From positions 1-64,000 of the forward strand of contig WIXG01000364.1 of NCBI GenBank assembly GCA_009869945.1: a stretch of 64,000 bases of DNA, in the 5' to 3' direction. The notes beneath the pieces were generated by a model, which was not told the origin of the DNA, ran no database searches, and was given only the letters and a program-made list of their open reading frames with translations. This DNA is from Mesaphorura yosii. Lineage: Eukaryota > Arthropoda > Collembola > Poduromorpha > Tullbergiidae. Position numbers and translations under genes: made by a program. Shown here piece after piece: positions 1 through 64,000 of the stretch; position 1 is the stretch's first letter; each line of letters begins with the position of its first letter.

Positions 1-734
1 TAGAATTGGTGAAATTAATTCGAGTTTTTCATTGAATTCGATTCGGGCCTTCTGCTGCTCAGTCACAGATCAACGCAAAAGCTATCTTTGTTTAGCGGGC
101 TCTGCTTTGGTCAGCATTTTCACTTGTTTTCAACGGCATTGAAAGTTTGTCATGAACTTCAACTTTTTGTAAGTCAAGGTTTTTGGCCTAGAGTGGTTAT
201 TGACAAATGACAACAGATTTCATTTTAGTTAATTTTAATTAGTAATTAGTTCTTCCAATAATCACTTGAAGTTGGATTCTAGTTGGAATTGAACGAAGGA
301 GCGAAGCAGAAAGCAGGGTGAGTAATTTGTATCACATTCTTTTCGTTTTAATTGTGATTCATTGAAAGAAAGCTTCTATAATTTGGAATTTCTGAAATCA
401 AGAATAAGCTAGCTGTCTTACATGAAACGTGATTATCTAATTTGGCTCCTTAACGTTATCCTTGATCATAATCATTACACGCACCTTAGCCGTGCTGTCT
501 TGCTCTATTATTTAATTGAAGCTGTGTTTCATGTCTTATTACAGGCGATCCACCTTGGAATGCAACGTGTTGTAAAATTGGGTCACTGACGCTGGCGCGA
601 TTGATGACAGAATGTAACTGATAAGAAGGTGTAGATTTGCAGATCGCAGCGAGAAAACAACGAACACATCGTCCGTGGTCTCTAAATCACTCTCAAAGAA
701 CGGTTCTGCTTCAGAGTCGTCCCCCAAACGAGTG
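1..734 (+). other. 5' flank or leader of the Nipped-B gene
   Basis: No coding exon is visible here. A good donor (GTGAGT) lies at 318 and a good acceptor ends at 544, so a non-coding leader exon and an intron of about 227 bases are likely. The downstream reading frame is open back to 618 but contains a stop at 615-617 and no ATG before 735. Either translation begins at 735, or an upstream coding exon joins at an acceptor inside 618-735 (possible AGs at 641-642 and 648-649). Confidence 0.4.
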
Positions 735-3700
735 ATGGCGAGTTTGACGAATATCACGAACTACCATGTCGCTGTTGGAGTTGGAGGGTCTCGCACTCAT
801 CGCTTGGCGAAGGGGTCGGAAACAGAAGAGCTGGGAATAAACACCCCGTCAACAGCCGACACGGATTCTGAGGAAATCCCGCTGGCAAACTTGAAGAACA
901 ACAGTCAAACCCAAAGTGATCTCACTGCTGAGGACAACTGGCTTTCCAAGGTACGAAAATAAGATATGTCGGTATTATGAATGCCCATAAAGTATTTATT
1001 ACGAACATTCCATAAACTGACCTTTGGGTGGCATTCCGGGCTTTTCGAGCATCATTCTTTTAATAATCGACTTTTCCCTTTGTAGATTTTGAGCTTGTCA
1101 ATTGATCCTTCAGTCCACATCCGCTTGAAGGCACTCAGTTATCTCACCTCTATCGTCGATGGAAACCCGCCTGCCCTGGGTCGCCAAGACATTCAATTAT
1201 GGGTTCGAAATGCACTTCTGGATCCGTCACGGCAGGTGCGCGAGGTTGCTGTGAGCCTGATCAGCAAGCACATGTGGACATGTGCAGGAATTCTGGAAAA
1301 GTACTGCGAAATGTTATCAGCAAGGATTCTTGACGTTGGGGTCGGCGTTCGGAAACGCGTAATTCGAACTCTTCGTGACATCTGCCTCAAGTGCCCCGAA
1401 TTTCCAAAAGTGCCTGAACTCTGCATAAAAATTGTGAAACGAATGAATGACGAAGAAATCACTGTACGAAAACTTGTCGTCGATACATTCCAGGAAATGT
1501 GGTTCTCATCATCGAGCAAGACATCTGTAAAGCAACTACGTCAGACTGCCACACATTTTATCGGCTTCGTGGAGGCGACCACGACAGACAAGTTGGCAGC
1601 AGACTCCCTCGAATTTCTTCTGCAGAAGATTTTTGACCAAAATCATGACGTGGACATGAAAGACAGACAAAAACCGAAGCAGGCCTTCCAGGCATCCCTT
1701 TCAGCAGCAGAAAATGTTGTAGATTGTGTGGTCGACCAGCTTTTGCGAGCGGAAGAGATACGTTTGGTGTCTTACTTCAGCTCCTGCATATCAACGCTTT
1801 TACTCTTCGCAAAAACCTGCCCTCAAATCCTTGCCAAACATGTCTCCGTACTGCAAGAATATTTGACCTGGAAATGTCAGGGGACTGAAGATGTGCTGGC
1901 CGTAACTCACATCGCAAAAATTCTTGCACTGGTGGTTCCACTCCTCCGCCATCCATCCGAGTCGCAGCTCACCCAAATTGAGGAGAATTGTGTGAAGCTG
2001 ATGTTCAAGAATGATAAAAGTCTCATTGAAGCGTGCACGCTGTGCCTGGCGGCAGTCGTCAACAGGATGACAAGAAACTACGAATTGATTCGAGATCTGT
2101 TCCGCCGATATCGAAGTAATTATTTCAGATTATTTACATTCTTTGGTTTTGATTTTCTAATTTCTCTTTTTCTATTTCTGTTCCTTTGCATCGCAGGCTT
2201 TCTTTCGAAACAAGTCGGGTTTCGGAAAGAATATCCTACGGACCCATCGTTGGCCACGTCCCTTCCTCTCCTCCGTCGATCCGTGTACACAATCGGCCTG
2301 TTTCTTCGCTACTTTGACTTCACGTCCCCCGAAGTGCATGGAGCATTGACGAGTGCTGTGCCAAAAGCAGTCTTCGAGGACTTACTGTTCCTGCTAGAAG
2401 AACCCCGCCCGATTATTGTGACGAGGGAATCACACACTGACACCGATAACGCAAGCGCAAGCAGTTCAAGTACCGGCACCGCTGGCGCAAACATACATCT
2501 GAGCATACAAAACTTCGTCCTGCAATCTATTGGCCACATCTGCATTCGTCATTACGAGTATATGCTTCACGACGAACTGAAATATTTTTACAAGAGGTTC
2601 TTGTCAAGATTGGATACAGATTCCCGACTCAAAATTCAGACGTTGGCCAATATTCAGCTTTACTTGTCAGAGGAATCTGCGCGAATGCGTGCGCAAGATC
2701 AGGATTTCGAAAGGACGGCAACGTCAAACCAGAATCTTAACCACAACATCAAGGTGCTCGACGACGTGGCGTCTGGAATGAGTGCGACAATCATTCAGAC
2801 TTATTTGGCACAAATCCTGGAGGCGTACCTGCACCAGGAATCCGGAGTACGGCTCAAAGCAGCAAACGTTATTCAACTGATCGTGCAACAAGGACTGGTG
2901 AATCCGGTGCAGATTTTGCCGACACTCATCGCGATGAGCACAGACACCATGCCAGCAGTCACGGGAGTCGCCAACAATTTACTCCAGGAAATTCATCTGC
3001 GGCATCCGCAGTTTCTCCAGAGTCAAGCCATGAATGGGTTCAAGCTGTCGATTCAACTGCAGAAGCGAATACTGGGCCTAAGTCTCGCCCGTGGCCATCG
3101 CGTGCAAGAAGCAAAACCAGAATCTGCGAATGTGTCCGCCGTGGCATTGAATGGATACGTATATTCGTTGTTTAGAACCAGTAAACAAGCCAGACGCGCG
3201 ATCGCGATGACGCTCCTGAAACAGTTCGACGATCAGCAGATCAAAGGTCAAGATGTCAACCTGTCCGCACTGCTTTACGTCGCCGACAATTTGGCCCATT
3301 TCCCGTACGTCGTCCTGGACGAGCCACTGTTCATCCTTCATCACTTGGAAATTTCCCTGTCCGTTTTGGGCTCAAATCTCCTGCAGGCTTTTGAGGAGTC
3401 GTTGCTGCTGGCTCCGACTGACAAGTCAACGCCAGCGCAAAATCAAAACGGTGGCGAAGTCAAGAAGACTGATCGTGATAACGACGACGATGACGATTGC
3501 CAAGACCCGGAAGTCTTACTAGCTCGCCTTCCTCCTGCAGAGATACAAACGCACTTCCAAGAGTTCAGAGATGGCTACCATTCTTGTTTACTGATGCTGT
3601 TGCTGAAGTGGCACCTGAAAGAATGCTATGGAATAACTGATAAGTAAGGACTTTGTTGATCAAAGAATGAAAGTAGTATTTGTTAATACTGTGAATTACT

Positions 3701-4190
3701 TGTAGGCGTCTTATTGGGTACTGCCCGTCTGATACGAACAAGACTCATGACAAGCCTCTAAATAAAAAGCGCAAGATAGTCTTCCAGCCGAAGTCGACGC
3801 TTGCCGCCCTGGAGTGTTCAGCTTCACCGAGGAATGATTCTCCAGAGGAAAGACGTGAACTGGTCGAACAATATTTGCTGGTAAGCCAAGAATTCATTCC
3901 GCATTCACTCAGAGAGCTGAGAGAGGAAATTCCTCTTCTAATCTGCTTGATTCGTGTTATCATGTTTCCAGTTGAAGAACTTAATGCTCCAGCTGGACCG
4001 TGATAATGAGGACGACTACGAAGAAAATGAAGGTGGTCACAAGGAACAGGGAAATAAGGGACGTAAACGACCGCGACCAGTGAAAAACAAAGGTTCTAAA
4101 AAGCGTAAACCCCACAAGAAGAGGACACGATCCAGTTCGAGTTCTTCGGAAGAGGAAGACGAAGATTCATCGAATCCTGATTATCAGTAA
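735..4190 (+). CDS. Nipped-B: Nipped-B / NIPBL cohesin loader, C-terminal HEAT-repeat portion
   Basis: Exons read as 735-950, 1086-2115, 2197-3643, 3706-3880 and 3972-4190 (1028 aa). The product matches the C-terminal half of Nipped-B/NIPBL (Scc2), which loads cohesin on chromatin with Scc4/MAU2 and supports sister cohesion and enhancer-promoter contact. Recognisable family blocks include RILDVGVGVRKRVIRTLRDI, LRRSVYTIGLFLRYFDF, VASGMSATIIQTYLAQILEA and YVADNLAHFPY. The C-terminus is a basic/acidic tail rich in Lys, Arg, Ser and Glu, as in the family. Splicing out 2116-2196 restores the conserved stretch before LRRSVYTIG. The family is usually about 2000 aa or more, so the N-terminal Scc4-binding half is missing from this model. 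It may lie outside the window, or the start at 735 may be genuine. Identity is confident; the true start is not. Confidence 0.9.
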
Positions 4191-4717
4191 TTATTTAATT
4201 TGTCGTTCTTCTAATAATTTCGTGTTGTGTAGCGTTCTTACTAAAAAAAATAAGCCCAAGTTTCATAATTCGAGTTTTAGTAGAGTTTTAGTAGCACTTT
4301 CTGTAGAGGTCAACCGGCCAAATGACAATTCTTCAAAGTAAACTTAGAATTAAACCAAAATAGAATTCTGTTGACCAAAATGGCCTGTTTCGACTTCGCC
4401 AAGTCAAATAAAAATGCAACGCAAAAATTTCAGGCGTAGCTACTCCGCTTAATTCCTTTATCGCAGTAAATGAATACGGCGAGAATTTATTGTTCCCAGG
4501 TAAATTGTTCCAATAATTTGTTCCATAGAAACTCCGACGAGAGTACAAAGCAAAGGTCAAAAATTCAGGGCACGGATAATTGATAATTTGGTTAGGATAT
4601 TTTTAATTAGATGTAAAATTTGGAATTTTCTAGTGGAAATGTGTTAATTGCTGATTAATTAGCCAATTACTAACAAGAAACCAAAACCTATGATACGAGA
4701 GGGCAGGATTGCTACAT
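4191..4717. other. Intergenic, no gene seen
   Basis: AT-rich spacer after the Nipped-B stop. A minus-strand ORF at 4333-4560 vaguely resembles the tail of a non-LTR reverse transcriptase (tryptophan-asparagine-leucine-proline motif) but is too short and weak to call. Confidence 0.5.
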
Positions 4718-5080
4718 TTACATGATCAATGACCGATTCTTCCGGTCGTCGTCTTCGCATGACTGACATTTGTATCTTCGTAATTCACTGCTATACTGCG
4801 ACAGAGGATCTATCGGGGACGCTGACGCAGGTTCTTCGGGTTTGACCTTCTTCAAGACTCCCGTAGGTAGCGGTTTCCAATTTCCCCGTCTTTTACCAAA
4901 CACAACTGGAGTGGCGGCGTTTGTTTTCTTTTCCTCAGCAGCAAATGAGCCGACTTGTTCTTGTTCCTGCTGGCGAAAGGACCCAGGCGGTGATGGCAGC
5001 AGGGGGAACACCGGAGGAGGTGGTCGAATAGTGAATCTGCTTCCAGGCTGATACTCGCTTATTCTGCACTTTCTGTCCAT
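4718..5080 (-). CDS. Hypothetical small proline-rich protein
   Basis: An uninterrupted 120-aa frame begins with an ATG at 5080. I do not recognise the family. The first third has a proline run (RPPPPVFPLLPSPPGSF), followed by a Gln/Glu-rich stretch, a basic patch (GKRRGNWKPLPTGVLKK) and a C-terminal Cys pair in an acidic context. No signal peptide or membrane segment is visible. It lies between Nipped-B and mRpS14, which are on the opposite strand. Amino-acid bias toward Pro, Lys and Glu with moderate GC is compatible with a real disordered nuclear or cytoplasmic protein. Without transcript evidence it could be a chance ORF. Confidence 0.35.
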   Translation of the reverse strand: MDRKCRISEYQPGSRFTIRPPPPVFPLLPSPPGSFRQQEQEQVGSFAAEEKKTNAATPVVFGKRRGNWKPLPTGVLKKVKPEEPASASPIDPLSQYSSELRRYKCQSCEDDDRKNRSLIM

Positions 5081-5617
5081 GATTCCTCGGCAGCACAGCA
5101 CACTCTTATGTCAATGATTTTGTAGTGATTCGAGCCTTCAATCAACTCCTACTCCTGTTGATTAAGAAAGAAAAAAAATATCGACCTTCCTATCAAATCC
5201 GTATTAAATCATCTTGGAATTGCCTCAGCTTATTTACGAAGTGTCCAGCAGATACCTGTACTGAATATCTCTGAATTGATTGCGAATTCCGGAATTCCCA
5301 ACTTGCAAATTGCGTTCAATACGAAATTAACGTTCTTTGTGTTGTTGCTCCACAAGCCAACCGTTTCCACTTTTGGCACAATGCAGTTTTATGCGATGAA
5401 GCTCATCTCGATTCTCAATGCTGCAGGTTTCGAGCTCTCGAGACTGTAGCCCGCAAGTTTTTCAAGTTTTATGTGATTTAACCATTTGGTTTTACTGCAC
5501 ATTGCATTGCGGCGTTCAGCAAGTGTGATATTCTAATTACTAATTAATTCAATTCGTGCCTCCTCCGCCCGGCGGTTCATCGACTTCGTGCTTCGAAACA
5601 CCACCACCACAATCACC
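5081..5617. other. Intergenic between a minus-strand ORF and mRpS14
   Basis: AT-rich spacer with no ORF of interest. It should hold the promoter and leader of mRpS14 and, if that ORF is real, of the minus-strand gene too. No clear TATA box was identified. Confidence 0.4.
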
Positions 5618-6148
5618 ATGTCTGCCCTGCAGTACTTAAAACCGCTCGCAAGCCTTAGATTTGGAGCTGGTGTCACTTCTGTCCCAGCAGTGGCCGCGAC
5701 TGCCATCAACGCCAACCCGTTAATTATTCCAGTACGTCATAATCACTGGCCGGATTGGCGCATGAAGAAAGACAACCGCCGCCGTCAAACGGTGATCCAA
5801 TACAGCGGCGAACGCGATCGACTGAATACAATTAAGAAGAATAAGATTTTGCCCATCGAAATACGGGTGAGAGGATTAATTCATTGCTATTTAAACTACT
5901 TGGTCAACAAAGTCGAAGATTTCCTAATTGTATTTCATAATGTTCATGCCCTGCAGGATTTGGCGGCCGCCGAAATCGCAAACGAAGCCAAACTACCAAG
6001 GGATTCAAACTACGTTCGAATTCGTCAGCGGTGCGCGATTACATCTCGACCCAAAGGAGTGGTTGCCCGATGGAGACTCAGCCGAATCATGTTTAGACTC
6101 TTCGCGGACTACAACAAAATGTCCGGCGTTCAACGAGCGCTCTGGTAA
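5618..6148 (+). CDS. mRpS14: Mitochondrial ribosomal protein S14 (uS14m)
   Basis: Exons 5618-5866 and 5957-6148 encode 146 aa. The C-terminal half is a clear uS14: LPRDSNYVRIRQRCAITSRP followed by KGVVARWRLSRIMFR and the family ending SGVQRALW. uS14m is a small-subunit mitoribosome protein that binds 12S rRNA near the head. The N-terminal part, with Ser, Leu, Arg and Ala and few acidic residues, fits a mitochondrial targeting sequence. The start is the ATG at 5618; an in-frame GTG 30 bases upstream is not needed. The length is slightly above the roughly 128 aa seen in mammals because of the targeting region. A poly(A) signal (aataaa) follows near 6260. Confidence 0.95.
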   Translation: MSALQYLKPLASLRFGAGVTSVPAVAATAINANPLIIPVRHNHWPDWRMKKDNRRRQTVIQYSGERDRLNTIKKNKILPIEIRVRGLIHCYLNYLVNKVEDFLIVFHNVHALQDLAAAEIANEAKLPRDSNYVRIRQRCAITSRPKGVVARWRLSRIMFRLFADYNKMSGVQRALW

Positions 6149-6595
6149 TCAATCGAAGGCGGCAGCATCAAATCAAGACCAAGTAAATTAGTCAACTTGA
6201 ACTTGAATCTATTATGGCTCTGTGCTTACATTTCTACGTAATATGATTGAGTGAGCCAGTAAATAAATGTTGAAGTCAATTTAAAGCAACGGTCTTGGTC
6301 TTGGGTTTAATGATTTTATTCGCCGACACAAAGTAGGAACTGCATTTATCAGTGCGAGAGCCTTTGCTTTGCGGTGACTGACCCTTCAACCTGATACCAT
6401 TGAAAACTGCGAAAAGTCCGTCTAAACAAACTCAGGACAAATTGAAACTTGTCTACAGTCTGTTTGCTAAGATAAAGATAGAATACTAATTTTATCCTCC
6501 AATTGAATGGCTCTCACTTATCACAATAGAATATTTTTATCACTTTAATTGACCCAAAAATGGGGCCACTGCGCTTGTTAAACTTCCACGACCAG
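6149..6595. other. Overlapping 3' region of convergent genes
   Basis: Between the stop of mRpS14 (plus) and the stop of a small minus-strand ORF. It holds a plus-strand aataaa near 6260 and a minus-strand signal (ttttatt on the plus strand) near 6310, fitting two convergent 3' ends. No other gene is seen. Confidence 0.5.
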
Positions 6596-6847
6596 CTAAT
6601 ACTTGATTCGATCAATCTCCAGCATGTTGTTCCAATCAATGACTCGGTATTCCCTCAACTGGCGCTTACTGCGATCTTCACCCTCCGCCTCGCGTCTCTG
6701 CTTGGCCATGTAAAGTGCTCCTCCAGCCCCCGCCGAAGCTCCGACCACACTAGCAACGGCACCTTTACTGATTAATGAAGCGGCTTCGGCCAACTGAGCA
6801 CCCACCATCTCGGCTTTGGACACGGTGATTGATGCGACTCGGCTCAT
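6596..6847 (-). CDS. Hypothetical 83-aa single-pass membrane protein
   Basis: A complete ATG-to-stop frame of 83 aa. Residues about 22-48 form an Ala/Gly/Val-rich hydrophobic segment (KGAVASVVGASAGAGGALYM) of membrane-spanning length, followed by a basic/acidic tail ending in ML EID RIKY. The layout of short N-terminus, one helix with small residues and a charged tail resembles small inner-mitochondrial-membrane proteins such as accessory subunits of respiratory complexes, but I cannot assign a family. A poly(A) signal on the minus strand near 6310 supports a transcription unit. The leader upstream of 6847 has no obvious additional coding exon. Confidence 0.45.
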   Translation of the reverse strand: MSRVASITVSKAEMVGAQLAEAASLISKGAVASVVGASAGAGGALYMAKQRREAEGEDRSKRQLREYRVIDWNNMLEIDRIKY

Positions 6848-7459
6848 CTTGTCAATTGGTTCCTGGATTCAGACTTCAAATCCAAATTTCCTGCACGATC
6901 GAAGAAGGCAACAGTAAATTAAGCTTATTTGATGCAGACTGAATAGTTTCTTGTTTACCATTAACTCAGTTCAAATCGACTAACTTGAAATTGCTTATGA
7001 CGGTAATTTACTTGCTACTTCGTAGTTTGTTTTTGTTGTGATTGGGCTCGACTTTGATATGGATGCGATACGTGCTTTTGATCACGATGAACTCTCAGAT
7101 TGAGCTCGTGCTACACAAAAACTGCGCAGTTTCTTCTCTCGGCAGTGCTGTTATGTTATGCTTTGTTTACTGCTTCATGGTACTGGTTTCTGCAAAATTT
7201 TTACTGCAAACTGTATACAAGGGAGAATATGTCTCGCATGCATCTCGAAGAAATGAATTGCAGCTAAGCATAATCTTCGTTCTTAAGAGTGATGATAATT
7301 TAGTAATGCCCCTTGGCTAACTTTATTAAGAAGAGAAGAATTTATTCAAATGAACCGGAAAAAATTGACATTTTGAAGAAATTGAGAGAACCGGCAGTGT
7401 GAAATGTAGAAATGTTACTAAAATTTATTGTGTCCAAGTTGAACTGATCTGAGAATCTT
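6848..7459. other. Intergenic, no gene seen
   Basis: Between the start of the small membrane-protein ORF and the stop of MND1, both on the minus strand. A plus-strand ORF at 7042-7320 starts with TTG, has no recognisable similarity and is probably chance. Confidence 0.45.
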
Positions 7460-8399
7460 TTAATCTTCGGCTGGAAGTCCAAACTGCTCGTTGATGGTTG
7501 CTTCATCCATGCCAAACTTGTTCCTAACCCAGGACCTTGCACTGTTGATGTTATCCTTCCAGCGTTCAGCCGCAGCTTCGGCTACCTGCCGTTACAAATA
7601 CTAATGCTTGATCGAAGATTCATCTAAGACTTTTGACTGGAGGTCTTCATCAGGGCCACGTACCTGGAGATCTTTCTTATCATCCTCCAGCCGCCGTGGA
7701 TCGCAGTCCCTCAACGCTTCAAGGTTCCTTTTCAGCTCCTCCTTCTGAGCCTTTAGTTTCCCCAACTTTTCCAAAAGTTCAGTGCGCTCCTCGCCGTCAT
7801 TACGGGATAGCTTTGCTTTCTTGGCGTTGCTTTGAGCTTCTTCGACCTTCTGATTTATGGAGTTCACATTTTGTTCGAGATCACTCAATTTCCGCTTCCG
7901 TTCAATGGTGACCTGGCTAAATGAACATTTTTCCTAAATGGATTGTGCTCTCTAGCGACAAGAACGACGTATGACTGAATGCGTCTGCGATCGCGATTCA
8001 CCTTGGCAAAGACCAGAAATAAATGGAGCTTCCGATCTTATCAGACTGTATAAGACCGTCATCCTGCAGGCTCTTGACGACATCCTTCACTGATTGCGCG
8101 ACGATCCCTTTCTCCGATGGGCCCATTTTCTCCAGTTCCTGTTAGACGGCACCAAAGTTAAGTTAGCTTAAATGCATCGAATATCGAATTTAATTAATGA
8201 CATGACGAATTAATTTCTACAGACTTGATTGGCCTTCAGGATAATTTCTCTGCTTACCATCAGGCTCATTCATCTAATTCATTATTAATGCAATGCAAAG
8301 AATTACCTTCAGCTGAAAGAAATCCTTCTTTTCGTGGAATATTTCCAACATCTTGGCCCTCTTATCGTCCAAGCTCAGTCCTTTTCGCTTTGATGCCAT
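7460..8399 (-). CDS. MND1: Meiotic nuclear division protein 1 (MND1)
   Basis: Four exons on the minus strand: 8307-8399, 8002-8138, 7664-7916 and 7460-7585, giving 202 aa, against about 205 aa in human MND1. The N-terminal block (KRKGLSLDDKRAKMLEIFHE, then DFFQLKELEK) is the MND1 winged-helix region. The middle (ERTELLEKLGKLKAQKEELK) is the leucine-rich coiled coil, and the C-terminus (AAERWKDNI then RSWVRNKFGMDE) is the conserved capping segment. MND1 pairs with HOP2/PSMC3IP and stimulates DMC1/RAD51 strand invasion between homologues in meiosis. All four junctions keep the frame. Its presence says the full-length coding sequence of a meiotic recombination gene is intact here. Confidence 0.95.
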
Positions 8400-9173
8400 C
8401 TTGGCTTGGCGGTTGACCTTGACACTGACACAAAATCACTAACTACTCCCTGGAGAAATAATTAATTGAGATTGACAGCCAGCCACGACTTTGATCACGA
8501 TACGGTCACGCAAAGGCACGACGGCGGCAGCTGAATTTAATTGTGTTTGAACTTAACTAATTTATGCCAAGCACAATTTATGCATTACAAAATCTGAAGA
8601 GGCGATCAGACTATCAGACGCAAAAGGTATAAAGCACCGGTAGCGGTGTAAGAAAAGTTCCTCGACACAAAATGCCGTTTAATCCTTTGCTTGAAATTCC
8701 ACATAAGCACGTATGAACAAAGGTTCTTGAGGGCCGAACGAACTGAAGCCGTAAATGGTAAAAGCGTAAATGGAACTGCGGTTTGCTTGCAACTCGACTC
8801 GACCTTGTGCTTGTCGTCGGCAATGAAAATGGACGATAAGAAATCCTTCGTCTTCGTCTCCTCTTATCATATCTGCAACTGTCCAACCGCATCAGAAATC
8901 AGCCATGGTAAAGAATATTCAGCGAATTCAGCTTGCAGGTTTTTATTCTACGATATTTAGTCGTGAGCTCGCAGAAAACTGAGAAATGAGAACTTCCAAA
9001 CTTCCAGTGCCCGTCTGTGTTTTCTTTGCTGATCGACTAGAAATATGGCGGTGCTAAGAAACAGCAATTTCGAAGTGTTCCTATTTCATTTGTGCCGGTG
9101 TTGAACACATTAATTAGTAATTAATGACCTAATTAATTAATTAATTCTTACTGGCTGGACTTGGAGTGTGGAA
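8400..9173. other. Divergent intergenic region, MND1 / SLC18B1-like
   Basis: Shared upstream region of MND1 (minus) and the transporter (plus). It includes an (aatt)n-type simple repeat at about 9130-9148. Short ORFs on both strands around 8614-8960 have no family resemblance. Confidence 0.5.
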
Positions 9174-10662
9174 ATGGAAAGCAATGGCGCTGACGGCGCC
9201 GGCTCCAGCCGCAAGGGAAGAGCCTCCAGGCTACGAGCAGGCTGCTGCTCCTGCTCCTGCTTGACCAAATTCCACTACTGGAAGATGATGCTCCTTTTTG
9301 GCGGTGTGAACTTTATCGACGCGATGATCTATTCAATCCCCTCCACATTCTACCCGAAGGAGGCTGAACAAAAGGGCCTGACATCGTCAGAGTACGGATT
9401 CGTGTTTGGCATCTACGAACTCACAGAATTCATTGCATCGCCGCTCGTTGCAAATTACGTAAGCCGTTCGCCATTCGCCGTCTTATCTTGTCGAGTTAAT
9501 TGAGATCTTGATTTGAACCTTAGCCTTTTCTCGATTCCAGATGTACAAAACAACGCCCCGCTGTCTCTTCCACACCGGCGTCCTCGTCACGGGCTCCTCC
9601 GTTGTTCTCTTTGGCTTTCTTGACTCAATCAACGACCACACCACATTCTTCTTACTCTCAATCCTGCTCCGCATAATCGAAGCTGCGAGCTCTGGCCTCC
9701 TGATCGTGGCTGCGTACACCATCGTGACTGACCGCCAGCCCGAGTCAGCGACACAGACAATTGCATTCATGGAGCTTCTCTTTGGCGTCGGTTTCAGCAC
9801 GGGGCCGATCGTAGGAGAAGCGTTGTACTTGCTGGGAGGCTTTCAGCTCCCTTTTGTGGCCCTGGGCGGAGTTTTTCTCGTCTGTGGAGTGCTGGTCTCG
9901 ACATTTTTCTGCTTTGACGTGCCACCAGAAGAGCGAACGAAAGCAGTTGAATCCGTCGAACAAGAGGGCGGCGAGAGTGGAGGAATGCTTACTCTACTCC
10001 GGCTCCCCGTCGTGCTCCTGCAATGCTTCGCGATCGTCGTGGGCAACATTTGCTTCTCATTCCTGCTCGCCGTCCTGGAGCCGCATTTGCGTGAGTTTGA
10101 CCTGCAGCCGATGGGCATCGGCATGGCGTTCTTCCTCAACGGGGCCTTCTACGCAGTCTTCATGCCGGTGTTCGCCAAGGTCACGGAGTGTGTGCGCAGA
10201 ACAGAGTACTTGGAGCTGGTGGGCGCGATCCTGGAGCTCGTCGCGGTGGCCCTTGTTGGCCCAGCGCCCTTCCTGCAGCTGACCCCCGCCGTGAAGTGGG
10301 TCATGGTCGGTCTCATTCTGAACGGCATCAGCCTGGCCGCCATTTACATCTCGTCCTTCGTCATCACTCTCGACGAAGCCAAGGCGGCAGGGTGCCGTGA
10401 CCCGCACGCGCTTGTATCTGCTCTCTGGATGAGCTGCATGACCCTCGGCTCCTTCATCGGGCCAAGCGTGGCTGGAGTGCTTGTCGACAAATTTGGATTC
10501 CCCCGAGCCACGTACTTCCTGCAGGGGCTCAGCGTGGCGCTCATTGCTTTGGTCCTGGGCAGGGTCATGAAGAGCAAATGCATGCATGGAGCTCGGGTTC
10601 GGATGGCGCCTGCCCCTGCAGAGGAGACGCCGCTTCTGACTTTGGCGTTCACGAAACAATAA
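9174..10662 (+). CDS. SLC18B1-like major facilitator transporter
   Basis: Two exons, 9174-9458 and 9541-10662, encode 468 aa with about 12 membrane segments. It follows the SLC18B1 (vesicular polyamine/monoamine transporter-like) pattern: YSIPSTFYPKEAEQKG after TM1 resembles the family's YSIL..FFPKEAEKKG, the loop before TM4 and TM5 has LFGVGFSTGPIVGEALY, and LVGPAPFL lies in the second half. A Cys/Ser-rich cytosolic N-terminus precedes TM1. The predicted role is proton-coupled export or vesicular loading of small cations; the substrate cannot be read from sequence. A GTG six bases upstream is ignored in favour of ATG at 9174. A decayed tandem copy follows at 11208. The family call is firm and orthology to a specific insect gene is not claimed. 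Confidence 0.85.
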
Positions 10663-11207
10663 GACAAAATAAACAAAATGAGACAACAAGTCCTAATTAG
10701 CCAATTGCCATTAGCCACTAAACATTTCCACTGCCGCGCTGCGCAATGACGATGCACAATTCTCAAGTCAAGTCAATGTCAGTCTATATTTGTGGCCTGC
10801 TTGTGGTTGATTAAATCTCTGATGGAAGAGAGGGCTAATTGCTACCATTAATCATAAAGAAGGACATCGTTTGTTAGGAAGAAGAATAGAAGAAAGCCGA
10901 GCTTCGTCTAATGTTTAATGCGTAGCACTCAAGCACTGCGTTTTATTCCAAACTTTATTGTTTTTAACGTCGATTCGACAACTCGTCAAAAGCACTACGA
11001 ACTACGTTTTGTGATTGTAAAAAGATTTTAATTAGGTAGCCCAGGCAAGGCTGGACGGAGTGGGCCCGAAAGAATGCGCAGAGTTAAGTTCAAGAACTTG
11101 GACTCAACGAATAAATTCGGCATTAAATATTCTCTGGTTAAGTTAAGATAAGTTAAATCGAGTTAGTGCCAGTTCGTAAACTCACCAAGCCCTCTAAGCC
11201 ATTAATT
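10663..11207. other. Spacer between tandem transporter copies
   Basis: 3' UTR of the intact SLC18B1-like gene and upstream region of its decayed copy. aataaa occurs just after the stop near 10667. No other gene is seen. Confidence 0.5.
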
Positions 11208-12701
11208 ATGGATCCGCTGGAGCCTGGACCACCACAGTTGAACCGTTTTCAGTACTGGCGTATGCTACCAGTGATTGGAGGCACCAACATGATGGCTGCA
11301 ATGGTGTACTCCATCCCTTCTCCATTCTACCCCAAGGAAACCGAATTGAAGGGCCTGTCCGCCTCCGAGTACGGACTTGTTCTTGGCCTGTACCAGTTGA
11401 TACCGTTCATTTCGGCCCCGATATTTGGTAGTTACGTAAGCCAGTCAGTGTACGCTCGAAACAAGACAAGGAGAAGACATTTCTTAAGTTACTAAGTTAT
11501 CAAATTTTCATATTTCAGATGTACCGAAATGACCCACAAATCGTTTACGCTCTCGGAGCCACCCTTCAAGGCAACACAGGCGCGCTGTTCGGGTAAGAAA
11601 TACTGAAATACTGTCATGTTTTGATGTTTTAGTCGGACCGATTTAATATTCGCATTTCTGCCCACAGCCTTCTTGATTGGGTCAATGGGCATGTGAAGCT
11701 TCGCGCCCTTTCCTTCTTTCTTCGAATTCTGGAGGTCATCGGTACCGCGATGCTGTTCACTTCAGCCTGCACCATCGTCACAAAACGAGCTAACGACGCG
11801 GTTGCAGCAACCTTTTCGATGCTTGAGCTCGTGTTTGGCGTTGGGTTCAGCATCGGACCGATCATCAGCGAGGCGCTGTACGTTGTGGGTGGATTCAGGC
11901 TCCCCTTCTTCGTTCTTGGAGGCTTGATCTTCACAGTTGGGCTCCTGCTGCCCGTCTACTTTCGACTGGAGGGAATGAACGACCAATTGGATCCTGCGGC
12001 TGTTGAGGCGAAGGGTTCCTTTAAGAAGTAAGGATTTTTTAAGCTTCTCATGCAGCCTTGCGTCATGCTCCAGACGTTGGCCCTGCTCAATGTTTCCATT
12101 TCCATCTCGTTCATCAACGCAGTTCTGGAGCCACACCTCGGCAATTCCACCTGGAGCCGCTCACTATCGGAGCAGCTTACTTTCTCCCTGGTGTGACGTT
12201 AGCCTTGCTTTTACCTCCGTTCGGCTTCATCTGCGACAGACTCGATGAACCGGCCAGCATGACGCTGCTCGGCATGACGCTGCTCGGCATGACGCTAAGC
12301 TTTGTGTCGATCGGCATGGTTGGTCCAGCGCCGTTTCTACCCGTCGCGCTCGGATCGGGTCTCGCCTTCGTACTGGTGCTGGCTGGACTCTTTCTCTTTG
12401 GCGTGGGCATGCCGATGATTTACATCTCGACGTTTCTGCAAGTGCTGAATGATGCCAAGTTACATTTACTCCTCGACTCCAACGGACTCGCTTCCGGTTG
12501 GCGGACCGGTGGCCTAAATCTTGGCTCTTTCGCCAAACCGGCTCAAGCATTGTCGGAGTCCTGACCGACATTTTCCGCTTCCCGCACGCGACTTATTTCA
12601 TTCTGGGACCCATGCTCATTGCGATGGCTGCAATTTTGGTGTATTTGATCAGAATGGTCAACCCACGCAACAGAAAGGCGCAGTCGAGGAGAGAAAATTG
12701 A
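11208..12701 (+). pseudogene. Decayed tandem copy of the SLC18B1-like transporter
   Basis: Exons corresponding to 11208-11435, 11519-11592 and 11668 onward are readable and match the intact neighbour (YSIPSPFYPKETELKG, LVFGVGFSIGPIISEALY). The frame is then broken. An in-frame TAA lies at 12029-12031, and similarity continues directly through it into LLMQPCVMLQ and AVLEPHL. A one-base shift follows near 12140, where AVLEPHLG changes to FHLEPLTIGA, and another near 12540, where LGSFAKP changes to IVGVLTDIFRFP. A 15-base unit (atgacgctgctcggc) is duplicated at about 12259-12288. A splice reading of the TAA as an intron would need only 27 bases, too short. The damage suggests a pseudogene, with assembly error a less likely alternative. 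The copy has one more intron than the intact gene (11593-11667). Confidence 0.75.
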
Positions 12702-12831
12702 AAAGTGCGACTATAATTTTAATCTAGCAGTATAAATGTTTATTTGCTCCAGACTGGGATTGGGAGATGGGAAATAACATGTGGAGATACGGGGATTAAA
12801 ATCAGATTGATTGATTAATATGTCAAAATCA

Positions 12832-13991
12832 TTACTTCTTCGCCTCCGAGCCATTGTAAGGCTCGAGCAGCATCTTCGAGAAGGCTCTGAGTTGATCCGT
12901 TCCCCGTACCTCGTGCTCCAGGAGCGGAAGCTTTGTGACATTGAAATCTTCGTACAGGTCCGAGATCTGATCCAAATACTTGTTCTGAATTCGTTCTCGA
13001 GCACCGCACAGTCGACAGTGGGTCGTGGGGTCGGGGAACAGCAGCTGATTGACGACGATGTTGTGAATGTCGATGTTGAACTTTGTCAGCTCCTGCACGA
13101 GGCGCTCCGTCTCAAAGACGGAGAGGAATTCAGCGATGCAGACACACACAAACGTCGTCTGGTTCGGATCCCGAAACTGCTCGTTGACGCTGCGAATGAT
13201 GGGCAAAATCTCGTCGAGCTTCTGAGCGAAGCCGTCCACGTTAAAGTCGGAGCCGAAGAGGCGAGTCACCTGCTGCACCATCGGGCCCATCGTGTTCTTG
13301 AGGGACATCATCTTGCCCAGGCCCTTCTCTACTACTTTGGGGAAGGAGAGCAGCCGTAGTGTGTGGCCCGTCGGTGCAGTATCGAAGACGACGACGGAGA
13401 AATGCAGCGAGCGAACCAGCCTGTAATTAATCAGTGATCATAAGAATTCTTTACCCTTATTAACTTACTTGGCTACTATCTTAAAATTAAATTGACGTAC
13501 TTCATAACTTCCGCATAGCTCATGGCCTCGTCAATCCCGGGGAATGCATTCAGAAACTCCTGCATGATTTCCTTGCCAATCTTGACCCCACCGACCTCAT
13601 CCAGGAACTCATCCGGCATTTCATTGTACCCGATGTTAGGGTCAATCTCCATAGCCCACAGATTGTCGAATCCCTTCACTTTGGTTGGCACTTTGCTGAA
13701 TTTCTGGTCAAAGGCATCGGAAATGTTGTGAGCTGGATCCGTCGAGATAATCAGCACCGACTCGCGGACGGCGGCGAGCTGAACCGCCAAACTGCAGCTG
13801 TTGAACAATTTGATACGCTTATCTTCCTGCATTAATCGAAGAATACGCCAATACGCCCTAAATTACTCGTTTGAGTACCTGCAGGTAGTTTTGCCCACGC
13901 CACCTTTTCCTCCGACAAAGATCCATCGCAGACTGGTCTGGTCGACGACATTCTGGAGCGTAGGAGCAAGGTCGGCTGCTGCTTCTGCCAT
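12832..13991 (-). CDS. Get3 / ASNA1 tail-anchored protein targeting ATPase
   Basis: Exons 13879-13991, 13501-13797 and 12832-13420 encode 332 aa, normal for Get3 (TRC40/ASNA1). The P-loop [20 protein letters not shown] is completed by splicing across 13798-13878. Switch motifs ([14 protein letters not shown] and [13 protein letters not shown]) and the zinc-binding Cys pair (CRLCG) of the homodimer are present. The protein is a cytosolic ATPase that carries C-terminal tail-anchored membrane proteins to the ER receptor. The ATG at 13991 gives a standard short N-terminus. Nothing appears lost. Its neighbours, a transporter pseudogene and an FkbM protein, do not suggest functional linkage. Confidence 0.96.
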
Positions 13992-14290
13992 GCTGAATAC
14001 TCTCCAAATGAAATTGAACGCACTGGTGAGCGGCTGATAAGGAAAATCTGGAGCGGGAGCAGACAGATGGTTCGTACCGTACGATTTGCGATTCAAAGAA
14101 GAATTTTACTTCCTGCTCGCCTGAGTTTATTTATTGGTTTTTTCTATTCTTACGTGTATGAAGCACTTCTTCCTATTGAGCTCGAATGAGTTCGTACTTC
14201 GTGCTCAGCGGGCAGACTTTCTGCTCTTGGCCTAGCATGAGACACGGGTAATGAGAAATGAACGTACTGACGAAATGCAAGTCATTTTTA

Positions 14291-15397
14291 TTAATCACTA
14301 TTTATTCCTGGCATTATTGGCATAACTGGCATTGTACTTGCTGCTGCGGTTGAAATCTCCGTATATACAGATTCATGTACAAAAATGTAGTCATTCGCCC
14401 AATTACTCGCGTGGTTGACGGTCGCCTCAACCCGGTACCCGAACCCGGACATGTACTCTATAATCTCCTCACCGGGCACCGAGTTGTGAATGTACTCGAC
14501 GCTCAGCACGCGAATCCGCACCTTGTCGAAGGGAATCGTGCGCAGCACTTCGAACTCGGCGCCCTCCACGTCCAGGCTGAAGTAGTCAACCGTCATCACG
14601 TTGAGAGCCAGGAGGAGCGTGTGCAGAGGCATGCACTGGACACGGATGAGGCGGTCGGTCACTCTACCCTGCTTCGAGTCGGGGTCCACTTCCGAGATCT
14701 TCCCGGTGTTAAACTGCTGGCGAAACATGACGGCGTGCGGGTAGGTTTTGGTCGCGAGGCACACGTTCACCGCGTACGCCTTCCTGCGCTTCTTCTGCAG
14801 CTTTTTGAAGTTGGATGGGTCGGCCTCGACCAGCAGACCGCTCCAGCCCAGCTCCTTCTCAAGATAAAGGGTATTGGAACGCGTTTCTCCGTCCAGGGCG
14901 CCGCATTCGATGAAGAAACCGCCAGTCTACCACAAATCAAGTTCATTATTGACCGGGGCCGGGCGAAAGGAAGAATGAATAACCTGCTGCGGCTGGCTTA
15001 CCATATTTTTGAGCACTCTCACGACGACCTCGGACTGCCCCATACTGGGGTCCAAATCGGGCTCCTTCAGGTTGTAGCTTACATCCGATAACGGCGGTGG
15101 TTGAATCAAGCCGGATTGCAAGACAAAGTCGACTAGTCTGCCATCGTCTTGGTCGATGTGGGTCAGTTTTCCCTCCAATGCCCTTCGAATATCCAATGCT
15201 TGTCCTTCTCCATCATGCCCGGGAGGCTGAAGCCACTCCAATCTCGTGTACGTGTTGTAGATCTGATTAATCTGCACTCCGCCTGCATTGTAGTAGATTG
15301 TGACGACAAGAATTAGGCTCAGAGCAGAAACGGTAAGAAAGTACGACCCGCTGGAGCACCTCCGAAGCAAAGCTGACGCCGGCCGTGGAGTGTGCAT
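14291..15397 (-). CDS. Star-like type II membrane protein with FkbM methyltransferase domain
   Basis: Two exons, 15002-15397 and 14291-14926, encode 343 aa. A short basic cytosolic N-terminus is followed by one hydrophobic anchor at about residues 19-38. A long stem leads to an FkbM-type Rossmann domain beginning GGFFIECGALDGETRSNTLY and containing LGWSGLLVEADP and YFSLDVEGAEFEVL. This is the layout of the arthropod Star family; Drosophila Star is an ER/Golgi protein needed for export of EGFR ligands. Whether such proteins methylate anything is unclear. The SAM-binding glycine motif looks altered (ECGALDG rather than DIGAN.G), as is common in this animal subfamily. Family placement is good; one-to-one orthology with Star is an inference. 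Confidence 0.8.
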
Positions 15398-17587
15398 TCT
15401 AACTACCCAGAATTGGGTCGTAGAGAGACCGCATTAAGTGGGGGACCGAAATAAAGGCGAACTACTCCACGTTCCATGCGCGTACGGCACGGCGCAGATA
15501 AAAGCTTTGAATGCTAAGCACTCATGGTATGGCACTCAAGTTACGAATAAAGCCAAAGCCGAACGCCAGAGACTCCATCCAAACTGAACAATACGGGCGA
15601 GTGTCGATAAGATTAGGAACTCAACAGATTAGCATGTTACAAATGCATTATCGGTAGAATGCTGGTATTTGCTTGTTTGCTTCGCGAGAAGACTGGTGTC
15701 CACACATATTTTATGGCTCATTATTATGGCAAGGATCGTGCATTTATTTATTTACGAATCATGCGCTTATGCTTCAGCTTATGCAAATTACACAATCAAA
15801 GCTTTCCTGATCTTTCAGTAAAATCACAACGAAGCATCAGCTATGAGCAAATACTGGCCAATTCATGCCCGATTTTCATCAGCTTGGAATACGACCAAAC
15901 GATGATTATATGCGAGTACATTGCTGATACGATGGCGCAGGTGTTTCTTCTTTCTTGCACACGCCTTGAATTTGGAATGCTTTTTCATCCAAGTCGTGTC
16001 TGAAATATGATGGACGGAACTCTTGAGAATGGAATGTTCACTTCGGAAAATCGGAGCACAAGAAAATATTAATCAAAAAGTTTTTTTAAAAGTACTTACT
16101 CAGTATTTGTCAGGCTTGCCGATTGGCCTGAATTTCTGTTAATCACAATCTCCCTTGGGCTTGGTTGTTAAATTGGACGGTAGCGATTGCACACGCAAGC
16201 ACAAGCACAAGCGCAAACGGAAGCAGCAATAATTGCAAGGCCCAAAATTAAACTTAATGAATGTGGTTGCATGAGCAAGGCCAGATTGGAATTCACCTTC
16301 GGGTGCGCTGGCGTTGGTGGTGGATCTCACCTGCAAATGTCACCCCAAATTGGAGAGGCACCGCCAAATCCGCCCGAAACTCATTTTTGCAGCCGTAGCT
16401 GGCATGTAACATGCAGCGGCAACATAATAACTTATGTTGCCGTTAGATTATTTATCGCCTCACTTAATCACGTCAATGTAAAATTGCTCCGTTCGTAAAG
16501 ATGATCCATAAATGTGGCGTTTGTGTCGATGCCTGCGGTGTTTAACTCCATCGCTATTAGGATCACCACATTGGAGCCCATGCAGAGTAAGAATCGCTGA
16601 AGAAACATCTCTAAAGATTTTTGGCTTGAAGTATTATTCAGATGGTTCCAATTAAAATAATGCCGGGCGCGAGAATAATTAATTTTGGGGTTTCAACAGT
16701 AGAAACTGACTGACTTCCTCAGTGAAAGGGCTCACGATGGCATTGGATTGTGTGCTTCAAATGTTTCAAAACATGCGGCAAATACAGTCCTCATCCTCAT
16801 GCATAACGAGCACTTAAGGTCTACGTGAAACTGAAATTCCCTCGCAGAGGCACAAAGAATAAAAAAACAGGTCATGATAACCTTAATTACTTAAATATAC
16901 ATATTGTTCCCAATGACCAAAGTTGTCCAGTCCAGCGATGAGATATACGACCAGTCATCAGGTTACTTGTCCAAATACTGATCATCTTGATGCTCGCTGC
17001 TGCAATAATTAGCCTATTTGCCAAAAGCAATCGAGCAGGCAGTGAATTGAGTTAATTAAATAGGACAAGTTCATGAATTATGAATGAGCTCCAGCCAAGC
17101 AGCGCAGCGCCCAGTCAAAGTCAATACCAAAGAAGACGACTCCACTTCTCCACAGCTTGACAGCTGACAAATTGAATTTGGGGGAATTCTGTTTGGTCAT
17201 GCCAAACATGAGAATGAGAAGCATGAGAGTCGAGAGTTATGATTAACTTGTCATTACTCAGCTACAGACAGGATAGAAAACAGAAGATACAGAAGAAAGA
17301 CCGACCGCTGCTGATGCTGATCTCATCCTCCTCCTCAACTTGAGTCGTGACTGAACTGGCAACAATCAATTAGCAAACCACAAAACTACATCTTCAGATG
17401 GGTGCCATAAATCTGCAACTTAATCACCACCACATAACAATAGCCATTACATTACAATGACAGAAGCAAAAAGTGGCCTTGGCTTGACTCTTAGTTTGAA
17501 TGGCATGTTTCTCAACGGATTATAATGTTATCTCGTAATCTCGTTCAGTAATCTGCACGGTTTCGCCGAGTTCAGCCAGCCGCCGAA
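15398..17587. other. Gene-poor AT-rich stretch upstream of MscL
   Basis: About 2.2 kb without a recognisable gene. The longest ATG frame (15659-16003, 114 aa) resembles no family and has no coding-like composition. A perfect 11-base inverted repeat lies at 16417-16442. The last few hundred bases should contain the MscL promoter and leader. Confidence 0.5.
16417..16442. repeat. Short perfect inverted repeat
   Basis: Arms cggcaacataa and ttatgttgccg are exact reverse complements separated by four bases. It could form a small hairpin in non-coding DNA. No terminal repeats or target duplication are evident around it. Confidence 0.6.
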
Positions 17588-18070
17588 ATGGGTTTCAAGG
17601 AGTTTCTGTTCCGGGGCAACCTCATCCAGCTCGCCGTGGCCATCGTCATCGGCGAGGCTTTCGGGAAACTCATCAACGCCTTCACGAGCGGGCTCATTAC
17701 TCCGATCCTCGGAATTTTCGGGGGCACGCCGAGCTTCTCCGATCTGAGCTTCGCCATCAACGGCTCCCGTTTCCTGTATGGTGTGTTTATCGACGCGATC
17801 ATCGCCTTCCTCATCACCGCCGTGACACTGTACTACTGCGTCGTCGTGCCGTCCGACTTTGTCCTTGCGAAAATTATGGACGACGACGATCTGCTCCTCC
17901 GTCCATGCCCGCAGTGCGTGTCGAAGATCAACAAGGACGCGATTCGGTGTCCACACTGCACGTCGTACGTCGCCCCACCGAGCGAAGAGGAAATCATCAA
18001 GCCCGACTCCAGCTCGAGCGGCGGGGGTGGAAAACCAGAAACTAATTTGGAGGTGGAAATGCCTATCTAA
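17588..18070 (+). CDS. MscL-type large-conductance mechanosensitive channel (bacterial family)
   Basis: Single exon, 160 aa, ATG in good context (gccgaaATGg). It has all MscL landmarks: amphipathic start MGFKEFLFRGN, pore-lining TM1 (LAVAIVIGEAFGKLINAF, about residues 14-33), the ITPILG turn, a short periplasmic-type loop and TM2 (about 63-88). After TM2 a zinc-ribbon-like segment has C107, C110, C121 and C124 (PCPQC, then CPHCTS), as in some bacterial MscL proteins, then a Ser/Gly/Pro tail. MscL opens under extreme membrane tension to release osmolytes, and is a bacterial and archaeal family seldom found in eukaryotes. Two overlapping aataaa signals start 58 bases after the stop, and animal genes flank it on the same sequence, arguing for an integrated, transcribed gene. 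Its membrane location in the animal cell is unknown. Confidence 0.92.
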   Translation: MGFKEFLFRGNLIQLAVAIVIGEAFGKLINAFTSGLITPILGIFGGTPSFSDLSFAINGSRFLYGVFIDAIIAFLITAVTLYYCVVVPSDFVLAKIMDDDDLLLRPCPQCVSKINKDAIRCPHCTSYVAPPSEEEIIKPDSSSSGGGGKPETNLEVEMPI

Positions 18071-18561
18071 GGCGATGATGCTCACAAACTTAATTTGCTC
18101 CCGTGTTGTATAATTAAGAACACAGGAAATAAAAATAAAGAAGACGACCGTCCCGTCGAATTGTTGTACCTACGCGTTAATTGACATGGTTTATGCATTT
18201 ATGCGGGTTTATTTTACAATCCGTCAAGGTGAACGGGAAATTCGGACTCCGAGTTAGCAAGGACCATTAAATCTTTAAATATTCTCATCATTCTGAGTCA
18301 GAATTTCACAATTAGTCATTGATCGACGAAACCTTGATTAAAGCAGCAACTTCGTTATTTTGACCATTGTAATTTGGCTATTAATGGCCATTCCTTCATT
18401 CTTCACCAACTTAATTGCCTGGCATGGTTTACCAAATCCTTTACTGAGATTTCAGACTTCAGTCGCAAGAGTAAACTAACGTTTGTCTTATCAGTTGAGC
18501 AACATCAACAACGGAGAGCATTTCTTCCTGTTGGATATTATTGGATTAATTAATCAGCGCA
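18071..18561. other. MscL 3' region and upstream region of the chitin-binding/laminin-like gene
   Basis: MscL poly(A) signals at 18128-18139, then AT-rich sequence leading to the first ATG of the next plus-strand gene. No further gene is seen. Confidence 0.5.
18128..18139 (+). terminator. Polyadenylation signals of the MscL gene
   Basis: Two consecutive aataaa hexamers at 18128-18133 and 18134-18139, 58 bases after the MscL stop. They are the standard eukaryotic cleavage/polyadenylation signal and support transcription by the host. Confidence 0.65.
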
Positions 18562-21098
18562 ATGATGAGTAAGTAAATTGCTTATCGAAAACATTAATCA
18601 GTGTCGTAATTAATTAACTGCATCAACTTACTGATCAATCCACAGATTACGCCCCCTTTCGTGTTCTGATCGTGTTCACAATCGTAACCCTCCTGCTGTT
18701 CGATCTGGCGCAGCTAGCCGAAGCCAGAAGACATCCCCGCTCACGCCGGGGCAGGGCCAAAGCCCTACGAAAACGCCAAATTGAGAATGTCGGGACCACA
18801 CCGACTCCTTACTACCCTGGCTACCGTTCCAGCTCCGCATTCTGCTACGAGGCAGGCGAGGGATACCACCCGAACGAGAAGGACTGCACCCGCTTTATCC
18901 GCTGCATTCGGCAGGGCGTTCGGCGTAGGAACGGAGCCACGATTATGACCCGCTACGACTTTTCTTGCGCTCCGGGCACAGTGTACGACCCGGACATCTT
19001 CGTCTGCAATCACCCGGGCGAAGGAGGCACGCCTGAGGGCTGTGGAGCGCCGCTCCCGGCTCCGGAGCCTGAGCCACTTGACGACACTCCGCCAGAGCCC
19101 CTCGCCGCTCCTCCCATGTCGACGACGATGCCTCCGTGCCATTGCAACATTTCTGGCACACTTCGGGCCACGACAGACTGCGATCCGGAGACGGGCGCCT
19201 GCCTCTGCAAGAAGTACGTCGACGGGGCGGCCTGCGATACATGCAAGCACGCGTACTTCAATTTCGAGGTCGAGAACGAGTACGGCTGCTCTCCGTGCTT
19301 CTGCTTCGGGCACTCGAAGACCTGCAAGTCGGCCGAAGGCTACAATCAGGTTCCAGTCCGCTCGCAGTTCGCAAAGGGATTCGGCAAGTGGACGGCCGAG
19401 GACGAGACAGGAGCTCCGATCGAAATTCAGTGGGTGAAGGACACACAAGAGATTTCTGTCACGGGGACGAGCCCAGGGCAAATAATCTATTACATGACAC
19501 CAACGTCTTATCTCGGCGAGCAGCGACGAAGTTTCAATCGCAATCTGAACTTTACGATGTACGTTAAGAACGCGGACTCAGGCGGCTCTGCCGCCGGATC
19601 CGCCCAGGCGAAGGCGCCAGTCATCATTCTTGAGGGCAGCGGGCTAAAAGCCACGCTGGCCATCAAAAACCAGCCTGGATTCAGCTCTCCCTTCCCCACG
19701 GCTGTCGCCCAAAATTACTCCGTCACAATGCACCCGGACTACGGATGGGAACCGAAGCTGAGCGAGCCTCAGTTCCTGAAGCTGCTCTCCAATCTGACGT
19801 CCTTCAAGATCAAAGGAACCTTCACCCCGCAGGGAACGAGCACCATCGACAACGTGTTCCTGGAAACGGCTCGCAAGCTCCCCGGAGGTCCGCCCGCGGG
19901 CTGGGTTGAGGAGTGCACGTGCCCGGAGGGGTATGTGGGCATGAGCTGCGAGGAGTGTGCAGTCGGATTCATGCGGAAGACGTGTGGGGGCGATCAGCTG
20001 GACGAATGCGTCAAGTGCGACTGTGGTAAGTTGGCGCAATGCAGCGGAAGCGGCCCTGACGAAAACGGAGCCGTGGCCGCTGCTGCGCGAGCGGGCTGCG
20101 GGTGTCCGGAAGCTGCGGTGGCGCCGGCGCCAGCCGAAGCTCCGACGACGACAGCGCCACCTGAAACGACCACGACGGAGCCTCCTCCGCCATGCATATG
20201 CAACGTCACAGGAGCCGTGGGCGAGATGCAGTGCCATCCGGGCACAAGCGACTGCGTCTGCAAGCAGAATGTGCAGGGCCCCGCCTGCGACTTGTGCTCC
20301 GAAGGTTACTTCAACATTGCAGAATCAGACCCGTTTGGGTGCACGCCCTGCTTTTGCTTTGGACACGCGCGAAAGTGCTCTTCGGCCCCGGGCTACAATT
20401 TCCTTCCCGTCCGGAGCGTTTTCGCAAAGGGCTACGGTAAGTGGACTCTGCAGGACTCGAAAGGGACGCCGCTGCAGATTCAGTGGAGCAAACCATCTCA
20501 GGATTTGAAGGCTCCCGCCACGAGCGACGACCAGCAGCTGTACTTCATCGCCCCAGACAGTTATTTGGGCGAACAACGCCGAAGCTTTAACAAGTTCCTG
20601 AATTTCACATTGTACGTCGACAATGCGGATGGGTTCTTCCAAAATAGGGCCGAGGACATTGTCCTCGAGGGGAACGGCCTGCGTGTGGCGCTGGTGGCCT
20701 TCAACGACAACATGCTGCCTGGTATAACGCCTCAGAATTACTCGTTCAGGATCCATCCGGACGCCGGCTGGGAACCGAAACTTAGCGAGTCACAGTTCAT
20801 CAAACTGCTCTCCAAGCTGACTGCACTGAAGATCCGAGCCACGTACAAGCCGAAGGGGACGGGATTCCTGGACAACGTGTTTCTGGAGACGGCTCGCAAG
20901 CTGCCTGGCGGTGAACCTGTTGGCTGGGTGGAGGAGTGCGAGTGTCCTCCGGCCTACGCCGGCCTCAGCTGCGAGGAATGTGCGTCGGGCTACCAGCGAG
21001 CTGAATGCGGTGGAGACTCCTTTTCGGCGTGTGTGCCCTGCGACTGCAGCAGAAAATGTCCGGAGACAGGCGAGGTGCAGAACAAATGCCAGTGCTAA
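18562..21098 (+). CDS. Secreted chitin-binding (CBM14) protein with two laminin EGF / laminin IV modules
   Basis: A tiny first exon (18562-18568) joins 18646-21098, giving about 819 aa. A signal peptide covers about residues 1-29, followed by a basic region with possible furin sites (RRGRAK, RKRQ). A peritrophin-A-type chitin-binding domain at about 69-136 has the six-Cys pattern (FCYEAGEGYHP, DCTRFIRC, FSCAPGTVYDP, VCNHPGE). Then two copies of one module follow: laminin EGF (CHCNISG), a laminin IV domain (SYLGEQRRSFN, LDNVFLETARKLPGG-type ending) and a further laminin EGF. Pro/Thr-rich linkers precede each module. The laminin part resembles laminin gamma/alpha or perlecan modules; CBM14 points to chitinous matrix. 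Likely extracellular, in cuticle, gut lining or basement matrix. Nearly the whole protein is in one exon, unusual for laminin-type genes. Confidence 0.85.
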
Positions 21099-21375
21099 AG
21101 GCCACACGAATTCGAATCATGTCGAATGTCCGAATAAAAGTTCATTTAACAGCAAATGAGTTTATTCAGTTAGTAAAATACATCACACAATTAAGAGCAT
21201 TTCATTTCGGTTTCGATGTTGAGACTAATCCGATGTCAGATACTAAAATAGAAGAGCGAAAAACGCGTCATTATTCACAATTTTATATGGTACACGGCAC
21301 AAATAAGATTTTCAGAGAATCCGAGGCGCACACTTTAGAATAGCTGCCAAAACAAATTCACAAATAAAATATAAA

Positions 21376-24163
21376 TCATCTTCCACCAGACGCAGACGCC
21401 CTCGGGTGCGGGTTGCTCCTGTTTCCCAAGGATTTCATGAGATTATACCACCGAGAGAGAGCGGGATACTTCTCGAGGGCGTCGGGCTCCAGAAGGGCGA
21501 CGGCGCAGATGAGCTGGTCGTCGTACTTGCTTGGATTTTGTCTAAAATTGAAATCGAGAATAATAATAAATTACCATTTTTCACTCAATTTCATGAGAGA
21601 AAAGCCATTTTGTCAGGAGTAAATTTACGCTTACCCTTTCACGAAGGCAGCGTACGTGAAGCAATCGTCGTACGACTCATTCGGCGGCGACCGAGCCTGA
21701 GTCGGACTCACTCCAGGGGAATACCAGCGTTCTGATCCTTCGGACTCGGTTGTTGAGTTCTCGCCATCGTGATCATTGTCAGACGCCAGTCTTGGTCTTG
21801 GCCGTGAGCCCTCGTCGTCGTCCAATTGCCCAAGCTCGAAATTCCTGTCGACATCACCTTCGTCGTCGCTGTTTTCCTCATCTGAGTTTGAGTCTCCGTC
21901 GTCACTGTCGTGCCCTGCTTCGAATTTATCGCGATATTTGAACATGTGCGGAGGTTTTATTTCGACGTCGTCATTATCGTCGTCGTGGACGCCACCTTTT
22001 TTCTCTTTTAATGTGACTTTAACCTTCTTGAAGGCTCTTCTTGACTTTGAACGGGTTTCAGGTTTCTTCTTCTTGTTCTTCCTATTAAAATCTCCACTCC
22101 ACTTGTCACTGTCTCCACTGCTAGAACCAAGGATTCTTGTGATCCCTGGACCCGAATCTCCAAAGCCACCATTCAAAAGCAGACCGTTCGCAGCCACCGC
22201 GTCCGCAAACTCTTTTTCATAGTCGTCTGCATCGGAATCAGGCTTGAGCTGAATGAAAGAGTGCAAGCGCCAATCCTCACGGTCGGCCGACCCTCCACGT
22301 GCGTGTCTACGGTCACGACGTCCAATGTAAGGCATTTGAGGTGTAGCATTGGCGTTGACATGAGCACCGGCTACAGGCGGACTGTTGATGGCAATCTTGT
22401 CGAATCCGATGCAGATCTGCGAGATGGGCGTCAGAAACTTGGCTTTTTCGACCGGTTCAATCGTCTGTTCCTTCAATAGAAAATAGGCTTCCAGGTCACG
22501 GAGCCCTTCCTCCGACCCCAAATTCACAAACTTGTTGAGAAATGTCCAGTGCTCGGTCCATGGCACGTCGAGCTCCTTCGCATGTCTCCGCGCAATACGT
22601 TCGATTCCCTTTTCCGGATCGGTGCGTCGAATTATCGTCTCTTCGAAGAAGGAAGCGAAGGGAGAATCGTCAAGATTCGCGTCATTTCCGCCAAGCATCG
22701 AGGCATTCATGGACTTTCGATGCGTGCTCCCAAACCGAGTGACTTGCGTTGGGGTGACTTGGCCCAAACGAGTCGGCGTGACTTGTCCGATTCTTGGCGG
22801 AGTGTATTGGCCCAAGCTTAAGCGTGTCGGCGTGCTCTGCCTTCGTGGTCGTTGCTGCGGTTGCTTTGAGAATGATTCGAATGATTCGTTGAGTTCTTGA
22901 ATCGACTGATTCATTGGTGTGATCTTGGTTCCTGGGCGGTTCGGAGTGGACGTCACCATGAGGTTCAGCGAAACGCGTTTCTTGAGCTGGGGAGTGCGGG
23001 GCGCTTCGGCGAAGCTGCTATCTGCCGTTGGAGGAGTGTCGAACACTGGTGGAGTTCTGTTTAGTGAATTATTCCCACCACCACCAAGATCCTTCCTTCT
23101 TAATGCGCTGTACAGTTGAAGGGCAGTCAGCTCATCAGTTGGGCCCGCGTAGCCGACTATTTTCCATTTGCTAGTGAAGCCGGACTTTGGTAGAGCTAAT
23201 TTATCGACGGGGCCAAAAAGATCCATCTGAAACGACAAGACAAATTCGTTTTCGTGTAGTACAAATGAAATACGACGAACTAAACTGAACCGACTTTGAA
23301 TAATCTACACTTACCGAAATTTTGTTGTATGGCTCGAAAAAAGGTGCTGGGGTAAGCTCACCAAGGCGTTTGGGATTCACAATCGGCCCAACAATTGGCT
23401 GTGCAACATCAAACTGATCTCGCCATATGGGAACAATTTGGTCATTGTTGAAGAGGTTCTTGATTTTCTGAGTAATTTCGGGATCCTCTCGTCTTGTACC
23501 AATTATCTAAAATTACGTGTTAAATGCGTTGGCATAAAATAAATCTGTGAGTCATTAACTTATAATTGCATTTACATCTTCTGCTGTCTGGCCCAAATCG
23601 TTCTTTGCTCTCAGGTCAATGGATGGGTGTCCAATCAAAAGCTTAACTACCTCGTACCAATTAAATTTGCAAGCCATGTGCAATGGAGTTTCCAGTGCGC
23701 CAGTCTCTGGAGTATTCAGGTACATGTCTGTCAAGAATTTGACTCGTTTTCTGCAAAAAAATGGATAATTATGAAACGGGAACAATCAGTGTCAAAAAGC
23801 ATTTAGGTAACCATCTTACGTGATACTTCTATAGTCATCATCAGGGTACAAACTTTTGACGAACTCAGCACTAGAAATGGACGAGAGCACGAGCTGCACA
23901 ACTTGGACATTTCCCCATCGCGCCGCCATGTGCAGGGCATTGTAATGGAATCCTGATTGAATTATGGTCGGGTAATCAGTGCTTGATACCAGGAAACGCG
24001 GGTTGGCAGGAACATGATCCAAGATCCAGGCGTTGTCCTTGATTCGGATTTTCAGGGCAAACATGTGCAATTCTTGAGGAGGCACAGACGGGAAATTAGA
24101 AGTTCCAGACTTCTCGTCAGGAACCTTCGGAGGTTGTTCCTGGGCTTTGGATCTCGTTTCCAT
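21376..24163 (-). CDS. ANKLE2-like ankyrin-repeat protein of the nuclear envelope
   Basis: Exons 23820-24163, 23576-23750, 23315-23506, 21635-23226 and 21376-21541 encode about 822 aa. The ankyrin region closely follows ANKLE2: NPRFLVSSTDYPTIIQSGFH, YPDDDYRSITKKRVKF and TPLHMACKFNWYEVV, then QTAED joined to IIGTRRED by splicing. A later conserved helical block (RRHAKELDVPWTEHW, FVNLGSEEGLRDLEAYF) is also ANKLE2-like. The C-terminal third is acidic and Ser-rich. ANKLE2 (LEM4) controls dephosphorylation of BAF during nuclear-envelope reassembly and works with PP2A. I see no clear LEM motif at the N-terminus. Exon 2 uses the donor after GAAGAT; a weaker donor 16 bases on breaks the frame. Confidence 0.88.
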
Positions 24164-24799
24164 TTTCAAGCTCACGTCCAGCTTCTTTGGTCAGTTGAGT
24201 TCAGTTGCTTCGACCTACGTATTCGGCAGAGATTATTAATGTCTATCCAACTAATCAACGTACGTTGCTTACCGGTGTAACTTACTTGAACAGCTAATTA
24301 ATCAGTCCTTTTAGTTAACTACTTCTCATTTTCATCACGGTAAAAGTTCAAACCAATAAAACCAACTCAAATTAACTTTCCAACACGTCGTACTCAACAG
24401 AAAACGCTTAACTTTGGCAGCACTGACAAGAATACGGTGAATACGTCAAATTAAATAAAATTAAATGTACACGTCGACTTCACATTTCGTAATTTCGTCA
24501 ACCTTGATCGTATGATCGTCCACTACATCTCTTCAACTGAACTGCGTTGTGTTGTCTATTCAAATTTCAGTAAGAATTTTCCTCGCGCTGCAAGAAAGTA
24601 AACACAAGGAGAAGTACCGAAGATGACACTAAATGAACTGTTGAGTCTCATCTCAGGTAGGCCCCATCCCGAGTGGTGTGTGCGTCAATTATCACCTGAG
24701 TTTTCAACAATGCGGCAACAGCATAACAAAGTAAACAATACAAAAATCCAAAAACCCAACGATTGAAAATCAAGTTAGCCTTCTAATTATGAAGTGTTA
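24164..24799. other. Intergenic, no gene seen
   Basis: Upstream region of ANKLE2 followed by AT-rich DNA. Nothing coding was recognised before the zinc-finger remnant. Confidence 0.45.
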
Positions 24800-25030
24800 A
24801 GTATAAAATTTGCGACAAACGATTCGGCAGTCCACATAAGCGTCCATACTCATGAGGAGTCTTACTATTGTACATTCTGCAGCTCTGCTTGCAGCAAGCT
24901 CGGCAATCTAAGAAGCACATGATGATTCACACGGAAGAAAAATCGCACACTGCAGAGGGCATTTTTCCACAAGGGCAAAATGAAGGAGCACATCCGTACT
25001 CAGCATAAGGAGGAGCTTCGCGACTGACAA
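24800..25030 (+). pseudogene. Fossil of a C2H2 zinc-finger gene
   Basis: Reading all three frames gives fragments of consecutive C2H2 fingers. About 24802-24838 encodes an ICDKRF-type second-Cys segment, followed in another frame by a histidine pair and linker-like HTHEESYYC. At 24863-24930 is CTFC, twelve residues, then HMMIH, with one base missing in the middle; the spacing is exactly C-x2-C-x12-H-x3-H. The TEEKSHT linker follows, and a third finger remnant (FFHKGKMKEHIRTQH) lies in yet another frame and ends at a stop. At least two or three frameshifts separate the pieces and no intact frame remains. It is probably a decayed fragment of a polydactyl zinc-finger gene; the parent gene is not in the window. 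Confidence 0.6.
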
Positions 25031-25379
25031 AGTATGGTCCAAATCATATCGTGAAGAGTACAGAAATGACAGCTTATTGCCTAAAATTAATGGAAAAGTA
25101 TTCATTGAGTTTTTGGCATTTGCTTCGTTGATTCTAAGGATCCGTACAAAGGCAACAATAATAATTAAGGTAGAGTACGAAGAATTCATTCAGCTCCTCG
25201 GTTTTGCCATTCCGGGATCCTTACTTTGGACAGTTTTCGAATTTTATATATTCTCTATTAAAATTATGCAGCCTATATGAGCAAATAAAAGCTCTCGTTT
25301 GTCTGAACTGTGGTTTTTTGTAATTTGATTGACTTGACCTAGGTAGCATGAAGAATCTAACCTAAAAGTCGTCTCGGGC
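25031..25379. other. Intergenic, 3' side of GH88
   Basis: AT-rich DNA between the zinc-finger remnant and the stop of the GH88 gene. No gene is seen. Confidence 0.45.
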
Positions 25380-26646
25380 TTAATTTCTCTCTAATCCAAG
25401 CTCCCTGTACAAGTCCAGCGCCCTCAAGAAGTAATAATCCGCAAAATTGAGGGCTGTATCCGCATCTCCACAGCAGGTTCCCGTAGCGTTCACCAGGATA
25501 GAAGGGACTTGGTACGCCGGCCGTCCGTCGGATCGGAAATTTTGTTGCAGCGACTCGAGGATGAGTGTGGAAATCCCGGCGTACATGGAACGACCAGTGA
25601 GTTTGTAAAGGTTGAGGAGAGCAGTGACTCCAATCGCCGCCGCCGAAGTGTCTCGTGGAGTGTAGCCTTGATCCGTGGGGACGTCAAAGTCCCAGTACGG
25701 GACGTAGTCTGCTGGGAGTCGATTCATGAAGAAGAGAGCCATGCGTTCAGCCACTTCCAAGTATCTGCTGTCTCGAGTCAACTCGTACAGCTCCGTGAAG
25801 CCAAAGATACCCCACGCTTGGCCTCGCGCCCACGTGGAGTTGTCGGCGTAGCCTTGCACTGTAAACTTCCTCTCGACTCCGCCGGTGGTCTCGTTGAATG
25901 CGACGACGTGGTAGGAGGAGCCGTCAGGGCGAACAAACTCTTGCAGGGCACGGTTGGCGTGTGACACGGCGATGGTGCGGAAGTACGTCTGATTTAACAG
26001 CTCGTCGGCCTTGAAGAACAGGCGCAGGTTCATCATGTTATCGATGATTACTTTGACCAGGCCTTCTTCCCCGGGGGCGTTTCCCCAAGATCGCGTCACG
26101 CCGCCAAGACCTGAGAGTCAAAAGGGCAAGAACTTAAATACGTAGAGTAGAATATGATTTAAGTTGGAAACTAAAGGCAAAAGGCATGGTTGCTTGTAAC
26201 TTACGGAAATATCGACCGGAGAAAGTCGTTGCTGCCTGCAGAATTGGGCCCTCGAAGTTTCGGTTTCCTGTCAACTCGAGTCCATGCCCGTACGAGCTCA
26301 TGAAGATGAAGCCCAGGTCGTGTGTTCCCAAGTCGAACTGCGCTGCGTGAAGACCAACCTGATTGGTTTCTGCCAAGTTTCTCCATTTCGGGTCACCGGT
26401 CAATTTGTAGAGCATCCACAGAATGCCAGAGTAGAACCCGCACTTCCAGTCGTTCGTCCCAGCCGTCCTCCATGTCGGCGAAGTGGGGATTCCGACGGTT
26501 GGAAACGGACCTGCTGGCGGTACTTGCGAGGCGACAATGTCGTACTTGGAGGCAGTGAACGAAAGGAGACCGTCAATGTCCACTGCGCCATGTGCGAAGT
26601 AGGCGTAAAAGGAAAGAAGAAGAACGGAAACGAAAAGACGCTGCAT
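25380..26646 (-). CDS. GH88 unsaturated glucuronyl hydrolase, secreted
   Basis: Exons 26205-26646 and 25380-26110 encode 390 aa, a normal GH88 length, with a clear signal peptide (MQRLFVSVLLLSFYAYFAHG). GH88 enzymes remove the 4,5-unsaturated uronic acid left at the non-reducing end of oligosaccharides by polysaccharide lyases, by hydrating the double bond. Key elements are visible: HDLGF with D110, matching the catalytic Asp of the bacterial HDIGF motif, DNMMNLRLF with D171, matching the second essential Asp, and the family signature STWARGQAWG (about 239-248). The family is mainly bacterial, with some fungal members. The intron and signal peptide point to a gene adapted to an animal genome. 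It is head-to-head with a PL8 lyase 850 bases away, the enzyme class that makes its substrate. The product is predicted to act outside the cell, probably in the gut lumen. Confidence 0.92.
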
Positions 26647-26784
26647 TGTTTTAGTTTACGTTGTCCAAAAATTAAGTTGAAGAACTTTAAAAGTAGCACA
26701 TTAAATTACTTGTGCTTTGTCAAAATCAGCTGAGCTGAGTTTCTGACTTATTTGACTGAATTGACTTGGTGCCGGTTCCATTCG

Positions 26785-26792
26785 TATTTATA
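26785..26792 (-). promoter_or_regulatory. TATA-like box of the GH88 gene
   Basis: TATAAATA on the minus strand, about 140 bases upstream of the GH88 ATG. Position and sequence fit a core promoter with a leader of roughly 110 bases; the start site was not determined. Confidence 0.45.
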
Positions 26793-27401
26793 TGGCGTAT
26801 TGACGTAAAACTCAAGGGCCAAGATAGCAAGTGTCATTGTCAATTATCATCAATCATCGGGCGTCGGGACTAAATTTTTGGGGCACTAAAATGTTTTCCT
26901 GAAAACAGTGACAAGCAGTTCGTGACGGTCCCCCAAACATCCGTGAATCGGTGCGCTCGATTACTCAATCCTGTCACGTCGGCCTGGCCTTCAGTTAACA
27001 GCAAGTCAAATTGGATTGGATTCATTTCGTGCACCCACTCCGGGACTCTGGACGAACCTCCAACCCGTGCGAGCATGTTTTCAAGCCAATTCAACAACAA
27101 TTACAGCAGAGCAGAGGAACCTGCTTTACAGTCAGCCGTCACGGAACATTGATTGATCGTTGAATCGCAGTTGAATTCCGTCATAAACTTCAAATTAACA
27201 ATTTAATGTTACAATTAGTCAATTACTACAACGTGGTTTACGTGATTTCACATTCACGTTCGCGTCCTCCAGCCATCCAACACTGATACTGATACGAATA
27301 ACACGGTATCAGTACAAATGAGAGCTTGTAATTGAAGCGTTTGATCTCGATTCGATTTGACTCTGAAGTGGATCGAAAAACTCACTACTCAATGGCCTCA
27401 G

Positions 27402-27408
27402 TATAAAA
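27402..27408 (+). promoter_or_regulatory. TATA box of the PL8 gene
   Basis: TATAAAA, about 90 bases upstream of the PL8 ATG. A transcript would start near 27430, giving a leader of about 65 bases. Confidence 0.55.
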
Positions 27409-27496
27409 ACCACTAATTTACAAAGAAAGGAGCATCACTTCGAAAATTCAACTTCAGCAGTTGAATTGTTGTTGAGCAGTTGATAAGCAAAGCACA

Positions 27497-29915
27497 ATGA
27501 AAGCTGTCCACGTATTATTTCTCGCCTCTGGGGCGCTGCTGGCACTAGTATTGGGCCCAGAGGCCGTCTTTGCCCTCCCAACAATGGAAGAACTGCAGCT
27601 CGTTTTCCAGAGACGTCAGATGACTGCTTCTCGGCTGTACAACGACAGCGCGCTGGTCGCCTCCTGGCGGAGTTCGCTGCTACCAAACGGGACGTGGCCG
27701 GACGTCGACTACACTGCGGGCTGCGAGGCGAGGTGAGCCCTTAATTCGATAGTCATTCAGTGACGGAGTCCTGACGTTTTGGGGCCAGAGATTTTGAACT
27801 TCGAACGGTTTCAGACGAGCCGAATGGCCAGCCCAGGACCACGTCATCCGAATCGGCTACCTTGTCTCCGGGTTCTATCAGAACCAAGCCGACACCGATC
27901 TCCTCTCCAAAATCAATCTGGCCATGAACTTCTGGTTTGACAACGAATATCCGCACGAAGACTGCATCAACGGAGGTGGGCGCCCAGAACTGGAGTGCCC
28001 CTGTGGGACGCCCGGTCTCTGGAACACAAACTGGTGGTACGCCATGATTGGGCTCCCAATCAAGCTCGGAGATGCGTGTATCATGTTGGATTCTCACCTG
28101 ACACCTACGCAGCGCAGCAATTGCACCGCACACACTCAACGAGCGTACGTCCGCATCAACGGAGACCCGAACGGCTCGCTGCACAATCACACGGGCGCCA
28201 ATCGACTGGATATCGCATCGTCCGGCGTCGCGTACGCCGTCTTGACGGGGGATCTCGAAGTGCTGGACGACGCCTTTTTCCAGTTTCACGACACATGCCA
28301 GTTCATTCGAGGGAATCTAGACGGAACGAAAGTCGACGGCTCATTCCTGTACCATAACGCCCAGCTTTACTCTGGAAACTACGGCATGCACTTCATCAAT
28401 CAAATGCTCGCCGCAATGATGCACACGTTTGGCACAAGCCTTGAAATACCGCAGAGCAGCAAGGACGTCGTGCTGGCGCTCATCGAGGGATCCGAGTGGA
28501 TGATTTACTTCAAGGGCGACGGAGGGCCGGAAGACGAAGGCTACCTGAATTGGCAGTACGCAAGCTCAGGACGCAAAATCGCCTGGAAATACGAAGACCT
28601 GCACGGTATCAACATCAGCCTCTCGTACATGATTGACGGAACGCAGGGCTGGGACGCCCACGACCGCTTCGTGGCTGTCTCGGAGCGACTCCAGCGACGG
28701 CGGACGGGCTCAGCCAATCCCGGCCCTCTCATCGGTACGAAGCACTTCTGGGTCGCAGACTATTTGGTTCATCGCGGGCAGAACTACGTCGTCAACCTGA
28801 AAATGTTTTCCCCACGAGTCGTCAATACGGAGTGCATCAACGACGAAAACCATCTCGGCTTCCACCTGTCAGATGGCGCCATTTTCAGTTACATACGTGG
28901 AACGGAGTACTACAACGTCTTCGGGGCGTGGGATTGGTACCTCGTACCCGGGACGACGGTCAACTACGGAGCCACTCCGCTTGTATGCGGACAGAGTCGA
29001 TTCCACGGGAAAGAAGCGTTCGTTGGTGGAGTCTCTTACGGTAACGCGGGCATCGCCGTCATGAATTACACCAACCCAATGACCGAGTCTCTGCGCTGGG
29101 CCAAAACTTTTTTTTTCTTCCCGGGCGCGTATGTCGTGCAATACGTTGGAGACTTCGTCGTCGACCCCGATTCGTCAGCGCCCATCGTGACGAATCTCGA
29201 CCAACGACAGCTGGGAAGTGGGGCCGTGTACGTCGACGGAGCGGTGCTGGACTCCACGCAGGCTCGAGTCACTGCACAAAGCATTTACCATGACCGCGTC
29301 GGGTATTCGTTCCAGGCTCCAGTAACGGTCGACATCGACACGACCGAACGCCCATCGAACTGGTCTGCGATTGGGGTCTCCGTCGGATTTGACCCGGAAA
29401 CACTTTTCTCCGCCACGGTGATCCACGATGGGGTTCGGGAAGGCGAGACGTACATCGCGTATTTGGACGTGGATCAGGCCGCATTCGAGCAGCTGGCCAA
29501 GCAGTCCAGGTCGGGTTTGGACTCAGAATCAGAATCTGGAATCAAGATTTTGGGTTCCAAATCGAGCCGTAAGGATTCTCGTTCTCGGGCGTACCCGGAA
29601 GTTCGAGGAGCCACGTACGGGTCCAGCGCCGGAACGGGCGACCGAATCATTGCCCTAGCTTTCTGGGACCCAACAAACTACTCGACGGGTGAAACCGACA
29701 TCACCGCCGTGAGCGTGGATATTCCCTGCGTGGTCCTGCTTACCCGAAAGCCAGGCGGTGCTGGCGCTGGGTGGACCGTAAGCGTGGCTGACCCCAGTCA
29801 GAGGGCTACCAGGCTAAACTTGTCAGTGACGGTGGGCTTCGTTGGCGTGAACTTCCAGCTCGATTTGCCAACCGGCGATTTTGCGGGCAGTCCCGTCAGC
29901 TTAGATTTGACATAA
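27497..29915 (+). CDS. PL8-family polysaccharide lyase, secreted
   Basis: Exons 27497-27732 and 27815-29915 encode 778 aa with a signal peptide (cleavage near AVFA, residue 26). It has the two-part PL8 fold, an N-terminal alpha/alpha-toroid and C-terminal beta-sandwiches. Landmarks are TNWWYAMIGLP (about 150-160), TGANRLD with N208, and DGSFLYHNAQLYSGNYG with H259 and Y268. Asn, His and Tyr are the PL8 catalytic residues, and the nine-residue His-Tyr spacing equals that of pneumococcal hyaluronate lyase. PL8 includes hyaluronate, chondroitin and xanthan lyases; the exact substrate cannot be read here. These enzymes cleave by beta-elimination, leaving a 4,5-unsaturated uronate, the GH88 substrate made next door. 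A Ser/Arg-rich insertion at about 645-670 looks lineage-specific. The family is essentially microbial. Confidence 0.92.
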
Positions 29916-30314
29916 TCCAAAATAAAATTCTGAATGAGTGCACATTTTCTGGCGATGAGACCAATAAATCATCAAAACATAACAAGTTTTCGTGTTATTT
30001 CACTTTCCTTCTCACGGCGAGTCAATCTCAGTTAGTTTTATTTGCGCTTGCCCTGGTCGGTCCATTGTACCATTGACTGAAACTGGACAGCTCGACTCTG
30101 ATTCTGACTCAGGACAGGAAGCCAACCAGATTAAATTGAGTTCAGTGAAGACTCATTTCCAGGGGCTGGAAATGAAATCATCGTTCATAATTCGGCTTTC
30201 GTGAATGAGTGTCGACTGTCGAGCGTTTAGTTCAGTGCAAACTCTCAAAACCTACAAAGGCAACAACACAACGGCTCCTGGAAGTGACGAATAGCAGCTG
30301 GAGCTGGACGTTTG
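29916..30314. other. 3' region of PL8 and upstream region of the kinase gene
   Basis: PL8 poly(A) signals at 29921 and 29963; the rest leads into the tyrosine kinase leader. No separate gene is seen. Confidence 0.5.
29921..29926 (+). terminator. Polyadenylation signal of PL8
   Basis: aataaa six bases after the stop, with a second at 29963-29968 that allows a more usual 3' UTR length. Confidence 0.5.
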
Positions 30315-32709
30315 ATGTGGCTCAAGTTGACGTTGACCGTGGCCACCGTGGTTGCGGCGCTTTGCTCCGCCACCCCATTTCATTTGGGCGACGGCCACAG
30401 CAGCGCCAAAGCCAACGCCAAGACGGACACCTGCTGCTACAATGACAAGGGGTACTACGATCCACGTGACGTCCTCGGGTTTCTGTTGACCGGGCGCGGA
30501 GGAACGTGCTGGGACGGGACTCCCGCGACCCCGTGCTGCTCGTACGCTCCCTGCCACAACTGGTGTTGTGGCTGTGACCGGCCGTGCAGGATGAAAGGAG
30601 CAGACATCATCCCTGCTACTGCGACGACGACCCCGGCGTTGACATTGCTGGTCCCGTTAATAGCAATGGTGGTGGTCATCTTAGTAGTGGCAGCAGTGCT
30701 TTACAGTTTCACAGCTTTTGCAGGGTAGTCGTGAATGAAATTTCTTGACGAAAACTCGTCTTGGAGCCTGATTAAACACTCGCAGCCTTGTAATTGCATT
30801 TTCAGATGTCGAAAACGAGAACTCGATCAGAGGCCCAATCGCAATGGAACATCTGTTGAAGATGATGATGCTCCGTTCATAGACGATGAAGAGCCGGCTG
30901 ATGTTGATGAAAGTGACGTTATCACACTCGATAACATTCCCCTGGACGTCATCGACGAAGTTAAAGAGACTTCCGGCGTCGCTGGCAGGGAAGCCGCTGG
31001 AGCTGACTCACCTGATGGAAGCCTGACTTCCAGCAGTGGCAGTTTGGTTCTGAATATCGGAGCGGGTGAATTCGAAATCGGTAGCCAAATGCCAAAAAAA
31101 AATGAAACCTGTCTAATTTTTGCAAATGTCAGGTTAACATTTGTATTTTCTCCAAGACCGATTTGTGCGACTTGGAGAAGGGCATACTGGCGTCGTGTTT
31201 GGCGGTGTTCTCAAGCAGAAATTCACGACCATCGACATCGCGGTCAAGTCTTCCAAACCAGGAGTGCGTTATGTGGAGTCCATGCGTCGTGAGGCTCGAA
31301 TCATGAGCAGGCTTGGTACACACCCAAACATCGTGCAGCTTTTTGGCGTGCACGTGCATCGTAGCGCCCTCGCAGGGTCGCCGTACATAATCATGGAGCG
31401 GTGCGCCAATGGGAATCTGAAGTCTGTTCTTGACAACATTCGGGAAAATGGCGAAATGCTTGGCTCGAGCAAGATCCAAGTTGAATCGAGAACGCGAATG
31501 CAGAATGGAAACGGATTTGATACGACGACGACAGTTTATGAGCAGATGGACTTTATCGTCTGGGCGTACCAAATCGCGTCCGCCATGGAGTTTGTCCACT
31601 CAAAGGAGGCAAGTTGTCATTGAATCATTGAAATTGTCTCACGCTTCTACCAACTTCGATTTCGACTTCATGACCGTGCCCGTTGTGTGCTTCAGATTGT
31701 GCACGGGGACATTGCGGCAAGAAACGTGCTTTTCTATGGAAAGAAATTGGTGAAGCTGACAGACTTTGGAATGTCTCGAAGACTGGACAATGGCGGAAGG
31801 ACGTACATTTCTGACGTAAGTTTCTTACGTGCTTACGCTACGCGTGTAAGAAGTGACTTTAAAATTCATTGTATGATTGTAGGTAAGTTGCCCGAAAAAC
31901 CATTTGCTCCACATGGACATTTGTTGCCGACGATACACTGAGTTACTTAAGATCAATTGCCTAGTGCTTGCGTTCTAAGAAATTAATCGATTAACTGACT
32001 CACCATTGCAAATGTCCAGTGGAGCAAATGGTTTCTCGGGCAAGTAAATTCGAACAAATGGCAGGAGGGCAAGTTACGGACCACGCATTGTATGTATTGT
32101 AGGAGAGTATTCCTTGGCAGTGGTGTGCGCCCGAAATAATCCATTCAATCGCGCCGACATCCGTATCTGTGCTTTCTCCTGCTGACGCTGACGGTGAGGG
32201 CGCAGGCGATCATGACTGTACTGATCCAAACATAAGCAAATTCTCCAAACCTTCTGATATTTGGGCTTACGGCGTGACCGTCCACGAAATATTCACCTTT
32301 GGGCAAGAGCCTTATGGAGAATTGATTACTCCGGTGCAGCTGCTTGCTGCTTTGAGTAATGGCTACAGGCTGCCTCGGCCCAAATTCGCACCGGAAGAAA
32401 TGTAATCTTGCCGTGGGCGGCTGTGGGTGACTTCCTATTTGAAATTTGACCCAATTTGCTAAAAATTTCAGGTACAACCTCATGAACGACTGCTGGCACA
32501 CCGAGCCAGAGAATAGGACCACATTCACCGATGTGAAATTGCGTTTGGAATCTCTCGCGTCAAAAATGTCAGCTTCGGTGAGCAGATTGCAGACGATAAC
32601 AGAATTTTCAATGCAGATTTCATTAATCAATCCTCTCTTATGCTCAGGCCTCGAAAATCTACATACCACTGTGATTTCACTGTACTTTAATGTTCACTTT
32701 CCAAGGTGA
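30315..32709 (+). CDS. Receptor-like tyrosine kinase with short Cys-rich ectodomain
   Basis: Six exons: 30315-30724, 30806-31080, 31157-31608, 31696-31815, 32103-32401 and 32472-32709 (597 aa). Signal peptide (1-19), a short Cys-rich ectodomain (about 40-92), one membrane helix (about 108-131), an acidic juxtamembrane segment and a kinase domain from about 230. The Gly-loop GEGHTGVVFGG, the VAIK-type lysine (K259 in IAVK), the DFG motif (D402) and the catalytic Asp D384 are present. The HRD motif reads HGD (HGDIAARN, 382-389), the AARN signature marks it as a Tyr kinase, and the usual WMAPE is WCAPE. About 35 acidic residues are inserted between APE and the DIWAYG motif. The third intron (31609-31695) is of GC-AG type. 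I cannot place it in a named receptor family. Confidence 0.82.
31868..32102. mobile_element. Foldback (MITE-like) insertion in a kinase intron
   Basis: Intron 31816-32102 contains an imperfect inverted repeat. Arms at 31888-31923 and 32009-32043 are reverse complements over about 34 bases with one mismatch and one single-base gap. Flanking copies of cattgtatg-attgtagg occur at about 31868-31883 and 32086-32102, the second forming the intron's acceptor. The pattern resembles a small foldback element with flanking duplication; no coding capacity is present. The right side has about 40 extra bases beyond the arm, so the element's exact ends are uncertain. Confidence 0.5.
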
Positions 32710-32744
32710 AGGTCATATTCAATAATAAAACTCAAACTCAAGCC

Positions 32745-34915
32745 CTATTTTCTGCTTTCTCCTGATACTGTCCATCCGGGAGTATCACCATTTACCCAAT
32801 TCATGACGGTCAGCCAATCTTCCAACGGCTTAAAGTAATTTCGGATCGCCGAAGCCTGCATGTCTCGGACTCCTGTCAAGGCTTCGAGTGCGTCTGGCCA
32901 TGGCTTTGAATTTCCGAGCCTCAGCATCTCACTGTTACAAGAAATCATGCCATGTAGTCTTGTCACTTGATTAATCGTGCTTGGCATACGCAATTCAACT
33001 ATATACTTACGCTAATTTCGCTCCAGCTTCCCGACTCCCATAGAAATCACATTCATTCAACGGCCCAGTGTGACCCGCGGCTTCACAAAGCGCCTCCGCA
33101 AATTGAAACTGGAGAATTGTCCGTGTGAAGTAACGAATCATGTCGTAGTCTTGTGCAACATGGAAAATTGAAGGGCAGTCCAGATCGGCGTCAGTTCGCG
33201 GCGCTGGAGCGTGAACACCAACGATTTCTTCGCTGAGCTTCCAGAATTCGGTGTTCCACTCAGACACGTCCGGATATGTGGATGCGAACGCGCGCCACCT
33301 CCACAAATCGTTCAGATAGTGAAACGGAAGGGTTGAGACGGAGGTCAGCGCCATGCTGAGAAGGTAATTGATTTCGGTCTTGCGCAGATCGATGTTTGAC
33401 GTGTCAAGCAGGCCGAGGGTTTCCAAGTGCTTCGGGGTTGACACGCACATTGACATCAGTTCACCGATCGCTTCGTGGAAGCCGTCATTGGCGCCGTCCC
33501 TGAAAATTAAATTATACTACATTAAAATTGAACCCTTTAGCTGAATGAAACACCTACCGATAAACTGTCGGCAAATTCGCGTACTGCATAAAGTACTGAA
33601 TGTGGCCCAGTTCGTGGTGAACTGTGAGGAAGTCGTCAAAGTTCAGTCTCGTGCACATTTTAATCCGGAAATCCTCCGAGTCGTAAAAATCCCAAGCTGT
33701 CGCGTGGCACATGACTTCACGTCCATCCGACGGTCTCTCGAGCATGGAGAGCTCGTAGAATGTGGAGGGAACTGGCAGAAGTCCCATGGACCTGTAGAAT
33801 TCGTCTCCCGTCTCAAACAATTTGCGAACCGTGTAATTCTGACGAAGCAGCTCATCAGTCACGTCGAGTGCAGGCTGGTCGGGGTACGGCACAGCGATGG
33901 GGTACAGATTGTTCCAGAAGCGGCCCCACATGTCGCCAAGAAGATGCTGCGGAAGGGTGCCGGTCAGGCTCACTACGCCCGGCCCGTACGTGTCGTACAG
34001 CTTTCGGCGGATGTAAGCATGAAGTTGAACGTAGAGCGGCTTCATTTCGTCGTACAACGCCTGCACGTCGGCTGCGAAGTTCACTTCCGACCCGTACTTC
34101 TTGCGGAGTTGGTCGCCGTAGTCGTCGAATCCATTCTCTACTGCCAGCTCATTCTTGAGTGTGACGTACTCCATGTAAAGCGGCTTGATTTTCTGGCTGA
34201 CTTCGCGCCGCCAGCCTTCCCAAGCCCAAAGACGCTCTTCAGGGTTCCGCGAGCTTATCAAGAGCTCGGTGAGATCGGGCTCGAGTGGCAGACATTCTTC
34301 ACCGCCGCCGCTAGAAGGACGGCAAACTTTACCCTACGATGAAGCGGATATTTCCTCAGTTTATTGAATAAATTTGCGAATCTTTGATCGATATTTCTTA
34401 CCTCTCCATAAATGCTTCCCATGTCCGAAATCAGAGTGGCCAGTCGCTCCATTTTGTCCTCACTCAATGATTTGCTGCCTACAAACCCGAGCTGGCGCGT
34501 CGTATCGGGGCTAAAGTTGGATGGATCAAACACGGCTGCTTCGGCGTACGCTTCATCCTCGTACTTCGAGAGGGCCAAATTGGCTTCAGTCTATGGACAA
34601 GGAAGTGTGAAGGGTCAGGAAATCCAGAATACGATTACGATTATGTATTCATTCATTTTGGATCAAAATTCATACCGCTGCTTGGGCATTCTCCTGGGTG
34701 ATATTCGTATTGTAATTCCATTCTGCGATCGTTGCATTGTTCATCAGTATCGCGTATCGGCTATTGTACCGTTGCAGGAATGCAATCGCCTCGGCCTCGT
34801 TGGTGTTCCTGGGCTTGATGGAAAATTCACTGAAGCCATCGGGCTTGGAATTAACTGCAACGGCTCCTGCAGCGCAAGTGAATGAAAAAATCGCGAACGC
34901 GAGTCTGGACTTCAT
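32745..34915 (-). CDS. Angiotensin-converting-enzyme-like peptidyl dipeptidase, secreted single domain
   Basis: Exons 34676-34915, 34402-34590, 33558-34333, 33011-33499 and 32745-32931 encode 626 aa, the length of soluble insect ACE (Ance). It is an M2 zinc metallopeptidase that removes C-terminal dipeptides from extracellular peptides. A signal peptide is followed by family blocks including LWAWEGWRREV, LLGDMWGRFW and the zinc site HHELGH (about 382-387; most ACEs have HHEMGH). The third zinc ligand Glu lies in GFHEAIGE, and LQFQFAEALCEAAGHTGPL and SKPWPDALEALTG follow. No C-terminal membrane anchor is visible, so the enzyme should be secreted. The stop lies 36 bases from the stop of the converging kinase gene. 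Confidence 0.94.
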
Positions 34916-35674
34916 GGCGACTCGTGACAGCGTCGACGCTAATCAATCTGAAAATGAACTGAAGATATCTGGCTTCTGACTGAGAATATTTAACGGATTG
35001 GATGTGAAAGAAATGAACCAGCGGGCGAACGAGCTCGTCAGCAACATTCTGCTGGATGAGTTGAGTGCTGATTTGCTGATAATAGAAATTAACTGTTCAA
35101 GTTAACTGTACATTGTCCCAACTAACGAAAAGGTTCTTATCAACCGTGTTATTACGGTGTGGTGTGCGCGTGGGTGTTCATGTCATCGAAATTTCCATCA
35201 GGAATCGAAATCAGAAAATCAGAACAAAAGCACTCCAAATGCAATGTCATCAGCTTGACGGTTTGACTGAACTTGTGAAGTGAAGTGTCATTGGATTTGT
35301 TGACTAATTGCCAATTGACAATTAATTAGTGACAAGGATTTCGTAAGCAGTAAGCAGTAGAATTTAATTTGATTACGTGTTCGCATATACTCAACCTTTT
35401 GTCATTCACCGACTTCTTGAAACAGTGTGATAATATTCATTGAACTATTCACGACTGAACCAATTTTTTCGTAATTATCAACCAACTCAGAGTTTTATTT
35501 GCAATTTGCAACTTGCGCAATTTCCTCTTCCTGTACTGCATTGTATACAAAAGCATTAATTACATTAAGTAGTCTAATCTATTTTACACTAACAAAAATA
35601 CTGGAGCCATGAATAAATATTCCATTCATTCAAAGGAAATCGCTCGATCTTGATTTCATCATCGCCCGTCGAGC
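34916..35674. other. Intergenic, upstream of ACE / downstream of Hog gene
   Basis: AT-rich DNA holding the ACE promoter region and the 3' side of the Hog-domain gene. No coding sequence is recognised. Confidence 0.45.
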
Positions 35675-36298
35675 TCATGTCTTGATTCCAGCGATTGCAG
35701 CCAACACCTTCGCGTATGCATGCACGCCTTCGACTTCCACTTGCTTTTCAGTAGCGGGCTTTCCGGTTCTACGGCACCAAGCCCTTAGCGGAATCGTTGC
35801 GGCATGCGCCAGAGCATGCGACCCAACCTCGGCGTAACAGGAGACGTGGAATCCGTCAACGATGAGCGTGCCCTTGCCTGTGAGTGGTGCGTACACGCCT
35901 TGGATCGTCCTTGTCTCGATGCTCGTTACTGTGGCCGTTACCGTCGAAACGTCGGCTGCACATGAATCGTCCACGAAAATCAGGTGGTCGCCGACTGAAA
36001 CATCCTTCGCATGAACAGCAACGGCTTCAGATTTCTTAGTTTTAGCGCCGGTCTTCTTGAAGAGCAGGTGCTTCTCGGAAATGATGAGCTCCGCTCCGTT
36101 GTCGCAGGTGAAGACCAAGAATACAGCGTTCAAGCTCGGGTCGTAGTGAAGATATGTACAAAGTGCTGTTTTTGCCAACCCCGTGCCACAGCGAATTTTT
36201 GTGAGGAGTACGTGGCTTGGCTTCAGATCGGCGATCCGAACGTAGCCCGACGTCGTGAGGACCTTCGCGGACGGAGGAAAGCAGCAGCAGCAAGACAT
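35675..36298 (-). CDS. Stand-alone Hedgehog-type Hint (Hog) domain protein
   Basis: A single-exon frame of 207 aa beginning MSCCCCFPPSAKV. It matches the Hedgehog autoprocessing Hint domain from its first residues: a Cys-Phe-Pro start (C6), a conserved internal His (H77 in ISEKHLLF), VSVGDHLIF (about 101-108), and the Hedgehog-specific block GVYAPLTGKGTLIVDG followed by SCYA (134-156). In Hedgehog this domain cleaves the protein just before its first Cys and attaches cholesterol. Here no Hedge signalling domain and no signal peptide precede it. A strong acceptor (tctgtctag) abuts the ATG, and the frame upstream of the likely leader exon contains a stop, so the leader appears non-coding. The sterol-recognition region after SCYA is short. 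It may be a Hog-only gene, a truncated gene, or part of a longer protein spliced from elsewhere. Confidence 0.8.
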   Translation of the reverse strand: MSCCCCFPPSAKVLTTSGYVRIADLKPSHVLLTKIRCGTGLAKTALCTYLHYDPSLNAVFLVFTCDNGAELIISEKHLLFKKTGAKTKKSEAVAVHAKDVSVGDHLIFVDDSCAADVSTVTATVTSIETRTIQGVYAPLTGKGTLIVDGFHVSCYAEVGSHALAHAATIPLRAWCRRTGKPATEKQVEVEGVHAYAKVLAAIAGIKT

Positions 36299-37495
36299 CC
36301 TAGACAGAAGTTAATTCCTAGACTTTGTACAAGTCAGTTTCAGTTTGAAATCGGAATGAAAACGGCTGTTCTTACGTGTATTGTCTTGAGTGCTACGGCA
36401 AGATGCGTTCTTTCTGAAGTCAGGGCCAGCAATGAGACGAGAACTAAAGAAATCGAATGATTTAATCATCTTATGTTTATGCAGAGGAATTGCATGCACA
36501 AACACAGGTACAAGGAGTTTAGCAGTCGACGGCTGTTTCCTAATCGCCATTCATCAGGATTTGTGACGAGTACGTAATAAGTTTGTGTTACGACCTAAAA
36601 ATGTTAATTTCATAATGTGGCAACTGCGACTGCAATTGGAAGGCATGAGTATGAGTCACTCATCACGACACAGCATAGCACCTGCGTCGGTCTCGGCTGA
36701 TTTGGCCGTTGAGGTCATCATTACCTGATTCGGACATGGCGAAATTGTAACTGTAACAATGCAGCAAAGAAGAAAACGTCGCGTGGTCACGTCGAGCCAC
36801 GTCGAGTGTCGAGTCTCCGTCATTGTCAAATTTTGCAATAGTGAATGAATGAGATCCATAAACCGGTTGTTTCTGTCTGCACTTAACTGTTGTAATAATA
36901 TCAGCATCAGCAGTCATATGATTGTTGCGCCTTGCCTAATCTGTAAATTTACTTGTAATTGTCACATATGACGCAGTAGCAGTTCGAGAACAATTCTGAG
37001 ATGCGGGCTAACGAATTAAAGACGACAAGCATTGAATTATGAATTCTAGCCATTCTTGCACACTTTAACTTAACAAATACGTGCAAAAAGCAAAATTGTC
37101 TAAATTGCTTTAAAAAAAGTACGGTTTTTATTCTTAATTCGAGGATTAAGCTAATTTAAGTACCAGGAGTGCTCGTGGCGCATCTGAATTTTTGCACCGC
37201 CAACTCCAACTCCAATTCGTCACTGGCCTCATCCTCCATAATTTAGTTCCATTGCCGGGATCGCCATTAAACACTATTGCTTTTCGACCTTTACAATGGA
37301 TGGATTAAAATCATTCAATATGCTTTTTGGAATTGAAAAAGTCAATCACGCAATCACTTAGGGTTTTAAACATTTAGGTGGAATTTCAATTTCAACCTTT
37401 CCATTTCCATATGCGGGATTCGTAGATAAGTAAAACCCCTACCACTCAGATCCATTTCTTTTCTCCATGGTCGTTCTCGTCGTTGACCATTGCAA
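36299..37495. other. Intergenic, no gene seen
   Basis: AT-rich region upstream of both the Hog gene (minus) and a chemoreceptor-like gene (plus). Small ORFs here have no family resemblance. A probable non-coding leader exon of the Hog gene ends at a GTAAGA donor near 36376 on the minus strand. Confidence 0.45.
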
Positions 37496-38904
37496 ATGCT
37501 CTCGTCTGAAGTGCTAGCCCTGTTCGGGCTGACCATCAATTACGCGTACGCGATCTTCGCAGTTCCGTACTACTGGGATCACGAGATCAGGCGCCTCGTA
37601 TGCACAACGAGCAGGGTTCGACTATTTCTCTGTGCCGCATCGTACGTGGTGTTGGTGGCCTTGTCATTGTCAATCCTGGAAAGACTGGTCCTCTGTGTCA
37701 CCAACACGTATCCGTACGACCCGATGCTGATGATTCTGTTCGCTGTGGCTGTGCTGGGACTTTGGATCCCTGCAGTCGGGGCCTGGGCTTTCTTGTTTCA
37801 ATATAAACGCACGGTTCGCTTCGCCAATCGGTTTCTTCAGTACGTTATTCGTACAGGAGGTAAGGTTCACTGGCCAACTAGCGCTGGCAAGCTGCTATTC
37901 TAATTGTAGCCCTTTCCAGATGTGTACAAAATACGTGAAAGTGCAGAAACACACGCTCCCAAAGCTGCCTCCAACCGAAGGAGCGATCGCGGCTTCGCTG
38001 ACTCGTTGAATTCTTTGCTCAAAGTCCTACTCCAAAGCGTACTCGCAGTTGGGGCCACTCACCCAATTCTAACTGCTTGCTTTTCTCTCCACTTGTTTCT
38101 CCCTTCTTCTAACCTACAAATCTACTTGACCTCCTACCTGCCATTTTTGGAGCCTTCCTCAGCGCTTGTGTGCATCATGGTGCTGGTGCTGGTACTCTTC
38201 ATGTACTACGTCTGGGCGATCACGATTGTTGGCGTTGGGTTGAGTGCTTTGTCTGTGTTTCCGGTTTTGTTCATTTTGGGCGAGATACAGTAAGTGCTGG
38301 GCTTGATAATTTGATGCTGGTCTTGACTCAAAATTCGTCTATTTGTTCTGAATTTTTTTCTAGTCCCCTGAACACGGACAGCCCGCACACGGATGGGCGA
38401 ATCCGGACCGTCAAGACCTCATTCATGAATTACAGATGCCTTCAGCTGCTTCAGGAGGAGATAAACGGACTCATGCAGTACACCTTTCCTCCGTTCGTGG
38501 TTTTGATACTCGCATTCACGATAATCTGCAATATCAGTGTCTTGCTCTTCTTTCGGGTGCTCCATGTCGGGGCGGCAGTGCTCGCTTCAGCAGCAGCCGT
38601 CACCACCGTCTTTCAGTCGGCCATCTACTTCAAGCAGGGCCAAATCTACTCGGGTTCAAAAGATTGGGCAAGAGCGTGGAAGAAATGCTACGCTCATAAC
38701 GTGCATAAGGACTTTGAAAGTTACGTGTGGGCAAAAAGCGACCGGCACGTGGTGGCCAAGTTGGTTGACTCCTGTCGCCCGTTCGCATTTGATGTGGGGC
38801 GCTGGGGACACATTTCCAAAATGATGAGCCTCAAAATAATCGGAAAAATTCTGTTTTACACGATGAAAATTATGCTGATGGTAGAAAAAGTAATTAGCCA
38901 TTAG
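37496..38904 (+). CDS. Divergent multi-pass chemoreceptor-like protein (gustatory-receptor type)
   Basis: Exons 37496-37859, 37920-38289 and 38364-38904 encode 424 aa with about seven hydrophobic segments, spaced like insect gustatory/odorant receptors. The N-terminus is short and cytosolic-looking. A long loop between the fourth and fifth segments precedes a C-terminal region with SCRPFAFDVGRWGHISK and a final membrane helix. Another gene in the window (56344-57716) has the same ending pattern (a Cys/Arg, then R-V-G, then GHLNKS), so the two look like members of one divergent arthropod family. The canonical insect Gr motif TYxxxxxQF is not present, so the call rests on size, topology and the C-terminal pattern. 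A ligand cannot be predicted. Confidence 0.6.
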
Positions 38905-39164
38905 AAAACTTAACTTCATTTCTTATTTCGTATGAATAGAATCACGACTCACCTCAATTCAATCTCTCGAAAAGTCGAGATAAACATCAAATTCCTAAAT
39001 CTATTGCATTGAAGTCCATTTCTTTTTTGTATCATGCATTCGCAAAAAGAAGTTTACCGTTTTTGCACTCAAACGACTGTATTTAAGAAAATAAAATTAA
39101 TTCAGAAGGCAAGCTCATTTCATTTCTCGTGACAAATGGCAATCGCTAAATCTCAAAATAACTT

Positions 39165-40685
39165 CTACATCTTTGACTTTCTCGTCATGAATTTCATGAT
39201 GGCCTCCATACAATCCTCAGACGCCCAGCGCTCCTTCAGTCTTTCTGCCTCGGCCTCGTTCACTTCGTGCAGCGTCTTTCGCTCGGGGCCTCGAACTAAT
39301 TCTTTGCTGAAGACAAGCGATTTGAGCGGAAGTTCGGCGATCTGCTTAACCTTCGCCCAGGCCTCTGCGTGAAATCGGTCGTCTGGTATCACTTCCGTCA
39401 CGAGCCCCCAGTCGTACGCTTGCTGGGCTGTGATTTTACTGTTAAAATATAGCAGTTCGCTGGCTTTCGCGTAGCCCATAATTTTTGGAAATGTGTACGA
39501 CGAGCACCCTTCGGGCGATTGCCCCAGTGAACTGAAAGGAGTTGTAAATGTGGCACGATCGGTGCAGTAAACAGCATCACAAAGACCTGAAACAGTTTGA
39601 TACGATACGATAAGAATTAACGCAGACACTTTTAGCTGGCAAGTTTTCATTACCAAAGACAGTTACAGCCACGCCAAGTGCAGGCCCGTTCACCAAGGCT
39701 ATGAGTGGCTTACGACAATCGATGTACGCGGCCACGTAATCTCTAAACCCAGAATTGAAATTTTAGGGTACACAAGCCGAAGTTCGGAATTCCACATGAA
39801 ACGTACCTGAGTTGCACTCTTCCACTCTCGACCGACTCAGCAATATCAGTCACATTCGCAAAATTACTCAAATCATTTCCTGAGCAGTAAAATTTGCCAG
39901 CACCGGTCAGCACTACCACTTTTGTGTTCTCGTCATCATTGGATTCAGTAAGCGCTTGTTGAATTCCACCGTACATCTCGCGAGTTAAGGCATTGAATTT
40001 ATCCGGTCGGTTCAGGAGAATTGTTCTGATTCCATCTTTTACGGTCACATCCAAACCGGAAATGGTTTGCGTTGGCCCTGATTCTGATTTGGGAGATGTT
40101 CCCTCCTTAGGAAGTGCTGATTCGACAATTCTGGCGTATTCTGTCTCTGCTTCTTCCTATTTAAGAAACGAAGCTAGTTAATATATGCATCACTAATCTT
40201 CTTGCAGTCTCCCTTAACACGAAATTTACCTTTTTCATGTCACCCAATTTCGTCCAGGCGTCCCACTTGGCTTTGGCCACGAAATCCATCATTCCTGGTT
40301 TGCTCGTGGTATTTTTGCCGACTGTGGCCTGCTTGTAGAGAGCGTATAACTGAAGTTTTGTGCTGTTATCAACGTCCTTGACAGATTTGAGCTTCTCGAC
40401 GGCACTGTTGAATGACAACTGGCGTACTGATGTGTGGACGTGGACGGGCAACAATTGGTGGCGTTTGTGACTGTGGTTTGAAGATGTAATTGATGATAAT
40501 AATCTGAGTTGCAGTGATACCGGACCGGATCGCCTGTACCGCAATCAGAAAATTAGTTCCAGTACAGTAAATGCTTTATTTGCTTATGAAATAAGTGAGG
40601 TTAATTACCTTAGTTGGGTTAATGGCACGAATCTTGCTAATGTAGAGCCCGAAGAAAACACTGCTCGTAATTGAGTGGCCAGCAT
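39165..40685 (-). CDS. Enoyl-CoA delta isomerase 2 (ACB domain plus crotonase fold)
   Basis: Exons 40609-40685, 40230-40533, 39807-40156, 39654-39742 and 39165-39586 encode 413 aa. The first exon supplies a basic, Ser/Leu-rich leader suited to mitochondrial import (MLATQLRAVFSSGSTLARF). An acyl-CoA-binding domain follows (LQLYALYKQATVG, KAKWDAWTKLGDM). The crotonase-fold domain carries the oxyanion motif GAGKFYCSGNDLSNF and the general-base Glu in SLGQSPEGCSS. The protein ends in SKM, a variant of the peroxisomal signal SKL. ECI2/PECI moves 3-cis or 3-trans double bonds to 2-trans so that unsaturated fatty acids can enter beta-oxidation. Both targeting signals suggest dual mitochondrial/peroxisomal location, as known for this family. 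The first exon was found by frame and splice reading. Confidence 0.9.
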
Positions 40686-41347
40686 CTCACTGCCCAATTA
40701 TTTGAAGATGACAGGAAGTTCAGTATGTCTTAAACTAAGCAAGAAGTGACAAAGCTGACAAAACTGTCAAATAAGTCCACATTTCTGGACCAAAGCGAAG
40801 TCTGGAATGAGTGAAACTTTCTGTAATTCGAATCTTTTGAAGTAAGTTACGTTTGTGTCGATTCTCAAAATAAACTTGATGGTACTCGTGGATGAATGAG
40901 TGCGTGGAACAAAAACAAGTGCAAAGTCCAAAAGTCCATTGAAACTTGTGAAACTTAAATGCGTTTTGGCAATGCCACTTCACAGGTCGGCCTTTGCCTT
41001 GTCCGTTTAAAGATGATTTAATTAATACTCAACCCCAACCTTTCATAAATATTGAGGACATCCATTCTTTATTTCCAAATAAAAGACAAGAATTAGTATA
41101 AATTAATAGCAAAATGCGTGAAGCACAAATTAACCAGGCGAAACATTAAAATGCAGAATGAATCCGTTGATTAACTTAGGAATTTAGTTTTAGTTTAATT
41201 AAGAAAGCTCTTGACCGGGTAGTCCTAGCCTCGCGAAGCTTAAACATTAATAATAATTTAGCATTTAGCACATAAAGCCATCACTTCTCGTTAACAAATG
41301 CACAAAGTTGCTGTCACGGTTCACAGTTCATGTTCAAATTCCTCAGG
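40686..41347. other. Intergenic between ECI2 and spastin
   Basis: Upstream of ECI2 and downstream of spastin, both minus strand. A minus-strand ORF at 40735-40983 is short and unrecognised. No gene is called. Confidence 0.45.
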
Positions 41348-44099
41348 CTACGTCGAACTCACGTCCCCATACGACTTGTTCCAATTTTCTAGCGCGACCA
41401 GGGACTGAGGTGACACCGAAGGGCGAATCTTCTTCAACGATTCCTTGAAGTCTGCGAGGCTGATTCCACGCAGCTTGGATACGTCGAGATTCTTAACTTG
41501 CTCAGAGTCGAGTCCGCGGATTGGGCCAAGCGAGGCGTCTTTTGCGAGGGCGGTCAAGTCGGATCCAGAATATCCTTCCGTCAGGGACGCGAGTTGTCTC
41601 AGGTCTCGATCATTGATTGGGTCGCCATGCACGGATAAGAGACGCTTCAGCAGGATAAAGCGAGTATCAGGTCCAGGAAGGGTGACGTAGATTCTCTTGG
41701 GGAAGCGCCTGCAATATTTCGGAAAAAGACCGTAAATGTCAACGTCTGTATTTAAGTGGTCAAAACTTAAAACACACCTTAAGGCTGCGTCATCAAGCTC
41801 CTGCGGCCTGTTGGTTGCCCCCATCACCAGAATCCTCTCATCTGACTGCGAATGGAGTCCGTCGAACTCAACGAGAAATTCTGTCTTCAGTCTTCGAGTG
41901 GCTTCGTGCTCGTTTTCCTTTCGCTCACATAACAGGGAATCCACTTCGTCGATGAATATGATGGCAGGCTGAAGTCAAAGGCACAAAATTATGTCGAATC
42001 TTAACGGGAATTGGCTGCTGGCTGTCATATCTCACCTGGAGTTCTCGAGCCACACTGAATAAAGCACGAACAAGTTTTTCTCCTTCACCAACCCACTTGG
42101 ACGTGAGACTCGAGGCACTTATATTGAAGAACCGTGCATTAGATTCATGAGCGACCGCCTTCGCGAGCATTGTCTTTCCATTTCCAGGCGGTCCAAACAG
42201 GAGCAAGCCGCGTGCAGGCGCCCGGAGACCGGTGAAAAGTTCTGGGCGCAGCGAAGGCAGAATAACGATTTCCTCCAACGCTTGCTTGGCTGCTTCTTGC
42301 CCTGAAATGTCGTCCCACGTCACTGGACTCCCGTTTTCAATAATTTCGTCGAGTATCAAGTGAGCGAGCTTTTCATCACACGACCTGATTTTGCGTTTCT
42401 CAATTTTGCCAGGAACAGCACTTCCAGGTTTCTTCACTGCACCTGCACCGAGGCCAGCTGCAGTGGCCCCCGCAGCTCGGCGAGCGACTGGAGGAGTTGT
42501 CGGAGTTCGCCCTCCTCGCTGGGCTGCGGGCGTGCTCGTGCCTCCATTTCGGAGTCCAACATTTCTTGGCAATGTATTGCTTCGTCCGGCCGGAGGCTGC
42601 TTGGCAGACGGTTCGACGGGTTTGCGACCTGCAACTGTTCATCAAAGCATAAAATTTAAAGTGATGTGTAATGTACAATGTGGAGTGGAATGAACAATGA
42701 ATACTAAAAAGACGTTGAGGCAACATAAAGAAGCAATTTGGCGTATATGCTGTACCATTATTGGGTGGCAGTGAGGAATGCGCAGGTACATTTGCTGGAG
42801 GGCGATTGCGACTTGTCGAAATTGGAATTCTATCACTTTTTGGAGGTGGCAGGCTTGGCATGGACTGGGCAGCTGCAGGTCCTGCTGTTCCTGCGTCTGG
42901 CGTCTTGGCTCCGGTTCCGACTGCAGCCCAGAATATGTCCTTAATTGTTCCAATCATCGACGGCGAAACCATTGGCTCGGCATGGCCGTCCCCGACATCA
43001 CGACCACGGGCAGCGTTGGAAGTCGAGATAGGAGGATGGGATGGCGTGTTTCGTGCACTGACTACGATGTGTGAGTTGAGACGACAGACAAAATAATGGC
43101 GTGGCGAAATCATGCAAACGAAACAGAACGAATAAATAAAACTACAAAAAATTGTACTTGATGCAAATAATTTATAAAAGAAAATACATTCAGGCTGAAC
43201 TGCACCGAGAAAATCGATAGGAGTTTACCTAGAACTGCAAGTCTTTCTTTCGCCATATCCAAGTTGACTATCATTTTCTCCTGCACTCCTTGAGCACGTT
43301 CATAGGCTTCCCCCGTGCCATTGCAATTGATCTGAATTCCTTTCTCAAGCTCGGCAATACCGCGACGGTACAGAGCAATGGCTGCGTCCTTGCTGCCACT
43401 CTCCTCCTCGTCAATCTTAAGTGCCTTGGAAATCAGTTCAAATGCTTTCCGATGGTGTTGCTTTTGGCGTGCGAGAAGTGGGTCCGTGAGTCCAGGTCCA
43501 TTATTGCCGATTCGATTGGCCGATGCTCCACTCATGATGATCGAAAGCTCTTCTTCGGCCGCAGCCGCTTGGTCGTCGAGGAGTCCGTCTTCAAGCAGAT
43601 CAATGGGCTGCAGGAAACCTACTGCGTGTCCCTGACAACTTGGGCTTGACTTAAGTTTCCTTTGCTTCACAGCAGCTGCTGCTCTTTCTCTCAAGTAGTC
43701 GCTGAGTGGTCTCCAAATCAGCAACACAATCACTCGAATCAATGCAAAAAAGTGGTAGACAGCGAATCCGCCGAGTTCGAATATGAAAACTACTGGTCGT
43801 GATGCGATGTACAGATTGCGGTGATGGATCGACGTGAATTTTGGATATGTTTGGGATGATGTGCTACTGCGTGAAGAGGCGATTGAGGACCCTGACTTGG
43901 TTCGTGATCGACTTGTTCGGCCGACTGTGCCAGCGGATGCGGAACTGCTCCGGTGATGATGCACGATTACCGTGGTTCTGGGAGTGATCGGAATTCGTCC
44001 AGGCACAGGGGAGGCGGGAGTTGAGGCTGGTGTCGAACCTGGAGCAGGGATTGACACGGAACGATTAAGCTGGGGCTTTGGGCTGAATTTCCGTGTCAT
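41348..44099 (-). CDS. spas: Spastin, microtubule-severing AAA ATPase
   Basis: Exons 43229-44099, 42756-43061, 42036-42634, 41778-41968 and 41348-41708 encode about 775 aa, close to the 758 aa of Drosophila spastin. In order: a Ser/Pro-rich N-terminus, a hydrophobic hairpin (about 98-131) that inserts in ER membrane, a MIT domain (about 205-290) that binds ESCRT-III, a Pro/Ala-rich microtubule-binding linker, and the AAA module. The AAA module has Walker A (GPPGNGKT), pore loop ([15 protein letters not shown]), Walker B ([11 protein letters not shown]), sensor-1 ([16 protein letters not shown]) and arginine-finger region. The C-terminal helix ends [11 protein letters not shown]. Spastin hexamers pull on tubulin tails to cut microtubules during ER shaping, axon growth and abscission. 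All splice junctions keep the frame. Confidence 0.95.
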
Positions 44100-45046
44100 T
44101 CAGTGTCGAATTATTTGACGAATGTCCATGCTAGAGGTTTTGGTTGGTTCAATCTTTGTGATTCCATTTCAGCCATAGAAATCTGCAAAAGAGGGAAAGG
44201 AGTTAAGAATGCACTCGTTTTACGAACTAAAAGAATTTTGATGGCTGTTAAGACTTACTTTCATTCGAAACTTATTAGGAGCTTGACTGCGTGAAATTCA
44301 CGGAACGAGATCACAGGGACAGGGCTTCTTAACGAAGCCTTGGCTGAAACCGTGCAAAAACACTAAAATCTGAATTGCACTGCTGATATATGGCAATGAG
44401 ATGAGTCAGGTGAGTAATCAATTGTAATGACGTCTCCCGTGATCGTTATTTTGCCAGGAGCGATAAATGATAAATGCGAGTGTCCTGCCTTTTGTAATTT
44501 CGTGTTCATCTCTACTCAGGTCTGCCCTCCCTTGACACTTATCCCAATGCAATGCTTTGTTGTCTCACACTCACGAGGCTTCGCATTGAGCCACCACGAG
44601 CAAGAACGAATGGAAAGTGAATGTGTCTCAAGGTTATCCATTTCCATGATTTTATGAACCGGACAACGGCAAAAGGTATCGATTTTCTTTTTATGGAACC
44701 TGAGATCTTAAGTGTGTACCGAGCCGTGTACTTCCTTCCTGCACCTGTTTGTTTGTACGTTCATGGTTCTTCTTGGTCTTGAGCCGGATCCGAACTGTCT
44801 TTCAGTGTAATGAAATGACTCTCTGCACTTGATAGCAAAATTTGTGTAAATGGCTGGCAATGACAGAATTCTGGCGACTTGCTTTTCTTGCTCTTCTTTT
44901 TTCACTAATCATAGAAAGCTGACCGAATCAGACCAGGAATAAGTTTTGTATGCTAATTTATTGGGAGGCAAGGAAAAGCAACCTCGTTTTCATAATGGAC
45001 GAACAGAAATTAGAAATCTTACTCATACTTAGAAGTTATCTTACAA
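44100..45046. other. Intergenic, spastin upstream region
   Basis: Holds the spastin promoter/leader and the 3' side of the broken F-box/LRR-like gene. Short ORFs only; none is recognised. Confidence 0.45.
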
Positions 45047-46557
45047 CTAAACTACAATCTGAAGAAATTCGACCCACCGATGAAGAAAGACTTTAGCAGT
45101 CAGCAATCCATCGATGCTTGGTGCCTTTACGTCGGAAGTTTGAGAGAAATGAAGTCTCAGTTCTTGTAGTCCAGGCCAAGTTGTCCACAAGTATGCCAAC
45201 GAAGTTCCATCCAAACTTACATCAAATTTAATAATCGATGGGAAGTTCCTTGCCAATTCATCCAACTCCTGGAGTTTCAGGAAGCTGCAGTGGAGCAGAA
45301 GCATCTTGAAATTAGATTCCATATTGAGGTCGAGTTTGAGGGTTTCAATAACGGGCATCTCAGGAATGTTGATTTGGCATTTCGGTAAATCGTCATCAAA
45401 GTACTGATTGGTCTTAATGCTGAAACGTTTCAGGTGACTGGATTATCCGGAGAGAGGTTGAACGCTGATAGCTTGACCTTGAGATTAAGGAGTTTTTGAA
45501 CGGCTACGGGCTTCAAGGTACCGGACCCCATGAACAGCATTCTAAGTGTGTCTTTACAATCCACATTTTCATTCACCAGGCGCAGGACGAAAAGGTTCAA
45601 ATCAAAACCTCGATCCTCGAGGAAGCACGAAATTTCAAATTCTCGAGTGAAGGCACCGAATTAATGCAGTCAGAGAGGACAGGCTCGGTGTATTCGAGGA
45701 AACCGTCGCCGTTCCCCTTGTCCTTCAGTTTCAATACTTTAAGATTGGGTAGTTCTGTTTTTTGAGGGAGGGCTTTGCCCGCCTTGCACTTGCTTACTTG
45801 ACGCACCTTCTTGTAGTCCGCATTTGTGTCCAAGATTTATTCAGTCATTTGTGGGGAACCGAAGATGATCTCGTGTAGGCCATCAACACTAGCGCAATCC
45901 AACTTCAGATTGAGTTTTGTGATGACTGAGCCACAGGTAGAGAAGAAATCTTGATACTTCTTGTCGAAAAATGATATGCAGCGGGTGTTGAGGTTCGGCG
46001 AGTAGTCACAATATTTTAGTTTGAATGCAACGGAATTTCTTTGCTCTTCTTCATAACTTTGGCAAAGCGTGTTATGTCTGGTTTCTTTAAATCAAATCGG
46101 ATGAAAATATCTCTCATTTTGGGAATTATCAATTTGTTCCATTCCGTGCACGTTTGACGTAACATCTTCAAATTTTGCATGTGTGGCTGCAGGTAATCCA
46201 CGAGTTTCGACATGAGCTAAGCAGATCAATAAAAAATGTACAACACGGAAGTAATAATACTCAGCAAATTCTTACAATTGGATTGAACTTCACTTTCGCC
46301 GCTGTTGATCCAATTGGAACTTGGTCTCCTGAACCCGATTTATCACTGGCTCCAGCTTGTGCAGAATGAGATTGAAGTTGGTTAGGGGTGGCAGGATCTG
46401 GATCTTCTTGAACCTTTCGTCGTTTGCTTGCATCCCTCGAATCAGCTCCACGTCGAGTTCCAGATCCTGAAGTAGTTTTACCAGACTTGGATGAGCCAGA
46501 AGTACTCGGTAATGGATTGTCTGAAGAAGGCACCTTCTGCTTGTGTCTTCGGCCCAT
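45047..46557 (-). pseudogene. Broken F-box / leucine-rich-repeat-like gene
   Basis: A first exon (46276-46557) encodes a Ser/Lys-rich leader. It joins an exon from 46216 that encodes an F-box-like segment (helical YLQPHMQNLKMLRQ, then TCTEWNKL, the usual Cys-x-x-Trp element). Downstream, Leu-rich segments typical of F-box/LRR proteins are readable (LPNLKVLKLKDKG, PVIETLKLDLNMES, WPGLQELRLHFS), but the frame is broken at least four times. A one-base shift lies near 46025, an in-frame TAA at 45838-45840, a further shift near 45595 and a stop near 45440. No donor/acceptor pairs explain these breaks. F-box proteins recruit substrates to SCF ubiquitin ligases; this copy is probably inactive. A heavily mis-assembled real gene is the alternative. 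Confidence 0.6.
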
Positions 46558-47593
46558 TTTGTCTCGTGAATAGTCAATAGTCTAATTAGAGGAATAGAAC
46601 ATTCAGTCGAAATACACCAGAAAACCAATGCCGGTCCGACAAAATTGCCAAACTTACCTTCCAACTTGTTCCAAACTCAAGGAGAAATGAAATCCGGTTG
46701 CGGGCTGATCAGCAATCACTGATAAGCTTGATTTCCCTCAATAAATAAGAATCAGGAGTGAAGAAAACTGATGGAGATTATGTAAGGAGATCAGTGAAAC
46801 AGAGGCCGAGACAGACTGAGCAAACGAAAGGACAGATTACGAAGATAAACAAAGCAGTACACCAAACTTATGAATGTACGAATCTCCGAAGCAATTCAAG
46901 TTCTTCCCGCATCCTTGCATATTTCATCGCATCTCTGCCGTGCTGAGCTGTTTCTATTGCACATGATGCATGACTGATGCTGATGGCTGAGGAGTGCATG
47001 ATCTCTTTATGATGCTACGCCACGCTTACGTTGCTGCACTGCTGTGATGAATCACTGAGCCTATTTCCTAGACTTTTGCCTGGCTGTACCGTGCTTTGCT
47101 ACTCTACGCTGTCTGAGCTCGTCTGCTGTGGAGTCACTCATACATTTGCGTAGTACGAAAAAAAGCAAAGGCAAAGGGCAAAGAACGCAACGGAAAAGGA
47201 AGTTGGTAATCTCCATAACCAAATTACGTTTTAGTAGACAGAGACTGATTGACCACACCAGCCCACGCTGAGAGCTGAACTGCGATTGCGATTACGATTA
47301 TTTATTGCGTAGATTGGTAATTTGCTAATTCCAGGATTAGACTGGACGTGATTAATTATTTTAGTGTTCATTGAGTCGTATTCTGAATACGAATACTGAA
47401 TTGTAATTGTTGAGTGAGTGATCAACAATCTAGTTGGAGTTGGAGATCCAGAAATTTGTCTCCTACCTGCGAAATCCAGGCGTGGGTCGATTTTTAGATT
47501 GACATTTCTTGTTTACTGGTTGGTGAAAGCCACAGCCAAGGTCAAAGTGAATTAAACAGTCTAATAATTCAGCACAGTTCATACGACCGTGAA
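46558..47593. other. Intergenic upstream of eIF4G2
   Basis: About 1 kb with no recognised gene; it should include the promoter and leader of eIF4G2. A TGATAAG motif lies near 46720. Confidence 0.45.
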
Positions 47594-47683
47594 GTGGTGT
47601 GGAAGGTGGCTGATTTTTACCCCAGATTTGTTTCGTATAAACCAACAACGGACGGGCCAATAGTTCAAGGAGGTGTTTCTCGC

Positions 47684-50600
47684 ATGTTAGGAGGCAGGTA
47701 AGTCAGACGTCTGGTAATTTATTCGACATGATTGGCATTGGACGCTTGTTACGCTCGACCTCGGTTTCATTTCAGGGACGACCTTCGTTCCCAAACTGTA
47801 ACCGATAAATGGGTTCCAAAATCTGCCACTAAACGCGATGCACACTCCATTAACTCTACAAAATACACTACTGAGAACAACAAACACGATAGCGATGATG
47901 TCATTTTCAGAACGGTAAGCATTCAATTAATTCTTTGTCAAATTGTAATTTTTAAATAGGTATATGACCAATGAATCTAACGAATGATACCAATTTATTA
48001 CAGATTCGTGGCATTCTCAATAAACTCACACCTCAGACATTCGATAAGTTGACCGATGAATTAATTCGTACTGGATTAGATTCACAAGCTCGGCTCAAGG
48101 GCCTCATTCTTTTGGTAAGTATTTTTCGATTAGGTTACAAACACACTACAGATAACATAAATATTTGATCCTAAACGCCTGAATTTGTTTAGATTTTTGA
48201 GAAAGCACTTCAAGAACCCAAGTACGTGTGTATGTACGCTGCACTATGTAAGAAGATAGCAACAAAGGTTCCAAACTTCGACAAAATTCCCGATGGTCAA
48301 CCCAGCATCACGACGTTCCAACGCCTGCTCCTCAGCAAATGCCAAGACGAATTTGAAAACAGGGCACGAGCATCAGCGTACTTTGACAACAAAATAGGCG
48401 CTTTGACTCCAGACGAAGAAGAGGACAAAATGGTGGCAAAACGTAAAATGTTGGGCAACATCAACTTCATTGGCGAACTCTGCAAATTACAAATGCTTAC
48501 GCACACAATTCTGTACAAGTGCGCTGAAGAACTGATTAGAAAGGCGAAGCCAGAGGATTTGGAGTGTTTGGCACAGATCATGACCAACTGTGGCCATTTG
48601 CTGGACACCGACAAGGGCAAGAAGCTGATGGATCAATATTTTATAAGAATCACGGCGCTCAGCAAAAGTGATAAGCTCCCGCCGCGGATTCGGTTTATGC
48701 TTCAGGATGTGGTTGAGTTACGCGAGAACGGCTGGCACTCACGTACTTCCAAGACGGTCAAGGAGAGGCCGAAGCTAATTGAAGACATTCGTAAGGAGGC
48801 GGCGGAAGAATTGGGGCTTGACTTATCTGAAAATGATTCGGGCATTGAGGAGTATCGTCGTCCGTTCACTGTTGGGGTGAAGAAAACATTCAACCCACGC
48901 AGAAAGACGGGCATGGAAGACGTTTTCGGCCCAGCACCATTTTCAATGACGGCGACGCTCGGAACGGGTCCAGGAGTCATCACTCATGGGGACAAGAAGC
49001 CAGGGTAAGAAACATTTGACAATTTAACTTCGATTCTTAGCACCTGCCTTGCAAGAATCCATGCATTAACAATTCTAAGAATTCCGCTCTCTTGCTTCTT
49101 GTAGGATGAATTCGACCATTTTCCACGACGGCCGCATTGGGGGCCCTCCAAATATGCCCAATTTCCAAGCACCAGGCGGCAGACCTTTCCATAACCACAG
49201 CAATAATATGAATCAGAACAATCCTTACAATGGAGGGGCCGGGGCGCCGTATTATAATCGTGGTGGTGGCCGCCCGGAACAGAACGATGCGCCTCGCCAT
49301 CATGTGCCGAATGGGAATCCGAAATTTGACAAATTTGTCCAGGGTAATCAGCGCCAGCAGTATGGAGGAGGCGAGCGTGAACAGTTTAACATCATGAGAA
49401 ACCAAGGCCACGGACACGGGCATTCGAAGAACGGAATGGACAAGGCACCACCTGCACCCATCGCCCCACGATTCCAAAGGCAAGGCCAGATTCAACAGCA
49501 ACAGCGCCCGACTAGTCCTTCTGAGACGTATGGCCGTGGTTCTTCTCCTGGTTTAGCAGCTGTAAGCCCACGTGATCGTGATCACCCACGGGAGCGTGAG
49601 CAAAATATGGAGCCCGTGCTTCGACCGATGACCAGAAACTTCTCCACGCCAGCTGCACATCAACATCAATCTTTCAACAATCCTTACGGAGGCAGACCAT
49701 TCAGACCGGTTCCGGAGCGACCGTTGGCCCCTCACAGTGCGCCGTTGCCTCCATCTTTGAATTCGATGCAACTTAACGGAGATGCTCCGGCACGTCCATC
49801 CACTGCAGCCACACCACCCGCTGCTTTGCCGGCAGAAAAGGGAAAAGTAAACTCTAACCTCCTTCTATGCGTTTGTTTTTGGAGTTTTGATTTACCCGAA
49901 CGGTATTTTAATGTGTTTTTATTATCTTTTCAAAAGGGACCTACAAGAGCGGACTTCATGAAGAAGGTGGAAGCGATCTTGGACGAGTATTTAAGCTCGA
50001 AAGATGAAGCTGAGGGCAGGAAGGCGTTGCAAGAGCTTGAAATTCCAGAGAAGTTCGTCGTTGACGCAGTTGGAGCCATGTTGAATAAAGCAATGGACAG
50101 GAATGGTAAGTTTACATTGCTAGTGCATGGTGCTGGGTCTTAGAAAAATTAACTAGAACTAAAAAAAATATTTGTCGTAGAATCCGAGCGAGAACTGGGT
50201 TTCAGCTTCCTAGTTCACCTCCAGCAAAGCAAGCCATCGTGGATTACGTCCGAACAATATCTGGATGCCTACCACAAAGTGTTGGACACAATGGGTGACT
50301 TGGAGGCAGACATTCCCCGCATCAAATCCTATGTGGCCTCGTTCGCTGCTAAATCAGTGCAGGCGGATGTGCTGTCGCTCGCCCAGGTCGCTGAGCCGAT
50401 GGCTAACGGAAGCCACTATCCGTTCCTGCTCCTTGTACTGCAACAGCTTAGTAAAACTATAGAGAAGGTGCAGCTGTCAAAGCTCTTCGAAGACTCCAAA
50501 GTTGAATTGCTTGAGACGCTGCCAAAGGTCGATCGATCAAAATCCCGATTGGATGACATTCTCGAAGAACGACGGCTGTCATTCCTGTTTCCTCTGCTGA

Positions 50601-51290
50601 AGGTGCAGGCGGAGATGATGGAGTGGCTACAGACCGACTCGAATCCGACGAACTTCCTGGATTGGATCATGAAGAATGTTGACAAGGAATACCACGGCTT
50701 TCCTGGGTTCATAAATGCTCTAATGACAGTTGTATTTCGGTTCATCACTCAAGTAAGTTTCATTAATGCCGCGTGGATATTAATTTAAACAAATTCCTTC
50801 AACAAAAATTATTTTAACTGTATTTCCGCGTTTCTTTGCAGGAGGTCGGCAAATCTTCCGACCAAACTGAGAAGGCCATCAAAGACGCTGAGTGCAAGCT
50901 CCTGGAAGCCTTCAAACCAGTCCTGGAAAAATTCTTTGGTGGCAGCGAAAATAAATTGGAGAACCAACTAATTGGCATTTACGCAATTCAGGCAGGATGG
51001 TACGCGATGAGATGTCCTAAAGGTAAATAGCCTTAGCCACCAGTTTTGTAAAGTACAATGTTTAACGGCGCAAAATCAATATTGCTTGGAATTTTGGATT
51101 AATTTTAGTGACACTTTTGCGCTGGTTCATGAACCTGTACGAGCTGGAGTTGTTTGAGGAGGATGCATTCCTGCGCTGGAAAGAAGATCTTTGCAACGAC
51201 TATCCCGGCAAAGGAAAGGCCTTGTTTCAAGTCCATCAATGGCTGACCTGGTTGGAGACGGCCGACGATGAGGACGAGGAGGAAGAGTAA
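47684..51290 (+). CDS. NAT1: eIF4G2 / DAP5 / NAT1 translation initiation factor
   Basis: Nine exons: 47684-47697, 47776-47914, 48004-48114, 48193-49004, 49105-49846, 49937-50105, 50181-50752, 50842-51022 and 51109-51290 (973 aa from the ATG). The MIF4G domain starts at IRGILNKLTPQTFDKL and includes LLSKCQDEFENRARA and GNINFIGELCKL. A Gly/Asn/Gln-rich linker follows, then an MA3 domain (DFMKKVEAILDEYLSSKD) and a C-terminal W2 domain ending FQVHQWLTWLETADDEDEEE. The protein lacks the eIF4E-binding N-terminus of eIF4G, as expected for DAP5/NAT1, which supports cap-independent and selected translation. The family is known to start at GUG. Here the frame is open upstream of the ATG and has GTG codons at 47594, 47597 and 47606, the last in good context. 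Introns 2 and 5 were checked by frame. Confidence 0.94.
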
Positions 51291-51662
51291 TTACGCTCGG
51301 TCCACTGGTTCTTCTGTATACTGCTTATGAAGCTGCAAGAATGGACTCGAAGCCCGATCAGAGAAGCACACGACGAAGCAACACCAACCTTATCTCCTAC
51401 TTTTTAGTATTTGACTTGATGACTTGATAGGTCTAATGTACTACTATTAATTATTGCTATTATTATCTTGATTCTTGACTAGCGACTAGCAGCAGCAGCG
51501 TAATGTGAAATTAGGACTCGTATTGTGTTGTAATCGTGTATTTCACGTAAAGCTGGTATGCCGCTTTCAAGTACATCGAACTGGGATCGGAATTGACGAG
51601 TTGATCATCGGTATTTGAAATTTTTTGTAAGACGATAACTTATAAGGAAGGCAAAATGACGA

Positions 51663-51668
51663 AATAAA
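51663..51668 (+). terminator. Polyadenylation signal of eIF4G2
   Basis: aataaa about 370 bases after the stop, with no earlier match seen. Confidence 0.5.
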
Positions 51669-52368
51669 ATTGGGCTTTTGTAAATTCAATTCATGATTCT
51701 GGCATGCTCTGGTCGGGCTCATTTAGCAAAATAAATTCGAGTAGACGGAAATGGCTTCGACTAGCCAAAGATAGCGGATGAAGATTTGCCTCGACAGCCA
51801 CAAACAGATGAGATGAGATGAGGAAAATGCAAGGAAGCAAGCGGCGGTAGTGAAAAGTTGCTCTGATACTGTTTCTCAGATGCTCGCTCGTCTGACTTTT
51901 CGTCAAGACTGACTTCGACCTTCTGAAATTCGAAGGAGGCTACAAATTAATCTCTGAAGATAAACGAATACTGAAATCCCTCCGTCGTCGGTTCCGTAAT
52001 TTTACAGTAATTGATCTAATTTTCAATGGAAATGGAAACAAAAGAAGAATTCAGAGGAGCAGGATTCTATCCTGGGGATTGATAGATAATGAGAATTAGT
52101 GAATTATACATTGCTGATTCCAATCTGTAAGCTACGGTATAGAGCTAAGCAGTATTTTGCTAATTTAGTGTGTACCATGACACTGAAGTTGAACCGACGC
52201 ATCAGCAACCGGGGCCAGTTAAATTGAAGTTAAGGGTGGCAGGAGAATCCGTTTCCTACAGTGCGTACCATTGCACAATGTTAGGTTGCGGTGTGTTGGC
52301 ACGCAAACTTAACCTAACCTATCCCATGCAGTCTCTTGTGTTCTCAGACTTCGAATTTTTCTTCCTAC

Positions 52369-52537
52369 CCTTAACCCCAATCCAACCACAGGGAGCGGCT
52401 CCCAGATACGTGCAACTAGTTCGTTTAAACACTGTAGTCGTCCCTGTCTCAGATACCAGACCCGTCACCAGGTCCAGTTTTGGAGGGACAAGCCAAATTC
52501 TGGCTCCATTGGTGTAGCAGCACACGTCGCAATCAAA
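52369..52537 (-). other. Possible isolated coding exon, unknown
   Basis: On the minus strand, an acceptor-like tcattgcag precedes an open frame containing FDCDVCCYTNGARIWLVPPK, then TSCTYLGAAPCGW, with a GTAGGA donor after it. Cys, Trp and Gly content looks coding-like, but no partner exons or family were found. Confidence 0.2.
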
Positions 52538-53209
52538 CTGCAATGATCAGTCCGCAGTCGGAACTGGATCGACTAGTGCATTAATTAACTTTGCATCAAA
52601 TGTTCCATCTGTAATATAGGATTCAATGACAAGGCGACAGCGAATAAGCACATGGCCAAGGCGCATGCGTCTAGCATTTAGCAGCATCGGCGCAATAAGT
52701 AAATTAAGTATTCTAGCTTTCTGGCTATGACTAATTTTAATAAAAGACTCCTCACTGATCTATGATTTTACCCATAGACTTACTTTTAATTAGAATCAGT
52801 ATTTCCGCCACTGGTGAACGGAGCTTCCATCACAGGCTTGACACGATTATCTAATTACAAGCCGGATATGTCATTTATTCCTGGACTTCCTGTTATTGCT
52901 CCTTATCTCTTCTCACTTTCACCGAGTCCTGACCGTGCCGTCGTTCTGTACTGCGGTTGGTCGGACTTGGCTCGTGAACTTCAGTCTCTTGTGGTCCCTG
53001 CCCTCTGGTCTCTCTTCAACATCTCTTATCTGGGATGGCATCAAAAAATCAGACAGAACAGGAAAACTGTATGGCTGCCGCTGCACTAATACTGGAATTA
53101 TCCAGCCTGGATCAATTCTCTTAATTCAAATCAGGAAGTATGCATCGAAATTGTGAGATGATGCTCGCACGAGTTGTGCATCACATAAAATCGGAGCCGT
53201 TCGAATGCA

Positions 53210-53217
53210 TATAAAAA
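53210..53217 (+). promoter_or_regulatory. TATA box of the Gly-rich peptide gene
   Basis: TATAAAAA, followed about 30 bases later by an initiator-like TCACTT near 53241. It is 120 bases upstream of the ATG at 53330. Confidence 0.6.
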
Positions 53218-53329
53218 GGGTCAAGCCTAAAATTCACGGTCACTTCAAATTTTTGGAGACTTCCTCTGCTTGAACCTGCCCTGCCTTTGCCGCGTGCTCT
53301 TTGCTTGACAATAATCGTCAATATCAACA

Positions 53330-53808
53330 ATGGAGTTCAAATCTCTGACATTTCTGCTTGTTGGATTGGCTTTGGTCCATGTTTGTGCAGGTAATTAGAG
53401 TAATTACAAGAATTTGGTGCAGAGCCAAGAAGACATTATCAGCTCAAATTCCGATGACATGCAGGATCTCCGATCGAGAAGCGTCAACTGAGCGGAGCTG
53501 CCAGCACCGGAATTGGGCTCGGAAATACATTGGCCGGGGCGAAGAATCTTGGCCAAGGACTGATGGGGTCGGGGCTCGGTCTTGGACAAACTTTAGGTGG
53601 AGTCGCCCAGCTTGCAGTGGATCCTGGTGCAGGCCTAAATAACATTGTTGGCGGAGTTGGGAACGTGGCTGGTGGTCTTACTGACACTGTTGGAGGTCTC
53701 GTTGGCACTCTGGGTGGCTTGACTGGCACCCTCAGCGGAGTGGCGCAACAGGGAAGCGAGGGCCTGAAGGGCGCGGCCAACATCGTTCATGGACTTCTTG
53801 GGCGTTAA
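53330..53808 (+). CDS. Small secreted Gly-rich peptide precursor
   Basis: Exons 53330-53390 and 53465-53808 encode 134 aa. The first exon is a classic signal peptide (MEFKSLTFLLVGLALVHVCA). The second starts with a short propeptide ending in the dibasic site IEKR, followed by a mature Gly-rich region with repeating Gly-Gly-hydrophobic-Thr units (GGLTDTVGGLVGTLGGLTGT). The TATA box and poly(A) signal (53855) fit a highly transcribed small gene. Similar arrangements occur in arthropod cuticle, silk-gland and antimicrobial peptides. I recognise no specific family, so the function is open; the pattern suggests an extracellular structural or defensive peptide. Confidence 0.75.
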
Positions 53809-54242
53809 AATTAATGTTAACTGTTCATTATCATTGTGCTTTTGTGCTGGTGCTAATAAAAGTGTTCTCTCTGAAGTATTGCATGTCAACATGGTGATGT
53901 ATTGTTGAGTGTTGTTTGACTTCGTTGGGTTGATGTTAGTGGCATTTTGTGCTCATTTGTCATTTTGGGATGTCTACTTTTCCTTCTTTTTTAGCCATCC
54001 ATCGTACCTTTAACTTTGGAGTTTCGGAGGTCTAGATTCAAGACTTCGAGAATTCATTCTCGCATCGGAAAGTACTGCCTTATCTCTCATTTTTGGCGTC
54101 AAGTAGCAGCTTGGGGGCAGGCATGTTGTATAAAGCATTCAAATTAATTAAGGTTAGTGTGATTATTCACGTTTTATCGATCTTATTTACTATTTTGCCA
54201 TCACTACAGTTCCCCTTGCCATAATCCATTCATTCGTCGATC
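53809..54242. other. Intergenic between the Gly-rich peptide and HTH-like genes
   Basis: Starts with the poly(A) region of the Gly-rich peptide gene. An acceptor-like tcactacag near 54210 may belong to a leader intron of the next gene. Confidence 0.45.
53855..53860 (+). terminator. Polyadenylation signal of the Gly-rich peptide gene
   Basis: aataaa 47 bases after the stop codon. Confidence 0.65.
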
Positions 54243-54755
54243 ATGGGCAACGTTCAAGGACAGCAAGCAGGAGCAGCAGCGGGTGCGGCGGCCATGCAAG
54301 TTCTTCCTCCCGATGGCGATGGAGCCGTGGTATTCAACATGGCTCACCCCCCACCGATTCGTGATTTTCGTCCACGTCGTTTCGTGAGTTAAAAGACAGA
54401 GAGTGTTGACGAACATTAACTTAACTCACGCACTGATTTGACCTTGATCTTGCTTTCGTTTATAGTTTTACACTCGTGCCCAAAAGGACCGTGCCATTCG
54501 TCTTTTGAACATGGGAATCCCCTGTCGTCAGGTTGCACGCATGGTGAATGATTCTCTAAATTCGGCAATCGAGACTAATGCAGCTGGAATGAAATTCAGG
54601 GCTTGTCTAACTCGTCTTTCTCTCTGCCCTCCCAGATTGGACCACGCTGCAGTTCTGGAACACCGATTCGTTGGCGACAGATTGCTCGACGACAGGAAGA
54701 GGCTCGTCGACGTCTTGAGGAAATGATGCGCAATCGTGGAAATAGATTTGAATAA
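54243..54755 (+). CDS. Small helix-turn-helix-like protein, unknown
   Basis: Exons 54243-54383, 54466-54543 and 54636-54755 give a 112-aa protein. The N-terminus is Gln/Ala-rich, then Pro-rich (HPPPIRDFRPRRF). The middle has a helix-turn-helix-like segment (KDRAIRLLNMGIPCRQVARM), reminiscent of the N-terminal DNA-binding part of Tc1-type transposases. The C-terminus is a strongly basic/acidic helix (RWRQIARRQEEARRRLEEMM). The second intron was chosen because a polypyrimidine tract and cccag precede the C-terminal helix and the donor ATG|GTGAAT keeps the frame; reading through gives a less plausible ending. It may be a domesticated transposase fragment or a small nuclear protein. No homolog is named with confidence. 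Confidence 0.5.
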
Positions 54756-55071
54756 CGAGGACTCAATTTCAACAGCCAACGCCCCGTCGCCGCCGCATGT
54801 ACCCTGAAACCTGAATTCAATCAGTAAAAAACGCACAATGGCACATTCAAGCTTTCCACACGCATGCATGATGAGGACGAAACCAAATCAAACTTATCAC
54901 CTATGAAAGTGATTATTATTAACGTATGTCTAATTCTCAAATTCAAACTTGAGAGCTTATGACGTGTAAAATCCAAAGTGTGTTTTAACCTTTAAAAACA
55001 ATGCAAACGTATTAAATAAACTAATTAGCGACTATGTTTCTGGTCTTCTGGCTCGGACTTTTATTGAATGA
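54756..55071. other. Intergenic, no gene seen
   Basis: AT-rich DNA between the HTH-like gene and the flotillin remnant. The flotillin SPFH/Band-7 region that should precede the remnant is absent here. Confidence 0.5.
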
Positions 55072-55654
55072 GTTCCGATTAGGACCATTTTTGAAGCCAA
55101 CCAGAAGAGAGTAGTGCTTGAAACTGAAGCCGAGGCAGAAGCCATTCGATTGAGGGGTCAAGCTGAAGGTAATCAAACCAATAGTTCTATATTTCCCGAT
55201 AACTCAACGCGTTGCTTATTTTTCTGGTCTTTTAAATACTTCATTTAGCTGACGCAGCACTTGCGAAGGGAAAAGCGGAAGCTGAGATGCTGGTCATGAA
55301 GGCGGACGCTTATAAGCATTACAAGGAGGCGGCCATCGTCGAAATGATCTTGGACACCCTTCCAAAGGTAAGGCCTACTTGGTCGCTTGGCCGACTTCAC
55401 ACTGCAGCGTAAGGAACTTAATCCAAGCTCACCAAACTTGATTCTTGTCGTTAATCCTGGCTGGCCAAAATTAGGTAACTGCTGAAATCGCCGCCCCACT
55501 GAGCCAAGTTGAATCGCTTCGCATGGTGAGCACTGGTGGCGAAATTGGACCGGCTCGCCTAACCACCGAAGTGGTAGAAGCCATCCTTCTCGTGCCGCAC
55601 CTAGTTTCAACTGCGACTGACTTCGATATCACGAAAGTAGATGATAAATCTTAA
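55072..55654 (+). pseudogene. Orphan flotillin C-terminal fragment
   Basis: Three exon-like blocks, about 55083-55168, 55249-55367 and 55475-55654, encode the flotillin C-terminal coiled coil and end. They contain [54 protein letters not shown] and MVSTGGEIGPARLTTEVVEA. Splice signals between them are intact and the frame is unbroken to a stop. The roughly 250-aa SPFH/Band-7 domain is missing, an in-frame TGA lies at 55069-55071, and no start codon is available. It is likely a partial duplicate of a flotillin gene. It could still be expressed as a fragment or joined to an upstream exon I did not find. Flotillins scaffold membrane microdomains; this piece alone would supply only the oligomerisation coil. 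Confidence 0.65.
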
Positions 55655-56343
55655 TTCCAGAATTCCAGCCCAGTACTATCGTTCGGCGTTAGATTATTAC
55701 TGCTTTTCAAATATATAAAACAATATTCTGTGTTTTTCGTCTTGCCGTAAAATCGAAGATTTAAAAAATGTCTAGAATATTACTTCACATTGTCTCATTG
55801 CCTGTATTTGAAAGGCTTTAATTAATAAATCCTAGTGCGGTTATTCGAGGAATGGAAATTAAGTTGCATCCATTCGGTTTGGTCTTTATTTGTTTTTCAA
55901 AATTAAATTTCAAAGAAAATCATGGAACTTTGTCTTTCTCCTGTCATCAGAAAGTCAACAATGCTCGACTTGTTACTATTTGCGGCATATTTGATGCGAT
56001 TCTTAGATTGGATCGCAAATTGCTTCGATTTTCGTTCGACATAGTGCTCATTCAATTCATCGCAATTTTGTGCCATTAAGATCAATGTGCGCCCAGTGTT
56101 GTAGTTCAATAATTGACAGGACTCAATCATGCCACAACTTTAAAGAGAAAGCATGGAAATGTACAAAGAAAATCCTTTCATTCTTCTCAATTTGACAAGT
56201 ACAAATTGGAAATTGTGTACGTGCACAGCAATTTTGACATAACCTCCAAAGACAAGTTGCAAGGGCACATTTTCCCGTCCCGTCCGTCTGGAATTCCGGA
56301 TACATCCAATCGTATCTCTCTGAATGAAGTCGAATCCGAAAAA
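55655..56343. other. Intergenic, no gene seen
   Basis: AT-rich DNA. The frame of the next gene is open upstream to 56113 but has no ATG before 56344, so this part is treated as leader. Confidence 0.45.
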
Positions 56344-57716
56344 ATGGAACTGACCGCTGCCGCCACCGCCAGCAACAACCACACAATTACCAACGGTCTT
56401 CGTGTCTGGGTCCATGAATGCCGCAACCGTCACGGCCGTCTCCAGTCGAATCGGTGTTTGGCACTGATCTCGGGGCCGTTCCAGCTCGTGCTTAACACCG
56501 GCTACCGAATGGGAATTTCCCCGATTTACTGGGACAAACATTTTTGCATGGCGAAGGTAAAGCCTCGTCCTCTACTCAACACCTTTGTCTTGCTGACACT
56601 GTGCGCCTTCGAATCTGCCTTCACAACTACGTTCGTTCGTCGACTCATGACTGGCGGAAGGCAGATGCTTGGAAACCTGTTCTTCATGCAGGCTGGGAAC
56701 GTCGTTACGAGCGGAGGGCTGGGCATTTTCATGATTCTGCATACTCACATGAGGAAATACGAACTCGTCGGGGTTATCAACGGACTGTTGAGTGTTTGGG
56801 TGAAATTCACTGGTAAGTGACCTTCGTTAAGCAAAAAACCGAGCCGAAGATCTCAACTAAATGCTCAATTTTGAATTTAGACCAGCATATTGCCCGCCCT
56901 GAGAAAACCCGAATTGAAAAGGCATCCAAGCTGCTGACCCGCATCATAAAATTCTCCTACTACGCCCTCCTTCTCGCAGCCACTCAAGGATCGACGGTGT
57001 ACTTCATCAACTGCCGGTATCACGTCATGACATGGATCCTCCCGACGTGCCATGGCTTATCGCTGAAAGATCCCAGGACATGGTTCAGTTTCGATCTCCC
57101 TCATTTTTTGTTCATGACAGTCCTCGTTTCCACCTGGTCCTCGTACATCGCCGCGTCCACTCTCATCCTCATCCTGGTTGTCGTCAGCACAAGCATCCTG
57201 ATCCACGTGGTTTGGCACGGGCTCCAAGAGCACCAAGGCAGCCAAGGCAAAAATGGGGCGTGGGTGTCCACCTTCCGCCAGCTGCAGCTCGTCTCGCAGG
57301 GAATGAACGCCGCGTACGGAGACGACATCTGGCCAGCGGCCGTTTTCATCGAAACGCTCCTCGCAGCGATCTCCCTCACGGCGTCCATTCGCTTCCGGAA
57401 CCATGTCGTGCGTGTGGCCTGCTCCATATCCACTTTCTGTCTGCTGGGCATGCTCGGAGTTTATATGCACTGCAGCGGGGAGAATCACGCAAATTCGAAG
57501 GATTTCCTGCGCCAGAAACAGAATTCGCTGACGGCGATGCGGCCAGGGGAGAAGAGAGCCTACCTGAGAAGGGTTCTGCGGTCAGCGGAGGGCAGCGCCA
57601 GCGCCTGTTTCCGAGCCCGCGTTGGATTCGTTGGTCACCTGAACAAATCCACGTTCTTGATCGTCGTGCGGGCCGTGCTTGAGATCGCCTGCAATTTGGT
57701 CCTTTTATCGCAGTAG
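56344..57716 (+). CDS. Divergent multi-pass chemoreceptor-like protein, second member
   Basis: Exons 56344-56812 and 56881-57716 encode 434 aa with about seven hydrophobic segments, similar in size and layout to the gene at 37496-38904. Near the end, SACFRARVGFVGHLNKS precedes a last membrane helix, matching the SCRPFAFDVGRWGHISK position in the other gene. This shared ending is the main evidence that both belong to one family of arthropod gustatory-receptor-like proteins. The ATG at 56344 is the first in frame; the open frame extends further upstream to a TTG at 56113. A ligand is not predictable. Assignment to the Gr family is tentative because the classic insect motif is absent. Confidence 0.55.
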
Positions 57717-58677
57717 GAAATGGATGTAATCGTCGTCTTGTCGTTGTGCGCTGTGAAAGGTGGAATTCTTATCATGCTGAAACATGCACGCGTGCTTGTC
57801 TTGCTTTGTTCATGATAAGAAAGCGCACTGCTTCTTATTCGTTGGGTGACATTCCTACTTACTACTTCAATTAATTAGTACGTGTGACATAATTCGTTAT
57901 CTTAATCAACGTCGCCTTACAGTTGCTAAACTTTCGTTTTCTGCAGGAGTTGATCGATCGCTCAGTTTCCTCCGCTTTATTCACGTCGTGGCATTAACAA
58001 CATGAAGCTCGAAATTATCAACTTCTGATTGGCTCAGCCTCCAGCTCAGGTTTTTTCAAATTCTAAAATTAGATTGCACATTGCTAATCCCCTCTTTGTA
58101 ATGTTGGTGTCGTTGGGATTCCGACCATCCGTCATTGAGATAAGCAAATCAGCTTTACTCGCTCGCTGTGCTCTTTATTCAATGCATTGCACTGCTCGTC
58201 CCCCACTCAGATAACCAAACTAGCTATTATCATTAACATTAAGCTGATGCTCGAGCAGTATTGCGATCGGTTCCGCATAGAATTCCTCTCAGGCTTTGTC
58301 CCATTTTTTTATGTTTGTTATTTTTATTTTTGCTGATGTGTGAAAGACATGAGCTTATCCAAATTGTTATTACTTTGTGTACGAATGTCGGGTACGTACG
58401 CAATATTTCTGGGTCATAATTCTGACTCCCTCCCGGCTCTTTCTATTTTTGGAATTATGAACCCTTTTGACGAATGCGTCGTGGTCGTGATGGTCAATAA
58501 AAGGCCTAATGAATTTGCATTCACCCATCCTCTTGTTTTTCTTCAAGGTTCTCAATTCAAGTTCAAGTGCACTTTGTTCAGGGACGATCTTAAGAATTAA
58601 GATTTGTGAATGTGAATTTATTTCACTCCAAAAACCCCATATCTGAACTTTGTGTTGCTGATAAGCTGAAGTTGACC
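57717..58677. other. Intergenic upstream of cathepsin L
   Basis: No recognised gene. A TGATAAG motif (GATA-factor type) lies at 58659-58665, thirteen bases before the cathepsin start. Confidence 0.45.
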
Positions 58678-59712
58678 ATGAAGTTCGTGTCACTTTGTAT
58701 CCTGGCATTTTTATCGCTGGTCAACGCGATGAGTCTTGACAACACGCGCGCACGCGCCGAGTGGGAGTCATTTAAGTCTACGTACGGGAAGAAATACACG
58801 AGCACGACTGAAGACTCACGTCGAATGAGCATTTTCACCCGAAATAAAGATCGGATTGTAAACCACAACCAACAGGCTTCAAAGCAGGGGTACAAGCTTG
58901 CCATGAACAAGTTTGGCGATCTCGACCAGGTAGAGTATCTGAAACTGAATGGCTACCGTCGTCCTTCTCGAACTGTCGGCTTCCGAAACGAGTCCCTGCG
59001 ACGAATTGTGGCTGGCGACCCGTACCGGTCGCCACCAGACGCGCACAGCCATATTCCGGACTCGATCGACTGGACGAAGAGAGGCGCCGTGACAGCGGTC
59101 AAGGACCAAGGTCAGTGCGGCTCCTGCTGGTCGTTCTCCGCAACTGGCGCCCTCGAAGGTCAACATTTCCTCCGTTCAGGCAAACTTGTCTCGCTCAGCG
59201 AGCAGAATTTGCTGGACTGCACGCTGGCGTACGGCAATTTCGCCTGCGAAGGCGGGTGGATGGACGCAGCATTCCAGTACATTAAGGACAACCACGGCAT
59301 CGACACGGAGAGGTCATACCCGTACAAGGCAACCCTTCATCGATGCAGGTACCACCAAGACGACAAAGGAGCAGTCGATCACGGCTTTGTGGACATCCGT
59401 CCGGAAGGCGATGAAGAGAAACTGAAGGAAGCGGTAGCCTTAGTCGGCCCGATTGCAGTGGCCATCGACGCCTCGCACGAGTCCTTCCAATTCTACAGCT
59501 CCGGCGTGTACAATGAACCCGAGTGTTCGACTCAAATCTTGGACCACGCCGTTCTGGCGGTCGGGTACGGAACTGAGAAAGACGGCACACGCTACTGGCT
59601 GATCAAGAACAGCTGGGGAACAGACTGGGGCGACCACGGCTACATGAAAATGTCGAGAAACCGGAGGAATCAGTGCGGAATCGCAACGGCTGCCAGTTAC
59701 CCGAAAGTCTGA
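58678..59712 (+). CDS. Cathepsin L-like cysteine protease, intronless
   Basis: 344 aa in one exon; ATG at 58678 starts a signal peptide ([18 protein letters not shown]). The propeptide has the I29/ERFNIN-type pattern ([18 protein letters not shown], then MNKFGDL). The mature enzyme begins near [18 protein letters not shown]. The active-site Cys is C150 in [10 protein letters not shown], the His is in [11 protein letters not shown], and the Asn is in [10 protein letters not shown]. The usual GCNGG is CEGGWM here. Cathepsin L-like enzymes act in lysosomes and, in many arthropods, in the gut lumen as digestive proteases; signal peptide and prodomain fit either. The 3' end overlaps the ionotropic receptor gene on the other strand. 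Confidence 0.95.
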
Positions 59713-59715
59713 TGA

Positions 59716-59721
59716 TTTATT
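59716..59721 (-). terminator. Minus-strand polyadenylation signal (ionotropic receptor gene)
   Basis: tttatt on the plus strand reads aataaa on the minus strand, 66 bases past the receptor stop. It lies four bases beyond the cathepsin L stop codon. Confidence 0.5.
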
Positions 59722-59773
59722 CTTAACTCTATCACTCTTCTTAATGCTAACACTTTTAATTGCATGATTTTTT

Positions 59774-59779
59774 AATAAA
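59774..59779 (+). terminator. Polyadenylation signal of cathepsin L
   Basis: aataaa 62 bases after the cathepsin stop and eight bases before the opposite-strand receptor stop, so the two transcripts overlap. Confidence 0.55.
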
Positions 59780-59786
59780 ACATATT

Positions 59787-62270
59787 TCAATGCACGTGTG
59801 AAGGCCCGAATTTGTCACGATATTTTTTGGCCAGCCTCAGAATCCAATCAAAACTACTCGGAAACAATTCGAATGAAAAACTCATGCATGCTCCAAGGCA
59901 GCCGTACCCCAGCAGATAGAACGCAGTCACCAGATTAGAGTCCAGCCCCAACGATATCGGTGCCCGCTCGTTTTCCGGAAGTATGCTGCCCTCCTTTTCT
60001 AATCTCTGAACCTCAGCCCGCCAAAGTGTGGGATACTTGCGCTTGTACCACTTCTCCCAAAAGTTATAAATACCTGAAGCGAGAATCCTTGCAAGGCGGC
60101 CGTACAAATACGTCGACGTTTTGCCGTTCTTCTCGAACTGAAATCGATAGCGGTCTGCTCCAATGGACTCGCCTATATGAAGCAGAGTTACGCCGCCGCC
60201 GCCGCCGTCGCTACTGTTGGTCGCCTTCACGAAGCGAATCGCGTACGGGATTTGATCGCCCGTCTCCATCAACGCAGTTTTTTGACAGCGCGAAATTGTC
60301 CTGAGAAAATCTCGAGTCTGATTGGGCCAGAATGTCGTCTCGTCTTCTCCAACCATCGCAACAATCGAAATGTGGTCGACCTCATCGTCAGTTATCGCGG
60401 TGGACCGAGTCTTGTTCTTTTCAAAGACGTACCACGAGTCGTAGTTCAGAATATCGGCCGGAGTCAGCTCGTCTCGGAGCAGCAGCCGCATCGCGGGGCA
60501 CAAATGTTCGGGCACGTAAGAATCTTCGTGATTCTGTCCTCCTCCCTTGCAGAGATCCTGGATCGTCGTCGACGACAGAAAGTCACGCAGTCGCACCGTA
60601 GACAAAACGTACGTCGAAATCAGATTCCTGGCGTTCCACGGGTACGGAATGTTTTCAAGTCGTATGCTGTAGAAACTGAATCCATTCATCTCTGAGAATG
60701 TTGTCCACTTCGAGGCAATTGGAATCGGGCTCGTGAGTTCGGAAACAAAGAGGCCGCTGTACGCTGGACGGAGGACGTTTGAGCAGAGTGCCCAGGCGCC
60801 CATCGTGAACATGAAGGAAAGCGTCGCAGTTTGGGTGGACCGGATTTCGCTCCTTTCGCGCGGTGGGGTCGAGATCAGCATGCCGATGGAAATCAGCAGA
60901 AGATTGTGGACCAGCGCGCAGAAGGACTTCTTGACGCCGGACTTCTTGGCCACCGCGACAACTGTGAGGAAGGACGTGATTAAGAGCACAGTGGCAACGC
61001 AAATGCTCCACGACATAGCGTCGAAAGGATCCAAAAAGAATCGGTAGCTCAACTGCCTCGAAGTACCATCGCAGGTCGCAACGAACCAATCCTCAGACTT
61101 GAGAAGAATCGTTGAGACGCCTCCCTCCAAATTTCCGTCCTCGACTGAGCTTTTGAATTGAAGCTGCCAGTGCAACTCCCACCGCAGAAAGTTCTCGATA
61201 TCAAAGTCAAATGCTTGCTGGTCCACAATTCGAAGAGTCAGCGATTCGTCGAGTAGCAGCTCGAGGATTTTGTCCAGGCCGATAGGTTCCGGTTTGAATG
61301 GGTTGGCCGTGAAGAGCGTGTAACTGTCATTGCCATTGGCATTGGCAGAGCTCCCCAAGCTTACGAAGGGCTCTCGCTCTATGTGCTCTATGAAAGCCTC
61401 AACACTGGAGTACGGACGACGATTCCACTTGAAGCACGGGTTTCTAGACGCGTCCAGCAAAGTTCCACAAAAGATCAGCAGCTCATTCGGCTGCATTGCC
61501 GACTCTAGTGCAAGATTGAACTGGTCGAATGCATCGCGACAACTTCCACTCAATTTTACTATTTCTTGTAATGGTGACACGCACTCGGTGAGATTAACGA
61601 GGAGGAGATCTGATTTACCTGCGTGCACGCTGGCGACTCCATAAACTGCTTCAGCTTCCGTTTTCGAATCATCATATACCGTACTAATTAGCACCGTGCT
61701 AATTGCAATGTACGAGAATTGCAGCCGCAGCGCTCCTTTCTTAGCCAAACGAGACAGGAATGGTCCGGGGTCGAGCGCTCGTCCTTCACTCGGTCGCCAA
61801 CCACTTCCCCAAAACACCAGAAGTGTTTCGAAGTGGAAGCAATCAAGCAGGGAGGGTCGTGTACCCGCGACGATTCTTCCCTTGCAGTCAAGAACGTAGA
61901 AATACGACTTGTTGTCGAAGGTCCGAAAATAGTGGCTGAGTTCGGAATCGTTGAACTTCTGGAGTATGAAAATTATGAGCCGAGGCCGCAGCTGAACGTG
62001 CAGATGCCGACTGGGCACCTGACAGTAGGTTCCGTTCCCTCCTGCCGAGAATCTCGAGACGGAAAGCGGGTGCAACGGTGGATCGATTTGAAGGCTATCA
62101 CTTTCAAGATGGACGTGAGCGAGGTAGTCACTGAATTCTCGAATCAGTTCGTTTAGGCCTAGGATGCTCACGATTGGCTCACGTTGTGTTGCAATCCCGA
62201 TCCCGTGCCCAGAAGAATTTTCTGTTAAGGCTGCAACTGCCAAAAGGGTCCAAGTCCTGAAGAGATTCAT
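59787..62270 (-). CDS. Divergent ionotropic receptor (IR-type ligand-gated channel)
   Basis: A single exon of 827 aa from ATG 62270; the frame is open further upstream but only from a TTG. The N-terminus is signal-peptide-like (MNLFRTWTLLAVAALTENSS). A long extracellular region precedes the channel: TM1 after FFLDPFDAMSW, a pore region, TM2 in SFMFTMGAWALCSNVLRPAY followed by SGLFVSELTSPI (the IR-type post-TM2 motif), and a last helix (NLVTAFYLLGYGCLGACMSF) before a short tail. This is the layout of divergent arthropod IRs used in taste and smell. The S1/S2 ligand-binding residues of glutamate receptors are not recognisable, as is usual in divergent IRs. The intronless structure is common in lineage-expanded IRs. 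The specific subtype is unknown. Confidence 0.8.
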   Translation of the reverse strand: MNLFRTWTLLAVAALTENSSGHGIGIATQREPIVSILGLNELIREFSDYLAHVHLESDSLQIDPPLHPLSVSRFSAGGNGTYCQVPSRHLHVQLRPRLIIFILQKFNDSELSHYFRTFDNKSYFYVLDCKGRIVAGTRPSLLDCFHFETLLVFWGSGWRPSEGRALDPGPFLSRLAKKGALRLQFSYIAISTVLISTVYDDSKTEAEAVYGVASVHAGKSDLLLVNLTECVSPLQEIVKLSGSCRDAFDQFNLALESAMQPNELLIFCGTLLDASRNPCFKWNRRPYSSVEAFIEHIEREPFVSLGSSANANGNDSYTLFTANPFKPEPIGLDKILELLLDESLTLRIVDQQAFDFDIENFLRWELHWQLQFKSSVEDGNLEGGVSTILLKSEDWFVATCDGTSRQLSYRFFLDPFDAMSWSICVATVLLITSFLTVVAVAKKSGVKKSFCALVHNLLLISIGMLISTPPRERSEIRSTQTATLSFMFTMGAWALCSNVLRPAYSGLFVSELTSPIPIASKWTTFSEMNGFSFYSIRLENIPYPWNARNLISTYVLSTVRLRDFLSSTTIQDLCKGGGQNHEDSYVPEHLCPAMRLLLRDELTPADILNYDSWYVFEKNKTRSTAITDDEVDHISIVAMVGEDETTFWPNQTRDFLRTISRCQKTALMETGDQIPYAIRFVKATNSSDGGGGGVTLLHIGESIGADRYRFQFEKNGKTSTYLYGRLARILASGIYNFWEKWYKRKYPTLWRAEVQRLEKEGSILPENERAPISLGLDSNLVTAFYLLGYGCLGACMSFSFELFPSSFDWILRLAKKYRDKFGPSHVH

Positions 62271-63427
62271 TTCGGACGCGACCGTGGCTTCACGCTTCGT
62301 ATGACAAGACGACTGAATTTCGTGAGCATGATTACGACTAACTCTGATTACGAGGATGGAAAGGGATGGTTCCAATAAATAAATTATAATTCATTTCATT
62401 ACAAATTGAGTTCCAGGCTCAAGTAACCAAAGATAGTTGTAGTGCATACGCTTCTCAAACTTTTATCGAGATTAAAACTTGAAACTCGGCTGAATGAGTT
62501 TCTCGACAATTGACATACGCTAGCAAGCATTTAATTCGAAATTCAGTCTCAATTCGGAATGCCCCTCGGAAACACAAAGGAGGCAACATCCTGACAATCT
62601 CGCCACGACCGCACTCAACGCCTGACAGTTGGGAACGCAGCAATAAAATGACTACGTGTAGCATATTAGTTTCTGTTTAAAATTCCGAAGTTATAGGCTC
62701 GTGCAATCCCATGAAGACGCCAATTACGAATTGGCAATTAGTTATTAAACTATCGCGTGCTTTCATGCACTTTTTTCTTGATTAGTCGGGCTGAACTCGG
62801 GTCGTTATTTGACTCAAGTGCGATGTGCAAGATTGAATTAGCTGTTCTGTTCGCCGTATCTGCCATCCAAATTAAAATTAAGTATTTACAGGCTTGGGCA
62901 TCCAAAATCAATTAAATTTATCAAATGTAAGCAAGATGTTATGCAATTTATGACTCATTGACTATGATCATGAAGCATTGAGACATCATTGAAGAAGATG
63001 AATGAAGTTAAATTGGTGCATTTCATTGGTGCTAATTCTTGACGACTTAAATATTATTAGTCCGGCTTTAATCGTACATAATTATACTATACATATACGT
63101 AATCTCTTGTCTGATATTCAACATCGCATCACCCGCATTTGCGGATTTGCCACCAAGTGATAGAAAATTACATTTTTCGGCTCAAACCGCTGCTGGTGTT
63201 TCAATTCTGTTAATCTGTCAACTTGACTGAGGGTACAAACCGTGTGCGTTGTGCAATTTTCCAAGAAACTCTTTCAAAAGGGTAGGTTTGAATGACGTGC
63301 GGATGAAAGCACACAGCACAGAGTGTGGAGGAGGTTAAAGCATTTATAAACCGCGAGATTTTGAGCAAATCTTCACATTCGACTCCAGTCAGATCTTTGA
63401 TCGTTCTGAAACCCAAACACCTCAACA
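62271..63427. other. Intergenic between IR and VWA genes
   Basis: AT-rich DNA, no recognised gene. A TATA box for the next gene lies at 63345. Confidence 0.45.
63345..63350 (+). promoter_or_regulatory. TATA box of the VWA-domain gene
   Basis: TATAAA 78 bases upstream of the ATG at 63428. Confidence 0.5.
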
Positions 63428-64000
63428 ATGAAAGTCTTGTTAGTTTGTTTAACGTTTCTGGCCGTGGCGAGTGGGGGTGCCGAAGCCCGGGCAGCGCGAC
63501 CGCCGAAGAAGCCAACTACACCTGCAGCACCTCCAATTGCTGCAGATCCAGTCGATGAGGAAACGGAGCCTCTGCCTTCCTGCCCCCGCGGCCTCAACGT
63601 CGTCATCACCTTGGACGGATCCCGTGCTCTTGATCGGAACGAGTACTCCCGCGCCAAGGAATTCGTGAGGGTACTCGCCACCCTCGCTCAACATGGAGCC
63701 CAACAATGTGAGCGTGAGCGTCTACTCAACGTTCGTGGGAATCGAAAAGCCGCTGCGCGTCCCGGGAAACTATTCAATAAACTCTGTGCTGAACGCTTCT
63801 CAGCAAACGGGGCCCGGCCGACAAGTTGATAACACCATCTCCAATGCAGTTTACGCCTTTCAAGGTGAAAGCGCCCCGCCGCTTGAGGGCGCCCGAAAGA
63901 TTGTGATGTTCTCAGACGGAAAGGCCAACAACCCGACGGCGGCAGCGAATGAGGCGGCCAAGGCCGAAGCACTGAGCATCGACATGTACAGCGTTGGATT
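63428..64000 (+). CDS. Secreted VWA-domain protein, partial at window edge, apparent frameshift
   Basis: ATG 63428 starts a signal peptide (MKVLLVCLTFLAVASGGAEA), then a Pro-rich linker and a von Willebrand factor A domain beginning LNVVITLDGSRALDRNEY. The MIDAS motif DxSxS reads DGSRA, lacking the second Ser. After FVRVLATLAQ the similarity moves to another frame (MEPNNVSVSVYSTFVG, then GARKIVMFSDGKANNPTAAA), which stays open to the window end. One extra base near 63691 would account for this, and no GT-AG intron fits. It may be a sequencing or assembly error in a real gene, or a young pseudogene. VWA domains mediate extracellular adhesion; with a damaged MIDAS, metal-dependent binding may be weakened. 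The rest of the gene lies beyond the window. Confidence 0.6.

Follow-up and report, generated by a model that had tools for sequence, protein, structure and literature searches.

How does an animal come to carry, side by side, a polysaccharide lyase and an enzyme suited to removing the ends that such a lyase leaves? The question is raised by a 64,000-nucleotide stretch of the genome of the springtail Mesaphorura yosii (hereafter the window), in which a GH88-type gene and a PL8 gene stand head to head. In this report, we argue that the locus is probably a secreted two-enzyme unit for the digestion of uronans, having a fungal-derived PL8 lyase, a bacteria-like GH88 hydrolase, and glucuronan as its likeliest target. 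A preliminary description had placed the two start codons 850 bases apart on opposite strands, with one intron in each gene and TATA-like boxes flanking both starts. We reproduced these coordinates exactly (Table 1); each gene model contains a single GT-AG intron, and each TATAAA is accompanied by an Inr-like motif. The spacing from TATA box to the TCA-type motif is 33 bases on both sides. The signal peptides that had been proposed correspond to hydrophobic N-termini on both proteins, as judged by eye.

Table 1. Positions of the features of the GH88/PL8 locus within the window
Feature	Positions	Strand	Details
GH88-type gene, complete	26646-25380	minus	390 aa; ATG 26646; stop in exon 2
GH88 exon 1	26205..26646	minus	ATG 26646; signal-like hydrophobic N-terminus; D110 codon starts at 26319
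GH88 intron	26111..26204	minus	94 bp; GT-AG
GH88 exon 2 with stop	25380..26110	minus	D171 codon starts at 26042
GH88 core-promoter-like site	26754..26792	minus	TATAAA at 26792 (reading down); Inr-like TCAGTC at 26759
Region separating both start codons	26647..27496	unstranded	850 bp; two divergent core-promoter-like sites
PL8 core-promoter-like site	27402..27440	plus	TATAAA at 27402; Inr-like TCACTT at 27435
PL8 gene, complete	27497-29915	plus	778 aa; ATG 27497
PL8 exon 1	27497..27732	plus	ATG 27497; signal-like hydrophobic N-terminus
PL8 intron	27733..27814	plus	82 bp; GT-AG
PL8 exon 2 with stop	27815..29915	plus	Codon starts: N208 28200, H259 28353, Y268 28380, R332 28572

The lyase matches the Pfam families Lyase_8 (3.9e-60), Lyase_8_N (2.7e-20) and Lyase_8_C (4.1e-6), all beyond the cut-off, and these domains make up the three-part architecture of PL8: an alpha-helical N-terminal domain, a super-sandwich and a C-terminal sandwich. 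The residues previously singled out as catalytic, N208, H259 and Y268, are all present and, like R332, invariant in an alignment of 13 rows; the four align to the N, H, Y and R of the solved structure 7r2x. R332 was absent from the earlier list. We take the catalytic role of these residues from what is known of the PL8 family. An AlphaFold model of the protein (pLDDT 83) has 7r2x as its top match in the Protein Data Bank, the same entry being the best sequence match to solved structures. In Foldseek, the highest-ranking matches are to lyases that act on mannuronate, chondroitin (the AC type), xanthan and hyaluronate, all of them PL8 enzymes.

The hydrolase was matched by phmmer to the solved GH88 enzymes 3wiw (2.1e-61), 2zzr (6e-46) and 1vd5 (2.9e-44). 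It lies under the cut-off of the Pfam family PF07470 (20.8 bits versus 26.6), and a genome search with that family missed it, returning contig C207 only, where one exon passes (35.7) and the other fails (23.8). The proposed catalytic residues D110 and D171 are present and invariant in all 34 of 34 aligned rows. W67, Q233, R243 and W247 are likewise invariant, and H215 is present; the roles of the catalytic residues and their active-site neighbors are assumed from the Bacillus GH88 enzyme. The window copy has F206 and F339 in place of the H and Y of the other rows (33/33), and F142 in place of L (32/33). Because position 206 is V in the aligned streptococcal enzyme, which we take to be active, F206 is not disqualifying. 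In the GH88 tree, the window copy joins springtail GH88 proteins, then gymnosperm and then bacterial rows. Its clade (support 100/99) includes the “unsaturated glucuronyl hydrolase” of Folsomia candida and the “Glucuronyl hydrolase” of Orchesella dallaii, from which it differs in its long terminal branch (0.71) and an altered C-terminal loop. It belongs to a springtail GH88 family with bacteria-like ancestry.

The Pfam families found among the neighboring genes are those of an animal: PDS5/cohesin HEAT, ANKLE2, laminin with a peritrophin domain, cathepsin L, MIF4G, Vps4-type AAA and tyrosine kinase. Genes of this kind flank the pair on both sides. The second open reading frame (ORF) on the ANKLE2 side matched no Pfam family in a scan of eight window ORFs and genome ORFs, and a small ORF following PL8 matched none in a separate scan. 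ASNA1, another gene in the window, is of springtail affinity. A search for COX1 gave no match.

Elsewhere in the genome, we found at least one intact PL8 copy (on C292) and a relic (on C397), and, for GH88, at least three further genes, of which C207 carries two and C596 the third. The position of the GH88 intron is compatible with all four GH88 copies found, and that of the PL8 intron differs from its position in the C292 paralog. These observations bear on whether fungal or bacterial DNA was simply fused to an animal contig. The foreign affinities of both genes would fit such an artifact, but animal genes lie on either side, and the GC3 values of the pair (0.69 and 0.65) are within the range of eight other window ORFs (0.54-0.72). 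Further, the genes have short introns, TATA boxes with Inr-like motifs, and paralogs on three other contigs, and the window PL8 shares 51% identity with its paralog, versus 33-44% with the Mucoromycota rows among the matches listed. We therefore reject contamination, which we find scarcely credible. The proposal of an apparently intact, animal-resident pair of lyase and unsaturated glucuronyl hydrolase is thus borne out by its animal neighbors, introns, promoter-like motifs and paralogs.

Both sequence comparison and trees place two fungus-gnat proteins nearest to the lyase, followed by Mucorales. The top matches are Bradysia odoriphaga HA402_006487 and a Pseudolycoriella hygida “Chondroitinase-AC” (45% and 43%). 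A PL8 motif scan over 84,980 prokaryote species yielded one distant relative. We built two trees, the first with fungi and one bacterium and the second with fungi only; ten of 12 retrieved proteins went into the second, P0008 and P0024 being omitted. Bacterial GAG lyases were left out, and each tree used only residues 1-780 of protein P0029. In the two trees, springtail and gnat PL8 proteins form a single clade (100/100). This arthropod clade sits on the Mucorales branch and not beside the fungi as a whole; Bifiguratus and Gongronella, also Mucoromycota, are placed outside that branch. A topology with Mucorales grouped without the arthropods was not rejected, the AU p being 0.269 in the first tree and 0.347 in the second. 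A tree joining the gnats with the C292 copy to the exclusion of the window copy was weakly rejected (p 0.034), for a group defined post hoc. By sequence, fold and tree, the window protein is a fungal-clade lyase, similar to PL8 subfamily 4, and its ancestor probably came from a Mucorales-related fungus. The single arthropod clade would also be expected had the gene been inherited vertically from old arthropods and lost nearly everywhere except in this animal and the fungus gnats. We regard this history as highly improbable, since it requires numerous losses, the clade sits on the Mucorales branch instead of next to the fungi in general, and no named animal beyond the gnats, and no springtail, appears among the 120 matches listed of 221.

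The preliminary description suggested that a functional pair had been acquired or assembled, and likened it to the classic bacterial gene pairing. Here the likeness is one of chemistry only. Acquisition as a functional pair also fails, for PL8 groups with fungi and GH88 with springtail, gymnosperm and bacterial rows. We thus reject the joint uptake of a bacterial PL8-GH88 pair. Because the partners have different sources, the pair looks to have been assembled inside the animal. Two genes of unrelated origin would have become head-to-head neighbors, and both would have been retained intact.

An important question is whether this proximity has any functional meaning. PL8 might act on fungal uronan while GH88 serves other lyases, clearing unsaturated uronides of plant, algal or bacterial origin, the two being neighbors by chance. 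Genome searches found no PL8 beside GH88 on C292, C397, C207 or C596; the linkage is thus not common to the other copies, involving one of two intact PL8 genes and one of the four GH88 genes found. Further, Folsomia has GH88 and no springtail is named among the listed PL8 matches, and GH88 may therefore work there without a PL8 lyase. Among 809 genes that Folsomia acquired by horizontal transfer, 229 encode CAZy domains (PMC5490193); springtail genomes so rich in acquired genes of this type make chance neighbors likelier. Against this stand the matching chemistries, the similar promoter-like motifs, and a probability of approximately 0.0006-0.001 that any of two PL8 genes would flank any of four GH88 genes, a figure that assumes 15,000-27,000 genes and covers PL8-GH88 pairing alone, other noticeable pairs being uncounted. 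We consider chance proximity a serious candidate, though on balance not the probable one.

If the pair does function as a unit, PL8 would cut a beta-1,4-linked uronan by beta-elimination using N208, H259, Y268 and R332, giving products that end in a 4,5-unsaturated uronyl residue. GH88, through D110 and D171, would then take off this end, and the remainder would be digested or absorbed. We infer secretion into the gut, expression and co-regulation of the pair, as well as its substrate. The likeliest polymer would be the glucuronan of Mucoromycota walls in the animal's diet. As excerpted, one source puts polyuronide at up to a quarter of Mucor walls and names Mucorales as producers of polyglucuronate; it describes the glucuronic acid of mucoran as alpha-linked to mannose, with the linkage of mucoric acid not given there (PMC6433966).

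The sole characterized member of the PL8 clade, PsMan8A (the enzyme of 7r2x), acts on mannuronan and not on glucuronan. The window lyase could instead act on a mannuronan or alginate-like polymer made by soil bacteria, or on a glycosaminoglycan. The PsMan8A report has the enzyme acting on polyM only, and deems alginate specificity unlikely for terrestrial fungal members (PMC7911691). The remoter PL8 relatives include chondroitin AC and hyaluronate lyases, but the tree sets the window protein beside Mucorales, the makers of polyglucuronate. With respect to glycosaminoglycans, the streptococcal residues S365, S368 and K370 presumably bind sulfate, and inspection by eye indicates that the aligned stretch of the window GH88 does not keep this pattern. 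We consider either of these substrates unlikely. A genome search for PF08787 (PL7) gave no match (0 of 14 controls ringing). Another, in which 6 of 14 controls gave a signal, detected no member of the KduI family to process the uronate set free by GH88, this being one of several possible routes. PF14099, which we take to cover the PL20 glucuronan lyases, matches one secreted-looking ORF on C417 (32.7 bits; cut-off 29.9). Because phmmer found nothing for this ORF in the Protein Data Bank up to E 10, it is only a lead for an endo-acting partner.

If the pair opens mold walls, the animal would draw such enzymes from its own genome and not only from gut bacteria, and the locus would be a clean case of a pathway joined from unrelated donors. 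A bolder reading, which we offer as speculation and find rather doubtful, is of a glucuronan unit drawn from two kingdoms, with a lyase from the type of fungus that produces the polymer and a bacteria-like hydrolase under divergent promoters, used to digest mold walls, the same lyase having passed between springtails and fungus gnats. P450 genes are a reported precedent for transfer between these two groups, both of which live in fungus-rich soil; PL8 would be the second gene family oddly common to them. Among the open-licence PubMed Central papers listed, we recognized no description of this GH88/PL8 pair or of a springtail PL8, and no paper combined Collembola with GH88.

Several known systems resemble parts of this one. 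The fungus-gnat PL8 proteins share the clade of the window lyase but belong to Diptera instead of springtails. PsMan8A, an exo-acting polymannuronate lyase of PL8 subfamily 4 from Paradendryphiella salina, is closest in sequence and fold, yet it is a fungal, marine enzyme with 30% identity in structural alignment; the window lyase is a candidate for study of the uncharacterized terrestrial fungal PL8 clade. The glucuronan lyase system of Trichoderma parareesei, reportedly described by Pilgaard et al. 2022, has a similar target but a fungal owner. Finally, the PL8 and GH88 pairs of bacterial polysaccharide utilization have the same two-step chemistry. In those pairs both donors are bacterial and the genes usually form an operon, whereas the springtail pair combines a fungal-type PL8 with divergent transcription and introns.

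Two genes that could together degrade a uronan lie head to head in the window, with 850 bp between their start codons (see the table). On re-checking against the sequence, the coordinates of the preliminary description proved exact to the base for both genes. The signal peptides that it had proposed correspond to a signal-like hydrophobic N-terminal stretch, recognized by eye in both proteins, and its TATA-like boxes to a TATAAA at each gene, followed 33 bases downstream by an Inr-like TCA motif. In the most likely mode of action, beta-elimination by the PL8 lyase would cleave a beta-1,4-uronan, after which the GH88 hydrolase would remove the unsaturated uronyl residue from the newly made end.

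Features of the gene pair and of related loci (C, contigs of the assembly; L, stretches of them in their own coordinates)
Feature	Location	Coordinates	Strand	Remarks
GH88-type gene	window	26646 -> 25380	minus	intron 26204-26111, 94 bp
PL8 gene	window	27497 -> 29915	plus	intron 27733-27814, 82 bp
GH88 core-promoter-like site	window	TATAAA 26792, TCA 26759	minus
PL8 core-promoter-like site	window	TATAAA 27402, TCA 27435	plus
HINT-like ORF	window	35678-36310	minus
PL8 copy	C292			five exons, 763 aa; intron positions unlike window copy's
Fucosyltransferase-like ORFs	C292, L014	6283-7404, 8248-9225		tandem
PL8 stretch, probable relic	C397, L032	1985-2209		~76 codons; matches PL8 C-terminus only, 53% to window copy
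GH88 copies, two	C207, L016	starts 5265 and 5952	minus, plus	head to head, ~690 bp apart
GH88 copy	C596, L019	4313-5770	minus
PF14099 ORF	C417, L023	1465-2421	minus

The window is part of a 74,310-bp contig in a 93-Mb assembly of 1127 contigs. Its ORFs with domain matches include PDS5/cohesin HEAT, ANKLE2, MIF4G, Vps4-type AAA, laminin B with EGF and a peritrophin domain, and cathepsin L with I29; a tyrosine-kinase domain comes after the PL8 gene. Another ORF resembles, by eye, a hedgehog-type HINT domain. For species placement, the ASNA1 gene, ~13 kb from the pair, was hand-spliced and compared with its homologs. A squirrel entry scored highest (60% identity, 73% query coverage), which we take as a scoring oddity; there followed three rows known only by a JGI label (78, 75, and 74%), Folsomia candida (74%), two more JGI rows, Orchesella cincta (75%), and a centipede (72%). 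These sequence matches and the GH88 tree jointly point to a springtail as the most likely animal. A search for COX1 gave no match.

The window GH88 protein scores weakly against its Pfam model (20.8 bits versus a 26.6 cut-off), and it was absent from the hits when the genome was searched with this model; it nevertheless aligns to solved GH88 enzymes (3wiw over residues 55-385 of 390). The tree of 34 rows includes 19 taken as bacterial (12 bearing a bacterial name, seven unnamed), picked from the best 120 of 7490. One clade (support 100/99) unites the window gene, the genome's three other copies, Folsomia, Orchesella, five JGI rows, and one row labeled “lgn”. Three gymnosperm proteins join it (100/99), namely P0129, P0130 (Cryptomeria), and P0131, read as Ginkgo from its Gb_ locus name; the bacterial-type rows lie on the opposite side. 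Because the tree is rooted at its midpoint, the springtail proteins can be called sister to those of gymnosperms only on the assumption that the root falls within the bacterial rows. The grouping might reflect an unusual donor common to both or a transfer between plants and animals. A single intron position suits all four copies in this genome. The catalytic residues D110 and D171 are invariant in 34/34 rows. In the window protein, however, F206 and F339 stand against H and Y in all 33 other rows, and F142 against L in all but one of the 33; these differences count against a simple reading of this copy. A streptococcal GH88 enzyme has V at the residue aligned to position 206.

The origin of the lyase appears to be different. 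Among the best 120 of 221 homologs inspected, the nearest two are fungus-gnat proteins (45% and 43%), the remaining organism-named rows are fungi as far as read, Mucoromycota first (33-44%), and the unnamed rows include P0114, from a eukaryote transcriptome. Two motifs of the PL8 clade, scanned against 84,980 prokaryote species, hit 60 stretches, only one of which encodes a relative, an Anaerolineae MAG protein (24%). In a first tree of 33 rows (30 picked from those 120, two from this genome, one bacterium), the genome's two copies form a pair (99/97) that groups with the gnat rows P0001 and P0002 and the gnat-like P0012 (100/100), on a branch holding Mucorales rows (100/100). A second tree of 37 rows, with six dropped (the bacterium and P0114 among them) and ten added, gave the same groupings (98/96, 100/100, 100/99). 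Bifiguratus and Gongronella, also Mucoromycota, fall outside that branch; thus, more than one PL8 line exists in these fungi. Whether the arthropod clade lies inside or beside Mucorales is not distinguished by the AU test (p 0.269 and 0.347 in the first and second trees).

Genome searches found two intact PL8 and four GH88 genes, of which one of each is linked. The chance of any such contact is ~0.0006-0.001, assuming 15,000-27,000 genes and uncorrected for other pairs that could equally have drawn attention. The GH88 search listed no match on the contig of the second PL8, near which two ORFs look, by eye, alpha-1,2-fucosyltransferase-like. In terms of constraint, the two PL8 copies differ at pN 0.337 versus a saturated pS of 0.76. 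Upstream of the C397 stretch, further PL8-like letters are visible by eye in another frame, and this is probably a decayed third copy. The paired GH88 genes on C207 share 74% identity, with dN far below dS (0.177 versus 1.378). At its C-terminus the C596 protein carries a Thr-rich stretch and a hydrophobic tail that would suit a membrane anchor; by eye, the end of its JGI relative P0125 is also hydrophobic.

Springtails eat fungi, and we infer the PL8 substrate from phylogeny and diet. We do so because, in the source passages available, the linkage reported for mucoran is other than beta-1,4 and mucoric acid appears without a stated linkage, and because the only characterized enzyme of the fungal clade is described as exo-acting on polymannuronate (PMC7911691). 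The same passages consider alginate specificity unlikely for terrestrial members of the clade (PMC7911691). A secreted-looking ORF on C417, possibly an endo-acting glucuronan lyase, exceeds the cut-off of the polysaccharide-lyase family PF14099 (32.7 versus 29.9 bits); a PDB search with an E limit of 10 gave nothing for it.

P0001, P0002, and P0012 are the nearest relatives of the genome's PL8 copies in both trees. The gnat Bradysia coprophila is credited, in a paper citing the finding, with 28 alien P450 genes, 17 of them traced to springtails (PMC12051294), and the gnat-springtail PL8 clade would fit such traffic. The gnats stand beside, not inside, this genome's copies, and the tree therefore leaves the direction of transfer unset. 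Foreign carbohydrate enzymes in springtails are of a known kind, since 809 genes of Folsomia are reported to be of horizontal origin, 229 of them with CAZy domains (PMC5490193). Beside that precedent, what is new, as far as literature searches show, is a fungal-type PL8 in this animal and its pairing with GH88.
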